From: Kosakonia sacchari
Lineage (GTDB): Bacteria > Pseudomonadota > Gammaproteobacteria > Enterobacterales > Enterobacteriaceae
Length of the DNA: 64,000 nt
Assembly (NCBI GenBank): GCA_900109485.1
Contig: FOAY01000016.1
Span: 62,001-126,000, forward strand
Direction: 5' to 3'
The translations under genes were made by a program, and so were the position numbers. Under the pieces are notes generated by a model, which saw only the letters and a list, made by a program, of their open reading frames with translations, was not told where the DNA came from and did not search any database. Shown here one piece after another: positions 1-64,000 of this stretch (its first letter is position 1; the number at the start of each line of letters is the position of its first letter).

Positions 1-6
1 ATTCAT
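1..6 (-). CDS. Start of a gene downstream of nifS, probably nifV (homocitrate synthase), cut by the window edge
   Basis: Ten bases after the nifS stop codon the minus strand reads AAGG, a short spacer and then ATGAAT at the window edge. This is a plausible ribosome binding site and start codon. In Klebsiella-type nif clusters nifV follows nifS in the same operon, so nifV is the expected gene. Only two codons are visible, so the identity rests on gene order alone. Confidence 0.4.
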
Positions 7-16
7 GCTCGCCGCC

Positions 17-1219
17 TTAGCCGTATAACGGCGCAAATGCCGATTCAGCCGCCCCGGGTTTTCCCTCCTGCCAGTAGGGCGAGAGCATCCGCAGACGGGC
101 AATAATCGTTGGCAGGGTGTCGATCACGTAGTCGATCTCTTTCTCACGCGTGTAGCGCGACAGCGAGAAACGAATACTGCCGTGCGCGGCGGTGTAAGGA
201 ATGTTCATCGCCCGCATGACATGCGAAGGTTCCAGCGAACCGGAGGTACAGGCGCTGCCGCTCGACGCCGCAATGCCCGCCTGGTTCAGCAGCAATAAGA
301 TGGCTTCCCCTTCGATAAACTCAAACGCCAGATTGGTGGTGCCGGGTACGCGCGGCTGGTTGCCGCCCATCACCATCACCGAAGGCACCTGCGCGATGAG
401 TCCTTCCTGCAGCCGATCGCGCAGGTGCGCCAGCGAGGCGGCGCCCGGCAGATGGATCTGCGCCAGTTCGCAGGCCGTACCCATGCCGACAATCCCGGCA
501 ATGTTTTCCGTCCCTGCGCGACGTCCGCGCTCCTGGTGGCCGCCGCGCAGCAGCGGACGAAAACGCGTTCCGCGCCGCAGATAGAGGCAGCCGACGCCTT
601 TCGGCCCGTGCAGTTTGTGCGCCGAACAGGAGAGCATATCGATCTGCGTGCGGCCAATATCCAGCGGAATTTTGCCGACCACCTGCACCGCATCGCAGTG
701 GAACAGCGCGCCGTATTCCTGCGCCATGGCCGCCATTTCAATTACCGGAAACAGCACGCCGGTTTCGTTGTTCGCCCACATCACGCTCACCACCGCTACC
801 CGCGGGCTGAGCGCCTGGCGGTACTGCTCCATATCCAGCGCGCCGTCGCTATTCACGCCAATGCGGTGGATCAGGTAACCCTGGCGCTCCAGGTGTTCGC
901 AGACGGCAAGCGTGGCCGGGTGTTCTACCGCAGTGGTGATGATTTCCCGGCGCTCCGGCATCAGTTCAACGCAGGCGTGCAGCGCGGTTGATGTGGCTTC
1001 GGTAGCGCAGGAGGTGAAAATAATCTCGCTGGCATGATCGGCGCCAAGCAGGGCGGCAACCTGCTGGTGTGCGCGCTCAAGGGCCGCGCGGGAAGGCGTG
1101 CCGAAATCATGAATCGAAGACGGGTTACCATAATGCTCGGTCAGAAAGGGCATCATCGCTTCCAGTACCATCGGATCGATGCGCGTGGTGGCGTTGTTAT
1201 CTAGATAAACCTGTTTCAT
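17..1219 (-). CDS. nifS: NifS cysteine desulfurase
   Basis: A 400-residue class V aminotransferase-fold enzyme using pyridoxal phosphate. It removes sulfur from L-cysteine and passes it as a persulfide to NifU for nitrogenase Fe-S clusters. The PLP lysine is K202 in the motif SAHKLHGPKG, and the catalytic loop cysteine is C324 in SSGSACTSGS, with the conserved SLEPSHV just after it. The length equals that of known NifS proteins. The start is preceded by GAGGGGAAG. It lies 14 bases downstream of the nifU stop codon and is presumably cotranscribed from the nifU sigma-54 promoter. A housekeeping IscS is less likely, given the position between nifU and the probable nifV. Confidence 0.97.
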   Translation of the reverse strand: MKQVYLDNNATTRIDPMVLEAMMPFLTEHYGNPSSIHDFGTPSRAALERAHQQVAALLGADHASEIIFTSCATEATSTALHACVELMPERREIITTAVEHPATLAVCEHLERQGYLIHRIGVNSDGALDMEQYRQALSPRVAVVSVMWANNETGVLFPVIEMAAMAQEYGALFHCDAVQVVGKIPLDIGRTQIDMLSCSAHKLHGPKGVGCLYLRRGTRFRPLLRGGHQERGRRAGTENIAGIVGMGTACELAQIHLPGAASLAHLRDRLQEGLIAQVPSVMVMGGNQPRVPGTTNLAFEFIEGEAILLLLNQAGIAASSGSACTSGSLEPSHVMRAMNIPYTAAHGSIRFSLSRYTREKEIDYVIDTLPTIIARLRMLSPYWQEGKPGAAESAFAPLYG

Positions 1220-1233
1220 CTTCTTCCCCTCGG

Positions 1234-2073
1234 TTAATACGCTGCGGCTTCAGCGGCCACGACTTCCATATAACAGCCGGTGCGTTCCATCAGTTTTTGC
1301 TGTAACCAGGCGAGCGTCATGTCGGTCATCATGCAGCCGCTACAACTGCCGGAGAGGCTGACCGTGACTTTATGGTTTGCCACGCTGAGCAGCGCCATAT
1401 CGCCGCCATCGGCCTGAATATGCGGGCGCAGTTCGGTGATGGCATCAACCACTTCCTGCCAGTGCGGATCTTTGGTCGTCGCAACCGGCACGGCGACCTG
1501 CGGGTGCTGCGCGAGAATATCGGCCAGCGCCAGTTCGATTTTTTCATGGCACGAGGTACAGCCGCCGCCCGCTTTGGTGTAGTTGATCACCTCTTCCAGC
1601 GTGGTCAGCCCGTTGCTGAGCACCGCGCGGCGAATCTGTCCTTCATCCACGCCAAAGCACTTACAAATCAGTGCGCCTTCTTCGTGGTCATCTTCCAGCG
1701 TTTCGCCGCGGTAGTTGGCGATGGCAGCGCGCAGCGCTTCCTGGCCCATGACCGAGCAGTGCATTTTTTGCGGCGGTAAACCGTCAAGATAATCGGCAAT
1801 CTGTTGGTTGGTGACCTGTTCGGCCTGCGCCAGCGTGCGGCCGATAATCAGTTCCGTTAAGGCGGAAGAAGAGGCAATTGCGCTGCCGCAGCCAAAGGTC
1901 TGAAACCCGGCCTCAAGAATGGTTTCATCTTGCGGATCCACTCGCAGCATCAGCCGTAACGCATCGCCACAGCTTAACGATCCCACATCACCCACGGCGT
2001 TGGCGTTTTCCACCACCCGGGCGTTACGGGGATTAAAAAAATGATCTTTCACTTTCTCGGAGTAATTCCACAT
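1234..2073 (-). CDS. nifU: NifU Fe-S cluster scaffold
   Basis: A 279-residue modular scaffold that assembles [2Fe-2S] and [4Fe-4S] clusters for nitrogenase with sulfur from NifS. The N-terminal IscU-like domain carries C35, C62 and C106. The central ferredoxin-like domain has C137, C139, C172 and C175. The C-terminal Nfu domain has the C244-x-x-C247 pair in GSCSGC. The chosen start ([12 protein letters not shown]) matches NifU family N-termini and follows GGGAG. A longer reading frame starting at 2130 has no ribosome binding site and would include the leader. The gene follows nifX with a 207-base gap containing its own sigma-54 promoter and a NifA site. Confidence 0.97.
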
Positions 2074-2153
2074 GCTTTTGGCTCCCAGTATGTATGACGG
2101 AACGCGCCGGAGCGCATTACACCGCGTCAATCAACAGCGGGTAATATCGTTCA

Positions 2154-2169
2154 AGCAAAAGCAGTACCA
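2154..2169 (-). promoter_or_regulatory. Sigma-54 promoter of nifUS
   Basis: Read on the minus strand, this is TGGTAC-N5-TTGCT. The GG and GC doublets have the 12-base register of -24/-12 promoters. It is about 80 bases upstream of the nifU start codon. NifA plus RpoN control is inferred from this match and the upstream TGT-N10-ACA site. Confidence 0.85.
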
Positions 2170-2253
2170 GAAGATGAAATCGTTATATTTCAATGGGATG
2201 ATTTTGATGCCTGACATAAAACCGCGAACTATGTCGCAGTTTTATGTTGGCTT

Positions 2254-2269
2254 TGTCACAGAGCTGACA
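2254..2269. promoter_or_regulatory. NifA upstream activator sequence for nifU
   Basis: An exact TGT-N10-ACA match centred about 118 bases upstream of the predicted nifU transcription start. This falls in the usual distance range for NifA enhancer sites acting by DNA looping. It sits just after the nifX stop codon. Confidence 0.75.
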
Positions 2270-2280
2270 CAGAAAAGGAA

Positions 2281-2745
2281 TTAGCGCTCATCCTCTTCCT
2301 GCCACTCATCCTCCTCCAGCAGCCCGGCAAAGCGATCGGGATTGCGGCTGCGCGCACTTCTTCGCTGCTCTTTGTCGTACCAGTAGTGTTGGATTTCCTG
2401 CAACAGCCCGACAATCGTCGTCTCTGCCGGAACGCGCACCGCGCGCACGCCGACCTGCAAAAGCTGGCGAAAAACCGCCTCGCCGATCGCCACGCAGTAG
2501 AGCGTTACGCAATCTTCCAGCGCGTTAATCCGGCTGGTCAGTTTCTCCTGCTGATGGCCGGGCAGTACCGAGAAATCCACCACTCGCAGCAGGGTGACGT
2601 CATCCTCTTTGACGCCGTACACCACCAGCCGCGGCGTGGCGCCGAAATGCTGATCGACATGGTGGTAATCGGAACTGGCAAAGGCCACTCTCATCGACCA
2701 TTCGCTGTCGCAGATGGTGCTGAATTGTCGGTTAACATGTTGCAT
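2281..2745 (-). CDS. nifX: NifX, FeMo-co biosynthesis carrier protein
   Basis: A 154-residue member of the NifX/NafY/NifB C-terminal cofactor-binding family. It carries NifB-co and the VK cluster between NifB and the NifEN scaffold. The family signature is visible in MRVAFASSDYHHVDQHFG near residue 18 and CVAIGEAVFRQLL around residue 95. The C-terminus is rich in acidic and basic residues. The start was chosen at 2745 because it follows GGGAGG and gives the Klebsiella-type N-terminus (MQHVNRQF). A much longer reading frame in the same phase runs under nifN and is spurious. It overlaps the nifN end by 14 bases, suggesting translational coupling. Confidence 0.95.
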   Translation of the reverse strand: MQHVNRQFSTICDSEWSMRVAFASSDYHHVDQHFGATPRLVVYGVKEDDVTLLRVVDFSVLPGHQQEKLTSRINALEDCVTLYCVAIGEAVFRQLLQVGVRAVRVPAETTIVGLLQEIQHYWYDKEQRRSARSRNPDRFAGLLEEDEWQEEDER

Positions 2746-4117
2746 AGTCACCTCCCGAAGATGCGGGTTCGTAAAAACGCTGGCGCAGCGGCGAGTGATA
2801 AGCGGCAAGATGATGGTGGCGATCGCGCAGCGCATTCGCCAGCTCAAACAAGGTGTCGCGCATCCCGGCGTAACCCTGGCGCACGCGGCGAAATTCGCCC
2901 AGACGGTCGAACAGGGGGAAACCGGCGCGTACCAGCGGAATGTCGAACTGCCCGGCCAAATCTGCGGCGTGAGAATTGGAAACGAGCAGCGATGCAGGCG
3001 TTTCACACAACAGATCCTGCATATCCTCCAGATCGCCGATGATGACTTTTTCGACCGGCAGATCCTGCAACCCTTTCTGGCTCACCGGCGCGACCACCGG
3101 GCCGGGCACCATGCCCATATCGCGGGCGAAATCGCACCAGGCGGCAAGCAGATCGCCCTCGGCGGCCAGCGCGACGGGCGCACCCTGCAACCACATATGA
3201 CAATCGATCATCGCATCCTGCAACTGCCCGCGCTGGCGCTCGATCCACGCCGGAACATCGCGCCCGGAGAGGCGCTTCAGTTGATGAATAAACGTATCGC
3301 ACTGGCTCATGGTCATCAGGTGCGGCAGCGTGACGACCTCCGCGTGGCTGCGCTGCGCCAGCAACTGCGCGGCGCGGGAGAGGGAAACGCCAATGGCGAA
3401 AGTGCCGAGGCTCTGTCCCATCTGTTCAATCAGCCGCAGGCTGCTGCCGCCCTGGGTAATCGGCGAGAAATCCCCGCTGGCGAGATGGCCGTCCAGCGAC
3501 TGGGAGAGATCCGGCACCATCACCGGTTGCAAACCAAATGCCTCGACATAGCTGCGCAGCAGTTCGACATCGCCCGGCGTCAGCAAATGGCTGAGCAGCA
3601 GGTTCACGCGGCGATTGCGCACACCCGGCTGCGGTTTTTCCGGCACCCACTGTTCAACCATGCTTTCCAGCACCGCGCTGTAGCCGTTTTCCAGGCTGCC
3701 GTAAAAATCCGGCGTGTTAACGGTCAGCAGCGCCACCCCTTTATGGCGCGGGAATTCATCGCGGAACTGGCGCACCACGCGCGAAATATCGCTGCCCTGC
3801 GCCTCGGAAAGGCCGGTGCTCAGCAGAACAATTGCTTTCGGGTTGTTGCGTGAACACAGCACATTCAGCGCGGTAAAGATGTTCTCATCGGCGCCCATAA
3901 TGGTCGATGTCGGGTCCATTGCTGTTGATTGCAGCGGGATCGGATCGTGAAAGTGCTGGATAAAAAAGACCTTCGCGAAGGCGCTGCACCCCTGGGCACC
4001 ATGAACCAGTGGAATGCTCTGTTCAAAGCCCATGCTTGCCAGAATCGCGCCCAGCGGCTGGCCACTTTTTACCGGGCTGACGGCCAGCGGCTTTTTACTA
4101 CGGATAATTTCTGCCAT
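2732..4117 (-). CDS. nifN: NifN, FeMo-co scaffold beta subunit
   Basis: A 461-residue protein homologous to NifK. With NifE it forms the heterotetramer on which the iron-molybdenum cofactor precursor matures. The N-terminal segment shows conserved family motifs, PLGAILASMGF near residue 20 and LVHGAQGCSAF near residue 40. That cysteine is a likely ligand of the P-cluster-equivalent [4Fe-4S] centre. The start follows AAGGAG. It lies 10 bases downstream of nifE and overlaps nifX, so nifE, nifN and nifX form one operon from the nifE promoter. Confidence 0.96.
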   Translation of the reverse strand: MAEIIRSKKPLAVSPVKSGQPLGAILASMGFEQSIPLVHGAQGCSAFAKVFFIQHFHDPIPLQSTAMDPTSTIMGADENIFTALNVLCSRNNPKAIVLLSTGLSEAQGSDISRVVRQFRDEFPRHKGVALLTVNTPDFYGSLENGYSAVLESMVEQWVPEKPQPGVRNRRVNLLLSHLLTPGDVELLRSYVEAFGLQPVMVPDLSQSLDGHLASGDFSPITQGGSSLRLIEQMGQSLGTFAIGVSLSRAAQLLAQRSHAEVVTLPHLMTMSQCDTFIHQLKRLSGRDVPAWIERQRGQLQDAMIDCHMWLQGAPVALAAEGDLLAAWCDFARDMGMVPGPVVAPVSQKGLQDLPVEKVIIGDLEDMQDLLCETPASLLVSNSHAADLAGQFDIPLVRAGFPLFDRLGEFRRVRQGYAGMRDTLFELANALRDRHHHLAAYHSPLRQRFYEPASSGGDYATC

Positions 4118-4127
4118 TGCAGGCTCC

Positions 4128-5501
4128 TTATTGCCACGGTGCGCGGGAATGGGTTTGCGGCCAGACCGGGCTTTCCATGGTCAGGCAGAGCTGTTCGGCC
4201 AGCGTGACAATGCCGCGGTAGCCGGCAAAGGCGTGCTCGCGCTCCTGATTGATATCGAGGAACGGCAGCCGCGCTTTGTAGGCGGTGTACATATTGCGTC
4301 CCCCGGCGATCATCATGTCCGCCTGATAGCGGTAAACCACATCCAGCAGCGAGCGGGCGTTGCCTTCATCCAGCATCAGCGCGTCGGCACCCATCAGTTC
4401 GCGGATGCGCTGTTTATCCTCTTCGGTGGATTTGCGCGTGCCGGTCGCCACCACTTCCATGCCCAGATCCTGGAGCGCCGAGACCACCGACCAGGATTTC
4501 ACGCCGCCGGTATAGAGCAGCGCTTTGCGCCCGCGCAGGCGCTCGCGCAGCGGGGCCAGCGCCTGCTCTGTTTGCTGTTCTTCGCGGGCAATGAGCTGTT
4601 CGGTGCGCTGCATCAGATCGCGGTCTCCGGTCAGTGCCGCCAGTTGACGCAGGGCGTCAGAGGTGGCGCGAACACCATAAAAACTGCCTTCAAACCACGG
4701 CGTACCGTAGCGCTGCTCCAGCGAGCGGGCGACGTTGATCAGCGCCCTGGAGCAGACCAGCATATTGACCTGCGCCCGGTGCAGCGTCTGGATTTCACTG
4801 AAGCGCCCGTCGCCGGAGAGGCTACCGAGCACGCGAATACCCAGTTCATCGAGCAGCGGCTGAATGTGCCAGAACTCCCCGGCAATATTGAATTCGCCAA
4901 TCAGCCCGATATCGTGGCGGTGCGCCGGGGCAAAAGGGGTATCTTCCGGCCACGGCGCGGGTTCACGCCCGCCAATCACCTTTTTCACCATCACTTCACC
5001 GGCCAGCCGGTTGCCGAGATTTTTGCTGCCGTAAAACCCGGCGACATCAACGGCAATCACCGGTACGCCGGTGGCGGTTTCTGCCGCCTGGCAGACGGCG
5101 TCGATATCGTCGCCCTCCATCGCGGGAACGCAGGTGTTATAGATAAAGACGGCGGCCGGGTGGTAGCGGTTGACGATATGACGCACAGCATGGAACAGGC
5201 GGCGCTCGCCGCGCCCCATGATCACATCCTGTTCGCTCAGATCGGTGGTAAAACCCAGCCGGTTGATCGTCGGGCCGGAACTGAAGCTGCCACGGTTATC
5301 CCATGAGCTACCGGTACAACCAATGGGGCCGTGCACCAGGTGGGCAACATCGGAGAGTGGCAGCAGGGTGATCTGCGCACCGTCAAAGGCGCAGCCGCCC
5401 GCTGTTGCGCCGGGTTTCGGCGCGCTGCAGCCGGATTTCTGTTTATGGTTGTGCTCGCAGGCAGGTTCATCGAGCAAAGCCAGGATCTCGTTCCCCTTCA
5501 T
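4128..5501 (-). CDS. nifE: NifE, FeMo-co scaffold alpha subunit
   Basis: A 457-residue NifD-like protein that partners NifN in cofactor assembly. Near the N-terminus, [21 protein letters not shown] carries conserved cysteines, followed by [17 protein letters not shown] near residue 60 and [12 protein letters not shown] near residue 120. The length and N-terminus ([13 protein letters not shown]) match the Klebsiella protein as I remember it. Two ATG codons are adjacent; the second (5501) is preferred because it leaves five bases after GAGG. It is the first gene of nifENX and has its own sigma-54 promoter in the 156-base gap to nifY. Confidence 0.97.
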
Positions 5502-5537
5502 CATCACCTCATTATCTGGTTGGGTTGTAGCAGAAGG

Positions 5538-5553
5538 TGCAATTCGCGAGCCA
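5538..5553 (-). promoter_or_regulatory. Sigma-54 promoter of nifENX
   Basis: The minus strand reads TGGCTC-N5-TTGCA, a good -24/-12 match with the correct doublet spacing. It lies about 37 bases upstream of the nifE start codon, between the nifY terminator and nifE. Confidence 0.82.
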
Positions 5554-5586
5554 GCAATGAGTGATTGATTTTTAAGAGAAAAAAAG

Positions 5587-5602
5587 TGTCGGTTTTGCAA
5601 CA
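5587..5602. promoter_or_regulatory. Probable NifA upstream activator sequence for nifE
   Basis: An exact TGT-N10-ACA match. Its centre is only about 67 bases upstream of the predicted nifE transcription start, nearer than the usual 80-150 bases. I therefore treat it as probable rather than certain. Confidence 0.55.
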
Positions 5603-5630
5603 AAGCAGACAATTGGCGCAATGTTCACGC

Positions 5631-5653
5631 AAAAAAAATCCCCCGAAGGGGAT
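5631..5653 (-). terminator. Intrinsic terminator of nifHDKTY
   Basis: On the minus strand, a perfect six-base-pair stem (ATCCCC with GGGGAT) closes a TTCG tetraloop and is followed by eight T residues. It starts five bases after the nifY stop codon. This is a textbook rho-independent terminator that separates nifHDKTY from nifENX. Confidence 0.92.
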
Positions 5654-5657
5654 GGAT

Positions 5658-6320
5658 TCAGAACACCCGTTCTTCCAGCGGGTTGGCGCGCTCAAGGCGT
5701 TTTGCCAGCCACGGCGGCAGTTGCCCGTTGAGCAGCGTTTTGATGGCGTCGCACTGCGAGGTAATGGTCTGGCCGGGGGCGACTTTCATCGGATGGATAT
5801 TGTGGCGGATCAGGCGGGCAGCGGCGGGGCCGCCAATCGCTTCGCAGAACAGCAGATGGCAATCGCCGAGCAGTTGCGCGCGGCTCTCGTTGGGTTCTTT
5901 GTCCTGCGGGCTGGCGGCGTAACGGCGTAAGTCATACAGCCAGCCGCCCTGGTCATCAAAGGCATAAACAAAAAACAGCCGCCCCTGACCGAAATGACCG
6001 TTGATTGCCAGCCCATCCTGCGAGCAGAAGGCGACAATCAACTGCGGGCGACGTGCCGCGTGCTCGATCACGCGCAAATGGGCGGGCAGATCGCCTTTCA
6101 GGCACGCTTTCACCCGCGCCCAGCGCCCGGCGGACATTAAGGCTTCCTCATGCGGAAAGCGCTGCTCCAGATGGCGTTGATCCAGCGAGGCCAGCAGCTC
6201 CGGCGTCAGCGCCTCATCGCAGTCGCCGGTCAGCCACGCCATGATTTGCGCGGGTTGCAGTTCCGGCAGCGCCTGGAACAGCGCCAGCATCCGCCAGAAA
6301 AGGGTATCGTTGTCGGACAT
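5658..6320 (-). CDS. nifY: NifY, apo-nitrogenase/FeMo-co binding protein
   Basis: A 220-residue protein of the NifY/NafY type. In Klebsiella it binds cofactor-deficient NifDK and dissociates when the cofactor is inserted. The C-terminal half has the same cofactor-binding fold as NifX, seen as LIVAFCSQDGLAINGHFGQG near residue 95 and LLFCEAIGGPAAARLI near residue 155. The N-terminal half is a helical domain seen in NifY. The start follows AAGGAG. It is the last gene of nifHDKTY, followed directly by the terminator. Confidence 0.94.
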   Translation of the reverse strand: MSDNDTLFWRMLALFQALPELQPAQIMAWLTGDCDEALTPELLASLDQRHLEQRFPHEEALMSAGRWARVKACLKGDLPAHLRVIEHAARRPQLIVAFCSQDGLAINGHFGQGRLFFVYAFDDQGGWLYDLRRYAASPQDKEPNESRAQLLGDCHLLFCEAIGGPAAARLIRHNIHPMKVAPGQTITSQCDAIKTLLNGQLPPWLAKRLERANPLEERVF

Positions 6321-6331
6321 TGCGCATCTCC

Positions 6332-6550
6332 TTATACCAGGGCGTCGCGGGTGGCGCGCAGGCTAATGGGAAATGAGGGCCGTCCGGGTTGCAGATTGAC
6401 GTAATAGCGGCGACCGCCCTCAAGAGAAATTGCTCCGCCCCAGCGTTCCGGGGAGTCGTGCTCAACGTCCAGGATTTTCGCTTCCAGATCCTGTTTGGCG
6501 ATATAACAGTAGAGATCCGCGCCGCGCTGGCGAATAGTAACGACCGGCAT
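6332..6550 (-). CDS. nifT: NifT (FixU-like) small nitrogen fixation protein
   Basis: A 72-residue protein of the NifT/FixU family. Members are commonly encoded between nifK and nifY, and their exact role is unknown. The sequence begins MPVVTIRQRGADLYCYIAKQ and contains the conserved stretch RWGGAISLEGG. The start follows GGGAGG. It is 40 bases downstream of nifK, with a GC-rich hairpin in the gap, and 11 bases upstream of nifY. Confidence 0.92.
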   Translation of the reverse strand: MPVVTIRQRGADLYCYIAKQDLEAKILDVEHDSPERWGGAISLEGGRRYYVNLQPGRPSFPISLRATRDALV

Positions 6551-6562
6551 AGTGCCTCCCTG

Positions 6563-6583
6563 AGCCCCGCGCAAGGCGGGGCT
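6563..6583 (-). other. GC-rich hairpin between nifK and nifT
   Basis: An eight-base-pair perfect stem (AGCCCCGC with GCGGGGCT) and a five-base loop lie seven bases after the nifK stop codon. There is no T tract, so it is unlikely to stop all transcription. It could protect the 3' end of a processed nifHDK message or attenuate readthrough into nifTY. That role is inference. Confidence 0.6.
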
Positions 6584-6590
6584 GTGATGG

Positions 6591-8153
6591 TTAACGGATA
6601 AGATCGAAGCTGTAGTCGGTTTTGCCGAGCTTGATGGTTTCTCTGTCGACTTTCTCCAGCACCGCATTGACCAGCGTGGTGAGGATACTCATGGCCCCTT
6701 CGTAACCCCAGGTGGTCTGGCGGTGCAGATGGTGGCGATCGAACAGCGGGAACCCAAGGCGGATCAGCGGCACTTCAAACTGCTCACCCTTCGCCAGCGT
6801 ATCGCGCTGGATAAACTTGGCGTAGGAGTTGCCGATCATAAAGTCCGGCTGACGGGTAAACATCAGCGAGCGGAAATGCCACAAATCGCAGTTGATAAAG
6901 ACTTCGCTCTCTTTGCCGTACGGCGAGGCTTCAAGCATTTTCTTCATCGCTTTCTGCCAGCGTTTGCTGCCGTTATGGCACAGAATCACCGTCGGTTCGC
7001 AGCCCAGTTCCAGCAGGAAGCGGGTCAGCCCCATGACAAAATCCGGGTCGCCGAACAGGCCGAATTTCTTGCCGTGCAGCCAGGTGTGGGAGTCGAGCAT
7101 CATGTCCACCAGCCGACCGCGTTCCAGCGCTAAGCTATCCGGAATGGCTTTGCCGGTTAACTGGCTTACCGTCATCAGCAATTCGTCGGTGCCGGCCAGC
7201 CCCATCGGGATTTGCACTTCGGTCGCGGGCTGGTTCCAGCTTTCCTGCACCACTTTTTTGGTTTTCACCAGTTGCCAGGGTTGCAGCAGCAGGGTGTCGA
7301 TAGCGTCAGGCGCTTCGCGCATCTCCTGTTGGGTCGTACCGCCCGCATACATGTGGTAATGCCCGTCAGCCGGGGTATCCAGCACTTCGGAAGGATCGGA
7401 AAGCAGACTGCACGGCACCTCCATTTGTTCCATCATGCGTTTCAGCACGCGGAAATTGCCGAGATAGGTTTCAAATCCGCTGACCAGATTGATACGCGGT
7501 AACTTACCCGGTTGCCCGCTGTAATCGGCGGTAAAGGTGCGGGCGAAGCCCTCAAACATATTGTCCCAGCCGGTGATATGGCTGCCGATAAAGCTTGGCG
7601 TGTGCGCGTAAGGCACCGGGATCGCCGCGTCGACAAAGCCATCTTTTTTGGCGTTAGCAATAAACGCCTGCAGATCGTCGCCGATGACCTCCGCCATACA
7701 GGTGGTGGAGACGGCAATGATTTCCGGCTTGTAGAGGGCGCTGGCGTTCTGCAACCCGGTGTTCAGGTTGTTGTTGCCGCCGAATACTGCCGCATCTTCC
7801 GTCATCGAGTCAGAAACACAGGCAATCGGCTCTTTAAAGTGACGGTTAAAATAGGTGCGGAAATAGGCCACGCATCCCTGGGAGCCGTGAACATACGGCA
7901 GGGTATTGGCAAAGCCCAGCGAGCACAGTACCGCACCCAGCGGCTGGCAGGCTTTGGCCGGATCGATAGTCAGCGCTTCGCGTTGAAAGTTAAGCGCTTC
8001 ATACTCGGCGGTAGTGGTCCATTGAAAGACCTCCTGCACGCGCGCCGGATCGTGGGCCTCTTCCAGTTGCCGTTTATCTTTAAACAGCATCTGGTACGCA
8101 TCCTGTTCAAACAGCGGATGACAGTTTTGAATTTTCTCAGCACTTTGGCTCAT
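6591..8153 (-). CDS. nifK: NifK, nitrogenase molybdenum-iron protein beta chain
   Basis: A 520-residue beta subunit of the MoFe protein (component I). It shares the [8Fe-7S] P-cluster with NifD and docks NifH. The three P-cluster cysteines are visible: C69 in KACQPLG, C94 in GSQGCVAYFR and C152 in STTCMAEV. The extended N-terminus (MSQSAEKIQNCHPLFEQDAY) is typical of Klebsiella-type NifK. The start follows GGGAGGAG. It is 55 bases downstream of nifD in the nifHDKTY operon. Confidence 0.98.
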   Translation of the reverse strand: MSQSAEKIQNCHPLFEQDAYQMLFKDKRQLEEAHDPARVQEVFQWTTTAEYEALNFQREALTIDPAKACQPLGAVLCSLGFANTLPYVHGSQGCVAYFRTYFNRHFKEPIACVSDSMTEDAAVFGGNNNLNTGLQNASALYKPEIIAVSTTCMAEVIGDDLQAFIANAKKDGFVDAAIPVPYAHTPSFIGSHITGWDNMFEGFARTFTADYSGQPGKLPRINLVSGFETYLGNFRVLKRMMEQMEVPCSLLSDPSEVLDTPADGHYHMYAGGTTQQEMREAPDAIDTLLLQPWQLVKTKKVVQESWNQPATEVQIPMGLAGTDELLMTVSQLTGKAIPDSLALERGRLVDMMLDSHTWLHGKKFGLFGDPDFVMGLTRFLLELGCEPTVILCHNGSKRWQKAMKKMLEASPYGKESEVFINCDLWHFRSLMFTRQPDFMIGNSYAKFIQRDTLAKGEQFEVPLIRLGFPLFDRHHLHRQTTWGYEGAMSILTTLVNAVLEKVDRETIKLGKTDYSFDLIR

Positions 8154-8208
8154 GGTGTTCTCCTCCCGCGCCACAAATCGGTGAACAGACGGGATAGCAG
8201 GATTAAAA

Positions 8209-9657
8209 TCAGGCGGATTTCAGCCACGGCGCGGTCAACTGGCCCCACGCGGGGTTGTTGATCGTCATATCCATATCGCGGGCGAAGATGGCAAAGCCGT
8301 CATAACCGTGATAGGGGCCGGAGTAATCCCAGGAGTGCATCTGACGAAACGGCACGCCCATTTTCTGGAAGATGTACTTCTCTTTGATGCCGGAGCCGAT
8401 CAGATCCGGCTTCAGCGCTTTGACAAAGGCTTCCAGTTCATAACTGCTGGCATCGTCGAACAGCAAGGTGCCTTCTTTCAGATCCGGCAGGGTGCGGTCG
8501 TAGTCATCGTTGTGGGCGAATTCATAACCCGCAGCGATAATTTCCATCCCCAGATCTTCATAAGCGCCAATCACATGGCGGGGACGTAAACCGCCCATAT
8601 ACAGCAGCACTTTGCGGCCTTCCAGACGCGGACGGTATTTGGCGATGATGGCGTCGTTCTGCGCCTGATATTTGGCGATCACCGCTTCGGCGTTGGCGCG
8701 AATGGTGTCATCAAACATATCGGCGATTTTGCGCAACGACTCGGCGACTTTGGTCGGGCCGAAGAAGTTGTACTCCATCCACGGAATACCGTGTTTTTCT
8801 TCCATATGGCGGGAGATGTAGTTCATCGAGCGGTAGCAGTGCACAAGGTTGAGTTTGACGAACGGCGTGTTCTCCATCTCAACCAGCGTGCCGTCACCGG
8901 ACCACTGCGCTACCACACGCAGGCCCATCTCTTCGAGCAAAATGCGCGAAGCCCAGGCATCGCCGCCGATGTTGTAATCGCCGATAATCGCCACGTCATA
9001 AGGACCGGCTTCAAACGGCTTGCCTTCGCGGTTATCCAGTACCCAGTCGCGGATCACGTCGTTGGCAATGTGGTGACCGAGTGACTGGGAAACGCCGCGA
9101 AAGCCTTCGCAGCGCACCGGAATAACCGGTTTGTTGATGGCTTTGCGGCTGGCGTTGGCAACGGCTTCAATGTCGTCGCCAATCAGGCCGACCGGGCATT
9201 CGGACTGAATGGAGATCCCTTTGGTCAGCGGGAACAGCGTCTCCATCTCTTCAATCAGTTTGGTCAGCTTTTTATCGCCGCCGAACACGATATCGCGCTC
9301 CTGAAAATCGGAGGTAAAGTTGAGCGTACCGAAGCTATCCACACCGCTGACGCCGGTGTAGTAGTTACGCCGCCCGGCGCGGGAGTACTGACCGCAGCCG
9401 ACCGGGCCGTGGGAGATATGCGCCATATCTTTGATCGGCCCGAATACCACCCCTTTAGAACCGGCGTAAGAGCAACCGCGCACGGTCATTACGCCGGGCT
9501 GCGACTTACGGTTGGAGATGATGCATTTCCCGACGCTTTCCATCTCCGGGTCGCTCACCATCATGTGCTTTCTGCGTTCTTTGCGCGTTTTTTCCGGAAA
9601 GATCTCCAGCACTTCCTGGATGATCTCCAGATTACGTTCGCCTGTAGCATTGCTCAT
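8209..9657 (-). CDS. nifD: NifD, nitrogenase molybdenum-iron protein alpha chain
   Basis: A 482-residue alpha subunit that holds the active-site iron-molybdenum cofactor. The P-cluster cysteines are C62, C88 and C154. The cofactor ligands are C274 in [10 protein letters not shown] and H441 in [11 protein letters not shown]195 in SLGHHIAND, near the substrate site, is present. All of these equal the Azotobacter residues within one position, which indicates an active molybdenum nitrogenase rather than a paralogue. The start follows AGGAAG, 27 bases downstream of nifH. Confidence 0.98.
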
Positions 9658-9684
9658 AGTTGTCTTCCTGTAGGCGGGCGTGCA

Positions 9685-10641
<957 letters not shown>

Positions 10642-10725
10642 TCATTTAATTTGTTGATTTTAAAAGCATTGATGTTTTCGCTGTCGCAAAAAGAGGGACA
10701 AAGAGTAAACAATCGCCTTACCAAT

Positions 10726-10741
10726 TGTTCGAAACAGAACA
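10726..10741. promoter_or_regulatory. NifA upstream activator sequence, nifH-proximal
   Basis: An exact TGT-N10-ACA match centred about 129 bases upstream of the predicted nifH start site and about 189 bases upstream of nifJ. Its position suits nifH best. Confidence 0.8.
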
Positions 10742-10795
10742 ATTCCGCACATCGTTTCTGTACGTCGGGGTACCACCCACGCCGGTGCGACACTT

Positions 10796-10811
10796 TGTCG
10801 GCAGTTCAACA
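10796..10811. promoter_or_regulatory. NifA upstream activator sequence, nifJ-proximal
   Basis: A second exact TGT-N10-ACA match in the shared intergenic region, centred about 119 bases upstream of the predicted nifJ start site and about 199 upstream of nifH. Its position suits nifJ best. Confidence 0.75.
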
Positions 10812-10895
10812 GGATGTCGCGTCCACTGTCTTGTTTCATGCAACCGTTTTGGCACGGTTGCCGTTAATGCTTTGTTTATAAAGAAATAAGTGAGC

Positions 10896-10911
10896 TGGCA
10901 CAGGCTGTGCA
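10896..10911 (+). promoter_or_regulatory. Sigma-54 promoter of nifJ
   Basis: TGGCAC-N5-GTGCA with the correct 12-base offset between the GG and GC doublets. It lies about 43 bases upstream of the nifJ start codon. The 387-base nifH-nifJ gap therefore holds two divergent sigma-54 promoters and two activator sites. Confidence 0.88.
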
Positions 10912-10953
10912 ACGGCTGTAGGGAGATGACCTCTTACAGTCGAGGAATGAGCA

Positions 10954-13900
10954 ATGTTCGGAAAGATGAAAACAATGGATGGCAACGCGGCAGCGGCATG
11001 GATTTCGTATGCCTTTACTGATGTCGCCGCGATTTACCCCATTACCCCCTCAACGCCGATGGCGGAAAACGTCGATCAGTGGGCGGCTGACGGCAAGAAA
11101 AACCTGTTTGGCCAGCCGGTGCGTTTAATGGAGATGCAGTCAGAAGCGGGCGCCGCCGGTGCCGTACACGGCGCGTTGCAGGCCGGGGCGCTGACCACCA
11201 CCTATACCGCTTCGCAGGGGCTGCTGTTAATGATCCCCAATCTGTACAAAATCGCCGGTGAGCTGCTGCCCGGCGTGTTTCACGTCAGCGCCCGCGCGCT
11301 GGCAACCAACTCGCTGAACATTTTCGGCGATCATCAGGATGTGATGGCGGTTCGCCAGAGCGGCTGCGCAATGCTGGCAGAGAGCAACGTTCAGCAGGTG
11401 ATGGATCTCTCGGCGGTGGCGCACCTTTCAGCCATTAAAGGTCGCGTGCCTTTTATTAACTTCTTTGACGGTTTTCGTACTTCTCACGAGATCCAGAAAA
11501 TTGAAGTGCTGGAGTATGACGATCTGGCACCATTGCTGGATACCGACGCGCTGAACCGCTTTCGCCGTAACGCCCTGAACCCGGATCATCCGGTGATTCG
11601 TGGTACCGCGCAAAACCCCGATATCTATTTCCAGGAGCGGGAAGCGGCCAACCGCTACTACGATGCGCTGCCGGAGATCGTCGAAAACTACATGGCGGAC
11701 ATCTATCGCCTGACGGGTCGCGAATACCACCTGTTTGATTACTACGGTGCAGACGATGCCGATCAGATTATTGTGGCGATGGGTTCGGTATGTGACACCA
11801 TTTCCGAAGTGGTGGACGCGCTGATCGACAGCGGCGAAAAAGTCGGCCTGGTGACGGTGCATCTGTTCCGGCCTTTTTCGCTGTCGCACTTCTTCGCCAA
11901 AATCCCGAAAAGCGTTAAACGTATTGCGGTGCTCGATCGCACCAAAGAGCCAGGCGCGCAGGCGGAACCGCTGTGTCTGGATGTGAAAAACGCCTTTTAT
12001 CACCAGCATGACGCGCCGCTGATTGTTGGCGGGCGCTATGCGCTTGGCGGTAAAGATGTGCTGCCGGGACATATTGTCTCGGTGTTTGAGAACCTGAAAA
12101 AACCGCTGCCGAAAGATGGCTTTACGGTGGGGATTTTCGACGATGTGACACACACGTCGCTGCCGGTGCCTTCTCATGAGGTCCACGTTTCCCGCGAGGG
12201 GATCACCGCCTGTAAATTCTGGGGGCTGGGTTCCGACGGTACGGTCAGCGCCAACAAGAGCGCCATCAAGATCATCGGTGATAAAACGCCGATGTATGCG
12301 CAGGCCTACTTTGCCTACGATTCGAAAAAATCCGGCGGTATTACTGTTTCGCACCTGCGTTTTGGCGAACGGCCGATTACCTCGCCGTATCTGATCCACC
12401 GCGCGGATTTTATCGCCTGCTCGCAGCAATCCTACGTCGATAAGTACGATCTGCTGGAAGGGCTGAACTCTGGCGGCACCTTCCTGCTGAACTGCACCTG
12501 GTTTGGCGAAGAGCTGGAGGCGCGGCTGCCAAACAGTATGAAGCGCTATATCGCCCGCGAAGGGATCCGTTTTTACACCCTCAACGCGGTGGATATCGCC
12601 CGCAAACTGGGGCTGGGCGGGCGCTTTAACATGCTGATGCAGTCGGCATTCTTCAAACTGGCAGGGATTATTGATCCGCAAGCGGCGTCTGATTATCTGA
12701 AGCAGGCGGTCGAGAAATCCTACGGCAGCAAAGGGCAAAAAGTGGTGGATATGAACAATGCCGCCATTGATCTGGGGATGGAAGCCATTCAGGAAGTGAT
12801 GGTGCCGGAACGCTGGGCGACGCTGGAAGATGACGTAGTGGAAGAGACGCGGATGATGCCGGATTTTATCCGCGACATCCTCGAACCGATGAACCGGCAG
12901 AACGGCGACAAACTGCCGGTCAGCGCCTTTGTCGGTATGGAGGACGGAACATTCCCGACGGGAACTGCGGCGTGGGAGAAACGCGGCATTGCGTTGCAGG
13001 TGCCGGTGTGGAACCCCGAAGGCTGTACCCAGTGCAATCAGTGCGCCTTTATCTGCCCACATGCCGCCGTTCGCCCGGCGCTGCTGAATCAGGAAGAGCG
13101 CGAGGCTGCGCCGGTCGCGTTGTTGAGTAAAGCGGCGCAGGGGGCGAAAGAGTACGACTATCATCTGGCCATTTCGCCGCTCGATTGTTCCGGCTGCGGC
13201 AACTGCGCCGATATCTGCCCGGCGAAGGGCAAAGCCCTTACGATGCAGCCGCTGGAGAGCCAGTTAGCGATGCAACCGGTGTGGGATTATGCGCTGGCGC
13301 TGTCGCCCAAAAGCAATCCGTTCAACAAAACCACGGTCAAAGGCAGCCAGTTTGAAACCCCGCTGCTGGAGTTTTCCGGTGCCTGTGCGGGCTGCGGTGA
13401 AACTCCGTATGCGCGGCTGGTGACGCAGTTGTTTGGCGATCGCATGATGATCGCCAACGCCACCGGTTGTTCGTCGATCTGGGGGGCCAGCGCGCCGTCA
13501 ATTCCCTGGACCACCAACCATAAAGGGCAAGGCCCGGCATGGGCTAACTCATTGTTTGAAGATAACGCTGAGTTTGGCCTGGGGATGATGCTCGGCGGGC
13601 GCGCGGTGCGTGAACAACTCGCCAGTGATGCGATGGACGCACTGGCCGCGCCGCGCAGCGAGGCGTTACAGCAGGCGTTACGTCAGTGGCTGGAGAGCAA
13701 AGATCGCGGTGAAGGTACGCGCGAGCGCGGCGAGCAATTGAGCGAACTGCTGGCGCAGGAGAAGGGCGACGATCCGCTGCTGAACCGCATGTACCAGAAC
13801 CGCGACTATTTCGCTAAACGTTCGCAGTGGATTTTTGGCGGCGACGGCTGGGCGTATGACATCGGTTTTGGCGGCCTCGATCATGTGCTGGCCTCCGGCG

Positions 13901-14466
13901 AGGATGTGAATATCCTGGTGTTTGATACCGAGGTGTACTCCAACACCGGCGGGCAGTCGTCGAAATCGACGCCGGTCGCGGCGATTGCCAAGTTTGCCGC
14001 CGAAGGCAAACGGACGCGCAAAAAGGATCTCGGCATGATGGCGGTGAGCTACGGCAATGTGTATGTCGCGCAGGTGGCGATGGGCGCGGATAAAGCCCAG
14101 ACGCTGCGGGCTATTGCCGAAGCGGAGGCGTGGCCTGGCCCGTCGCTGGTTATCGCTTATGCGGCCTGTATCAACCACGGTCTGAAAGCCGGGATGGGAT
14201 GCAGTATGCGCGAAGCAAAACGCGCGGTGGATTCCGGTTACTGGCATCTGTGGCGCTATAACCCGCAGCTGATGGCGAAGGGCAAGAATCCGTTTATTCT
14301 CGACTCCGACGAGCCGGAGGAGAGCTTCCGCGACTTCCTGATGGGCGAAGTGCGTTACGCCTCGCTGGGCCGCACTGCGCCGGAGCTGGCGGATCAACTC
14401 TTCGAGCAAACCGAACAGGACGCAAAGCAGCGTTTCGCCCAGTATCAGCGCATGGCGGGGGAGTAA
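10954..14466 (+). CDS. nifJ: NifJ, pyruvate:flavodoxin oxidoreductase
   Basis: A 1170-residue enzyme using thiamine diphosphate and Fe-S clusters. It oxidises pyruvate to acetyl-CoA and supplies low-potential electrons to flavodoxin (NifF) for nitrogenase. In order it shows the pyrimidine-binding domain (YPITPSTPMAE near residue 28), the central domains, two [4Fe-4S] motifs (CTQCNQCAFICPH near residue 690 and CSGCGNCADICP near residue 747), the CAGCGE cysteines near residue 810, and the TPP motif GDGWAYDIG followed by NTGGQSSKSTP near residues 965-1010. The length and sequence fit Klebsiella NifJ closely. It is transcribed away from nifH and ends in a strong terminator. Confidence 0.97.
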   Translation: MFGKMKTMDGNAAAAWISYAFTDVAAIYPITPSTPMAENVDQWAADGKKNLFGQPVRLMEMQSEAGAAGAVHGALQAGALTTTYTASQGLLLMIPNLYKIAGELLPGVFHVSARALATNSLNIFGDHQDVMAVRQSGCAMLAESNVQQVMDLSAVAHLSAIKGRVPFINFFDGFRTSHEIQKIEVLEYDDLAPLLDTDALNRFRRNALNPDHPVIRGTAQNPDIYFQEREAANRYYDALPEIVENYMADIYRLTGREYHLFDYYGADDADQIIVAMGSVCDTISEVVDALIDSGEKVGLVTVHLFRPFSLSHFFAKIPKSVKRIAVLDRTKEPGAQAEPLCLDVKNAFYHQHDAPLIVGGRYALGGKDVLPGHIVSVFENLKKPLPKDGFTVGIFDDVTHTSLPVPSHEVHVSREGITACKFWGLGSDGTVSANKSAIKIIGDKTPMYAQAYFAYDSKKSGGITVSHLRFGERPITSPYLIHRADFIACSQQSYVDKYDLLEGLNSGGTFLLNCTWFGEELEARLPNSMKRYIAREGIRFYTLNAVDIARKLGLGGRFNMLMQSAFFKLAGIIDPQAASDYLKQAVEKSYGSKGQKVVDMNNAAIDLGMEAIQEVMVPERWATLEDDVVEETRMMPDFIRDILEPMNRQNGDKLPVSAFVGMEDGTFPTGTAAWEKRGIALQVPVWNPEGCTQCNQCAFICPHAAVRPALLNQEEREAAPVALLSKAAQGAKEYDYHLAISPLDCSGCGNCADICPAKGKALTMQPLESQLAMQPVWDYALALSPKSNPFNKTTVKGSQFETPLLEFSGACAGCGETPYARLVTQLFGDRMMIANATGCSSIWGASAPSIPWTTNHKGQGPAWANSLFEDNAEFGLGMMLGGRAVREQLASDAMDALAAPRSEALQQALRQWLESKDRGEGTRERGEQLSELLAQEKGDDPLLNRMYQNRDYFAKRSQWIFGGDGWAYDIGFGGLDHVLASGEDVNILVFDTEVYSNTGGQSSKSTPVAAIAKFAAEGKRTRKKDLGMMAVSYGNVYVAQVAMGADKAQTLRAIAEAEAWPGPSLVIAYAACINHGLKAGMGCSMREAKRAVDSGYWHLWRYNPQLMAKGKNPFILDSDEPEESFRDFLMGEVRYASLGRTAPELADQLFEQTEQDAKQRFAQYQRMAGE

Positions 14467-14520
14467 GGGGTAAATTTTACCCGGTAATGTTGCGCTTACC
14501 GGCGATTGGGATAATGAAGA

Positions 14521-14555
14521 AACGCCATGCAGTAATACGCATGGCGTTATTTTTT
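14521..14555 (+). terminator. Intrinsic terminator after nifJ
   Basis: A perfect ten-base-pair stem (AACGCCATGC with GCATGGCGTT), an eight-base loop and a run of six T residues, 54 bases after the nifJ stop codon. The remaining 217 bases up to the next gene are AT-rich and show no other feature I can support. Confidence 0.92.
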
Positions 14556-14772
14556 GGTATTCCGATATATCTGCACCACGACGAGAATATTAAAACTAAT
14601 AATCTGCTGCTATTCTCTGGTCCACAATTATGCTTTGTTCTATGGTTATCAGATATTCTTTTGTGTCCTGAATTGCCTTAAGCCCCACCCATCTTTCATC
14701 CGGAGTTTAAAGACCACCAGGATGAGACGAAAATAGATAAACTGTACTTTCATTGGTTATAAGGAACATATT

Positions 14773-15615
14773 ATGAAGTGTGCATTGGTTTATGACTTTG
14801 ATGGCACTTTGGCTGACGGAGATTGTGCGCAACACGGCCTTATGCCTGCTTTGGGGATCAATAACGTTGGTGCATTCTGGCAGGAGGTCAAACAACGCGC
14901 ACAAGAAAATGATGGAGATGAAATCCTTTCTTATCTTGGGTTGTTAGTTGAAAAGGCATCACAGACAAACCCACAAGAACTGAGCATTAATAATCTCAAA
15001 AAGCATGGTAAATCCATTCCGCTCTATCCTGGGGTTGCGGGTTGGTTTGACCGGATTAACAAATATGCGGATGACAACGGGCTGCAACTCTCGCATTACA
15101 TTATCTCCAGCGGGCTGGATGCGATGATTCGCGGAACAGAAATTGGTGACAAATTTCGCATGATTTTCGCCTGTAAATATCACTATTCCGCAGAGGGCAC
15201 TTTAGCTATCTGGCCCGCCCAGGCAATTAATTACACGACGAAAACACAGTTTCTTTTTCGCATAAATAAAGGGATTGATAATTCCTGGGATAATGAAGCG
15301 GTAAACAGATTTATCGAGCCTGAACTGCGAGAGATCCCGTTTCAGCGAATGATTTATTTCGGTGATGGCGATACGGATATTCCGTCAATGAAAATGGTCC
15401 GCTATCAGGGCGGTGTCTCACTTGCCGTTTTTGATCAGGAGAAATGGAAGACAGCAAAAACGCAGGGAAAAGTTGAAAAATTAATAGCAGAGGAACGCGC
15501 CAATTATGTCGTGCCTGCCATTTATGAAGAGGGCAGCCAGTTAGATGTCACGGTAAAAGGGCTGCTGCAATTGTTTAAGCGTAAGTACGCCAACAAAGAG
15601 CTATTGAGTAAATAA
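14773..15615 (+). CDS. HAD-superfamily hydrolase
   Basis: A 280-residue haloacid dehalogenase-type phosphatase. Motif I is DFDGTLAD, with nucleophile D8 and acid/base D10. Motif II is the serine in YIISSG near residue 112, and motif IV is FGDGDTDIPS with D198 and D202. The substrate is not evident. The protein looks like the soluble HAD enzymes sometimes annotated as phosphoserine phosphatase-like. No signal peptide is visible. The start follows AAGGAA. It stands alone just outside the nif region and is convergent with the amidase gene; a REP pair lies between them. The codon use is more AT-rich than in nifJ. Confidence 0.8.
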   Translation: MKCALVYDFDGTLADGDCAQHGLMPALGINNVGAFWQEVKQRAQENDGDEILSYLGLLVEKASQTNPQELSINNLKKHGKSIPLYPGVAGWFDRINKYADDNGLQLSHYIISSGLDAMIRGTEIGDKFRMIFACKYHYSAEGTLAIWPAQAINYTTKTQFLFRINKGIDNSWDNEAVNRFIEPELREIPFQRMIYFGDGDTDIPSMKMVRYQGGVSLAVFDQEKWKTAKTQGKVEKLIAEERANYVVPAIYEEGSQLDVTVKGLLQLFKRKYANKELLSK

Positions 15616-15657
15616 TCTATTTAATGCGTGCTGCGCCATCAGGGCGTTCTGATCCAT

Positions 15658-15734
15658 GCCCGGTGGCGCTACGCTTACCGGGCCTACAGATACCGTAGTC
15701 TAGCGTAGGCCTGATAAGCGTAGCGCCATCAGGC
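15658..15734. repeat. REP pair (BIME) between convergent genes
   Basis: Two inverted copies of an enterobacterial palindromic REP unit, at 15658-15687 and 15705-15734. Each has the core GCGCTACGCTTA or its complement, and each unit forms its own stem. The position between two convergent 3' ends is typical; such elements stabilise message ends and can bind gyrase or IHF. Confidence 0.85.
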
Positions 15735-15771
15735 ATGTTGCTGAATGAATACCCAATCAACCAGACTGCAT

Positions 15772-17244
15772 TCACCGGCTCACATGCACCTGCGGCACGT
15801 TGTTGCGGATAAAGCTGCCGCCGAGCGCGCGTTCAAGCTGGGCGGCGAGCTGTAGCAACTGGCCGTCGTTGGCCTGGCGGGTTTGAAAATGCATGCCCAG
15901 TGGAATGCCGGACTGCTGCCAGGCGAGCGGGATCGAGATCCCGGCGGTGCCGGTCAGGCTGGCGAGCGGGGTGTAAGAGAAGATATCCCACAGGGTGTAG
16001 AACCAGTCCATCACATCCGGGTTATCGCTCAGCGTCAGGTATTTTTTCTCGCCCAGCAGCGGCGTCGGTTTGGAAAACGTCGGCGTCAGGATCATGTCCC
16101 ACTGCTGGAAAAAACGCCCCAAATCGCGCGAGACGGTGTTAAAAGCGTCCTGCATTTTCCAGCGTTCGCTGTAGGACATATCAATGCCTTTCTGCCAGAG
16201 ACGAATGTTGATCGGCTCCACCAGCGACTCCGGCGGCGAACTCAGCCCTTTTTTCTCCAGCAGACGCTGAATAAACTGCGCAAAATTACTGATATAGCAG
16301 GTGGTTTGCGCCTCAAACGCCTGCGCGAAATCAACCTGCGGCGTCACCCACTCAACATGGTGGCCCAGCTCTTCCAGCAAACGCACGGTGCGCTCCAGCT
16401 CGCTGACAAAATGTGCATCGGAACGGTAATGGCCCCATTCGTGGGAAACGGCAATACGCAGCGGTGCCGGATCCTGCTTAATCATCTCGCTGTACGGCTG
16501 TTTGCTTTCCCAGTAGGGCATAAACTCGCCCGCCGCGCCGCCCCGGCAACTGTCGATAAACCGCGCGGTGTCGCGAACGCTGCGGCTGACGCAGCCCTGC
16601 GTGGAAACAAACCCGGTGATATCGGAAAGCGCCGGGGCGATGGATAACACGCCGCGCGAACTTTTTAGCCCAATCAGCCCGTGGGAACCCGCCGGGATGC
16701 GAATCGAGCCACCGCCGTCCGTGGCGTGCGCCAGCGGTACAATCCCTGCCGCGACTGACGCGCAAGAACCGGCCGACGATCCGAAAGTGGTATAGGCCGG
16801 GTTCCAGGGATTACGGGTCACATAAACTTCCGGGTTTTCCACCGAGCCGCAAACACCAAACTCCGGCGTAGTGGTGCGGCCAATAATGTTCAACCCGGCG
16901 GCGCGGATTTGCGTGGTGAGAAACGCATCTTCCGCCGGGCGGTTGCCCTGCATAAATTTCGAGCCTTGCTCCTGCAGACGGTTTTTCACGCCGGGGCCGA
17001 GATCTTTCATCAAAAATGGCACCCCGCGAAACGGGCCGTCGAGCCGCGTGCCATCGGTCTGCGGCGCGGCGATCGCATCAGCAAACAGTTCCACCACGGA
17101 ACCGATTTGCGGGTTGATCAGGCTGACGGCATCTTGCGCCTGCTGCGCCAGTTCGGCGGCGCTGATCTCACCTTGCTGCACCCGTTCTGCCAGCGCAGTG
17201 GCATCGTGTGATGCCCATTCTTGCCAGTTCATGACGGTTTTCAT
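15772..17244 (-). CDS. Amidase (amidase signature family)
   Basis: A 490-residue hydrolase of the amidase signature superfamily, which cleaves carboxamides to acid and ammonia. The Ser-cisSer-Lys triad is visible: K80 in FLMKDLG, the cis-serine within GSSAGS at 155-160 and nucleophile S180 in GGGSIRIPAG. The substrate is not determined. It lacks GatB/GatC neighbours and so is not the tRNA amidotransferase. The start follows AAGGAGG. It is the second gene after an MFS symporter, with a 14-base gap, which suggests uptake followed by hydrolysis of an amide compound as a nitrogen or carbon source. Confidence 0.88.
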   Translation of the reverse strand: MKTVMNWQEWASHDATALAERVQQGEISAAELAQQAQDAVSLINPQIGSVVELFADAIAAPQTDGTRLDGPFRGVPFLMKDLGPGVKNRLQEQGSKFMQGNRPAEDAFLTTQIRAAGLNIIGRTTTPEFGVCGSVENPEVYVTRNPWNPAYTTFGSSAGSCASVAAGIVPLAHATDGGGSIRIPAGSHGLIGLKSSRGVLSIAPALSDITGFVSTQGCVSRSVRDTARFIDSCRGGAAGEFMPYWESKQPYSEMIKQDPAPLRIAVSHEWGHYRSDAHFVSELERTVRLLEELGHHVEWVTPQVDFAQAFEAQTTCYISNFAQFIQRLLEKKGLSSPPESLVEPINIRLWQKGIDMSYSERWKMQDAFNTVSRDLGRFFQQWDMILTPTFSKPTPLLGEKKYLTLSDNPDVMDWFYTLWDIFSYTPLASLTGTAGISIPLAWQQSGIPLGMHFQTRQANDGQLLQLAAQLERALGGSFIRNNVPQVHVSR

Positions 17245-17258
17245 GGTTTCCTCCTTGA

Positions 17259-18578
17259 TTACTGAACGGTGGTGCGACGGCGCGCCAGCAAAGGCTGCGA
17301 AGCTTTACGCTCTTTCAGCATGACGGTGGCGGCCAGACAGAGAATATTGGCGGCAATCAGGTAGTAACCGGGAGAAACCGGGTTGCCGGTCACTTTGATC
17401 AGCCATGAAAAGACAATCTGCGCGGTGCCGCCAAACAGCGTAATGCCAAAGGCAAAGGCGATAGAAAAGCCAGTGGAACGCACATATTTCGGGAAGTTTT
17501 CGCACAGCACGACGAGCACGCCGGAACCGCTGATGCATTGCAGGGCGGCAAAGACGGTGATCACGCTGTAGAACACCATTTCGCTGCGCCAGGTGTTGAT
17601 GATCTCAAGCCCCGGCAGTAACAACAGCAGCAGGATCAGGCGCGGGGCGATGATGGTCATCTTTCTGCCAACGCGATCCGCCATCCAGCCGCCGACCAGC
17701 GAAAAGACCACTACGCAGACGCCAATCAGAATTGTGGACGCCATGGCGCTGCCCGGCGTAAACGCCAGTTCGTTGAGCGCGTAAGTGGTCATATAGTTGA
17801 GGAAATATTGCGTGATGGTGCTGCCGGAGAGGATAAAAATCCCGGTCAGTACCAGCCCGCGATAGTTCTTCACCACTTCGCCGAGCAGGCTGCCGGTGGA
17901 GTGGCTGGCCTCGCTGTTGTCAGACTGATACGTCTCGCGCAGATTGCGGCGCAGGTAGATGGCGATAGGCAGGATCAACAGTCCAAAAGCGAACGGCACG
18001 CGCCAGCCCCAGGCGGCGAGATCGTGTGGTGACAGCAATACCGTAAGCGTATAGCCAATCACGCCCGCGCTGATGCCTGCCAGACCCTGGGCGACAATCT
18101 GCCAGCTGGTGTAGAAGGCGCGTTTACCGGCGGGCGCGGCTTCCATAATAAACGTGGTTGCCGGGCCAGCTTCGCCGCCCCAGGCCAGCCCCTGCAACAT
18201 GCGCACCAGGACCAGTAAAACCGGCGCGGCCATGCCAATGGTTTCATATCCCGGCAGGAAGACTAAGCCGCCGGTGCCGATGGTCATAAATACCATGGTT
18301 AATAACATTGCCGGTTTGCGCCCAACGCGGTCGGCGTAGCTGCCAATAAAAATGGCGCCCAGCGGGCGGACAATAAAGCCGATGCCGAATACCGAAACGG
18401 ACAATAACAAACTGGTAAACGGATTATCCGAGGGAAAGAAAGCATGGCCGATCATCACGGCAAAGGTGGCGTAAGCGCTGAAATCAAAAAACTCGACGGC
18501 GGCACCCAGTACAACGGCGATCACTTCTTTACGCGTCGCTTTTGGCGGCGTAGCGGCGGGATTTATTTCGTTTGCCAT
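17259..18578 (-). CDS. MFS transporter, metabolite:H+ symporter type
   Basis: A 439-residue inner-membrane transporter with about 12 hydrophobic segments. The MFS loop signature GSYADRVGRKPAM lies near residue 80 and is repeated in weaker form as GGWMADRVGRKM near residue 280. The layout resembles the MHS subfamily (ProP, KgtP, ShiA), whose members import small organic acids or zwitterions with protons. The substrate is unknown; cotranscription with the amidase suggests an amide or its acid. The start follows GAGGAAG. It is divergent from a LysR-type gene, with about 500 bases between the start codons. Confidence 0.87.
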   Translation of the reverse strand: MANEINPAATPPKATRKEVIAVVLGAAVEFFDFSAYATFAVMIGHAFFPSDNPFTSLLLSVSVFGIGFIVRPLGAIFIGSYADRVGRKPAMLLTMVFMTIGTGGLVFLPGYETIGMAAPVLLVLVRMLQGLAWGGEAGPATTFIMEAAPAGKRAFYTSWQIVAQGLAGISAGVIGYTLTVLLSPHDLAAWGWRVPFAFGLLILPIAIYLRRNLRETYQSDNSEASHSTGSLLGEVVKNYRGLVLTGIFILSGSTITQYFLNYMTTYALNELAFTPGSAMASTILIGVCVVVFSLVGGWMADRVGRKMTIIAPRLILLLLLLPGLEIINTWRSEMVFYSVITVFAALQCISGSGVLVVLCENFPKYVRSTGFSIAFAFGITLFGGTAQIVFSWLIKVTGNPVSPGYYLIAANILCLAATVMLKERKASQPLLARRRTTVQ

Positions 18579-19075
18579 AAACAGTCTTCCTCAGGGGTTG
18601 AGACGAATTAACAACATGGCTGAGATATAACAAGCACAGATAATGTTCACTATCACAATTGTGCAGGAGCAGTGCGTAAAAAATGTGCTCACTGAAGGGC
18701 GGGCAATATAAATAAGAAAATAGTATTACTTTCTCTAGTTTATTGAATTATCTGAATTTCTTGTTTTTATCCGACGATCTGTATTGGCTGAGAGAAAATA
18801 TCTGTCGCGGCGCTGCACTTAAACTGTGCTTTCATTTCGTTAGCAGTGCGCAAATATTTTTCGCATAACACATATCATCCTGATGATTATTAAACTGTTT
18901 TTTCTCCCTGCAAGATAAAAACCAATCCTGTTTTTGCACGATTATTGTTCGTCGTGCCTGTTTACAGTGCAGAGGCGAGGAAAAATAAATGATTGCCCCG
19001 CTGATTTGTCAATCTGAACACCGGCGTAATAAGGTGGCAAAGGGTGTAATAACGGCAATACAGGGAGGGGAAAAT
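18579..19075. promoter_or_regulatory. Divergent regulatory region between the MFS and LysR genes
   Basis: About 500 AT-rich bases between divergent start codons. Two short palindromes stand out: CACAATTGTG at 18654-18663, and ATCATC-CT-GATGAT near 18874. Either could be a regulator site. I could not identify a firm promoter pair or any gene here. An in-frame upstream ATG for the LysR gene at 18989 lacks a convincing ribosome binding site. Confidence 0.4.
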
Positions 19076-19987
19076 ATGCAATTACGCGCGCTGCGCTATT
19101 TTAGCCAGGTGGCGAAATCCAGTTCGTTGCGTGATGCCGCCGATAAATTGTTTGTCGCGCCGGGCGCTGTCACGCGGCAAATCGATATTCTGGAACACCA
19201 CTATGGCGCGCCGCTGATCGAGCGCACGCCGCGCGGTATCAAACTGACGCGGGAAGGGGAGTTTCTCGCCCAGGCCGTGGATGCCACCTTACGCGAACTG
19301 GATGCGGTGAAAGAGCGCATCTCCAGTACGCAAAGCGTGGTGTCCGGCACGGTGCGTATCTGCGCGGCAGAGAGCCTGATCGCCGCGTTTATCGCGCCGG
19401 TTATCTGCACCTTCCGCCAGCGTTATCCTGCGGTTTCGTTTGACATTGATATTGGCAGTGCGCCGCATGTCGCCGAACAATTAATCAGCGGTAAGGCCGA
19501 TGTGGCGCTGGCGTTTTATATGCCGGTCAGCGCGGAGTTGCAGGTGACGCACTACTGTGCGTTGCAGCACAAAGTGTTGATGGCGGCGCACCATCCGCTG
19601 GCGACGAAAAGCCTGCTGAGGCTCACCGATCTTGCGCGTCATCCGCTTGCTATTCCGCCTGCCAGCTATGCGGTGCGGCAACTGCTCGAATCCGCCGCCC
19701 GGCGGGAGAGTCTGCATTTTGATTTGTGTTATATCGCCAGTTCGCTGGAAGTGCAGAAAGCGCTGGCACGGCAAGGGCTGGCGCTGTTAATCCTGCCGCA
19801 ACTGAACGTTAACGACACCACCGGGCACGAGGATTTTGTCGCCGTGCCGCTGGCGGATCCGCTGATGGGCACGGTGAAAGTGGATCTCTGCCTGCCGCGC
19901 CAGCGCACGCTGTCGATGGCGACGCGTATCTTCCATCAAATGCTGGCTGAACAAATTGACAGGCAGAATGGGTCGTTCCAATACTGA
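19076..19987 (+). CDS. LysR-type transcriptional regulator
   Basis: A 303-residue regulator. The N-terminal winged helix-turn-helix covers roughly residues 1-60 (MQLRALRYFSQVAKSSSLRDAADKLFVAPGAVTRQI), and the effector-binding domain follows from about residue 90 (VSGTVRICAAESLIA). The overall form is like Cbl/NAC-type LTTRs. The start at 19076 was chosen because it follows a strong GGGAGGGG. An ATG 87 bases upstream would add a non-homologous leader. It diverges from the MFS-amidase operon and is followed after 27 bases by a cupin gene, so it may control either or both. Confidence 0.88.
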   Translation: MQLRALRYFSQVAKSSSLRDAADKLFVAPGAVTRQIDILEHHYGAPLIERTPRGIKLTREGEFLAQAVDATLRELDAVKERISSTQSVVSGTVRICAAESLIAAFIAPVICTFRQRYPAVSFDIDIGSAPHVAEQLISGKADVALAFYMPVSAELQVTHYCALQHKVLMAAHHPLATKSLLRLTDLARHPLAIPPASYAVRQLLESAARRESLHFDLCYIASSLEVQKALARQGLALLILPQLNVNDTTGHEDFVAVPLADPLMGTVKVDLCLPRQRTLSMATRIFHQMLAEQIDRQNGSFQY

Positions 19988-20014
19988 GGTGTCACCTTAT
20001 TTCAGGAACAGCTT

Positions 20015-20512
20015 ATGAGTGCGAATACCGCCATACCGTTTGTTATCCGCAACTTTAATACCATTGAGATGGAACATTTTGTTCGCCCGCCGCTGTATGA
20101 ATCCCTGGGCGGCTCGCTGACCAAAGGCACCGCCGCCAGCAAGCTTGGCGCGTCAATCGATACGTTGCCGCCGGGTAAACGCGGCTGTCCGTTTCATCTG
20201 CATCATGCGCAGGAAGAGATGTTTATCGTGCTGAACGGGCGCGGAACACTGCGCATTGGCGATGAGGAACGGGCGATTGAAGAGGGTGATGTGATCTGTA
20301 TTCCACCGGGAAAGGCATGGCCGCATCAGATTATCAACACGTCCGATCAACCGTTGCGCTATCTCTCGATCAGCACCATGGAAAGTCCGGAAATTTGCGA
20401 ATACCCCGACGCCGATAAATTTCTCGCCAGAGCGCGCATCAACGGCAAGGAAGATTTTCGCCGGGTTGATTTTCGCGGCGAGGGCGTGGATTACTGGGAA
20501 GGGGAAAAGTAA
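20015..20512 (+). CDS. Cupin-domain protein
   Basis: A 165-residue single-domain cupin. Motif 1 is PFHLHHAQEEMFIVLNGRG, with metal ligands H61, H63 and E67 or E68. Motif 2 is GDVICIPPGKAWPHQIIN, with H104. The four ligands indicate a metal-binding site. Enzymatic or sensory function cannot be told from sequence; family members include isomerases, dioxygenases and small-molecule sensors. The start follows AGGAA. It lies 27 bases after the LysR gene on the same strand and is likely cotranscribed with it. Confidence 0.83.
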   Translation: MSANTAIPFVIRNFNTIEMEHFVRPPLYESLGGSLTKGTAASKLGASIDTLPPGKRGCPFHLHHAQEEMFIVLNGRGTLRIGDEERAIEEGDVICIPPGKAWPHQIINTSDQPLRYLSISTMESPEICEYPDADKFLARARINGKEDFRRVDFRGEGVDYWEGEK

Positions 20513-20518
20513 GGTGAA

Positions 20519-20541
20519 CGCCGGAGGTTTTGCCCCCGGCG
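20519..20541. terminator. Possible shared stem-loop terminator
   Basis: An inverted repeat (CGCCGG with CCGGCG, partly extended inward) lies between the convergent cupin and ketoacyl-synthase genes. No T tract follows on either strand, so termination is only likely. Confidence 0.35.
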
Positions 20542-20571
20542 CACAATTGAAAGGCACTTGCGCGTATTCGT

Positions 20572-21612
20572 TTATCCCCAGATTAGCCCCATATGGCTGC
20601 CAACAATGCCGCTGCCGCCACCGACGAGAACCAGTTTGTCACCCGGTTTAAGCTGCTGGCGCTCTGCCAGTAAGTGCAGCCCAACGGTTGCGTTGCCGCT
20701 GATCAGGTTGCCCATGGTGCTGATGGTTTCCACAAACAGGGCCGGGTCCACATCCATATAACCGGCCATTCTCTGGATTTGCGAGGTCGAGGCCTGGTGT
20801 GAAACGCAGGCTTTAATCTCGTTGCGGCTCCAGCCGAGATTATCCATAAACGCCGGAAACATCGCTTCGCCCATGCTGATGGCTTCGTCCACCAGCGGCG
20901 TCATCCACACCTTTAATAAATGATCGCAGCAGGCCGGGCCGCTGGTGCTGTAGTGATAATAGTGCGAGCGGGATTCTTTCATAAATCCCATAAAGCCGAC
21001 ATGCGGATCTTTTTTCGCCCCGACGATCATTGCCGCGCCGCAATCACCGACATTTAACCCCGCGCAAAGCTCCATAAAAAGTTCGCGGTCCGTGGTCTGT
21101 TGCAACCTGTTTATCGCTTCATGGCGCATGCGATAGCTGGTTTCTCCGGTGACAATTAAGCCGTATTTAACCTGGCCCGCCGCAATGAGCGCATCCATAA
21201 TATGCAGGGCATCTTCAAAACTGTGACAGGCATTACTGACATCAAACGCGGTGGGAATATTTGCGCCCAGCTTATGCGCCACAATATGTGCGGTTGCCGG
21301 TTCGTGGAAATCGCGGAATACACCGGCAAAAATCAACGCGTCAATATCGTCTAATTTGATTTCGGCACGCGCCAGCGCATCACGCGCTGCACGTACGGCC
21401 AAATCGGACGGTTGCAGATGATCAGCGGCGACGCAGCGCTCCCGCACGCCGGTCAGACGCGCCAGCCAGTTGCGATTCAGGCCGAAGCGCTGCGATGAAT
21501 CGAGTTGTTCCATCAGCTCCCGGGAACTTATCCGGCCTTCCGGGAGATAAACCCCGGTACTAATAAGACGCGTGTGACCGGGTGAGCAGGTATATTTTGG
21601 ATGGTTGCTCAT
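20572..21612 (-). CDS. 3-oxoacyl-ACP synthase III-like thiolase-fold enzyme
   Basis: A 346-residue KAS III-type condensing enzyme. The Cys-His-Asn triad is visible as C129 in SNACHSFED, H272 in VSHQAST and N302 in MGNLISGNATVG. These enzymes condense acyl-CoA with malonyl-ACP or catalyse acyl transfer to small molecules. It is not in a fab cluster, and the sequence differs from housekeeping FabH (for example SHQAST and GNLISGNATVG), so a secondary-metabolite or signal-molecule role is more likely; that is inference. The start follows GGAGG. The next 374 bases upstream hold no gene I can support. Confidence 0.83.
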   Translation of the reverse strand: MSNHPKYTCSPGHTRLISTGVYLPEGRISSRELMEQLDSSQRFGLNRNWLARLTGVRERCVAADHLQPSDLAVRAARDALARAEIKLDDIDALIFAGVFRDFHEPATAHIVAHKLGANIPTAFDVSNACHSFEDALHIMDALIAAGQVKYGLIVTGETSYRMRHEAINRLQQTTDRELFMELCAGLNVGDCGAAMIVGAKKDPHVGFMGFMKESRSHYYHYSTSGPACCDHLLKVWMTPLVDEAISMGEAMFPAFMDNLGWSRNEIKACVSHQASTSQIQRMAGYMDVDPALFVETISTMGNLISGNATVGLHLLAERQQLKPGDKLVLVGGGSGIVGSHMGLIWG

Positions 21613-21986
21613 TAAATTATTCCTCCATAGGATAAAGATGAACGGAATATTTATTCCTTTATTCCGCCAGTAATTAAAATAGCCGTACAGTGGCGTTTTT
21701 CTTTTTATAATATCCCAGCGGTAATGCAATATTTTATTTCCTGAAAAAATCCTAAAAATATTATTGGCACGGTGAGTGGAGGAATGAAAAAGGCCTATGC
21801 GTTAGCAAATAATGGCGCTATCTCATCAGTATTTTCGCAACGGTAATATTTAGCGCTACGAAAACTGAGAGATGTGTGCGGCAGCGGGAAAGCGTAAGCT
21901 GTCAGATCCTACGCTAAGCCTGTTTTTTAAACAAAACGGGGCTAACAGACTACTCACGGCGAAAAGCAGACATTCAGCCTGATTCT

Positions 21987-22523
21987 CTACTTAGTCCATT
22001 CTTTGCTCAGTAACGCGAAGATATATGTGTCATCATATCTGTCCTCACCATGCTCATTTACAAAAGAGATAAACTCTTTAAAGCAACCTTCGCGTCGCAT
22101 ATGCAAGCGTTCACATAGCTTTTGAGAGGCCAGATTATAATCCTCAACCCAGGCGTACAAACGCCTTGCGGCTTTTTCATTAAATAAATAATCAAACAGT
22201 GCAGCAACCGATTCTGTCGCATATCCCTGACGTTCATAACGTTGATTAAAATGCCAGCCAACCGACCAGGTGTTGCTGTCCGGCTCGCTGCTATTGTCCG
22301 CAAAAAGGTGTCCGATTAACGCATCCGTATCTTTTATACAAACGGCAAACTGTCCTGGGTCATTGGCTCGTTTAGCCACTTCGCACTGCGCCTCTGCCAT
22401 TGAATGCAACTTTTCATCCTGAAAACAAGGGGCTCGCGGAGAAGAGAGATAATCTAAAAGCGCTGGCGCATCTTTTCCCTGGAAAGGACGAATAATCAAT
22501 CTTGGGGTGATAATGATGCTCAT
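21987..22523 (-). CDS. GNAT family N-acetyltransferase (RimJ/RimL-like)
   Basis: A 178-residue acetyltransferase of the GNAT_3 type. It opens with ITPRLIIRPFQGKDAPALLDYL. The acetyl-CoA region is visible as QRYERQGYATESVAALFDYLF near residue 95, followed by ARRLYAWVEDYNLASQKLCERLHMRREG, which is the usual hallmark for this group. Substrates in the family are protein N-termini or small amines. It lies downstream of the RND pump on the same strand but is separated from it by a stem-loop. Confidence 0.85.
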   Translation of the reverse strand: MSIIITPRLIIRPFQGKDAPALLDYLSSPRAPCFQDEKLHSMAEAQCEVAKRANDPGQFAVCIKDTDALIGHLFADNSSEPDSNTWSVGWHFNQRYERQGYATESVAALFDYLFNEKAARRLYAWVEDYNLASQKLCERLHMRREGCFKEFISFVNEHGEDRYDDTYIFALLSKEWTK

Positions 22524-22557
22524 GATGACCTCAAATAATGTTCCTGATGATGTAATG

Positions 22558-22596
22558 CCAGCCAGTCAAGCTATACGCAAGTTTTTAACTGGCTGG
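22558..22596 (-). terminator. Stem-loop after the RND pump gene
   Basis: Nine-base perfect arms (CCAGCCAGT with ACTGGCTGG) flank a 21-base loop, just downstream of the pump stop codon and upstream of the acetyltransferase gene. No clear T run follows, so it may be a weak terminator or a 3' stabiliser. Confidence 0.4.
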
Positions 22597-22610
22597 GAAA
22601 GAGGGGGATA

Positions 22611-25600
22611 TTAGTCGTTCCGGTTATTCTTCTGTCTATTTTTTCGCATTCCAGTAAATCGGGTTATCACGACGAAAAATACCGGGACAAAGAAAATAGC
22701 CAGTAGCGTTCCGCTAATCATCCCGCCAAAAACACCAGTACCAATAGCATGCTGGGTGCTGTCACTGGCTCCGCTGGCAAGCATCAATGGAACAACACCT
22801 AATGTAAATGCCAGTGATGTCATCAGTATTGGGCGCAAACGCTGCTTCGAGGCGATTAATGCCGCATCGATAAGGTTTTTTCCCTGAGCCATTAATTGCC
22901 TCGCAAATTCGATAATCAGAATCGCATTCTTGGCGGAAAGTCCAATCAGGGTAATCAGGCCCACTTTAAAAAAAACGTCGTTAGCCATATTCGCAACGGA
23001 TACGGCCAGCACAGCGCCGAGCAGTCCCAGAGGAACAACAAGCATTACCGCAAGGGGAACGGACCAGCTTTCGTAAAGTGCTGCCAGCACCATAAATACC
23101 ACCAGTACCGACAACAAAATGAGACCTGGAAGCTGTGCAGCGGACTCCTTTTCCTGTAACGAACTACCCGCCCACTTCCCTGCGAACCCCGGCGGTAAGC
23201 GCTCAGCCAGTTTGTCCATTGCAGCCATTGCGGTACCCGTCGATTTCCCCTGAGCGGCACTTCCGGTTATGCGTATGGCAGGATATCCCTGATAGCGATT
23301 TAATTGCTGCGGGGCGACATTCCACGAAAGTGTCACAAAAGTGGATAACGGAAGCATCTGTCCCAGACGATTTCTGACCGACAAGGCCAATAATTGCTCT
23401 GGTTGCATCCGGTATGGAGCATCCGCCTGGACAATAACCTGCTGAACCCGACCATTATTGGTATAGTCATTGACATAATTGGAACCCGTTGCGACGGAAA
23501 TGGTTTGATTAATCTCATCAAACGACACGCCCATGGCTTCCGCTTTTTCTCTGTCGGCATTAAGAGTGAGACTAGCTCCCTCACCAAGCCCATCAATATA
23601 GACATCAGCCAGTTGATGATTCTGATTTGCTTGCATAACAAGATTATCCGCAGCCTTTTTTAGCGCCTGATAACCTTTACCGCCTCTGTCCTGTAAATAA
23701 TAAGTGAACCCGGATGAGGTTCCCATATCAGAAATCGCCGGAGGCAGCAGGCTCATCGTAACTGCGTCAGGCACGTTTGCCATTCTGGATTGAATATAGT
23801 CAGCTTCATCCTGCGCAGTCGTCCCTTCGCGTTGCTTCCAGTCCTTTAGCGTAGTGAACGCCATGGCCGAATTCTGACCTGAGCCCGAAAATCCAAATCC
23901 CAGAATCATAATGTTACTTTCCACCACCTGACGGTGAGCGATTTCGTCTTCAAATATATCGACAACTTTAAGCGTTCGCTGCATCGTGGCATCAGAAGGG
24001 AGCTGGATTGACGACATAAAATAGCCCTGGTCTTCATCGGGTAAAAATGACGAAGGCAAGGAAGACAGGCTGGCATACAATGCTAAACATAAAGCAGCAT
24101 AAATTACCATCATGCGGCCGGAACGCTTGAGAACAAAGCCCAGACCGGAGGCGTAAAATAAGGTCAGGCGATGAAAGCGAGCGTTAAACCATGCTGAAAA
24201 TGTTGTGCTTTTACCTTGATGACTGCGATGAGGCTTGAGCAAGGTTGCACACAGCGCAGGAGTTAATGTCAGGGCCAGGAATGCCGACAGTAAAATGGAT
24301 ATCGCCATCGAAATACAGAACTGTCGATAAATAATACCAACGGATCCGCTGGCAAAAGCCATAGGAATAAATACCGCCGTAAGCACCAGCGTAATGCCAA
24401 TAATTGCCGGGGTAATTTCACGCATCGCTTCTCGCGTTGCTTCCTGTGCAGACATGTTTTTTTCTTCCAACAGGCGTTCAACATTCTCTACGACAACAAT
24501 CGCATCGTCGACGATAATCCCGATGGCCAGAACCATGCCAAACATGGTCAAAATATTGATGGAATAACCACTTAATAACATAACGGTAAAGGTGCCAAGC
24601 AGCGCCACAGGTGCCACAATCGCAGGAATAAGCGTGCAGCGAATCTTGTGAAGAAAAAGCAGCATAACGAAAAAGACCAGAATCATAGCTTCGATAAATG
24701 TCTCAACCACTTTCAGGATAGAAAGCTTCACAAAAGGCGCTGTATCGAAAGGCACGGTGAATTCCATCCCTTCGGGAAGTACACCAGACAGTTCTGTTAA
24801 CCGCGCACGGATAGCCGATGCGGTGCTAATAGCATTTGCACCAGGAGAAAGCTGAATGGCGGCAGCCGTTGCCGGCACGCCGTTTTCACGAATGCCAAAT
24901 GCATAACTTTGTAACCCGGATTCCACGCGAGCAATGTCGGCCAATGTCAGACGAGCGCCGGAGATCTCTGATTTAATCGTGATATTGCGAAACGCCTCAA
25001 CCGAAGAGAGTTGCCCTTTGACGGTTATCGGATAGGTAACCCTTTGTTCGCGAGTCGCAGGTTCATCTCCCGTTCTGCCCGGAGAAACAATCACGTTTTG
25101 TTGACTGACGGCAGTTAATACATCAGTGACAGAAAGCCCATAGCCGTGTAATTTCATCGGGTCCAGCCATATACGAAGTGCCCTTTCTCCGCCGAAAAGT
25201 TGGACTTTCCCTACACCGGATACGCGCCGGAGTTCATCCGTCACATTTCTGGCAAAATAATCGCTTAAATCAGCCTCCTGATATTCTCCGCTTTGGGATT
25301 TTAGTCCCACCATCATCAAAAAACCGGAATTGGCCGCCTCAACATTTATCCCATTTTGTCTTACAGACTGCGGCAAGCGAGGCTCCACAATTTTAATTTG
25401 GTTTTGCAGATCCATCTGGGCAAGTTTGATATCGGTTCCGGGTTTGAACGTTACCATAATTGACGCCATACCAGTGGTGTCACTGGAAGATTCAAAATAC
25501 AGTAAATTGTCAACGCCAGATATTTCACGTTCAATCAGTGACACGACGGAAGTGTTCATTACATCCGGGCTGGCGCCTGGGTAACTGACTGAAATAATAA

Positions 25601-25727
25601 TACTCGGTGGCGCAACAGCAGGATATTGCGCTACCGGTAAACGAGGAATGGACAATATTCCAGTCAGGACAATAAACAGAGCGATAACCCATGCAAAAAT
25701 AGGTCGTTCAATGAAAAAGTGCGGCAT
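22611..25727 (-). CDS. RND multidrug efflux permease (HAE1/AcrB type)
   Basis: A 1038-residue inner-membrane proton-driven drug exporter. D407 and D408 of the proton relay are present in GIIVDDAIVVVEN at the same numbering as in AcrB, and the relay lysine is in GLSAKNAILIIEF near residue 940. Two large periplasmic loops and about 12 membrane helices are present, and the N-terminus (MPHFFIERPIFAWVIAL) is normal, so the gene appears intact. No periplasmic adaptor (MFP) or outer-membrane channel gene is next to it. It is probably controlled by the nearby AdeRS-like two-component system, since AdeABC in Acinetobacter is. It must borrow an adaptor such as AcrA or have lost its own. Confidence 0.93.
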   Translation of the reverse strand: MPHFFIERPIFAWVIALFIVLTGILSIPRLPVAQYPAVAPPSIIISVSYPGASPDVMNTSVVSLIEREISGVDNLLYFESSSDTTGMASIMVTFKPGTDIKLAQMDLQNQIKIVEPRLPQSVRQNGINVEAANSGFLMMVGLKSQSGEYQEADLSDYFARNVTDELRRVSGVGKVQLFGGERALRIWLDPMKLHGYGLSVTDVLTAVSQQNVIVSPGRTGDEPATREQRVTYPITVKGQLSSVEAFRNITIKSEISGARLTLADIARVESGLQSYAFGIRENGVPATAAAIQLSPGANAISTASAIRARLTELSGVLPEGMEFTVPFDTAPFVKLSILKVVETFIEAMILVFFVMLLFLHKIRCTLIPAIVAPVALLGTFTVMLLSGYSINILTMFGMVLAIGIIVDDAIVVVENVERLLEEKNMSAQEATREAMREITPAIIGITLVLTAVFIPMAFASGSVGIIYRQFCISMAISILLSAFLALTLTPALCATLLKPHRSHQGKSTTFSAWFNARFHRLTLFYASGLGFVLKRSGRMMVIYAALCLALYASLSSLPSSFLPDEDQGYFMSSIQLPSDATMQRTLKVVDIFEDEIAHRQVVESNIMILGFGFSGSGQNSAMAFTTLKDWKQREGTTAQDEADYIQSRMANVPDAVTMSLLPPAISDMGTSSGFTYYLQDRGGKGYQALKKAADNLVMQANQNHQLADVYIDGLGEGASLTLNADREKAEAMGVSFDEINQTISVATGSNYVNDYTNNGRVQQVIVQADAPYRMQPEQLLALSVRNRLGQMLPLSTFVTLSWNVAPQQLNRYQGYPAIRITGSAAQGKSTGTAMAAMDKLAERLPPGFAGKWAGSSLQEKESAAQLPGLILLSVLVVFMVLAALYESWSVPLAVMLVVPLGLLGAVLAVSVANMANDVFFKVGLITLIGLSAKNAILIIEFARQLMAQGKNLIDAALIASKQRLRPILMTSLAFTLGVVPLMLASGASDSTQHAIGTGVFGGMISGTLLAIFFVPVFFVVITRFTGMRKNRQKNNRND

Positions 25728-25939
25728 CAGATGTACTTCCAGTCAACATACAGAGGGTAAAAATTCAACATGGCTCATCACATTACTGAATAGATATCAC
25801 TAAATTATTCTCTGAGCATAACGTAATGATGTGAACCACGGATGGATAGTTTATGGAGGATATGTGTACTAAAACCCTCATGCCACTTTGTGTTTTCGAC
25901 CAATGTAATCAGGTAAATACATCACAGCATTGTGTGAAA

Positions 25940-26326
25940 TCAAATCATCCTGATGAGCAAATGTATAGGAGTGATACAAAAAAAGACCAGCAAAAAGCAT
26001 TCATAATAAAAAATCAAATCATAAAAATCTGATGTGGTTTTTAAAATTAAATTAAGTATGGCAATGCTACTTAGAAATATGAAAATTATCCCGGATGTAA
26101 TAATGGCAAAATCTCTTAGTACCCCTGATCTTTTCTGAATAATAAAAGAGAATACTGCTGTGATTATCAAAGCACGGATTAACGATGATGATAGTATAGT
26201 AGAGGCTACTTTTTCACCAATAGAGTGCATAATACAAAGCCAGTAATATAATAACGCCCATGAAATCAAGGAAAATAAAAGTGAGGCCATGAAATTCTCA
26301 CGGCGAAAATTAACCGCCACCCCCAT
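25940..26326 (-). CDS. Small integral membrane protein of unknown function
   Basis: A 128-residue hydrophobic protein with about four predicted membrane segments (roughly residues 13-33, 45-63, 70-92 and 105-126). I recognise no family. The start follows AAGGAG, which supports real expression. The gene is AT-rich. It lies between the RND pump (212-base gap) and the divergent response regulator gene, so it may belong to the same efflux regulon. It might be an accessory subunit or a remnant of acquired DNA. Confidence 0.6.
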   Translation of the reverse strand: MGVAVNFRRENFMASLLFSLISWALLYYWLCIMHSIGEKVASTILSSSLIRALIITAVFSFIIQKRSGVLRDFAIITSGIIFIFLSSIAILNLILKTTSDFYDLIFYYECFLLVFFCITPIHLLIRMI

Positions 26327-26659
26327 AATAACTCTCCTTACGCGATAGCATATATATACTTTCCCTGGCCCAGGTATGTACTAATGGATGGTTGTAATCC
26401 TAATTTGCCATACCTCAGTTAAGGATTATTGCATCACAATATTGATTCTTTATTTAAGAATTGTGTAGCCAGGATGGAGAGTCGAATAACTCAACTCCAT
26501 ACTTAATAAATTTTTTATGAAACCTTTTCAAAATGGTATTGTCAGAACATGTCGTCTTAAAATAGTTAACAGAAATAATTGAGCCAATAACCTTTAAAAT
26601 GACGATAAACGGTATTTCAAGGTAAAATACACGCTGTCATCGGTACTCTGGAAGAAAAT

Positions 26660-27364
26660 ATGAACAAAAACAATCTGATCATTGTCGCCGAAGACGATGA
26701 TGACATCGCCGCCATACTGACAGGCTATTTACATAAAGCAGGAATGAAAACCTTAAGAGCCGAAGATGGCGAGCAGGCAATCAATCTAACCCGTCTACGC
26801 AAACCTGACCTACTGTTATTGGACATTCACCTGCCCGTGTATGATGGCTGGAATGTTCTGACCACGTTGAGAAAGGAAACTAATGTACCCGTTATCATGG
26901 TTACAGCACTGGATCAAGACGTTGATAAACTAATGGGCCTGCGGCTCGGGGCAGACGACTATGTGATAAAACCCTTTAATCCATCAGAGGTTATTGCCAG
27001 AGTTGAAGCAGTACTTCGCAGAACCAGACCGAATGCAGAAGTTACTCAGTCACGGCCTTTAAGAACGCCTTTTCTTACAATTTATCCCGACGAATTTTAT
27101 GTTGAAATCACTGTGCAAGATGAGGTTTCCGCGCCAGTATTGACTACTACTGAATTTAATCTTCTGACCTATTTGGCTAAAAATCCGAGAAAAGTGTGTT
27201 CGCGTGAAGAATTACTCGATGCATGTTTGCCTGAGGGGGACTCGCTGGATCGCACCGTAGACAGTCATATGAGCAAGCTTCGGAAAAAGCTTGAACATGC
27301 CGGCCTTAAAGGCGTTCCTGAAAGCATCAGAGGGTTGGGCTACCGGTTGGGCAACAATAAATGA
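26660..27364 (+). CDS. OmpR/PhoB-type response regulator, AdeR-like
   Basis: A 234-residue regulator. The receiver domain has acidic residues EDDDD at 11-15, phospho-acceptor D55 in LLLLDIHLP and K104 in VIKPF. The C-terminal winged helix contains TTTEFNLLTYLAKNPRKVCSR and ends RGLGYRL. TALDQDVDKLMGLRLGADD closely resembles Acinetobacter AdeR as I remember it. It overlaps the sensor kinase start by four bases (ATGA). The 333 bases upstream are AT-rich and show no other gene. Likely target: the RND pump at 22.6-25.7 kb. Confidence 0.9.
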   Translation: MNKNNLIIVAEDDDDIAAILTGYLHKAGMKTLRAEDGEQAINLTRLRKPDLLLLDIHLPVYDGWNVLTTLRKETNVPVIMVTALDQDVDKLMGLRLGADDYVIKPFNPSEVIARVEAVLRRTRPNAEVTQSRPLRTPFLTIYPDEFYVEITVQDEVSAPVLTTTEFNLLTYLAKNPRKVCSREELLDACLPEGDSLDRTVDSHMSKLRKKLEHAGLKGVPESIRGLGYRLGNNK

Positions 27365-28428
27365 ACAAAGAAACAATTCTAAGCCGTCAGATATTGACTC
27401 ATATGTTGTCGTTAACATTTGTTATTATTGCCATCACCGTACTTGGTTCCTATTTATTCTATAGTTTCTTGATTGATTACCTGCCGGGTGGGATGACCGC
27501 GGGAAACGAAGATAATATGACCTTACTTGATTGGATGTGGATCTTGATCGCTTCAATTACCAGTCTGGTCGTTTCACTCTTTTTTACCGTAAAACTGTCT
27601 GCAAGAATATTAAAGCCCTTAAATGCCGTGGCATATAGTCTGAAACAAATCTCTCAGGGAAACCTTAGCGCAAGAGCATCTGGTAGCAGTTCTCAGTTGG
27701 GTGAGATGAATAATCTCGTCAATGATTTTAATGAAATGGCGGAAAAATTACAGACCCTGGATACTCAGCGAAATTTATGGAATGCTGCAATCGCTCACGA
27801 ACTCAGGACGCCAGTGACTATTTTGCGAGGAAGGCTTCAGGGGCTGGTTGACGGCGTTTTCGAGCCAGGACCGACGCTATTCAGAAACCTCCTTAAACAA
27901 ACTGAAGGTCTGACCAACTTAATAGAAGATCTTCGTGTCGTGAGCTCCTCAGGAGGGGCTGGATACTCGCTAATGCTCAGTGAAGTCGATCTTGAGGCAA
28001 CGATTTCGAATACGCTTGATACCTTTTTGCCGGACTTTGAAACTAAACAATTCAAAATCATAGCTGAACTTAAATATCAACGTAGCGTCTGCGATCCTTT
28101 ACGCATTATTCAGTGTCTGACCGTTCTTTTTGACAATGCGTTGAAGTATTCCACATCGCAAACGCTTTTAGTTAAGAATGGTATTATGGGAAATGATAAT
28201 TTTATAATCGTTCAGGATAAGGGCCCTGGAATTCCTGAAGAACTCCAGAGTTCCTTATTCCAGCCTTTTCAGCGAGGAGAGTATGCCAAAAATATTAACC
28301 CGGAGGGATGCGGTTTAGGACTATCAGTAGTAAAAGCCATTATGCGTGCTCACGATGGAAACGTAAGCTATAGTTTAACACGAGAAAACGGCTCGCTTTT
28401 TAAGCTGTCATGGCCTGTCAAAGGATGA
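27361..28428 (+). CDS. Sensor histidine kinase, AdeS-like
   Basis: A 355-residue inner-membrane kinase. Two membrane helices (about residues 12-36 and 58-78) enclose a short periplasmic loop, followed by a HAMP domain. Phospho-acceptor H146 is in AIAHELRTP. The ATP-binding domain shows the N box (LFDNALKYS) and G boxes DKGPGIP and GCGLGLSVV. The stretch AIAHELRTPVTILRGRLQGLVDGVF strongly resembles AdeS. The short periplasmic loop suggests that it senses membrane signals. Translationally coupled to the response regulator. Confidence 0.9.
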   Translation: MNKETILSRQILTHMLSLTFVIIAITVLGSYLFYSFLIDYLPGGMTAGNEDNMTLLDWMWILIASITSLVVSLFFTVKLSARILKPLNAVAYSLKQISQGNLSARASGSSSQLGEMNNLVNDFNEMAEKLQTLDTQRNLWNAAIAHELRTPVTILRGRLQGLVDGVFEPGPTLFRNLLKQTEGLTNLIEDLRVVSSSGGAGYSLMLSEVDLEATISNTLDTFLPDFETKQFKIIAELKYQRSVCDPLRIIQCLTVLFDNALKYSTSQTLLVKNGIMGNDNFIIVQDKGPGIPEELQSSLFQPFQRGEYAKNINPEGCGLGLSVVKAIMRAHDGNVSYSLTRENGSLFKLSWPVKG

Positions 28429-28433
28429 TTATA

Positions 28434-28455
28434 AACAGGCTCAATTGAGCCTGTT
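28434..28455. terminator. Palindromic stem-loop shared by convergent genes
   Basis: A perfect 22-base palindrome (arm AACAGGCTCAA) six bases after the kinase stop codon. It overlaps the last codons of the convergent ATP-grasp gene. It probably acts as a bidirectional terminator, though the T tracts are weak. Confidence 0.55.
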
Positions 28456-29355
28456 GTTAGCCAGAGATAGACTCCACATATTTCCGAGTTTAGCATCCCA
28501 TATCGCTGGGGTAATTTTAAGCTTACCTCTTTTAGGACTTAACGTTATTTCGCTAAAATAGATATCTTGTCCTTTTAACATAAGGTCGACACGACAATAG
28601 TTTATTTCTTTTGCCAACTCCTGGGCAGCAATTACGGATTTATGAAATGACTCAGGTTCCTTAACCGGGGTTGGAGTATTTGGATATTCCATCTGAAAGG
28701 GTTGTAAATTCCACGATCTGTCATATACATTGATGAATGCGAAACCATTGTCATCAGTGAAATCAGCTTCAATGAAACAGGCTACGCCATGAAAACAGTG
28801 TATCCTTAACATTTCCGGGGTGACGTTTCTGTCCTTATCTGAAAATATATCAAGATACATTTCGCAGATAAGGACAGGTGAGATATTCTTATATTGCCAT
28901 TCTCTGGTTGTATAATACATGTTCTTTTTAAGTGAAAGTTTTAACTTGTTTAACACTTTCGCGGGTTCAAAGTTCGCTCTGTCTGTGCATATAACTGTGC
29001 TACCACTATCATGATTGCATTTCAGCACAAATTTAGCAGGCAAGTTGTCGAAGTTGATATCTTCAACTCTATTATAGATGCCAACCAACGGAATTAGTTT
29101 AACTAAATTCGTGCGTCTTTCCACATATTCCCTGACGGCAAATTTATCAACGAGCATTGTATAAAAGGGGTTGTGATCAAACACGAGTCGATGACAAATC
29201 TTCTCGTTTAGTGTTAATGGATTACTTAAGTTTGAATAAGTCCCCGATGTTTTATTAAGTTTGGCTGTATGAAATGAAATATCTGTAGTAAAAAAACTGC
29301 TAAACTTTCTGAAACAATACTCAATATACTTAATGTGATAATTTATTTTATTCAT
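28441..29355 (-). CDS. TupA-like ATP-grasp protein
   Basis: A 304-residue protein resembling the TupA/WavE-type ATP-grasp family. Members are found in teichuronopeptide, capsule and polysaccharide loci, where they are thought to ligate amino acids or act as glycosyltransferase-like enzymes. Supporting motifs are LVDKFAVREYVERR near residue 68, LPAKFVLKCNHDSGST near residue 105, a CEMYLDIF segment and the late acidic residues in CRVDLMLKGQDIYFSEITLSP. No polysaccharide genes are adjacent. Base composition is clearly AT-rich, pointing to transfer. The start is preceded by AAGGAGAGGAT. Confidence 0.72.
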   Translation of the reverse strand: MNKINYHIKYIEYCFRKFSSFFTTDISFHTAKLNKTSGTYSNLSNPLTLNEKICHRLVFDHNPFYTMLVDKFAVREYVERRTNLVKLIPLVGIYNRVEDINFDNLPAKFVLKCNHDSGSTVICTDRANFEPAKVLNKLKLSLKKNMYYTTREWQYKNISPVLICEMYLDIFSDKDRNVTPEMLRIHCFHGVACFIEADFTDDNGFAFINVYDRSWNLQPFQMEYPNTPTPVKEPESFHKSVIAAQELAKEINYCRVDLMLKGQDIYFSEITLSPKRGKLKITPAIWDAKLGNMWSLSLANNRLN

Positions 29356-29575
29356 ATCCTCTCCTTATCAGAATAACTATCCTGACAGAGGATTATTGAT
29401 TTATGTTGCACACATGATGGAGAGGATATGGACCGGCATAACTGTATTTATCTACGAATTTAAGCTGGATCAATGTCCGCTTCTGGCTTATAGCAAACCG
29501 GCAAGCCAGGTAACTTTGATGTCGTGTTTACATTCACTATTATTCCGACGCTGTTTTTACCCGAAGTAGGTTTAG

Positions 29576-30304
29576 CTAAACGCTAACAAAATGACTTACC
29601 AGGCGACGATTGCGGATCTGATGGATCATCAATGCAGGCGGATCGCTCACTGGCGGCAGGCGTTGCGCATCCAGCATCAGCGGGTTCGCCGGGCAGATGG
29701 AGCCGCAAATATAAGCCGGAATCCCGGCAAAAGTAGCGCTCATCGGACGGTGAACGTGCCCGCTGCACAGCGCCAGCGGCGGGAACGGCAGGGTGTTAAG
29801 CAACTGGCGCAGTTCCTCTGCGCCATCACACATCGCGCTATCGAGCGGCGCGATGCCGCTGGGGAACAAGTGCTGATGCAAAAACAGCAGCGCCGGTTGC
29901 GGGCTGGCGGCGAGCGCGTTTTTCAGCCACGGCAGATGCGGGCGGATATCGCCCCGGCTTTCGCCCGCGACGGTCACATCCAGGCCAATGACCGCCACAC
30001 CGTCAAGCTGCTGGCAAAAATGCATTGCGTCAGCGGCGCTATGACGGGCAAAGGCGGGCAGGCTGGCGCACATTACCGCTTTATCGTCGGCATTGCCCGG
30101 AATGATGTGCGTGCGGCAGTTCAACCGTTGCAGTTCCCCGGCAATCGCCAGATAGCCTTCGTGCCAGCCATCGTCGGTTAAATCCCCGCTCACCACCAGC
30201 AAATCAGGTTGCAGGGCAAGCAGCCAGTCAATGGCGTTATGCAGCCGCGCGAGGTTGTCGTTGTCGGGCGCGGCGTGAATATCACTGAGCTGAGCAATCA
30301 GCAT
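29576..30304 (-). CDS. Calcineurin-like metallophosphoesterase (CpdA-like)
   Basis: A 242-residue cytoplasmic phosphoesterase. The dinuclear metal motifs are visible in order: LSDIH at residues 6-10, VVSGDLTDDG near 37, PGNADD near 70 (GNxD, with A instead of the usual H) and CSGHVHRP near 185. Substrates in the family include cyclic nucleotides and nucleotide-like compounds. The start at 30304 (MLIAQLSDIH) follows GGAGGAG. A longer frame to 30418 gives a non-homologous leader. It stands alone; the 220-base gap downstream of it, up to the ATP-grasp gene, shows nothing I can call. Confidence 0.85.
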   Translation of the reverse strand: MLIAQLSDIHAAPDNDNLARLHNAIDWLLALQPDLLVVSGDLTDDGWHEGYLAIAGELQRLNCRTHIIPGNADDKAVMCASLPAFARHSAADAMHFCQQLDGVAVIGLDVTVAGESRGDIRPHLPWLKNALAASPQPALLFLHQHLFPSGIAPLDSAMCDGAEELRQLLNTLPFPPLALCSGHVHRPMSATFAGIPAYICGSICPANPLMLDAQRLPPVSDPPALMIHQIRNRRLVSHFVSV

Positions 30305-30581
30305 TTCTCCTCCGGTGTGGTTCTGTGCAGCCCGAAGTATGGCAGGCGGGCGCGGGAAAACGCACGAAATTTGCGAATACAGGCGTATCAGATGTCCTCG
30401 GAGAGCGATGCTTAGCAATCTTTTTTATTTTAATAAGAGAGATAACGCATCTTCCGGCGTCTTAATATTATTCACGCCTTGCCCGATTTTGCTCCCCATT
30501 GCTAGTATTTGCTCAGAATATACTTAATAGTTGCAGATCTCTATTGCAACGCCTTTAACAATGGAATGTGCCGAGGTTTAC

Positions 30582-31118
30582 ATGTATTTGATTGAATTAA
30601 ATGATGACGATCTGGAGAGCATTATTTCAGATTCGGAGTACTTTACCGCCAGTGAAGACGAGTATTTTACTGCCGACGAAAACGATGCTGAATCAGTGGG
30701 GAGTTTTTCTCATTCAGCATATACAGCGCCGTCATCTTCGCGGTACTCTTCACTATCCGGCTCTGTTAAACATTACCGAAAGCATGTCAGTAAATTAGGT
30801 ACGGTCGGTGAAAGTAAAAAATGGATAATTGATGAAACGGAGCCAAGGAGCAAATATCGGCTCAACAAACATATCCACGTTGAGCCGCTGTACATGAAAA
30901 ACTACTATATGTGGCGGCGGCTTATTCGTGCCGGAAACCATCCGCGAGATGCCGCTAAATTAATGGGCAGTAAATTTTGTTATAAACAGGTCAAACAGAA
31001 AAAAGGTATCCAGCTCTTCAGCATCCGCTTAAGTGACGAAGACCGTGTTTTTTTTATGATTCAGGAAAAAGAGCGGATTGTGAAAATACTCAATATTGGC
31101 GGTCACTCTTTCGGTTAA
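30582..31118 (+). CDS. Acidic-repeat protein with a RelE/ParE-like C-terminus
   Basis: A 178-residue protein I do not recognise. The N-terminal part is very acidic and contains a near tandem repeat, SEYFTASED then DEYFTADEN, at about residues 19-35, followed by a serine/tyrosine-rich linker. The C-terminal 50 residues (ending IRLSDEDRVFFMIQEKERIV and then KILNIGGHSFG) resemble the last strands of RelE/ParE/HigB toxins, where an arginine and a late GGH occur; this is a weak similarity from memory. The start at 30582 was chosen because GAGG lies five bases before it; two earlier ATGs lack a ribosome site. No antitoxin gene is adjacent. Composition is AT-richer than its neighbours. Confidence 0.65.
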   Translation: MYLIELNDDDLESIISDSEYFTASEDEYFTADENDAESVGSFSHSAYTAPSSSRYSSLSGSVKHYRKHVSKLGTVGESKKWIIDETEPRSKYRLNKHIHVEPLYMKNYYMWRRLIRAGNHPRDAAKLMGSKFCYKQVKQKKGIQLFSIRLSDEDRVFFMIQEKERIVKILNIGGHSFG

Positions 31119-31131
31119 TGCAAAAAAGCGG

Positions 31132-32022
31132 TTACGCCACGGCGCGTATTGCGGCAATAAACGCCCTGAGCGTCGCCGGAACGTGCCGGTGGCTGGCGTA
31201 GTAAAGACACAATCCCGCAATCGGCGGGCACCACGCTTCAAGAACCTGCACCGCCAGCCCGTCGTTGAGCGCCTGGCGGGCATACGGTTCCGGCACATAG
31301 GCGATGCCCAGCCCCAGCACGACCGCTTCCACCATCAACGCACTGTTATCCAGACACAGCGTGCCGGGCACATTCAGCGTTAGCGGCTTATTGTCGCGCA
31401 TAAACTCCCAACGATAGCGCTTGCCGCCCGGCAGACGCTGCGCGATGCAACGGTGTTGCAGTAAATCTTCCGGCGTTTGCGGTGTTCCTGCCTGTTCAAG
31501 GTAAGCGGGCGCAGCAAGGGTGATAAAGCGGATGTCGCCGCCAAACGGCACGGCAATCATGTCGCGCGGCACCGCTTCCGCCAGCCGGACTCCGGCGTCG
31601 AAACCGGCAGCCACGATATCCACCAGACGGCCATCGGTGACCAGATCCAGCTCCACCTGCGGATGCGCGCGTAAAAAATCCACCACCACATGCTGTAACA
31701 GCCAGCGCGCGCCGCCTTCATTGGCGTTGATGCGCAGCGTGCCGTGCAGTTCCTGCGGCTGGAAACGGGTGCTGTCGAGCACATCGTCCAGCGCATTCAG
31801 CAGCGGATCGAGCTGTTGCAGAAAAGCCGCGCCTTGCTGGGTAAGCGACACGCTGCGGGTCGTGCGGTGCAACAACCGGACGCCCAGCCGGGTTTCCAGC
31901 GCACGCATGGCGTGGCTGAGCGCCGAGCGGGAAACACCCAGTTCTCCCGCGGCCTGCTGAAAACTCTGCAAACGGGCCACAAGGAGAAACGCTTTCAAAT
32001 CGCTAAGGCTGACATTTTTCAT
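31132..32022 (-). CDS. LysR-type transcriptional regulator
   Basis: A 296-residue regulator. The helix-turn-helix is at about residues 1-60 (SLSDLKAFLLVARLQSFQQA, then GVSRSALSHAMRALE). The co-inducer domain starts near residue 92 (LHGTLRINANEGG). It is divergent from a short-chain dehydrogenase gene with 97 bases between the start codons, the usual arrangement in which an LTTR controls its neighbour. It ends 13 bases from the convergent acidic-repeat gene. Confidence 0.9.
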   Translation of the reverse strand: MKNVSLSDLKAFLLVARLQSFQQAAGELGVSRSALSHAMRALETRLGVRLLHRTTRSVSLTQQGAAFLQQLDPLLNALDDVLDSTRFQPQELHGTLRINANEGGARWLLQHVVVDFLRAHPQVELDLVTDGRLVDIVAAGFDAGVRLAEAVPRDMIAVPFGGDIRFITLAAPAYLEQAGTPQTPEDLLQHRCIAQRLPGGKRYRWEFMRDNKPLTLNVPGTLCLDNSALMVEAVVLGLGIAYVPEPYARQALNDGLAVQVLEAWCPPIAGLCLYYASHRHVPATLRAFIAAIRAVA

Positions 32023-32119
32023 TGTTGAATTTTTTGCACCACTTCATGTCGATTGGTGAGTCTTATTCTAGCACCGGCGGCGGTGTAGGCTACAGATCCA
32101 CTCACTTCAGGAGGTCACT

Positions 32120-32944
32120 ATGTTGACATGGCTGATTACCGGCGCGTCTTCCGGGCTGGGTTTATCGATGACGCAAAAATTACTGGCGCGCGGCGATCGC
32201 GTTGCGGCCTGTGTTCGTCGCGCCGATGTGCTGAGCGATCTTCAGGCACAGTACGGCGGGCAGTTGCATCTTTGCCGTTTTGACATGACAGATACCGCGG
32301 CGATGCGTGGGGAAATCGACCGCGCCTTCAGCACGCTCGGCAGAATTGACCGGGTGGTGAGCAATGCCGGTTACGGGCTGTTTGGCGCGGCGGAAGAGGT
32401 CAGCGATACGCAGATCGAACGGCAAATCGCCACCAATCTGACCGGCTCAATCCAACTGGTGCGCGCGGTGCTACCGTGGCTACGGGCGCAGGGCGGCGGG
32501 CGAATTGTGCAGGTTTCATCAGAAGGTGGGCAGGTGGCCTATCCCAATTTCAGCCTCTATCACGCCAGTAAATGGGGCATTGAAGGTTTTCTTGAGTCGC
32601 TGGCGCAGGAAGTTAAACCCTTTGCGATTGATGTGGTGATTGCCGAACCCGGCCCGACGCAGACCGGTTTTGGCGGCGGCCTCGATCATGCCCAGCCGCT
32701 GGAGATTTATGATGCCACGCCCGCAGGTGATGTGCGGCGCGGCATTGCCAGCGGTGATTTCGCCATTACCGGTGATGCGGATCGTACGGTCGAGGCGATT
32801 ATCGCCGTTGCTGACAGGCAAAACCCGCCGCTGCGGGTGCCGCTCGGCAGCATTGCTTACGATCATTTAGTGGCGACGCTGGGCGCGCGGCTGCGTGAAA
32901 TCGAAGGCCAGCGTGCGCTGGCGTACTCCGCAGACCGCACATAA
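32120..32944 (+). CDS. Short-chain dehydrogenase/reductase
   Basis: A 274-residue classical SDR. The cofactor motif is TGASSGLG at residues 7-14, NAG is at 82-84, a catalytic serine is at 133 or 134, and the catalytic pair is Y147 and K151 in YHASK. The arginine at 33 in CVRRAD suggests NADP(H) preference. The substrate is unknown. The start follows AGGAGG. It is probably regulated by the divergent LysR gene. It is convergent with the medium-chain dehydrogenase gene, with one base between the stops. Confidence 0.9.
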   Translation: MLTWLITGASSGLGLSMTQKLLARGDRVAACVRRADVLSDLQAQYGGQLHLCRFDMTDTAAMRGEIDRAFSTLGRIDRVVSNAGYGLFGAAEEVSDTQIERQIATNLTGSIQLVRAVLPWLRAQGGGRIVQVSSEGGQVAYPNFSLYHASKWGIEGFLESLAQEVKPFAIDVVIAEPGPTQTGFGGGLDHAQPLEIYDATPAGDVRRGIASGDFAITGDADRTVEAIIAVADRQNPPLRVPLGSIAYDHLVATLGARLREIEGQRALAYSADRT

Positions 32945-32945
32945 C

Positions 32946-33890
32946 TCAGCGCATCGACAAAAGCGGTTTTGTTACCCGGCCCGGCTGGCGGTAAAACGCG
33001 ATGGCCTGTTGCCAGTCGGCAAACGGGAACAGCGTGACGTCAGCGGGCGGGTTTTTGCGCAGCCGCGTCCAGATGTCGCTAAACGTTTGCTGCCAGGCGC
33101 TGGCGGAAAGCGAGTCGAGGTGGTTGCGGATGTGGAACCAGTGCACCACCGGCAGGCGGCGCTGGATGCCGAACGGCTGCCCGGAGAGCAGGCCGTAGCT
33201 AATAAACTGCGCGTGGGTCGGCAACGCCTGCAATAACTGCTCGGCCAGCTCGCCGCCGGTGGCGTCATACACCACGCCTGCTTTCGCCGCCGCCTGGCGA
33301 ATGGCGACGCTGTCCGTTTCAGGCAGTGGGATCACGCCGCTTGCGGCCAGCCTGCTGGCATGCACGGCGGAGCGATAGATCCCGGTCACGCTTTTCGCAC
33401 CGCTCTGTCTGGCCCACTGCGCGAGGTAGCCTGCGCATTCGGAACCGGCGGCGGTCACTATCACATGCTGGCCTTGCGGCGGATAGTGCGCCAGCATCAT
33501 TTGCGCGGCCAGCGGATTAATATACGCGCGGGCGGCAAGGGCATCGTCGATATCATCGGGAACCGGCACGGCCAGTTCCGCCGGGCAGTCAACATACTGC
33601 TGCCAGGTGCCCTGGCCGCGTAATGGCAGCACGCGCTGGCCCAGTAAATGCGCGGTTTCTGGCGTGGTTTCGCACACCACGCCGACGCCTTCATATCCGG
33701 CAATCGCAGGCAGGGTAATGCGGTGGCTGTAGGCGCCGGTAATCGGGATCAAGTCCGAGGCATTGACCGGCGCCAGCAACATCTTGACGCGAAGCATGCC
33801 CGGCGCGCAGGGCAGCAGCGGGGTGGTTTCGGCGTACAGCGTGGTTAACGGTTCTCCGAACGCGCGGTAGCGTAATGCTGTATTATTCAT
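32946..33890 (-). CDS. Medium-chain dehydrogenase/reductase (quinone reductase or enoyl reductase-like)
   Basis: A 314-residue MDR-superfamily oxidoreductase. An N-terminal GroES-like domain is present (LAPVNASDLIPITGAY near residue 45, GYEGVGVV near residue 70), then a Rossmann domain with VIVTAAGSECAGYLAQWARQSG near residue 150. The usual zinc-ligand cysteines are missing, which fits the zinc-free quinone/enoyl reductase branch such as mitochondrial-type trans-2-enoyl reductases. The start at 33890 (MNNTALRYRAFG) follows GAAGAG; an upstream in-frame ATG lies too near the divergent beta-lactamase start. Confidence 0.83.
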   Translation of the reverse strand: MNNTALRYRAFGEPLTTLYAETTPLLPCAPGMLRVKMLLAPVNASDLIPITGAYSHRITLPAIAGYEGVGVVCETTPETAHLLGQRVLPLRGQGTWQQYVDCPAELAVPVPDDIDDALAARAYINPLAAQMMLAHYPPQGQHVIVTAAGSECAGYLAQWARQSGAKSVTGIYRSAVHASRLAASGVIPLPETDSVAIRQAAAKAGVVYDATGGELAEQLLQALPTHAQFISYGLLSGQPFGIQRRLPVVHWFHIRNHLDSLSASAWQQTFSDIWTRLRKNPPADVTLFPFADWQQAIAFYRQPGRVTKPLLSMR

Positions 33891-33934
33891 CTCTTCATTC
33901 AATGTATCGCTTCGCATAGTCAGGGATTATATCT

Positions 33935-34804
33935 ATGTTTTTCTCACCGAAATCAATTTGTTCTCTGCTGTTGATTTGTTTGCCGTCGGTGCATGCCGCT
34001 GCCATGGACTCTGCCCAACTGGCCGATGCTGTACGTTTGCAGGAGCAGCAGCTTGGCGCGCGCATCGGCGTGGCCGTGATGGATACCGCCAGCGGTAAAA
34101 CGGCGAGCTACCGTGGGGATGAGCGTTTTCCGCTGAACAGCACTTACAAAGCGCTGCTGTGCGGCACATTACTCAGCAAGGTGGATAACGGCGAGCTGGC
34201 GCTGACGGACACCACGCAGTTCCCGCGTTCGGCGCTGGTGGCGTACTCGCCGGTGACGGAGAAATTTGTCGCCCCGGCGCGCATCAACTGGCAGCAACTG
34301 TGCAGTGCGGCGGTCAGCTACAGCGACAATACCGCTGGCAATCTGCTGGCGCATAAGCTTGGTGGCCCGGCGGCTATCACCCATTATCTGCAAACATTAG
34401 GTGACAGTGTCACGCGAATGGACCGTTTTGAACCCGAACTGAATAGCGCGATACCGGGTGATTTACGCGATACCACCACGCCGCTGGCCGTCAGCCGGAC
34501 GTTGCAAAAACTGACGCTGGGAACGGCGCTGAAGCCCGGTTCACGCGCGCAGTTAATCCAGTGGATGCGTGAGGATAAGGTCGCCGATACGTTATTGCGC
34601 TCGACGCTGCCTGCCGGATGGACCATTGCCGATAAAACCGGCGCCGGGGATTTTGGTTCGCGTTCAATTATCAGTGTGGTGTGGCCGGAAAATCACTCTC
34701 CTCGTATCGTAGTTATTTATATAACGAACACGAAGGCGACGTTAAAACAGAGTAATGCGGCCATTGCCAGCCTCGGGAAAACGATATTTTCCGCGATCAA
34801 ATAA
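33935..34804 (+). CDS. bla: Class A beta-lactamase
   Basis: A 289-residue secreted serine beta-lactamase that acts in the periplasm. A signal peptide covers about residues 1-23. The motifs are complete: S69-T-Y-K72, S130-D-N132, E166 and N170 of the omega loop in EPELN, and K234-T-G236. C76 and C123 could form the class A disulfide found in TEM and CARB types. GDLRDTTTP and LRSTLPAGW resemble CARB/PSE enzymes as I remember them, but KTG replaces the CARB-type RSG. No AmpR-type regulator is adjacent. The start codons of this gene and the divergent dehydrogenase are only 44 bases apart. A strong terminator follows. Confidence 0.93.
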   Translation: MFFSPKSICSLLLICLPSVHAAAMDSAQLADAVRLQEQQLGARIGVAVMDTASGKTASYRGDERFPLNSTYKALLCGTLLSKVDNGELALTDTTQFPRSALVAYSPVTEKFVAPARINWQQLCSAAVSYSDNTAGNLLAHKLGGPAAITHYLQTLGDSVTRMDRFEPELNSAIPGDLRDTTTPLAVSRTLQKLTLGTALKPGSRAQLIQWMREDKVADTLLRSTLPAGWTIADKTGAGDFGSRSIISVVWPENHSPRIVVIYITNTKATLKQSNAAIASLGKTIFSAIK

Positions 34805-34810
34805 TCCGTC

Positions 34811-34841
34811 GACAGCGGAATAAATAACCGCTGTCCTTTTT
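34811..34841 (+). terminator. Intrinsic terminator after the beta-lactamase gene
   Basis: A perfect eight-base-pair stem (GACAGCGG with CCGCTGTC), a nine-base loop and CTTTTT, six bases after the stop codon. Confidence 0.9.
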
Positions 34842-34878
34842 AAGTTAAATTCCTTCTTGCCCCGAAAAAACCGCAAAA

Positions 34879-34925
34879 ATAACCATAAATGGATAATGGT
34901 TATGTAGTGAGAATATCCTTATAAT
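34879..34925 (+). promoter_or_regulatory. Likely promoter and operator of the formate dehydrogenase operon
   Basis: An inverted repeat with eight-base arms (ATAACCAT and ATGGTTAT, nine-base spacer) spans 34879-34903. It is followed by a perfect -10 hexamer TATAAT at 34920-34925, 41 bases before the start codon. A weak -35 (TGGTTA at 34897) falls inside the repeat, so a bound repressor or activator could control access. The regulator is unknown. Confidence 0.5.
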
Positions 34926-34966
34926 CTCCGTCCCTTTTCATGTCTTAAGTTTAAGCTGGAGGACAC

Positions 34967-37900
34967 ATGGAGCTCAACCGGAGGCAGTTCTTTCGGATCT
35001 GCGCGGGCGGTATGGCAGGCACGACTGTCGCATCTCTCGGATTCTTATCATCTTTTTCCGTTCAGGCGGAAACACGTCAATATAAACTCTTAAAAGCAAA
35101 AGAGACGCGAAATAACTGCACCTACTGTTCAGTCGGTTGTGGAATGCTGATGTACAGCCTCGGCGATAATGCGAAAAACGTTCACGAGAGTATTTATCAT
35201 ATTGAAGGCGATCCGGATCACCCGGTCAGCCGCGGCTCGCTGTGCCCAAAAGGTGCAGGGGTGCTGGACTATATTCACAGCGAAACACGTTTACGTTACC
35301 CGGAATATCGTGCGCCGGGATCAGATAAATGGCAGCGCATTTCCTGGGACGAGGCCATCGATCGTATTGCGCGATTAATGAAAAAAGATCGCGACGCCAA
35401 TTTTATTGAGAAAAACGCGCAGGGGCTGACGGTCAATCGCTGGACCACCACCGCCATGCTGTGCTCTTCGGCGGCCAGCAATGAAACCGGCATTCTGGAC
35501 GGTAAATTCACCCGTTCGCTGGGGATGGTGGCGATTGATTGCCAGGCACGCTTGTGCCACGGCCCGACCGTCTCGGCGCTGGCACCGACTTTTGGTCGCG
35601 GCGCGATGACCAACAACTGGGTGGACATTAAAAACGCCAACGTGGTGCTGATCATGGGCGGGAATGCCGCCGAAGCGCACCCGGTCGGGTTTAAATGGGT
35701 GGTGGAAGCGCAAACCAAAAATGATGCCACCGTTTTGGTGGTCGATCCGCGCTTTAACCGCAGCGCGGCAGTGGCGGACTTTTATGCGCCGATCCGCGCC
35801 GGTTCCGATACCGCGTTTCTGCTTGGCGTCATCCGCTACTTGCTTGAACACGACCAGGTTCAGCACGAGTATGTGCGCCACTACACCAACGCCGGGTTGA
35901 TCATTCGTGAGGATTACGCCTTTAACGACGGTCTGTTCAGCGGCTATGACGCCAGCAAACGCCAGTACGACAAAGCAAGCTGGTTCTATCAGCTCGATGC
36001 CCAGGGCAATGCGCTGCGTGATGATACCTTCAGCCACCCGCGCTGCGTGTGGAATCTGCTGAAAGCCCACGTTGATCGCTACACGCCGGAAATGGTCAGC
36101 CGTCTGTGCGGCACCACGGTGGAGGATTTCACCCATATCTGCGGCGTGCTGGCCAGCACCAGCAAGCCGGATCGCACGGCCACCATTCTCTATGCGCTGG
36201 GCTGGACGCACCATTCCGCCGGGGCGCAGATTATTCGCGCCGCCGCGATGCTGCAACTGCTGCTCGGCAATATCGGTATGGCGGGCGGCGGGGTGAATGC
36301 TTTGCGCGGTCACTCCAACATTCAGGGCTATACCGATCTTGGCCTGCTGTCGACCAATCTGCCGGGGTATATGCCGCTGCCGTCGGAAAAACAGCCGGAT
36401 TACCAGACCTATATTTCGCAAATCACGCCGCCGTCGCTGGGCGTGAATGAAGTCAACTACTGGCAGAACACACCGAAGTTTTTCGTCAGCATGATGAAAA
36501 GTTTCTGGGGCGAACACGCCACGGCGGAGAACAACTGGGGCTACGACTGGTTGCCGAAATGGGACCGTCTGTACGATGTGATGACCCAGGCCGAAATGAT
36601 GCAGGAAGGCAAAATCAATGGCTACATTGTGCAGGGGTTCAACCCGCTGGCCGCCTTCCCGGATAAAAACAAATCCTCCCGCGCACTGGCAAAACTGAAA
36701 TACATGGTGGTTATCGATCCGCTGGCGACCGAATCCTCCACCTTCTGGCAGAACCATGGCGAGATGAACGACGTTAACCCGGCTGATATTCAGACCGAAG
36801 TGTTCCGCCTGCCATCCTCCTGTTTTGCCGAAGAAGATGGTTCGATTGCCAACTCCGGGCGCTGGTTGCAGTGGCATTGGGCCGCGGCTGAGCCGCCAGG
36901 TGAAGCGCTGCACGATGCCAAAATCCTTGGCCGACTGTTTATGCGCCTGCGCGAGTTGTACCAGCAGGAGGGCGGTGCCAACCCCGCTCCGCTGCTGAAT
37001 GTCAGCTGGGATTATGCCGACCCGTACGATCCGCAACCGGAAGAGATTGCCCGTGAAGCCAACGGCAAAGCGCTGCGCGATCTGTACGACGACAACGGCG
37101 TGTTGATCGCCAAAAAAGGGGAACAGTTAAGCAGCTTTGCCCAGTTACGCGCGGACGGCTCCACCAGCAGCTACTGCTGGGTCTACTGCGGTAGCTGGAC
37201 GCCGAAAGGCAACCAGATGGCGAACCGTGATAACAGCGATCCGTACGGGCTGGGTTGTACGCCAGGCTGGGCGTGGTCGTGGCCTGCCAACCGCCGTATT
37301 CTCTATAACCGCGCTTCCGCCGATCCGTCCGGGAAACCGTGGGATGCGAAACGCGCGCTGCTGCACTGGGACGGCCAGCGCTGGGCGGGAATGGACGTGG
37401 CCGACTACAGCCAGGCCGCGCCGGACAGCAATGTCGGGCCCTTTATCATGAACCCGGAAGGCGTCGGGCGTCTCTTCTCGCTCGATAAGATGAACGACGG
37501 CCCGTTCCCGGAACACTACGAGCCGGTTGAGTCGCCAATTGGCACCAACCCGCTGCACCCGGCGGTGGTCTCCAGCCCGGTGGTACGCATCTTTGAAGCC
37601 GATAAAGCCAATATGGGCAAAGCCGATGCCTTCCCGTATGTCGCCACGACCTATTCGATCACCGAGCTGTTCCGTCACTGGACAAAACATGCGCGGCTGA
37701 ACGCTATTGCCCAGCCGGATCAGTTTATTGAGATCGGCGAAGCGCTGGCGCAGGAGAAGGGGATTGTGGCTGGCGATGTGGTGAAAGTCAGTTCCCGACG
37801 CGGCTACATCAAAGCCAAAGCGGTGGTCACCAAACGCTTGCAGACGCTGATCATCGACGGCAAGCGCATCAATACCGTGGGCATTCCATGTCACTGGGGT

Positions 37901-38017
37901 TTTGAAGGGGCAACGCGCAAAGGCTTTCTCGCCAATACGCTGACGCCGTCGGTCGGCGATGCCAACTCGCAAACGCCGGAATACAAGGCGTTTTTAGTGA
38001 ACATTGAGAAGGCGTAA
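34967..38017 (+). CDS. fdnG: Respiratory formate dehydrogenase catalytic (alpha) subunit, cysteine form
   Basis: A 1016-residue molybdopterin (bis-MGD) enzyme that oxidises formate to CO2 in the periplasm. A twin-arginine signal is present (NRRQFFRICAGG at 4-15). The N-terminal [4Fe-4S] motif is CTYCSVGCGML, with a downstream cysteine in SLCPKGAG. The length equals E. coli FdoG/FdnG, and similarity runs end to end. The key difference is at residue 197: E. coli has selenocysteine encoded by TGA, while here the codon is TGC in ARLCHGPTV, with the neighbouring catalytic histidine kept. The symbol reflects the family; FdnG and FdoG cannot be told apart here. First gene of a three-gene operon. Confidence 0.92.
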   Translation: MELNRRQFFRICAGGMAGTTVASLGFLSSFSVQAETRQYKLLKAKETRNNCTYCSVGCGMLMYSLGDNAKNVHESIYHIEGDPDHPVSRGSLCPKGAGVLDYIHSETRLRYPEYRAPGSDKWQRISWDEAIDRIARLMKKDRDANFIEKNAQGLTVNRWTTTAMLCSSAASNETGILDGKFTRSLGMVAIDCQARLCHGPTVSALAPTFGRGAMTNNWVDIKNANVVLIMGGNAAEAHPVGFKWVVEAQTKNDATVLVVDPRFNRSAAVADFYAPIRAGSDTAFLLGVIRYLLEHDQVQHEYVRHYTNAGLIIREDYAFNDGLFSGYDASKRQYDKASWFYQLDAQGNALRDDTFSHPRCVWNLLKAHVDRYTPEMVSRLCGTTVEDFTHICGVLASTSKPDRTATILYALGWTHHSAGAQIIRAAAMLQLLLGNIGMAGGGVNALRGHSNIQGYTDLGLLSTNLPGYMPLPSEKQPDYQTYISQITPPSLGVNEVNYWQNTPKFFVSMMKSFWGEHATAENNWGYDWLPKWDRLYDVMTQAEMMQEGKINGYIVQGFNPLAAFPDKNKSSRALAKLKYMVVIDPLATESSTFWQNHGEMNDVNPADIQTEVFRLPSSCFAEEDGSIANSGRWLQWHWAAAEPPGEALHDAKILGRLFMRLRELYQQEGGANPAPLLNVSWDYADPYDPQPEEIAREANGKALRDLYDDNGVLIAKKGEQLSSFAQLRADGSTSSYCWVYCGSWTPKGNQMANRDNSDPYGLGCTPGWAWSWPANRRILYNRASADPSGKPWDAKRALLHWDGQRWAGMDVADYSQAAPDSNVGPFIMNPEGVGRLFSLDKMNDGPFPEHYEPVESPIGTNPLHPAVVSSPVVRIFEADKANMGKADAFPYVATTYSITELFRHWTKHARLNAIAQPDQFIEIGEALAQEKGIVAGDVVKVSSRRGYIKAKAVVTKRLQTLIIDGKRINTVGIPCHWGFEGATRKGFLANTLTPSVGDANSQTPEYKAFLVNIEKA

Positions 38018-38029
38018 GGAAGCGAAGCG

Positions 38030-38911
38030 ATGTCCATGCAATCACAAGACATTATCAAACGTTCAGCCACTAACGGCTTTACGCCACCGCCGCAGGCGCG
38101 GGATTTCCGCGCGGAAGTGGCAAAACTGATCGACGTCTCCACCTGTATCGGCTGCAAAGGCTGCCAGGTGGCCTGCTCGGAGTGGAACGATATTCGCGAC
38201 GACGTGGGTTACTGCGCCGGGGTTTACGACAACCCGCTTGATTTAAGCGCGAAATCCTGGACGGTGATGCGGTTCAGCGAAACCACACAGAACGGCAAAC
38301 TGGAGTGGCTGATCCGCAAGGATGGCTGCATGCACTGCGCCGAACCAGGCTGCCTGAAAGCCTGCCCGTCGGCAGGGGCGATTATTCAGTACGCTAACGG
38401 CATCGTCGATTTTCAGTCTGAGCACTGTATCGGCTGCGGTTACTGCATTGCCGGTTGTCCGTTCAACGTGCCGCGCCTTAACCCGCAGGATAACCGGGTT
38501 TACAAATGCACACTCTGCGTCGATCGCGTCAGCGTCGGCCAGGAGCCTGCCTGCGTAAAAACCTGTCCGACCGGGGCGATTCACTTTGGCACCAAAGCCG
38601 AAATGCTGGAGCTGGGCGAGGCGCGCGTGGCGCAACTGCAAAAACGCGGCTACCCGCAGGCGGGCGTCTACAATCCGCAGGGCGTTGGCGGTACGCACGT
38701 GATGTATGTGCTGCAACATGCCGACCAGCCGGAGCTGTATCACCATTTGCCCAACGAACCGAAGATCGATCTCCCGGTCAATTTATGGAAGGGTATTCTC
38801 AAGCCGCTCTCCGCCGCCGGATTTATCGCTACCTTTGCCGGTCTGCTGTTCCATTACATTGGCATCGGGCCGAACAAAGAGACGGACGACGAGGAGAACG
38901 ATGATGAGTAA
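38030..38911 (+). CDS. fdxH: Formate dehydrogenase Fe-S (beta) subunit
   Basis: A 293-residue electron-transfer subunit carrying four [4Fe-4S] clusters between the catalytic subunit and cytochrome b. Cysteine motifs are [15 protein letters not shown] near residue 38, [14 protein letters not shown] near 100, [13 protein letters not shown] near 132 and [21 protein letters not shown] near 157. One C-terminal membrane helix (about 255-278) anchors it with the periplasmic domain outside. It starts 12 bases after the alpha gene and overlaps the cytochrome b gene by 11 bases. Confidence 0.95.
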
Positions 38912-39536
38912 GATCCTGCGCACCAAATTTATCGATCGCGCGTGTCACTGGACGGTGGTTATCTGCTTTTTCCTCGTGGCGGTTTCCGGCGTTGCGCTGT
39001 TCTTTCCGTCGCTGCAATGGCTGACGCAAACCTTCGGCACGCCGCAGATGGGGCGCATTCTGCACCCGTTTTTTGGCGTGTTTATCTTCCTGATGCTGAT
39101 GGTGATGTTCGTGCGTTTTGTGCATCACAACATTCCCGATAAACAGGATCTGCCGTGGATCAAAGGGATCGTTGAGGTACTGAAAGGCAACGAGCATAAA
39201 GTGGCGGATGTCGGCAAATATAACGCCGGGCAGAAGATGATGTTCTGGACCATCATGAGCATGATTTCGCTCCTGCTGGCGACCGGCATCGTTATCTGGC
39301 GGCCGTGGTTTGCCCACTATTTTCCGATCCCGCTGATCCGCTGGTGTTTGCTGATCCACGCCACCTCGGCCGTGGTGCTGATCCTTGCCATCCTGGTGCA
39401 TATTTATATGGCATTCTGGGTGAAAGGGTCGATTACCGGCATGATTGAAGGCAAAGTGAGCCGTCGCTGGGCGAAGAAACATCATCCGCGCTGGTATCGC
39501 GAAGTGCAGGCCGCTGAGAAGAAACAGCAGCCGTAA
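38901..39536 (+). CDS. fdoI: Formate dehydrogenase cytochrome b556 (gamma) subunit
   Basis: A 211-residue inner-membrane dihaem cytochrome b that passes electrons from formate to quinone. It has four membrane helices. Likely haem-ligand histidines are in DRACHWTVV near residue 18, LHPFFGVF near 55, LIHATSAVV near 155 and [10 protein letters not shown] near 170. The C-terminus [11 protein letters not shown] matches FdoI. The start overlaps the end of the beta subunit gene; ATG codons at 38901 and 38904 are both possible. A much longer open frame in the same phase runs under the beta gene and is spurious. Confidence 0.94.
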
Positions 39537-39544
39537 TCCCGCCT

Positions 39545-39570
39545 GGCCGGAGGCAATTCGTTCTCCGGCC
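39545..39570. terminator. Stem-loop after the formate dehydrogenase operon
   Basis: Eight-base perfect arms (GGCCGGAG with CTCCGGCC) and a ten-base loop, eight bases after the cytochrome gene. No T run follows, so it may attenuate or stabilise rather than end transcription before treZ. Confidence 0.4.
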
Positions 39571-39653
39571 GCACTCTCTCTGACCGCCGCTCCGCTGGCT
39601 TTTCCGAATATCGTCTATGATTGTTTCTCGTGACATCGTGGAGAGGAGAAGGC

Positions 39654-41435
39654 ATGGAGTCGAAATCTTTTGCGAAAAGCTGGGGTGCCGATGACATCGG
39701 CGAAGGCACGGTGCGCTTCCGTTTGTGGGCAACAGGCCAGCAGAGTATCACGCTGCGGCTTCCTGCTAACGATATCGCGATGCAGCCGGTCGGCAAAGGC
39801 TGGTTTGAAACCACAGTTCCCGATCTTACGCCCGGAACACCCTATCAATATGTGCTGGAAGATGGCAGAGCCATCCCCGATCCCGCCTCGCGCGCGCAAC
39901 AGCGGGATGTTAATGGCCCGTCGTTGGTTGTCGATCCCGCCCGCTACCGCTGGCAACATGCGCACTGGCAGGGCCGCCGCTGGGAAGAGGCGGTTTACTA
40001 CGAACTGCATATCGGCACCTTCACCCCGCAGGGCACTTTTCAGGCGGCCATCGAAAAACTGCCGTACCTGGCGGAACTGGGCATCACGGTGATTGAAGTG
40101 ATGCCGGTTGCGCAGTTTGGCGGCGATCGCGGCTGGGGTTATGACGGCGTCTTACTCTACGCGCCGCATGCGGCCTACGGTTCGCCGGATGATTTCAAAG
40201 CGTTTGTCGATGCTGCGCACGGTTACGGCCTGGCGGTGGTGCTCGATATTGTGCTCAACCACTTCGGCCCGGAAGGCAACTATCTGCCGCTGCTGTCGCC
40301 GGATTTTTTCCACCCGGAACGCGAAACGCCGTGGGGCGCGGGCATTGCCTATGAAGTGGACGCCGTACGGCGCTATATCGCAGAAGCGCCGCTCTACTGG
40401 CTGACGGAGTTTCACCTCGATGGCCTGCGGTTTGATGCCATTGATCAAATCGAAGACCGCGCGGAGCAGCATCTGCTGGTGGAGATCGCCGAACGCATTC
40501 GCGCAGCGATCCCGGATCGTGCCGTGCATCTCACCACCGAAGATTGCCGCAACATTATTGCCCTGCATCCGCGCGGCAGCGCGGGCGAGATCCCGCTGTT
40601 TAGCGGCGAGTGGAACGACGATGTGCATAACGTTGCCCACGTATTAGCCACCGGCGAAACGCACGCTTACTATCAGGATTTTGCCGATCGCCCCGAGCAA
40701 CTGCTGGCGCGGGCGCTGACGGAAGGGTTCGCTTATCAGGGAGAAGTCTCACCGCAGAGCGGCGAGCCGCGCGGCGTTGACAGCCGCGGGCAGCCGCCTA
40801 CGGCGTTTGTCGATTTTATTCAGAACCACGATCAGGTCGGCAACCGGGCGCAGGGCGAAAGGCTGCTGAGCCTGGCGGGAGCGGATCGCACCCGCGCGCT
40901 GCTGGCGATGTTGCTGCTGTCGCCGCATATTCCGCTGCTGTTTATGGGCGAAGAGTATGGCGAAACGCAGCCGTTTCTCTTTTTTACCGATTTCCACGGC
41001 GATCTGGCGCAGGCCGTGCGCGAAGGCCGGGCAAAGGAGTTCGCGGGCCATGTCGGACACGGCGAAACGGTGCCCGATCCAAATGACCCGGCCACGTTTG
41101 CACGCTCGAAGCTGAACTGGCAAACACCGAACAGCGCCGAGGGCAAAGCGTGGCTGTCGCTGACAAAGCAACTGCTGGCGCTGCGTCAGCAACATATTGT
41201 GCCGCTGCTGGCGAAGGCGGGCGGCCATCAGGGCGAGGTGCTGGCTACCGCGCCCGGTTTTCTCGCCATCTGCTGGCGCTTCCCGCAGGGGACGCTCTCG
41301 CTGGCGCTGAATCTGGGCGACACGCCGCAGCCGCTGCCAGTGATGCCCGGTAACACGCTGTTTGCCTTGCCGCAGGCGCAACCTGAATTGGCGCCCAATG
41401 CCATTATCGTTCGTCTTGCAGGGAGAGAAGCATGA
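39654..41435 (+). CDS. treZ: Malto-oligosyltrehalose trehalohydrolase (TreZ)
   Basis: A 593-residue GH13 enzyme that releases free trehalose from maltooligosyl-trehalose made by TreY. An N-terminal beta-sandwich (residues 1-90) precedes the (beta/alpha)8 barrel with EVMPVAQFGGDRGWGYDG near residue 145, VVLDIVLNHFGPEGNY near 195, the nucleophile region GLRFDAIDQIED near 255 and FIQNHDQVGNRA near 385. The start at 39654 (MESKSFAKSWGADD) follows AGGAGAAGG. The stop overlaps the treY start by four bases (ATGA), so the two are translationally coupled. Confidence 0.94.
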   Translation: MESKSFAKSWGADDIGEGTVRFRLWATGQQSITLRLPANDIAMQPVGKGWFETTVPDLTPGTPYQYVLEDGRAIPDPASRAQQRDVNGPSLVVDPARYRWQHAHWQGRRWEEAVYYELHIGTFTPQGTFQAAIEKLPYLAELGITVIEVMPVAQFGGDRGWGYDGVLLYAPHAAYGSPDDFKAFVDAAHGYGLAVVLDIVLNHFGPEGNYLPLLSPDFFHPERETPWGAGIAYEVDAVRRYIAEAPLYWLTEFHLDGLRFDAIDQIEDRAEQHLLVEIAERIRAAIPDRAVHLTTEDCRNIIALHPRGSAGEIPLFSGEWNDDVHNVAHVLATGETHAYYQDFADRPEQLLARALTEGFAYQGEVSPQSGEPRGVDSRGQPPTAFVDFIQNHDQVGNRAQGERLLSLAGADRTRALLAMLLLSPHIPLLFMGEEYGETQPFLFFTDFHGDLAQAVREGRAKEFAGHVGHGETVPDPNDPATFARSKLNWQTPNSAEGKAWLSLTKQLLALRQQHIVPLLAKAGGHQGEVLATAPGFLAICWRFPQGTLSLALNLGDTPQPLPVMPGNTLFALPQAQPELAPNAIIVRLAGREA

Positions 41436-43942
41436 GCACGCCCACCGCAACGTACCGGATTCAGTTTCGTAATGGCATGACCTTTGATCGGGCGATTGCC
41501 CGCATCCCTTATCTCAAACGGCTGGGGATCAGCCATCTTTACGCTTCGCCGATTTTTACCGCCACCCGCGGTTCGACGCACGGTTACGACGTGACTGACG
41601 CCAATGAGATCGATCCGGCGCTGGGCGGTCGCGATGCGTTTATGCGCATGGCGGCGGCGCTGAAGGGCGCCGGGATGGGGTTAATTCTCGATATCGTGCC
41701 CAATCATATGGCCGCCTCGCTGGAAAACCCGTGGTGGCGCGATGTCATCGCGCAGGGGCAGAACAGCCCGTACGCGCGCCATTTCGATATTGACTGGTCG
41801 CGACCGCTGACGCTGCCTTTTCTCGGCGACGATTTCGCCACGGTGGTGGAAAAGGGCGAACTCACCGTTCAGGCCGATCCGCAAACCGGCCATCCCGTTT
41901 TTGTCTATTTCGACAGCGTTTACCCGCTGGTGGCGGAAAGCTGGCAGGGGCGCGAAACAGAGGTGCTGGCGCTTCGCGACAGCCGCGATCTGATTGCGCT
42001 GCATGAGCTTCAGCCGTGGCGTTTAACCTGCTGGCGCACGGCGGCAAGCGATCTGTCGTACCGACGCTTTTTTGAGATAACCGGGCTGGTTGGCGTGCGG
42101 GTTGAAGATGAAGCGGTATTTGACGACAGTCATCGCCTGATTCTCGAACTGGTGAACAGCGGTGTCGTTGACGGTCTGCGCGTCGATCACATTGACGGGC
42201 TGGCCGATCCGCTGGGATATCTGCGCCGTTTGCGCCAGAAGACCGGGCCGGAGTGCTATATCACGGTGGAAAAAATTCTCGGTAAGGGGGAGCAACTGCC
42301 CGCCGACTGGCCGGTTTCCGGTACGACCGGCTATGAGTTTATCGCCGCGCTGTCGGATGTGCTGGTGGACGACGAGCAGCTCGACTCCCTGCGTAAAGCC
42401 TGGCATCAGGTGACGGGCAGAGCTGTCGATATGCACGCAGAGCTGCGTGCCGCGAAGCGGTTAATGGTCGATCGCAATTTCGCTGGCGAGTTCAATACGC
42501 TGGTGCGGTTGGCGGTAGAGATTGGCCACGCTGAAATTCCGGTGCCGCAGGCCAAAATGGTGCGCCAGGCGCTGCGGGAATTGCTGATTGCCTTTCCGGT
42601 TTATCGCACCTATGGCACCGCGCAAGGCCTGACGCCAGCCGACGCTGAGCGGCTGGCAAAAGTGGTCGATTGGGTCAGGAGGAGCGAACATGCGCCGGAC
42701 CCGGCTGCGCTGGATTTTATCATCCGCATCCTGCAGGGCGACGTGGCGAAAAGCATGCTGCATCAGGCGGCGCATTTTCGTACCCGTTTCCAGCAACTGA
42801 CCGGGCCGCTGATGGCGAAAGCGGTGGAGGATACGCTGTTCTTTCGCCAGAACATGGATCTGGCGCTCAATGAAGTGGGCGCAGAACCGTTGCCGCGCAC
42901 CTTCTCATTACAGCGTTTTCACCGCGAGATGCAGACACGGCTTGAACAGCAGCCGGATGCGCTGTCGGCAACCTCCACGCACGATACCAAACGCGGAGAA
43001 GATGCCCGCGCCCGGCTCTATACGCTGACCGAAGCGCCGCAGCAGTGGGCGGATTGTGTGACGCGCTGGCGGCATCTCAACCGCGAAAAAGTGGTGCTGC
43101 TCGACGATGGCCCGGCACCAAGACCGGCAGTGGCGTGGATGATCTATCAGGCGCTGGCGGGCGTCTGGCCAGCCACATTACAGGCGGATGATGCGCAGGG
43201 GTTACAGGCGCTGGAGTCGCGGTTTATTGAGTTTCTGGAAAAAGCGCTGCGCGAAGCGAAGCAGCGCACCGACTGGATCGAAACCAACGACGCCTATGAA
43301 AACGCGGTACTCGGTTATGCCCGCCATCTGCTTTCCCCGGAGAATCAGGCATTTTTGCAGGATTTCACCGCCGCCTTACAACCATTTATTCGCGCCGGGC
43401 TGGTCAACAGCCTGACACAGACCTTAATTAAACTGGCCGCGCCGGGCGTGCCGGATATCTACCAGGGCAGCGAAGCGCTGAACTTCAGCCTGGTTGATCC
43501 GGATAACCGGCTGGAACCGGATTATGAGGAGCTGGAACGGCTGCTGAGCGATGAAGAGCAGGCCGATCCGCATTCGCAGGAGAGCTGGAACAGCGGGCAA
43601 CTGAAACAGTTTTTTATCGCCCGGCTGTTGCAGTTACGCCAGCAGAAACCCCGGCTTTTTCAGCGCGGCGACTATCTGCCGCTGACCACTTCCGGCCCGC
43701 AGGCGGACAACATCATTGCTTTTGCCCGCCAGGATAACGACGCGGCGTTAATTGTGCTGGCGCCGCGCCTGCTGTTCGGCGCGCTGGATGGCAGCCTGGC
43801 CGGTGCAGTGGTGTCGCTGCCTGCGGGGCTGGCGAACCGTCGCTGGCGCGACATTCTCAGTGGGGAAGAGTTCGCCCTGAGCGACAGCGTTCATCTGCGT
43901 TCTATTGGCGGCTACACCTTCGCGGCGCTGGTGAGTGCGTAA
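41432..43942 (+). CDS. treY: Malto-oligosyltrehalose synthase (TreY)
   Basis: An 836-residue GH13 intramolecular transglucosylase. It turns the reducing-end maltose of a glucan into an alpha,alpha-1,1-linked trehalose unit. Signatures include TYRIQFRNGMTFDRA at the N-terminus, HLYASPIFTATRGSTHGYDV near residue 35, LILDIVPNHMA near 85, GLRVDHIDGLADP near 245 and STHDTKRGEDARAR near 515. The length is usual for TreY. It acts between GlgX (debranching) and TreZ (release), giving trehalose from glycogen without sugar phosphates, probably for osmotic or desiccation protection. Confidence 0.95.
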   Translation: MSTPTATYRIQFRNGMTFDRAIARIPYLKRLGISHLYASPIFTATRGSTHGYDVTDANEIDPALGGRDAFMRMAAALKGAGMGLILDIVPNHMAASLENPWWRDVIAQGQNSPYARHFDIDWSRPLTLPFLGDDFATVVEKGELTVQADPQTGHPVFVYFDSVYPLVAESWQGRETEVLALRDSRDLIALHELQPWRLTCWRTAASDLSYRRFFEITGLVGVRVEDEAVFDDSHRLILELVNSGVVDGLRVDHIDGLADPLGYLRRLRQKTGPECYITVEKILGKGEQLPADWPVSGTTGYEFIAALSDVLVDDEQLDSLRKAWHQVTGRAVDMHAELRAAKRLMVDRNFAGEFNTLVRLAVEIGHAEIPVPQAKMVRQALRELLIAFPVYRTYGTAQGLTPADAERLAKVVDWVRRSEHAPDPAALDFIIRILQGDVAKSMLHQAAHFRTRFQQLTGPLMAKAVEDTLFFRQNMDLALNEVGAEPLPRTFSLQRFHREMQTRLEQQPDALSATSTHDTKRGEDARARLYTLTEAPQQWADCVTRWRHLNREKVVLLDDGPAPRPAVAWMIYQALAGVWPATLQADDAQGLQALESRFIEFLEKALREAKQRTDWIETNDAYENAVLGYARHLLSPENQAFLQDFTAALQPFIRAGLVNSLTQTLIKLAAPGVPDIYQGSEALNFSLVDPDNRLEPDYEELERLLSDEEQADPHSQESWNSGQLKQFFIARLLQLRQQKPRLFQRGDYLPLTTSGPQADNIIAFARQDNDAALIVLAPRLLFGALDGSLAGAVVSLPAGLANRRWRDILSGEEFALSDSVHLRSIGGYTFAALVSA

Positions 43943-43996
43943 AGCGGTATTCAGCATTGTGATATCAGGTAACACTGTTAAAACAGAGAGGGAACC

Positions 43997-46063
43997 ATGT
44001 CTGATTTTTACATTACGGCAGGGCACGGCCAGCAATTGGGAGCAAATTTCGATGGCGAGGGAGTTAACTTCGCGCTTTTTTCGGCGCACGCCGAACGCGT
44101 AGAACTCTGTTTGTACGATGCCACGGGCAAGACGGAGATCGCCCGGCTGACGCTACCGGAAAACACGCATGAGATCTGGCACGGTTATGTGCCCGGTCTG
44201 CAACCCGGCGCGCTGTATGGCTATCGCGTATATGGCCCGTTCGATCCGGAAAATGGCCACCGTTTTAACCCGAATAAACTGCTGATTGATCCTTACGCGC
44301 GTGAGTTGGCTGGCGATATCGAATGGAATGCGGCGCACTTTGCCTATGATCTCAACCATGAAGATAAAGACCTGACCTTTGACGAGCAGGACAGCGCCCC
44401 CTTTACGCCAAAGTGCCGGGTTATCGATACGCAGGAATTTGACTGGCAGGATCAGAACCGCCCGAATATTGCCTGGCCGCGTACGGTGATCTACGAAACC
44501 CATGTCAAAGGCTTTACCCAGCTTAATCCTGCGCTGCCTGCGGAACTGCGCGGCACCTTTGAAGGCATGGGGCACAAGGCGACGGTTGACTATATCCGCA
44601 GCCTTGGCATTACCAGCGTTGAACTGCTGCCGGTGCACTGGTTCCCGGACGATCAACATTTGCTGGATAAAGGGCTGCGCAATTTCTGGGGTTACAACAC
44701 GCTCGGCTTCTTTGCGCCAGCCTCGCGCTACTACGGCCCGCGCGGTATTCAGGGTTTTCGCGAAATGGTGCGGGCATTTCACGACGCCGGGATCGAAGTG
44801 ATCCTCGATGTGGTTTATAACCATACGGCGGAAGGCAACGAGCTTGGCCCGACGCTCTCTTTCAAAGGGATCGATAACTTCTCTTACTACCGCACGTTGC
44901 CCGATCAACACCGTTATTACATCAACGATACCGGTACCGGCAATACGGTGAATACCTCGCACCCGCGCGTATTGCAGATGGTGATGGATTCCCTGCGTTA
45001 CTGGGCAGAATCGATGCATATCGACGGTTTTCGTTTCGATCTTGGCACTATTCTCGGTCGCGAGCCGGAAGGGTTCGATCAGCGCGGCGGATTTTTCGAT
45101 GCCATGACGCAGGACCCGGTATTGTCGAAACTGAAACTGATCGGCGAGCCCTGGGATATCGGGCCTGGTGGTTATCAGGTCGGCGGTTTCCCGCCGGGAT
45201 GGGCGGAGTGGAACGACAAATACCGCGATACGCTGCGCGAATACTGGAAGGGCGATAATGTCTCGACGGATTTCGCCGCGCGTCTGCTCGGCTCCGGCGA
45301 TCTGTACGATCAGCGCGGTCGTCGCCCGTGGGCGAGCGTCAACTTTATTACGGCGCATGATGGCTTCACGCTGCGCGATTTGGTGTCGTATAACGACAAA
45401 CACAATGAGGCCAACGGCGAAGACAATAACGACGGGCATAACGACAACCGGTCATACAATTATGGCGCGGAAGGGCCAACGGACGATGAAGGCATTCTCG
45501 CGGTGCGCGCCCGCCAGCAGCGGAACTTCCTCACCACCTTGCTGTTCTCGCACGGCACGCCAATGATCCTCGCAGGCGATGAGTTTGGCCGTACCCAGCA
45601 GGGGAATAACAATGGCTACTGCCAGGATAGCGAAATCTCCTGGATCCACTGGGATGAGATTCAGGGCGAGGGCGAGGCGCTGCGTGAATTTACCCGCCAG
45701 TTGATTGCGCTGCGTGCGTCACAGCCGCTGCTGCGGCGGGAAAACTGGCGCGACGGGATGGAGATTGTCTGGTTCAATGCCGGTGGCGGTTTCCAGCAAC
45801 CGGAGCAGTGGGAAGAGGGAACGACGCTCGGCGTGCATATCGGACGCGCCGATTTGCAGGATCAGGAAGGGATCTGGCACGACGTATTGATGCTGTTCAA
45901 CCCGTTCGAAGGTACGGTGCCGTTTCGCATTCCGCAGTTTGGCAAAGGCGGCTGGGTGCTGGAGCTGTCAACGTCTGAGAAGGTCAAACCCGGCGTGGTG
46001 ATCACGCGCGAGAAGGATTTTGAACTTGATGGCCGCAGCATTGTGCTGTTCCGGCGGCCTTAA
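43997..46063 (+). CDS. glgX: Glycogen debranching enzyme (GlgX/TreX)
   Basis: A 688-residue GH13 isoamylase-type enzyme that hydrolyses alpha-1,6 branches of glycogen or limit dextrin, producing linear glucan for TreY. A CBM48-like N-terminal domain (residues 1-130) precedes the barrel. Motifs are VELLPVHWFPDD near residue 210, EVILDVVYNHTAEGNELGP near 272, DGFRFDLGTILGREP near 345, and LIGEPWDIGPGGYQVG near 385, with FITAHDGFTLRDLV following. The start follows GAGAGGGAA. It is 54 bases after treY and probably in the same operon, so TreX-like function in trehalose synthesis is favoured over the E. coli glgBXCAP role. Confidence 0.94.
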   Translation: MSDFYITAGHGQQLGANFDGEGVNFALFSAHAERVELCLYDATGKTEIARLTLPENTHEIWHGYVPGLQPGALYGYRVYGPFDPENGHRFNPNKLLIDPYARELAGDIEWNAAHFAYDLNHEDKDLTFDEQDSAPFTPKCRVIDTQEFDWQDQNRPNIAWPRTVIYETHVKGFTQLNPALPAELRGTFEGMGHKATVDYIRSLGITSVELLPVHWFPDDQHLLDKGLRNFWGYNTLGFFAPASRYYGPRGIQGFREMVRAFHDAGIEVILDVVYNHTAEGNELGPTLSFKGIDNFSYYRTLPDQHRYYINDTGTGNTVNTSHPRVLQMVMDSLRYWAESMHIDGFRFDLGTILGREPEGFDQRGGFFDAMTQDPVLSKLKLIGEPWDIGPGGYQVGGFPPGWAEWNDKYRDTLREYWKGDNVSTDFAARLLGSGDLYDQRGRRPWASVNFITAHDGFTLRDLVSYNDKHNEANGEDNNDGHNDNRSYNYGAEGPTDDEGILAVRARQQRNFLTTLLFSHGTPMILAGDEFGRTQQGNNNGYCQDSEISWIHWDEIQGEGEALREFTRQLIALRASQPLLRRENWRDGMEIVWFNAGGGFQQPEQWEEGTTLGVHIGRADLQDQEGIWHDVLMLFNPFEGTVPFRIPQFGKGGWVLELSTSEKVKPGVVITREKDFELDGRSIVLFRRP

Positions 46064-46069
46064 ACCTTA

Positions 46070-46099
46070 GGGCGTCAGCGGCTTAACCGGCTGACGCCC
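46070..46099. terminator. Stem-loop between convergent glgX and the TehA-like gene
   Basis: A perfect ten-base-pair stem (GGGCGTCAGC with GCTGACGCCC) with a ten-base loop, six bases after the glgX stop codon. It probably ends transcription from both sides, although T tracts are poor. Confidence 0.55.
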
Positions 46100-46105
46100 A
46101 ACCGT

Positions 46106-47059
46106 TTAGCTTCGAACGAGCAGTTTTCCTTGCAGCAGCAGGGAAAACGTTTTGACCATCAGCAGGCCAATCACCAGATTGGCGGCAATAAACAGCGGGA
46201 ATGACATCCAGTAGAGTGCGCCGCCGGGCGCGGCATGCCCCAGCCGGATAGAGGTGGTGGCGAGCGACGCTATGCCGAAGGAGAAGCTCCAGAACGACGG
46301 GTTAAACGGCTGGGCGCTGTACCACGGGATCAGGCGGATCATAAACAGCATTTGCAGCAGCCCGTAACCAAACAGCAGTTTCGCGAATACATCAACCTGG
46401 CCGCCGTTGACGCTGAGCCATGCGCTACAGGCGACAAACGCGGGCGCCATCTGAATGCCGAGCGACGTACGCACCGCAGGGGACATTTCATCGAGGTTGC
46501 GCAGGCGGCTGAGGATCGCCGGTTCAAGGCTGAGCCAGGAGAAGAGCCCGGCGCCGAGAAACAGCATCCCGACATCGTTAAAACCGAGCGCGCCGCAGGC
46601 CATGGCGCTGATAAAGTTATTGGCGACGGTTGGCAGATAAAGCCCCGGCGTGGTGGCTTCTTTCGGATGGGTGCCACGCCATAATCCGGCCGTCTGCCAG
46701 GCGGCATAGGCAAGCTGGCAGATGACGGCGGGCAGAAAAAGCGCCAGTGCCAGCGGGTAGCACCAGGGCGTCAGACCGATCGCCACCAGCATGGAGGTGG
46801 CGGGCAGCAGGCTGACAAAACTGCTTTTTAGTGGATGGGTAATCTCTTCGAGCAGCGTGCCGGTGTGGCGCAACAGGCGGGTGAAAAACGCCAGCGTCAG
46901 CAGCACCCAGATAACAATAGCCAGAATAATCAGCGTATTCGCAGGCCACAGTGTGACCGGCCAAAAAGTGGCGGCAAAGCGCCAGGAAAAGCCCAGCCCG
47001 ATAATACCGAGCACAATGCCAAAATAACCAGCGGGAAGGTTGAGGGGGGCATTTTTCAT
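46106..47059 (-). CDS. TehA/SLAC1-family anion channel or transporter
   Basis: A 317-residue membrane protein with about ten hydrophobic segments, of the tellurite-resistance/dicarboxylate transporter (TDT, voltage-dependent anion channel) family. The N-terminal signature [19 protein letters not shown] fits TehA. The family includes plant SLAC1 and bacterial TehA channels. Natural substrates in enterobacteria are unsettled, and no tehB lies beside it. The start at 47059 follows AGGAG; a frame starting at 47086 lacks a ribosome site. The 250 bases upstream hold the 3' hairpin of the giant gene and AT-rich sequence. Confidence 0.84.
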
Positions 47060-47266
47060 CACCAGGCTCCTGAAAATACCACGCAATAAATTGCCGGGTA
47101 TTGTATGTGATATTTTAAATGCTTGTTTAATTTATTTACCTGGCGCAGTGGTTTAAATATGAACATTAAGTGGTCGCAAAAGCATCACTATATTTTGCTG
47201 AAATAATATTTAAATAGCGATGGTGTATTTCTTTACCGTTGGCAAAACATCGCACAATAATAAGTC

Positions 47267-47293
47267 AATGCCGTTAATTAAATTAACGGCATT
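47267..47293. terminator. Long palindromic hairpin downstream of the giant operon
   Basis: Perfect 13-base arms (AATGCCGTTAATT and its complement) around one central base, 17 bases after the stop codon of the 4333-residue gene. On the plus strand it is followed by five T residues; on the minus strand the following sequence is only moderately T-rich. It is probably the operon terminator. Confidence 0.6.
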
Positions 47294-47309
47294 TTTCGTT
47301 GGCGCTATT

Positions 47310-50300
47310 TCAGCTTGCCTGGTAGGTTTTATTTCTGATATCCAACAACGCGGTAAGCGCTTTCGCGTTTTGATCCTCCTGGTAACTGTAGATCAGAATA
47401 TCGACAACCCAGCGCCCTGGTGCGCGCGGTGTTACCCCCAGCGCCGCAGCCTGTTTTTGCATTTGTTGCGCCAGGCGGGAAATGTAGTGGCCCGTTTTCC
47501 AGTCGGAGGCCACGTCAAACGCATACAGCGGCGAGAGCGTTAACGGCGTGCTCACCCGCAGTGGCGTGGTCAATGGATCCTGTGACGGATCGGCGCCTGA
47601 CCACCAGCAGGCCGCGATACGCATTGCGCGATGCGATGCGCCGAGAATGGCCGCCTGGCCTGCCGTGAGCGTCTGGAACAACGTGGCCAGCGCCTCTTCC
47701 AGTGTTTCTCCCGCCAGCGTTGTCACCGTGGTATCCGCCAGCAACGGGGAGATACGCGTCGGGAACATGGCCAGCGGCGTCTGGTAGATAAAGTCGGGGT
47801 TGATGCGCTTACCGGCCAGCAAATTAGCATTGCGCGCAATCGACGTGCCTCCCCACGCATCCTGTAGCCCCATGATATTCAGACGATAGAAAACCATCGG
47901 CAGGGTAAGCAGATCGCTGATCGGCAGCCCTTCTTGCGGCAGATCGTAAATCAGTCGATTCCCCATCTGATGGCTGACAAAACGCTGCCCTGCACCGGTA
48001 TCGATTGCAGGCCACAGGATCTGCCGCGAAAGCAGGATTGTCTCTTCGTCGGCTTTTCGCTGTAAACGGAAGGTCTGCGGGGCCGTCACGGTTTTGCCTC
48101 CGGCATAACGCTGGGTGGCCTGCGGGGCGTAGATCATCCAGTCTGAACCCGGTGTTCCGACGGTGACATAGCTCTCCGCGCCGGGTGGGAATCCGAACTC
48201 GGCCATGCGCGTCTCCAGCGCCGCCGGGATGATCCGCTTATCCAGATCGGCCGCAAAAGCCGCTGAACAGGTGAAGAGAAAATCATCCGGTTCGCTGCCG
48301 AAATCGCTGCGTTGTTCAAGACGTTCGAGGCTGATTGATGAGATCACCGTTGGTGTATTGGGGGTCAGAATCGACAACAGATAAAGATAACGGCGCGTCG
48401 GCAATCCTTTGAGATCGGGCGCAACGCTACGCAGATTGGCCCATGCGTCGCCAATTTTCTGCGCGAAACTGGCTAACCCGTTTAGCGCATTGATTGCCGG
48501 AAGCGGAATGGCTTGCTGGGTTGCGTCCTGCAACTGCGCGAGGTCGGAAGCGATGGCGTCCCACACGGTAGAAAAAGCGGCCAGCAGCGTAATGATCGGC
48601 TCATAGCGTGAATCGCGCACCAGCGGCGAACTCACCCCATCATCGGGCTGGTTAAACAGGATCTCGAAGGTGGCCTGATCCTGGGCGGCAAACTGGCGGG
48701 TCGCCGTGAAGGCATAATCCCACTGCGCCAGTGTCGCGACGGCATTCTCTGCGGGTGTGGCGGCCGACGCGGTTTGTCTGGAAACCACGGCAGGCTGCGG
48801 ATAACTGCTTAACGGCACCGGGATTTGCAACTGCCCAATCTGGCCATCAGTGTGGGCGACATTTTCCAGCGGAATAATAAATGATAACCAGCTTGAATCC
48901 TGGTAGCCGTGCACCCCGGCGATACCATGACGGTCAAACTCAAGCTGGTTAACCTGATACGCCAGTTGCAGGGTGACGTTACGCTGAACCATCGGATCTT
49001 TAACACCAAACGCGGTGGTTAACCGCGTAATGCCCTGTGCGAGCGCGACTTTCGCGGTCGACAGCGAGATTTGCGGAACCAGCGTCAGGCCACGCGGCGG
49101 CGCGCTGTCATTGAGCTGATAATGCCCGCTCAGGCTGCCGGCATCCACGCTGCCCAGTTGCGTGGCAAAAGTCTCAACATCGCCAAAGAACAGCGCGATC
49201 TTTTCCAGGGTATCGCCGGGCGAGGGGGTAAATGACCTGGAGCCCAGGGTGAGGGTTGAACCGGCACTAAAAAAGTCTGTGCGTTGCTGGTTTGCCACAA
49301 TCACATCTGCGAGGGTGGTATTTGCCCAACTGGCCACGCTGGTCAGGGTAGTCAGCGTCTGTGGCGCGGTCGTCGGGGTGACGTTAATCGCCGTGTCATG
49401 CAAAAACAGCGGCTGCGGAGTGTCGAGGATTTTGCTGTTTCCGGCCAGTTCATAAAGTGGCAGCTCCAGAGCCTGCGCGATACTGCTGAGCGTATCGCTG
49501 GCGCTCGTCACACAGATTTTGTCGGGCTGATCTTTGCGGGCAATCGTCAAATCAGGCCGGATGATGTTGCGCGTCGTCGCGAGGAGGGTCGCCAGATAGC
49601 GCGGTGATACCCCGGTCATTTCGGCAAGCGGCACCAGCGGAGCATCGTTATTGGCGACGATCTGCTGCGTGTTGACGATGTGGGTGGTTAATTTGCCGGA
49701 AAGCTGGGGCGCACTGGCTATATCGGCCGTCGGCGGTGCGCCGTCGCCCGTGACATTGAGATCAAGTTGAATCAGCGACTGCACCGTTGATGCGCTGCTC
49801 AGGGCCACAAGTAATTGCTGCTCCATGGCGTTAATGGCTTCCGTCTGCCCCTGATTATCACCGCTGATAATGGGCTGTACTCGCTGCGCCACGCCGTTGG
49901 CGATCTGCTGTTTCGCCGTGATGACCTGTTGGATAGCGGTGCGCGTTTTCGGGTGATTGGCACCGGCAACCGCATACTCTGGCGACAACACCAAATCAAT
50001 GGCAGAGAACAACTGTTGTTGCCATTGCTCCGGGTCTGCCGCGCGGAATGCGGTGGTGCCGGAACCCCATTCCAGCCCCTGTTGCGGGCTGTAGCTTACC
50101 TGTTGAGCATTGCCGTTCCACGCAAGCGTGGTCAGCGGCGGCAGGGCGAAATAGCGGGCGCTTTGGGCATCAACCGCATAATTCACATAACTGCCGCGAT
50201 CGGAAAAATTCGCCACCCACAAACTCTTCTCTTTACTCTGCGTCGCGCCGCCATTGACCGCTGCCCGCATCGATGCCTGTTTCAGCAGCGTATTTCCCTG

Positions 50301-53300
50301 CGTCTGTTGCGGGCCGGTCGCCAGCTTCAGGCCGCTGAAGGCGTTTTCAAAATCAATGGCAAACTGCGTAAGAGATTGCAGATTGTCACTGGCGGAGAAA
50401 GGCGCGGCGGTAATGGATGTGGTGGACGAAACCATCAGCGGCGCTGAATCGAACCCGGCGGCCATCATCGTCGGATCGCGTGAAATCGCGAGGCTGACGC
50501 CCAGATTCTGGATCGCCCGCTCAGCATAAGGCCGTACCTGCGCCGACAGTTGCAGGATCACCACGGGCGTAATAATCGCACGCGCAGAGAGCGCCAAATC
50601 CTGCGCAACAGCGGCGAATTCCACGGTGGAGAGCGGAGGCTGGCGGCTGGAGAGGCGAGCCTCATTAATACGGGCGAGGAGTAACGCCAGGGTGTCATTA
50701 TCCTGGACCCGGTACGGCGCACCATCAACCATGATGCTCTGGCCCGCGGTTATCCAGCCGGGCAGGCAAGCATTGGCGGCAATCAGCGCTTCAGACGTGC
50801 AGTTCAGACGCAACGCGACGGCCTTGATAGTCTCGCTTTCCCGCGATCGTACGGCAGGGGTGACGAGCAGCGCGCCGCTACGCAGCGCCCCGGCGTCATC
50901 AGCAATCCTGTCGGCCAGTTCCCCTACGGTGATAGCAAGACCTCGGGCGAGATCCTGCGGGGTATCGCTGAGCGCTGGCGTAATGCTGCCAATCGGGCTG
51001 CCGGAGAAGAGCGCTGGCAGCGTCTCGTTAAGGGTGAGTAAATCCCGGCTACTCACCGCCAGTGCGCTGGCGATTGCGGAGAGTGGCTGGCCGCTGGCAA
51101 TCAACAGACTGCCTGCCATTATCTCCTGATTGTCGCCGCTGAAGGGGATCAGCATGCTGGTGGCGCTGTTAAACGGCAGATGCAGGTTGTTGGCAATGAG
51201 ACTTCCTGCCGATATTGCTGCCTGTTGCGCCAGTGCTTCCAGCGTCTGGCCCTCCTCAATGATCAGCGCGGTATCCTCAATGTACAGGGCCGTGCTGACC
51301 GGCCAGACATTGGGCACATTCGCATTGGCGGCCATGAAGTCTGCGAGCGGATCGTTCTGCTTGCCCTGCGGTGCGCCAAAATCGGCCAGCAGGCTGGCGA
51401 TGGTATCGCCGGAATGGGCGATGACAGAGGCGATGGACAGCGTTTGCCCGCTGGCAAAAATGCCGTTTACAAACTGATTCTCAACGGCGACATCATCCAC
51501 CGTAACGTTGATGTTTTCACGCCGCTGGCTGGCTTTAACCTGCTGCGCGAACCACACCGCTGCCGACGCCAGTGAGCGGTTTTCTTCGGCGTCGGGGCCA
51601 TACTGCCAGCTATTGCCGCTGACCGGATCCGACCAGCCAAGCACCACATCGTTACCCAGCGCCAGCAACTGGCAGGTCGCGGCCATACCGGGGACATTCC
51701 CCGCCGAGGTGGCGATCGCACAACCGAAACTGAGCGCCAGCGCATTGAGCGATTGACCCGCCACATCCAGAACAACGCTGCGGGTGGCGGTACTGAACAC
51801 CGTATCCACGGCAACCGCGAGCTGCATGTTATTACGGCCGAGAGTGGTTAAATCGATGGCATCTTCGAGGTGATCAATCACCGCCTGCGGGGTGTCGCCC
51901 GCTTTGGTCAGGACATTATGCGGAACGATAAGCGGCGTCGCCGCGCCAAACAGCAGATCCGCCCGCAGGTACTGATTGATTTTCGCCACCATTTCCCCGC
52001 TTGCCGGGTAGTGGCTGAGCACATCCGCAAAATTTTTCAGCGCTGTTTCCGGCCCGAGCGTAATCCGGGTTGGCTCTATCCCGGCGGCAATGCCGGTAAA
52101 GATCCAGGCTGAGTTTGCCAGGCCCAGCAGATCGTAGCGAAGCGCCAGGCTTAACGCCGCGTTATCGTCCAGTTCGCCAAGTGTTGTCGATAAGCGGGCG
52201 GTGATATCGGGCTGCTGGAGTTGCCAACTGGCCGTCTGATATTGCAGACGCGCCTGCTGCGCTCTGCTGGCGGCCGCCGTCACCAGTTTCCCGGACGGAA
52301 GCCCGCCCCGCACAGGCACGGCGGAAGCATCCGGCAGGAAGGGCGTTGCAGAGAGCTGCGCGGTCACGGCCAGCGCGCCGCCGCCATCTCGTGGCTGGAA
52401 CCGGTAAGTGGTATTCACGGATGGCCAGGCGCCAGGACCAAGCAGTTCGTCGGTGTACCCCGTTGGGGAATGGGCGGTCGGAAGCGATGAGCCGACCGTA
52501 CGGTTGCCGAGAATATCCTGTAAACAGAGCGTGATATCCGCCTGACCGCCCGCACTGACAGCGCGGTAGGGGCTTTGCGCGGCAGACGGCAGGGCGACAT
52601 TGCCCTCGCTACTTTTGTTCCGGGCGAAAGCGATAAGCGACAGAATCTGGCGGTATTGCCAGAGACTCTCGTCAGTGTCATTGGTTGGCCCTGCCGGTAA
52701 CCCTTCATTTGAGGCATTAAGCGTTGCATTCGCGGCCAGCTGGAATCCGGCCAGGTTATAGAGCGTCCCCAGTGCCGATGCCGTTGTTTCCGCCGCGCTC
52801 TCAACTTGCGGATTGCTGCGTTGCAGCATGAAGCCTGCATGGCCTGGCGGCAGGCTGGCGCACAATTTGAGCGTATTGGCCGCGACGGTAATGACGGCGT
52901 CAGCGAGCAGGATCGGGGCAGTGGCATTCAGATCGCCGAGCAGCGACAGATCCTGTTGTTTTGCCTGCGCAATGGAGAAAAAGGTATCTCCGGCCTGGAG
53001 GATATAGCGTTCCCCACCGGGCAGGTTAAAGCTGGCGCCTGCTGCCAGCAGCGGTGTTCGGTGCGCATTCAGGGCAACCAACGCCGCAGGATCGAGAAAA
53101 TCATACTCGCTGGCGATGGTCGCCAGCGTATCGCCGTCTTTCACGGGCTGAACGGGTTTTCCCGCCAGCATCAAGCGGGCACCGGTGCGTAATATCGCTG
53201 GCCGATCGGCCAGCGAGGCAACAATCTCCGCGACCGTTTTTCCCGCGCGCAGGGCAATCGCGCTGATGCTGTCGGAGGGCAAGACTATCTGGCCTGCCAC

Positions 53301-56300
53301 CTCGCTTCCCGTGCGTAATACACCCATGATGAGCTGGTTGATTTCACCGAGCGACTGCCCGGAAAGCGCCAGGATGGGCGGCGCATTCGTCGCAATGCGA
53401 TTCAGCGTGTCGCCCTCGACAACGATGTGTGTCGCGGCTTCAAAGAAGATACTGTTCGCGCTTTGGTCAACGTTATCGCCAACAATCAAAATATTGTTAA
53501 ACGACCGGGCAATGTCGGCGTCCGCCGTCTGATTGCTCAGTAGCACAATCAGTTGCAGCGAGGCCTGTTTGCCATCGCTAAACAGTGAGCCAGGCAGCCC
53601 TGGCGTTCCATCTTCCTTCTGGTAGTAAAGGTAGTAACCGCCGTTTTTGACCACCGAGCATTCCCAGAGCAGTTGTAAAAAATTCCGGCTCTCTTCATCG
53701 GTCAGGTTGGCCAGCGACGCATCAATCAGACCGTCGTTCAGCATCACCGCAGAGTTTGCGCGCAGCAGTGTCTGGAACTCGCCGTGACTCTCTGTCGAAA
53801 GGTTGGTCTTCAGCAGGAAGCTGTTTGCCCGATCAAGCCGATCGCTGGTTTGCGTTCCATTGCTGTTGCTGGCCTGCTGTTCGCGATAGGCCAGATACAG
53901 CGTTGCGCCCACGGCGTCGTTATTTTTCAGGTAAGTCCACAGGTTTAATACCCGCTGCAATCCGGCTTGATCGGTACCGGAGAGCAGATACATGCCGGGG
54001 CGGGAGGCATCGGGTTTCTCGATGGTGAAATCAATCGCTGTCGCGTATCGCGCCGCCTGAAGCGCGGTGGTGTCGATGTTGCCATCGGGCAATGGGGTGC
54101 CGAAGCAGCCCCGATAAGGCAGTCTGCGATCCGGGCTTTCAGCGATGGCGCGAATCAATGCGTCAGGCATGCTCCAGATCCGCGGCGTGTTCACCCGCTG
54201 CGACGGTAGCGTAATGCCTTCCGGCACCTCTTCGGTTGCCCATATTGCGGTGGCGGAGACGGTCTGCCGATCGGGCAACCAGCTATACAGCGGAATCGCC
54301 TGGCTGATGATATTGGCGGTATCCAGCTCAGCCGTCGCCAGTTCGGCAATGCGTGCCATCTCTTCAGCGAGCAGGGGGATTGCCAGTTTCCCGTCGGGAA
54401 TATTGATCCACCCGGCATCGCTGCCGGTCAGCGTCAGGGTATACCCTTTTTGCGCATCTGGCGGCGCCAGCGGGTACTCCTGCCCAACCAGCGCATACAG
54501 CGGGTATGCCGCCGGGGTGTTTATCGCCAGGCTGCCTTGTTGCGGGAAGTCGGGGTCCGGCAGGCGTAAGCCATTGAGCATAAACCGCGTCGACATGTTA
54601 AGGGCATTGGTGTAGTTGCCGGTTTGCGCCAGCACGCTGGCGAGCAGTGAGCGGCGGAACCCCGGAATCGCCTTGACGGCGAGGGTTTTCGCTTCATCGG
54701 CAAACAGGCCGCCGAGGGTGGCAATCCGCCCGGTGAGCTGTTCCAGCGATAAATTGTAGTTTTGCGCAATCTCCGCGAGTGTCTCGTTTGCGACAACCCG
54801 GTGTGTGACCTGCGCAGCCAGCAGGGCGACATTTGCTGCCAGCAGGTTGCTGTCGCTTAACAGCGTGCTGCGGCGACAAAGCTCCGCCAGGGTGATGCCA
54901 AACTGGCGGCAAATGTTGCCCGGCGTGGTGAAGTACGGGATCACCACGAGGCTACCGGTGGCGAAGGGGCTTTCCGCCGCAATATTCCCGTTCCACTGCC
55001 GGATGCTGAGCAGCGCGGCAGCCTGAGCGGAGGGCGAGGGTTCAAAGAACCGTTGCGCCAGCAGCAACGGAGTCTCACCGCTGCCTGCCGTGTACTGAAG
55101 CAGGAAACTATTGCTGGCGACAACGACGATGTTTTTCAATTGCAGCGTCTGGCCCGTCGCCAGCGCAATCGCATTGTTGCTGGCGATCAGCACGTCAAGA
55201 GTGGTGCTATTCGCCAGCAGAAAATCCTGCACGCGCTCCTCATGCTCCAGAGTTACCCGTTTGTCATTTTCATTTAGCTGCGGAATGTTCAGAGTTTGCG
55301 GCGCGGCAAGCCGCAATGTGGGGTTGTCAGCCAGCAAATTTTGGGCGTTGAAATCGGTGTTACGCGCATACCAGTAGGCGATGACGCCATTCAGGCTGTC
55401 GCCGTCTCTGCTGGTCCAGGTGAAATCGCCAAGCGGCAATTTTTGTGCGGCGCGCAGCAGCCCCGGCACATTCTGGTTGCTGGCAACCAGTGCAACATCG
55501 TTTGCGCCAAACCGCGCCGCGAGGCTGGCAAAGGTGTCGCCATTTTGTGTCAGAAAAGGAATATCGCCCAGCGGCAGCAGCGTGCCCGCCCGCAGTTTGC
55601 CTGCTTTCTGCTGATTGCTCTCCGCAATGGCATACGGGCTGACGGTGAGGGGGATTAATAATAGGGTGCCGGGTTTGAGCGGGTTGAAATTCACCTGCGG
55701 ATTGGCGGCGCGCAATGCCTGAAGCGAAAGACCAAACTCGGCGGCAATGGTCGCGGCCACTTCGCCGTCGAGCACTTTATGCAGAATGCGCATCGCCGGA
55801 ATGGCAAGCTGAGTTCCGCCTGCCAGCGGGTGGAAATTCACCTGCGGATTTGCCTGCTGGAGCTCGTCCGGCTCCAGCGCAAAACAGGCCGCCAGACTTT
55901 CCAGTGTGTCCCCCGGCTGCGCAATGTAGCTGACGGCGGGCGCAGGAATGAACAGCGTATCGCCTGCGACGGGCGCGGCGCCCTCAAATTGCGGGTTGGC
56001 GGCTTCCAGCGCCTGCGGGGTTACGCTGAAGCGGGCGGCGATGGCGGGGAAATCTTCCCCTGCGCGAACGGTATAATTGTTGTTGAAACGGTTGGCCAGC
56101 GTCTGGAGTGAGGCATGAGCGGCCTCTTTCTCCGATAACGGCCACTCGGCTTCGGCCATAAAACTTTTTGTTTGCTGCAGCAGACTGCGCGCCACCATCA
56201 GGAAGTAGTAGCGGAAGATCAGCCGCGCCATGCTGTCTGGTTGACTGGCGTCCTGGGTTTTATTGCTGTTCCAGCCCTGGCGTTCAGCAAACTGCGCGGC

Positions 56301-59300
56301 CAGCTCGGCAAAATAGTCCTGGATCCGCTGCTCGTAACCCGCCGCAGGGATGCGATCGGTGAGGAAGTTAATCGTGTAGTCCGGCGTCTCCAGCGACAAT
56401 TCCGGGATCATCGCCATCAGCGCCATCGGCAGTTCGCTGCCGTCGGCCTGCGCCTGCTGCGGGCGCGGTTGCAGCGTGAACTGAATATGATGGTTGTCAA
56501 AAAGGTGTACCAGGTTGGTATAGCTAAAAATTTCCGTTACGGCATCCGGCGCTTTGAGGGCATCAAGGATCTCATCGACGACAGCGGCGGAGAGCGTGGC
56601 ATGTTCATCGCCAATCAGCGATGAAAGCCAGTCGGACATAAAGCTCAGCAACTGGTTTGTGCCGCTGGCCGCATCCGTTGAGGTTTCAATCCCCAGCAGG
56701 AGGGCCAGCACCGGGTTTTTCCCGGCAAAGGGAACCGTCGGCGCGCCGGAAAAGGCAAAATCATCGGCAATCGCCTGGGAGAACAAGGGAATCGCCGTCA
56801 CATTAACGCACAGAGGTGCGCCTGCGTTATGCCGATAGCGGGACAAGATATGGCGGGCCATCATCGTTCTCGCCGGTCGCAGGCGAAGTTGACCATACTG
56901 CGGCTGGCGAATGAACGGGCTTTTCGCGCGATAGAGGCTGCGTTGTACTCCGGTATTGGCGGGCGCGGAAAGTATCCACGGAGTCTGGCGGTTTGAACCA
57001 ATCGGGAAAGTTTCCGTGATCGTCGCCGAGAAGCTGAAATTGATACGGATAAAGATAATTTTGATACTGACTTTAACGCGAACCCCGGCGCTGACGCTCA
57101 GCAGGATCGCCCGATAACTTTCGACATCAATCGCCGCCGAGACGTAAATGGTGAGCGACACACTGGCCTGAATAATGCCGAAGTCAACGGTGGCATACAC
57201 CTGGCCGATAACCGCCAGCGCACCGCGCAGGTGGAAGTAGTTTTCAGGCACTAAAGCCTGATCGATGGGATTGAACCATGAGAGCGTGCCTTGCAGCATA
57301 CCGCCGACGGTGATGCTGATACCGCCGGAGAGAATGCCCAGCGACAGCGTTTTCCCGACGCCGACCTGCAAGGCAAAACCAAATTCGATAACCGGGGTGA
57401 AATTGCCGTTGGATATGCGCGGTATGGTTGTGGATGTTTCGCCATTGAGAACGCCAAAGTAGAAACCGCCGTAGCCGATAAACGGAAAGACCTGTACCGA
57501 AAAACTGCGGGAAAAGTCGGTGAGCGACGGAGGGAAACCGGCGTCGATACGAAAATTGCCGTTGGTAAAGATATCAACAGTGACAATCGGCAGAGTAATG
57601 GAAACCTCGCCAAACTCCAGATGGCGCATGGTGTCGGGTAACGTCAGTTCAATATGGTATACGCCGACATTGTCGCTGATTTTGCGATAGAGGATCTCAA
57701 AACGCAGACCCGCCAGCGGGCCAGCGCGTGAACCGGCTAGCTGGATCAGCAGGCCATAAACGCGCGGATCGTTGAACACCATACTTAATGACACGGTCGA
57801 CATGGCCGTAAAACGCGTGCCGATCATCCAGTCTGAACCGGCGTCATAGCTCAGGCCCGGAAGCTGATTCGCCGGGTTCCGGGTTGGATTCCCCACCGGA
57901 ATCAGTGCGTTTTCCAGTCGTTTGATCACCCCATCCATGGTGGTGGGCATCTCGCCGCGCAGGGTCATGCGCTGGCCGATGCCCAGATATTCTAGGTCGA
58001 AAACCTGCGTACCCGCGCCGGGCACCACTGGTGGTGCCTGATTAAGCGGATCCCAGCTTAGCGGTTTATTATCGCCTCCGTAGCGCTGGCCCAGAAATTC
58101 ACAGCTCAGTTCAAGATTGAATTTGGGTTTGCCGTACTGTTTCACATAGGTGAGGGTGAATTGCGTAATCTTGATAAACCCGAGGTCGACATTGAGCCCG
58201 ATGCTGACGTTAATTTTGCGGGTTTTGAGATGTACGTTGACCGTCAGATTGGGAAGCGAAATTTTCTCCAGCGCATTCCAGGGTTCGCCCAGTGCAATAT
58301 TCCGCCCCGGCTGGGCAAAGGAGAGAAGAAACGTAAACAGATCGCCCACGTTACTCTTTTCCAGACTCACCGCCACGTAGGGATCGGTGTCGTCCTTGTG
58401 GTAAACCACTTTGAGGTTGCGGTAGGCAAAAATAATGTCTGTTGTCGTCGGGCTAAAGATGTAAGAGCAGGTGAGGATCATGTTGTTGATATCAACAATG
58501 CCGGTTAACTGCCCGGAATAGCTTGCCGGATCGCTGGCTTTCGCGCGGTCCGACCTGATCAACAGATCGGCCGTAATACTGATCGGCAGGAAGTCGAGCG
58601 TCCATTGCAGGGTGGTCTGTACCATGAAGGTGTTGGCGGCGGTATTAAACTTCACCTGCAGCGCATTCAGCGTAATGTCCGTCGGCAGGGATTGCGGAAT
58701 GAAGGGCAGCAGCTGGCTGGCAACACTGATCAGGCTCACCGGCTTGCTTGCGATCATGCGCCCCTCAAAAATCCAGGCTTTGGATTGCGTCGAGGTCTGC
58801 GCGCTGACGATAAACGGGATCCCCAAAAATTCCGTATGCGCCTGAATGGTGGCGGTTAAGTTGGTCGGCGTCCGCTCCAGATCGAGGCGCAAACTTTTCA
58901 GCGACACGGCTTTGATGCCGCGACCAAACTCCAGTGTCCAGGCCCCCGATTTGGGCGCAATGGTTCCGCTGAACAGCCAGGCACCGGTAGCGGGCTGGAT
59001 CTGCGCCGATAATCCCCCCGCCGGGGTAACAATTCCCGACTCTGGCAGTGTCGGCAAACCGGGGACGATATTGAGTAATTGCAGGATATCGATCTCGGCG
59101 TTGTTGTACGCCATAAGCGTGACACTGTCACTACCGCCGGGTACAGAGAAACTTAACCCACCGTAAAATCTCAGTTGTTCCTGGCCATTGAGTTTGAACA
59201 GGCCATTGATAGCGATCCATGCCGAGAGATCGACGCCCACGCTGAAGGTGAAAATGACACTCTCCAGCACTGCCAGATTGAGCGGCAGCAAATGGATTTC

Positions 59301-60311
59301 CGTGTGGGCTTTGACCGTCGCCGACACCTGTAACGTTCTGGACGCCGTAATGTCGAGGGTGAACGCCAGTTCTTGCAAAAGTAGATCTGTTCCCAGCGGA
59401 AACCGGTTCGGCAGCAGAGCATCTGCGACTTCGCCCATCAGCAGGCTGGCGATATCGGCGATCGAACTCAGAGAGACCGCGAGCGAATCGTTGCTCAGCG
59501 CAAGGGGATCGCCGTCATCGAGGAGAGGGAAATGCAACTCAATCCCCGACAGCGCCAGCGTTCCGGCATCAAAGGTGGCGATACCGTGGCTGGTATCATC
59601 GTCGGCTGGTGATGAAACAAACAGTAACCCTGCTTTTAGCGGTAGCAATCCGGCAGCCGGAACGGCGTCAACAGGCTCCGAACGCAACACAAAGGCAGGC
59701 GGCAGCGCGCGGTCCCTTGTCGGCCACTGGCTGATGCTCCCCTGCATCGCGGCGGGATGGGTTTTCCACATTCCCTGATAGCTGGAACCGGCGACCGGCT
59801 GCCCGCTGAACGTGACGCCAGTGCCGGCATCGGAGGACGAGGCGGTAAACACGGCATTGCGGAACAGGGTTATAGCCGCGGCAGAAACGGTGTGTTTTTT
59901 ATCGTGAGGCTTCAGTCCCGGAAACGCGGTGCCTAAGACAGCGCTGTTATCGGGAAGGTGAGTGCTGACGCTGAGTTGCGCGACGCCGTTCGCCGTTACG
60001 CTAAAGGTGGCGCTGGCTGCCGGTTGGGAAACATTGAAGGAATTACCGTCAATTTGCCCCGTCAGAACAATCGTATTACCGTCGCCCGGTGGTTGCACCC
60101 CGCTAAGGGTCATCACCAGTGAGGCGGTGGGAAAGAGATCCGCATCATTCAGCAGCGCGCTGACAGGCGCTGAGTGCAGTGTATTGGCGGCCGGCAGGTT
60201 GAATTTTTTCTGATCGGCTGACAGGTAACCTGCCGACAGCAGGGTATTCCACAGATTCTGAATCGGCGTATCGATGCTGGATGGCGTGTTGCGCGTTTTT
60301 TTGCCGGGCAT
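47310..60311 (-). CDS. Giant 4333-residue protein: beta-rich N-terminus, long LysM-like array, unknown C-terminus
   Basis: A single uninterrupted reading frame of 13 kb; I do not know its function. Residues 1 to about 1105 are beta-rich, with alternating hydrophobic strands and many glycines (for example FPFIGYGGFYFGVLNGE near 950). From memory this resembles the DUF6603 type of large bacterial proteins, at low confidence. Residues about 1110-1400 look helical. From Y1413 three adjacent, fairly canonical LysM domains occur (YTVRAGEDFPAIAARF at 1413, YIAQPGDTLESLAACF at 1462, HKVLDGEVAATIAAEF at 1510), each with an ANPQ element and an IP end. Degenerate LysM-like units continue to about residue 3720. 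The C-terminal 600 residues are unrecognised. No signal peptide is visible. The start follows GAGG and overlaps the upstream stop (TAATG). Confidence 0.85.
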   Translation of the reverse strand: MPGKKTRNTPSSIDTPIQNLWNTLLSAGYLSADQKKFNLPAANTLHSAPVSALLNDADLFPTASLVMTLSGVQPPGDGNTIVLTGQIDGNSFNVSQPAASATFSVTANGVAQLSVSTHLPDNSAVLGTAFPGLKPHDKKHTVSAAAITLFRNAVFTASSSDAGTGVTFSGQPVAGSSYQGMWKTHPAAMQGSISQWPTRDRALPPAFVLRSEPVDAVPAAGLLPLKAGLLFVSSPADDDTSHGIATFDAGTLALSGIELHFPLLDDGDPLALSNDSLAVSLSSIADIASLLMGEVADALLPNRFPLGTDLLLQELAFTLDITASRTLQVSATVKAHTEIHLLPLNLAVLESVIFTFSVGVDLSAWIAINGLFKLNGQEQLRFYGGLSFSVPGGSDSVTLMAYNNAEIDILQLLNIVPGLPTLPESGIVTPAGGLSAQIQPATGAWLFSGTIAPKSGAWTLEFGRGIKAVSLKSLRLDLERTPTNLTATIQAHTEFLGIPFIVSAQTSTQSKAWIFEGRMIASKPVSLISVASQLLPFIPQSLPTDITLNALQVKFNTAANTFMVQTTLQWTLDFLPISITADLLIRSDRAKASDPASYSGQLTGIVDINNMILTCSYIFSPTTTDIIFAYRNLKVVYHKDDTDPYVAVSLEKSNVGDLFTFLLSFAQPGRNIALGEPWNALEKISLPNLTVNVHLKTRKINVSIGLNVDLGFIKITQFTLTYVKQYGKPKFNLELSCEFLGQRYGGDNKPLSWDPLNQAPPVVPGAGTQVFDLEYLGIGQRMTLRGEMPTTMDGVIKRLENALIPVGNPTRNPANQLPGLSYDAGSDWMIGTRFTAMSTVSLSMVFNDPRVYGLLIQLAGSRAGPLAGLRFEILYRKISDNVGVYHIELTLPDTMRHLEFGEVSITLPIVTVDIFTNGNFRIDAGFPPSLTDFSRSFSVQVFPFIGYGGFYFGVLNGETSTTIPRISNGNFTPVIEFGFALQVGVGKTLSLGILSGGISITVGGMLQGTLSWFNPIDQALVPENYFHLRGALAVIGQVYATVDFGIIQASVSLTIYVSAAIDVESYRAILLSVSAGVRVKVSIKIIFIRINFSFSATITETFPIGSNRQTPWILSAPANTGVQRSLYRAKSPFIRQPQYGQLRLRPARTMMARHILSRYRHNAGAPLCVNVTAIPLFSQAIADDFAFSGAPTVPFAGKNPVLALLLGIETSTDAASGTNQLLSFMSDWLSSLIGDEHATLSAAVVDEILDALKAPDAVTEIFSYTNLVHLFDNHHIQFTLQPRPQQAQADGSELPMALMAMIPELSLETPDYTINFLTDRIPAAGYEQRIQDYFAELAAQFAERQGWNSNKTQDASQPDSMARLIFRYYFLMVARSLLQQTKSFMAEAEWPLSEKEAAHASLQTLANRFNNNYTVRAGEDFPAIAARFSVTPQALEAANPQFEGAAPVAGDTLFIPAPAVSYIAQPGDTLESLAACFALEPDELQQANPQVNFHPLAGGTQLAIPAMRILHKVLDGEVAATIAAEFGLSLQALRAANPQVNFNPLKPGTLLLIPLTVSPYAIAESNQQKAGKLRAGTLLPLGDIPFLTQNGDTFASLAARFGANDVALVASNQNVPGLLRAAQKLPLGDFTWTSRDGDSLNGVIAYWYARNTDFNAQNLLADNPTLRLAAPQTLNIPQLNENDKRVTLEHEERVQDFLLANSTTLDVLIASNNAIALATGQTLQLKNIVVVASNSFLLQYTAGSGETPLLLAQRFFEPSPSAQAAALLSIRQWNGNIAAESPFATGSLVVIPYFTTPGNICRQFGITLAELCRRSTLLSDSNLLAANVALLAAQVTHRVVANETLAEIAQNYNLSLEQLTGRIATLGGLFADEAKTLAVKAIPGFRRSLLASVLAQTGNYTNALNMSTRFMLNGLRLPDPDFPQQGSLAINTPAAYPLYALVGQEYPLAPPDAQKGYTLTLTGSDAGWINIPDGKLAIPLLAEEMARIAELATAELDTANIISQAIPLYSWLPDRQTVSATAIWATEEVPEGITLPSQRVNTPRIWSMPDALIRAIAESPDRRLPYRGCFGTPLPDGNIDTTALQAARYATAIDFTIEKPDASRPGMYLLSGTDQAGLQRVLNLWTYLKNNDAVGATLYLAYREQQASNSNGTQTSDRLDRANSFLLKTNLSTESHGEFQTLLRANSAVMLNDGLIDASLANLTDEESRNFLQLLWECSVVKNGGYYLYYQKEDGTPGLPGSLFSDGKQASLQLIVLLSNQTADADIARSFNNILIVGDNVDQSANSIFFEAATHIVVEGDTLNRIATNAPPILALSGQSLGEINQLIMGVLRTGSEVAGQIVLPSDSISAIALRAGKTVAEIVASLADRPAILRTGARLMLAGKPVQPVKDGDTLATIASEYDFLDPAALVALNAHRTPLLAAGASFNLPGGERYILQAGDTFFSIAQAKQQDLSLLGDLNATAPILLADAVITVAANTLKLCASLPPGHAGFMLQRSNPQVESAAETTASALGTLYNLAGFQLAANATLNASNEGLPAGPTNDTDESLWQYRQILSLIAFARNKSSEGNVALPSAAQSPYRAVSAGGQADITLCLQDILGNRTVGSSLPTAHSPTGYTDELLGPGAWPSVNTTYRFQPRDGGGALAVTAQLSATPFLPDASAVPVRGGLPSGKLVTAAASRAQQARLQYQTASWQLQQPDITARLSTTLGELDDNAALSLALRYDLLGLANSAWIFTGIAAGIEPTRITLGPETALKNFADVLSHYPASGEMVAKINQYLRADLLFGAATPLIVPHNVLTKAGDTPQAVIDHLEDAIDLTTLGRNNMQLAVAVDTVFSTATRSVVLDVAGQSLNALALSFGCAIATSAGNVPGMAATCQLLALGNDVVLGWSDPVSGNSWQYGPDAEENRSLASAAVWFAQQVKASQRRENINVTVDDVAVENQFVNGIFASGQTLSIASVIAHSGDTIASLLADFGAPQGKQNDPLADFMAANANVPNVWPVSTALYIEDTALIIEEGQTLEALAQQAAISAGSLIANNLHLPFNSATSMLIPFSGDNQEIMAGSLLIASGQPLSAIASALAVSSRDLLTLNETLPALFSGSPIGSITPALSDTPQDLARGLAITVGELADRIADDAGALRSGALLVTPAVRSRESETIKAVALRLNCTSEALIAANACLPGWITAGQSIMVDGAPYRVQDNDTLALLLARINEARLSSRQPPLSTVEFAAVAQDLALSARAIITPVVILQLSAQVRPYAERAIQNLGVSLAISRDPTMMAAGFDSAPLMVSSTTSITAAPFSASDNLQSLTQFAIDFENAFSGLKLATGPQQTQGNTLLKQASMRAAVNGGATQSKEKSLWVANFSDRGSYVNYAVDAQSARYFALPPLTTLAWNGNAQQVSYSPQQGLEWGSGTTAFRAADPEQWQQQLFSAIDLVLSPEYAVAGANHPKTRTAIQQVITAKQQIANGVAQRVQPIISGDNQGQTEAINAMEQQLLVALSSASTVQSLIQLDLNVTGDGAPPTADIASAPQLSGKLTTHIVNTQQIVANNDAPLVPLAEMTGVSPRYLATLLATTRNIIRPDLTIARKDQPDKICVTSASDTLSSIAQALELPLYELAGNSKILDTPQPLFLHDTAINVTPTTAPQTLTTLTSVASWANTTLADVIVANQQRTDFFSAGSTLTLGSRSFTPSPGDTLEKIALFFGDVETFATQLGSVDAGSLSGHYQLNDSAPPRGLTLVPQISLSTAKVALAQGITRLTTAFGVKDPMVQRNVTLQLAYQVNQLEFDRHGIAGVHGYQDSSWLSFIIPLENVAHTDGQIGQLQIPVPLSSYPQPAVVSRQTASAATPAENAVATLAQWDYAFTATRQFAAQDQATFEILFNQPDDGVSSPLVRDSRYEPIITLLAAFSTVWDAIASDLAQLQDATQQAIPLPAINALNGLASFAQKIGDAWANLRSVAPDLKGLPTRRYLYLLSILTPNTPTVISSISLERLEQRSDFGSEPDDFLFTCSAAFAADLDKRIIPAALETRMAEFGFPPGAESYVTVGTPGSDWMIYAPQATQRYAGGKTVTAPQTFRLQRKADEETILLSRQILWPAIDTGAGQRFVSHQMGNRLIYDLPQEGLPISDLLTLPMVFYRLNIMGLQDAWGGTSIARNANLLAGKRINPDFIYQTPLAMFPTRISPLLADTTVTTLAGETLEEALATLFQTLTAGQAAILGASHRAMRIAACWWSGADPSQDPLTTPLRVSTPLTLSPLYAFDVASDWKTGHYISRLAQQMQKQAAALGVTPRAPGRWVVDILIYSYQEDQNAKALTALLDIRNKTYQAS

Positions 60312-63300
60312 TATTGGTTCCTCTGTGCCGCCAGAAGTCGCTGCTGGAGTTGGGAAAGTGCGGATTCTGAGTGCAGCTGTGTCAGGCGCTGCGCCGGTTT
60401 TCCCCCCGCGCCGCCTGCGCCGTTTTTCACCCAGGCGGCGTACCAGCCCAGTGCGCCGCTGGTCTGCGCATCCGGGTTACCAAACATCAAAAGATCAATT
60501 TGCCCGTTTGGCGGAAAGCTCAGGGCAAGGAGTTTGAGGGCGATATCGCCCAGCTTGAGAATGTAGGTTGGCGGATCCACCAGAAAGGTGACGTCGGCGA
60601 AAACCAGTTTGAGTACGCCTTCAATCGGAATGGCGCGCTCTCCGCCTTTCACTCCCGGCAAGTGCAGGCCAATGTAGATCCCGGATTGACGCGTCTGGCT
60701 CGCCGGAGACCAGGCGAGGAGCAGGCCGGCGGTGAAATCGATTTTGGCGGCCAGCGCGCCCGCCGAGCCGAGATCCAGTTCATATTGCAACCCAAACCAC
60801 GGCGCGGTCATCGCTATACCGTTGAGGGGTGAATCCACCGGCATATACGCCATTTTGTCGGGGGTAACGTCTCCCGTCCCCTGAATCAGGGCCGTGAGTT
60901 TCATGGGGAAATGTGCCGCCAGGCTTTGTGCGCGGACGTGGCTGGCGTTGGCATCTGGCAACAGCGGCTGGGCATTAAACGTAAACTGCCGGTACTGCGG
61001 CGTCGCAGGATCAAAGGTCATCTCGATTGTCAGGCCGGAATAGGCCAACCCTTCCACATTACCATTCCCCTGATTTGGCGTGGCGGCGCCATAGGAAAGC
61101 AGGTCAAACTGCGGCTGTTGCAAGAAACCGATTGTGCCATTGAGTGCAAACGTTGTGCGCGTTGTGCTGTTCTCCGCGTCGGCTTTACCGCCGCTGGCCG
61201 TAACAAAACTTGCCGCCCGGATACCGACGGCATCAAGGATCTGGCTGGTTATGCCGTAGGTGGTGTGATCCGCGGTCGTGAACAGATAGCTTCCGCTGTT
61301 GCCGGATTTTTGATAAACGCCGTACAGCAAAAGATTATTGCCGCTTGACGATGAATACTGTGTGGCGGGCTCTTCAAAGAGCTGGTTGATGAGCAGTTCG
61401 ATTTTGCTGGAAAACGAGACAATTCCTGAGTTGGCTATCGCCACCTTCAGCGACAGGACTTTGAAGTCGTAAGGCGTGTTTCCTGACAGGTGTTCATTGT
61501 CTTCATAATCAATCAGGCCAAAGGCCGAGCTGGGGTGGCTGGTCCAGGTGCTCTGGCCTGCAGCGATCGGTGTGACGGAAATACCGATGTGGTGCGCCTG
61601 AAAACGCGAGACATCAATTCCGGCGGCCAGCCCCTCAAGCTGTGGCGGAAGCCCGGTCAGCGGGACCTGGGCGTTCAGAGCGAGAACGCCATTCCAGCTT
61701 TCGCTCTCCATCACCGTATTAACGAAGTAAGACAAATCACCATCACCGGCCGCAACGCGTTCGGTGGCCGCCGCAAAAATCGCCTGAATCCGTTGTCTCG
61801 TGCCATCCGCGGAGCTGTTGAAACGATCGGCGTCCGCCCATTGCGCCGTATCGTCAACCAGTTGCGACAGCTTTTTATTACAGAATTTGAACAGCAACAG
61901 AGTGTTGTAATTGACCCAGCGCCACGGCGAGAGATCGAATTCCCAGTCTGCAACAAACAGGCTGAAATCACCCAGAGCATTGCGCACGGTATCGAATACG
62001 TTTGCCAGTTGTTCCGGCGTAAATCGGGCCGCCAGATCGGCGTGCAGGGCTGCCAAATCGGGCCACTGCGTGGGCACCATCGCGGCAAGTTTCGCGTTGA
62101 CGTCCGGATCCGTTATCTGCAAAGCGAGCTGCCGCTGCCGCACAGCGGTGAGGGAATAGGGAATCGACGCGCACTGGCTCATGATCTCGGCGCCGGTGAT
62201 AACCAGAAAAAGCTGGTTCGTCTGTAATGCGGATTTCAGTTCGCCGTTCACGTGGCTCAACAGTAGCCTGTCGGCGCGATGGGGCGGCGTGTTTGCCGCG
62301 CTGGATTGCCCCAGCGTCAGTTGCTGCCAGGTTAACCCTGTCGCGTCCTCACCCAGCGCCAGCAGTAATCCCTGCGGTGTCGTTGAGAAAGGCGGCGAAG
62401 GCAGCGATGCGCGTAAACGCTCGGCGCTTTCTCCTGTCTGAATCAGCGTCTGGACAACGGTGCGACGTTTCGGCGACAACACCTGAGTCTCCATATTTTT
62501 GATATCAGAGCCGGAGATATTGGTGGCTTTAACCGAACGGTAGGGCGCCAGCGGGAAGGCGACGGGAGGCGAATCACCGTGATCAGCGCGGGCGAGGCGG
62601 GTTTGCTGGTCCTCAACGTTGCCGACGGAAACGGGCAGGTAGGTCAGAAAATCGCCGTCGGCGGCAGAGTCAGGGGCCTGGTGTAAGACCGAGCTGTCGG
62701 GCTGGGCAAAGTATTCGCTGCTTTGCGCGGCTTGCAGTGTCACCCATGATGTTTTCCCGGCGCCTGTCAGAGCACCGAACACCCGATCGCGTCCGGGGGC
62801 GGCATTTTGCAACGTGCGGGCAAATGCCTCCTGATGGGGTGTGAACGCCAGTATTGGGTTACCGGTATATTTGAAATACTCGACAGAGGATAATCCGCCC
62901 ATCAGTGCATTTTGCAGCGAGGCGGCCGTGGCGTCGGCTTGCCCCTGCGACGAGAGCAGAAATTCGAACTCGCCAGCGGGCGTCAGATACAGCGACTGGT
63001 TACCGCGCAGAATGACGGGCTGACCGCTGGCATCGACCGCCGCCAGCCGTTCGGTAAAGACCAGCCCGGCGCTGGCGAGCGGTTTTACTTCCACCGCTGC
63101 GCCTGCCGCGGATTGATAGTACGTGGGCAGCGAAAGCGCACCGTTGGACAGTTGCAGGAAGGAGCGCGTGGTGTCGCAGGGGGCGAGGGGATCAATGGTT
63201 CCCTGCAGCGTCAACTGCGAAGTCGCATCCTGCAAATTAAAGATTCGGTACAGTGCGGTTTGGGTATAGCCGCCCTCTGCGGGCGCAGAGAAACTGCGTA

Positions 63301-63883
63301 ATCCAATATCCAGAATATCGCTTGCGGCTTCGCTGGTGACGGAAAACGCCAGCGACAGCACATTATTCGGTGCGGCGTCATTCAGCAATTCCAGCCCGAG
63401 ATGATCGAGGGCGAACGGCTGCGGGGTTCGCTCGCCGGTGGGGGTAACCAGCAGCGTACCGCGACTAAAGGTTAACGCTTGTGCTGACGCCACTATCGTG
63501 CTGTCTTTCGGCAATGAGAGGGCAAAATTGCCGAACGGCACTTCCGCCGTGCGCAGGAGGGTCACGTCGGTTCCGTTTTTACGGGCAAACAGGACGGTTG
63601 CGGTTAATCCCGCAATGCTGGTGAACCAGGCCGCCAGCGCATCCTTTCGCGCTGAGTTGCCAAACCAGACCTGCGCTTTTTGCTCAAATGCCGCCAGATC
63701 CGTGATGGCCGTGGCGGGAAGCTGGACAAACCATCCGTGGTACGCATAAAGCGCCTGTTCAACGGTGAGGCTGTCAGGCAGCGTGGTGACGTCTGTTGAG
63801 AGTAAAAAGCCACCAAAGCAGTTTTCGCCGCCCGGCGCGATGTACAAACGCGAACCCGCATAACACGGCACGAAATGAGCCAT
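60311..63883 (-). CDS. Large 1190-residue protein of unknown function, partner of the giant LysM-like protein
   Basis: I do not recognise the family. The start at 63883 (MAHFVPCYAGSRLYIAPGG) follows GGGGAGGAG; a frame beginning at 63898 would lack this. Residues 1-430 appear beta-rich. Around 370-380 there is a P-loop-like stretch (FGALTGAGKTSW), probably fortuitous because no Walker B is evident. About 560-780 looks helical and tryptophan-rich (FVADWEFDLSPWRWVNYNTLLLFKF). The C-terminal 400 residues return to beta structure with glycine-rich turns and end in a short Gln/Arg-rich helix. No signal peptide or membrane helix stands out. The stop codon overlaps the start of the 4333-residue gene as TAATG, so the two are probably made in a fixed ratio and may form a complex. 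Confidence 0.82.
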   Translation of the reverse strand: MAHFVPCYAGSRLYIAPGGENCFGGFLLSTDVTTLPDSLTVEQALYAYHGWFVQLPATAITDLAAFEQKAQVWFGNSARKDALAAWFTSIAGLTATVLFARKNGTDVTLLRTAEVPFGNFALSLPKDSTIVASAQALTFSRGTLLVTPTGERTPQPFALDHLGLELLNDAAPNNVLSLAFSVTSEAASDILDIGLRSFSAPAEGGYTQTALYRIFNLQDATSQLTLQGTIDPLAPCDTTRSFLQLSNGALSLPTYYQSAAGAAVEVKPLASAGLVFTERLAAVDASGQPVILRGNQSLYLTPAGEFEFLLSSQGQADATAASLQNALMGGLSSVEYFKYTGNPILAFTPHQEAFARTLQNAAPGRDRVFGALTGAGKTSWVTLQAAQSSEYFAQPDSSVLHQAPDSAADGDFLTYLPVSVGNVEDQQTRLARADHGDSPPVAFPLAPYRSVKATNISGSDIKNMETQVLSPKRRTVVQTLIQTGESAERLRASLPSPPFSTTPQGLLLALGEDATGLTWQQLTLGQSSAANTPPHRADRLLLSHVNGELKSALQTNQLFLVITGAEIMSQCASIPYSLTAVRQRQLALQITDPDVNAKLAAMVPTQWPDLAALHADLAARFTPEQLANVFDTVRNALGDFSLFVADWEFDLSPWRWVNYNTLLLFKFCNKKLSQLVDDTAQWADADRFNSSADGTRQRIQAIFAAATERVAAGDGDLSYFVNTVMESESWNGVLALNAQVPLTGLPPQLEGLAAGIDVSRFQAHHIGISVTPIAAGQSTWTSHPSSAFGLIDYEDNEHLSGNTPYDFKVLSLKVAIANSGIVSFSSKIELLINQLFEEPATQYSSSSGNNLLLYGVYQKSGNSGSYLFTTADHTTYGITSQILDAVGIRAASFVTASGGKADAENSTTRTTFALNGTIGFLQQPQFDLLSYGAATPNQGNGNVEGLAYSGLTIEMTFDPATPQYRQFTFNAQPLLPDANASHVRAQSLAAHFPMKLTALIQGTGDVTPDKMAYMPVDSPLNGIAMTAPWFGLQYELDLGSAGALAAKIDFTAGLLLAWSPASQTRQSGIYIGLHLPGVKGGERAIPIEGVLKLVFADVTFLVDPPTYILKLGDIALKLLALSFPPNGQIDLLMFGNPDAQTSGALGWYAAWVKNGAGGAGGKPAQRLTQLHSESALSQLQQRLLAAQRNQ

Positions 63884-63884
63884 T

Positions 63885-64000
63885 TTACTCCTCCCCACTT
63901 TTTGTCACGCGTGTGGTGCTTAACACGCCTGCGGCGTTAGTGAGCTCCAGCGGGGCATCGTAGCGGTAGTCGTGATCTTTATCGTAGACAGTGACCCAGT
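63885..64000 (-). CDS. C-terminal end of a third gene in the giant operon (partial)
   Basis: An open frame enters from the right edge and gives WVTVYDKDHDYRYDAPLELT, then a short threonine/valine tail ending in KSGEE and a TAA stop. The stop codon is one base from the ATG of the 1190-residue gene, so the two genes are clearly in one operon. The fragment is too short to name; it looks like the end of a beta domain. Confidence 0.7.
   Translation of the reverse strand, partial: WVTVYDKDHDYRYDAPLELTNAAGVLSTTRVTKSGEE

What the first reader, a model, noticed from the sequence alone, without database searches (positions are those of the whole stretch)
47310..60311. A 4333-residue protein with a LysM-like array spanning about 2300 residues
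A 13-kb intact reading frame in an otherwise ordinary enterobacterial chromosome is exceptional. LysM modules normally occur in one to six copies on secreted peptidoglycan- or chitin-binding proteins. Here about 20 or more LysM-like units sit between a large beta-rich domain and an unknown C-terminus, with no visible secretion signal. Such a chain could be an extended cytoplasmic or released scaffold, a surface binder or an effector. It may be the core of an undescribed system.
Basis: partly seen in the sequence, partly recalled or inferred. Interest (0 to 1): 0.85.

Follow-up and report, generated by a model that had tools for sequence, protein, structure and literature searches.

The report
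Giant LysM-barrel operon with swappable nuclease
The giant gene is real and is the largest part of a mobile, so far unnamed gene set found across many bacterial phyla, in which two or three huge structural proteins often travel with one interchangeable enzyme that probably attacks DNA or RNA, which suggests an unrecognised bacterial weapon or defence machine.

Summary
The ORF at 47310-60311 (minus strand) is one intact 4333-aa frame with about 21 LysM-like units, in four blocks rather than one array. A sister species has it intact (96% aa identity, dN/dS 0.11).

It is not a lone oddity. It is the last gene of a seven-gene island of about 21 kb that is absent at the same site in the three congeners compared. 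A profile of its most conserved domain found 57 loci in at least nine phyla. They share a module: A (about 450 aa, seen in 33 of 57), B (about 1200 aa, 49 of 57), giant C (57 by design) and a variable slot X. In 36 of 57 loci X is an enzyme of one of four unrelated kinds: DNase I-like EEP (22), metallo-beta-lactamase fold (12), HNH (1), deaminase (1). C's best conserved part is a predicted porin-like amphipathic barrel.

A, B and C match no Pfam or NCBIfam family apart from LysM. Best reading: a horizontally spread effector system, B and C the apparatus, X a nucleic-acid-damaging payload. I favour a released delivery machine (0.42); anti-phage defence with a swappable effector is a serious rival (0.30). 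Function is untested.

The parts
47310..60311 (-). C: giant protein, 4333 aa, last gene of the operon
   Evidence: Open frame; intact in G003, dN/dS 0.11; relatives at 57 loci
58005..60311 (-). C residues 1-769: beta-rich N-terminal part, homologous to B by profile comparison
   Evidence: Model pLDDT 84, pTM 0.49 for residues 1-1165; hhalign of A2 and A5 probability 98.7, E 2.4e-16 for one pairwise comparison, 12% identity
56970..58004 (-). C residues 770-1114: most conserved domain, predicted porin-like beta-barrel with amphipathic strands
54693..56075 (-). LysM block 1 (residues 1413-1873)
   Evidence: Family-iterated profile; Pfam PF01476
53442..54461 (-). Conserved non-LysM stretch (residues 1951-2290)
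   Evidence: Windows 1951-2400 hit 48-49 of 59 locus sets, two of them duplicates; alignment A8
52887..53429 (-). LysM block 2 (residues 2295-2475)
52212..52859 (-). Conserved non-LysM stretch (residues 2485-2700)
   Evidence: Window 2401-2700 hits 37 of 59 locus sets; A8
50583..51575 (-). LysM block 3 (residues 2913-3243)
49143..49511 (-). LysM block 4 (residues 3601-3723)
47313..49691 (-). C-terminal part (residues 3541-4333), conserved; overlaps LysM block 4; model shows sandwich-type domains and an alpha-hairpin, no usable fold match
   Evidence: Model pLDDT 87, pTM 0.79
60311..63898 (-). B: 1195-aa ORF; likely true start is the ATG at 63883 behind GGAG (1190 aa); overlaps the start of C
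   Evidence: relatives at 49 of 57 loci; dN/dS 0.09
63885..64000 (-). 3' end of the 252-aa gene (rest beyond the window, L002 5886-6644), N-terminus signal-like by eye
   Evidence: dN/dS 0.80 on few changes
47268..47292 (-). Hairpin with T-rich tail after C, terminator-like, by eye
   Evidence: Sequence printed
47178..64000 (.). Window part of the inserted island; its left edge is at about 47178, its right edge lies beyond the window at L002 10149 (about 21 kb in all)
   Evidence: Flank comparison with G009, G007 and G004

Best explanation
A horizontally spread operon makes a giant multi-protein effector system. B and C (homologous beta-rich proteins, one chain in 5 of 57 loci) with helper A form the apparatus. 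X, the gene in the variable slot, is the payload: a nuclease or nucleic-acid deaminase. In the mechanism I favour, the signal-less giants assemble in the cell and are released by lysis or an unknown route; the LysM blocks hold the particle on the target's cell wall or other glycans; the amphipathic barrel of C opens a passage in the target membrane; X passes through and damages DNA or RNA. In the window's clade two small aegerolysin-like proteins would add membrane binding, and the 252-aa protein may protect the producer from X. Shown: the operon, its conservation, the exchange of X, kept catalytic motifs, the island. Predicted only: the barrel. Inferred: release, docking, translocation, target and protection.
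For: Operon A-B-C with X recurring at 57 loci. Four unrelated enzyme folds in one slot, 36 of 57 loci. Catalytic motifs kept: GD-x-N in 23 of 24 and [S/T]DH in 24 of 24 EEP proteins, HxDxDH in 11 of 12 MBL proteins. Deaminase PF14439 over its cut-off. Porin-like barrel with one-sided hydrophobic strands as the most conserved part of C. About 21 LysM-like units. LamG domain on the Nostoc A protein. Hydrophobic signal-like start on X in four of the five members of the window's clade (E_297, L013, L014, L016). Small proteins best match an insecticidal crystal protein, E 0.043 only. Island absent at the same site in three congeners. Phyla mixed on the tree.
Against: The MBL and HNH payloads are closest to effectors of anti-phage systems. 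No secretion route was found for B and C, while X alone has a signal in the window's clade, so carrier and payload would leave the cytoplasm by different ways. No obvious immunity gene stands beside X in most listings (not tested systematically). 21 of 57 loci show no recognised enzyme. The barrel is a prediction (pTM 0.49 for the whole piece, rmsd 6-8 A), and barrel carriers include monoderm lineages. LysM binding was not tested.
Confidence: 0.42

Rival explanations
1. A cytoplasmic anti-phage defence system: B and C sense infection and release or activate the swappable effector X, which destroys nucleic acid and stops phage growth or kills the infected cell.
For: PADLOC matches of the slot enzymes: L023 and L026 MBL to LmuA (2.6e-15, 3.2e-13), also RTasMBL and Avs1a; L027 HNH to PtuB (2.5e-22 over about 65 residues); 5 of the 8 proteins given matched. 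No signal on B (0 of 41). Patchy, mobile, island-borne.
Against: None of the seven island proteins, A, B and C included, matches a PADLOC model; the EEP and deaminase examples given (L020, L050) match none. X has a signal-like start in the window's clade. Size, LysM blocks, LamG and a barrel are unusual for a cytoplasmic sensor.
Confidence: 0.3
2. A surface, matrix or nutrient-acquisition complex: the giant binds glycans or DNA-rich matrix and X digests extracellular nucleic acid.
For: LysM blocks, sandwich-type C-terminal domains, LamG in Nostoc, exported X in the window's clade.
Against: A deaminase in the slot and payloads resembling intracellular effectors do not suit feeding; no surface-anchor or export signal on B or C.
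Confidence: 0.12
3. A lipid- or hydrophobic-cargo-carrying beta assembly (lumen hydrophobic, as in ApoB or LptD), with X unrelated to its function.
For: The eight Foldseek matches with E<=0.001 are an S-layer complex, SlpA, ApoB100 and LptD entries; one-sided hydrophobic strands could face inwards, which I could not read from coordinates.
Confidence: 0.08

Closest known systems
Polymorphic toxin systems (PMC3482391, passages seen)
   Same: A constant carrier with exchangeable nuclease or deaminase toxins; LysM and LamG occur as adhesion modules there.
   Different: The toxin is a separate gene, not the C-terminal end of the carrier; carrier proteins unrelated by Pfam; no clear immunity gene.
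Extracellular contractile injection systems (PMC8213781, passages seen)
   Same: Mobile operon, environmental hosts, varied toxins; LysM is a listed accessory domain.
   Different: No sheath, tube, spike, baseplate or AAA family in the seven island proteins.
Anti-phage systems with nuclease effectors (Septu PtuB, Lamassu LmuA, Avs1a; PADLOC names)
   Same: The HNH and MBL enzymes are related to these effectors.
   Different: Core proteins match no PADLOC model.
Outer-membrane porins and related barrels
   Same: Predicted barrel topology of residues 770-1114 and alternating hydropathy.
   Different: No signal peptide, buried in a 4333-aa chain, found in monoderm lineages, 4-11% identity in the rows shown.
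Insecticidal crystal protein 4jox (Cry34/Gpp34, aegerolysin type; those names recalled)
   Same: The two small upstream proteins align over nearly the full length.
   Different: E 0.043 only; no Pfam hit; seen only in the window's clade.

Membership tests
LysM domain (PF01476) | Match over Pfam's curated cut-off | tested here: met
   132.8 bits against 20.9, E 3.8e-39
LysM domain (PF01476) | Binding to peptidoglycan or chitin | not testable with these tools
   Needs a binding assay
EEP nuclease/phosphatase (window X gene, PF03372) | Curated cut-off and catalytic motifs | tested here: inconclusive
   19.9 bits against 24.5, nearly full-length; GDWN and TDH motifs present; NCBIfam MnuA 9.2e-7, far under its cut-off
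Outer-membrane porin | Barrel fold | tested here: inconclusive
Outer-membrane porin | N-terminal export signal | tested here: not met
   No signal-like stretch at the start of P0001; 3 of 53 C frames marginal (hydropathy only)
Extracellular contractile injection system | Sheath, tube, spike, baseplate, AAA in the operon | tested here: not met
   Pfam scans of the seven island proteins show none
Polymorphic toxin system | Exchangeable toxin domains | tested here: met
   Four enzyme kinds in one slot
Polymorphic toxin system | Toxin at the C-terminus of the carrier chain | tested here: not met
   X is a separate gene; C-terminal model of C has no toxin match
Polymorphic toxin system | Adjacent immunity gene | tested here: inconclusive
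   A 252-aa gene follows X in the window's clade only; its role is unknown
Known anti-phage defence systems (PADLOC) | Core protein in a known system | tested here: not met
   Seven island proteins, no match at E<=0.1
Known anti-phage defence systems (PADLOC) | Effector related to defence effectors | tested here: inconclusive
   5 of 8 proteins given match (4 MBL, 1 HNH); EEP, deaminase and the Nostoc peptidase do not; the window's own EEP does not
Known anti-phage defence systems (PADLOC) | Protection against phage | not testable with these tools
   Needs plating assays
DUF6603 (PF20248) | Profile match of the conserved domain | tested here: not met
   No hit in P0001; one weak hit, E 0.063, in the Conexibacter giant; hhalign with three DUF6603 proteins probability 1.5
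Aegerolysin-type crystal protein (small upstream proteins) | Significant sequence match | tested here: inconclusive
   4jox E 0.043 over nearly full length; no Pfam hit

The most novel reading that the evidence does not exclude
An undescribed, phylum-crossing class of giant protein machine (A-B-C) that carries or controls interchangeable nucleic-acid-destroying enzymes and uses a porin-like barrel inside a LysM-studded chain of more than 4000 residues to pass them across a target membrane, unrelated to phage tails, Tc toxins or known secretion systems.
Probability: 0.35. Interest if true: 0.95.

Novelty: categorically new. Interest (0 to 1): 0.82.

Why it matters
If right, it is a new architecture for delivering or triggering nucleases, spread horizontally across at least nine phyla and easily overlooked because its core parts are huge and in none of the domain libraries searched here. 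Whichever of the two leading readings is true, it is directly testable: a defined operon, a defined catalytic gene and natural effector variants. It would also show a common effector pool being used by a kind of machine that has not been described.

Tried and rejected
Rejected: sequencing artefact (intact in G003, dN/dS 0.11). Phage gene (C-terminal query, no phage record; whole protein, no viral contig; PHROGs hits of the giant are lysis/LysM-type only). Near copy on a plasmid (distant relatives on three plasmids). E. coli gene (a 2989-base query, no match at blastn sensitivity). tRNA-borne insertion (0 tRNA in L002 and L004). DUF6603.

Paper searches, nine that ran. They hold open-licence PMC texts only, and three of them asked for single family names. 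None showed a description of this system. PMC3482391 and PMC8213781 were seen as passages; other papers as listings.

Limits of the counts: the 57 loci come from one scan with two short peptide patterns, so they are a lower bound, biased to relatives that keep those patterns. L007 and L008 are the same records as L036 and L033, so the 59 sets hold two duplicates. ORFs were called mechanically and several X genes were placed by tblastn, so some starts and lengths are wrong. One of 24 EEP proteins (L030) lacks the GD-x-N pattern and one of 12 MBL proteins (L041) lacks HxDxDH as searched. Slot proteins of L037 and L056 have no Pfam match and are counted among the 21 loci without a recognised enzyme; some of those 21 contigs end too early. 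The tree is of the 'quick' kind with one very long row, L069; on it EEP and MBL need at least 2 switches, all four labels 9.

Full report
What is there. The frame 47310-60311 is on the minus strand, starts with ATG, has no internal stop and encodes 4333 aa. The contig continues 13.7 kb past the window, fetched as L002. The giant is the last of seven genes on one strand: two small paralogues (ORFs of 158 and 132 aa), A (462 aa), X (297 aa), a 252-aa protein, B (1195-aa ORF, likely 1190) and C, the giant. The 252-aa protein looks signal-bearing by eye and X by eye and by hydropathy. The stop of B overlaps the start of C, and a hairpin with a T-rich tail follows C (by eye).

The island. Two of 15 genomes of the genus carry it. 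Of 369 genomes sampled in the class only the window's own matched (C-terminal query); of 398 sampled in the phylum, 3 matched, the window's own included (conserved domain as query). The flanking genes are about 23 kb apart in the two carriers; 2-5 kb apart in G004, G005, G007, G009, G013 and G014; 8.5-9 kb in G008 and G012; on two contigs in G006; and four genomes had no match to one of the two genes (positions). In the three compared in detail (G009, G007, G004) homology stops at window 47174-47178 and resumes at L002 10149, so about 21 kb stands where they have about 0.9, 0.9 and 3.1 kb. GC is 0.585 and 0.584 for C and B, 0.465-0.51 for the other five genes, and 0.548 for window 1-47300.

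Selection. Between the two carriers dN/dS is 0.08 for A, 0.09 for B, 0.11 for C, 0.13 and 0.14 for the small genes, 0.42 for X and 0.80 for the 252-aa gene. The core is constrained; the last two figures rest on few changes (dS 0.07 and 0.04).

The family. One profile scan of a collection of 84,980 species genomes gave 57 loci. The tree's organism labels (53 of these loci and the window) cover Pseudomonadota, Acidobacteriota, Actinomycetota, Cyanobacteriota, Bacteroidota, Bacillota, Chloroflexota, Verrucomicrobiota and Vulcanimicrobiota; one row, L058, had no phylum name. Phyla are mixed with strong support, for example Oceaniradius with a Pseudonocardiales MAG and a Peptococcaceae MAG with Rhizobium, each at 100. 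So the module has moved between lineages. A is recognised in 33 of 57 and B in 49 of 57; several misses are short contigs.

The slot. X lies between A and B in the window's clade and between B and C elsewhere. In 36 of 57 loci it is a recognised enzyme: EEP 22, MBL 12, HNH 1 (L027), deaminase 1 (L050). By Pfam alone, of 30 slot proteins scanned, 12 matched Exo_endo_phos, 4 Lactamase_B and 1 a deaminase at E<=0.01. The deaminase is over its cut-off (PF14439, 41.2 against 38.5 bits). The HNH is just under its own (19.9 against 21.4) but matches PtuB at 2.5e-22. Catalytic motifs are kept in nearly all EEP and MBL members. The slot thus changes fold but keeps the theme of attacking nucleic acid. 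EEP enzymes can also act on lipids or phosphoinositides (recalled), so the substrate is inferred. In 21 of 57 loci no enzyme is recognised.

How it may work. The data establish a conserved apparatus and a changing enzyme. Two schemes fit. Released delivery machine: LysM blocks, an amphipathic barrel, a LamG domain on the Nostoc A protein, exported X and weakly aegerolysin-like proteins in the window's clade. Intracellular defence: kinship of MBL and HNH payloads with LmuA, RTasMBL, Avs1a and PtuB, no signal on B, no evident immunity gene at most loci. I put the first at 0.42 and the second at 0.30. The signal on X but not on B or C in the window's clade is what neither scheme explains well.

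What is known. A, B and C of the window match nothing beyond LysM-type families in Pfam and NCBIfam and PHROGs, and nothing in PADLOC. Nine searches of open PMC texts showed no paper on such a system; subscription papers and preprints are not covered, so absence from print is not shown. It works like a polymorphic toxin or effector system but fails that family's one-chain rule, and its island lacks the genes that define contractile injection systems.

Verdict. The detailed function is open. I rate the system categorically new by its parts; the logic of a swapped effector on a constant carrier is known.

Noticed in passing
L002 about 9880-10210: A very AT-rich stretch of about 300 bp lies upstream of the first island gene, as is common in acquired regions.
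   Followed up: no
L002 8964-9362 and 9411-9887: Two small tandem paralogues whose profile's best solved-structure match is a 13.6 kDa insecticidal crystal protein (E 0.043); also present in L013-L016.
   Followed up: partly
L036 18163-20523 (same record as L007): In Nostoc a LamG protein with a weak papain-like match follows the giant; a caspase-annotated gene lies further on.
   Followed up: no
L056 19515-20468: A subtilase gene follows the giant in this MAG, and two small related genes sit in the slot.
   Followed up: no
L030 147-617 and L045 87-548: Related proteins upstream of A that look Hint/intein-like by eye (recalled, not tested against a library).
   Followed up: no
L076 and L061 (one contig), L075, L077, L079: The Conexibacter and Leptolyngbya genomes also hold large DUF6603 proteins, in Conexibacter within about 40 kb of the giant.
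   Followed up: partly
L037 9233-9748 (also L038, L039): A 171-aa unknown protein occupies the slot in three cyanobacteria.
   Followed up: no
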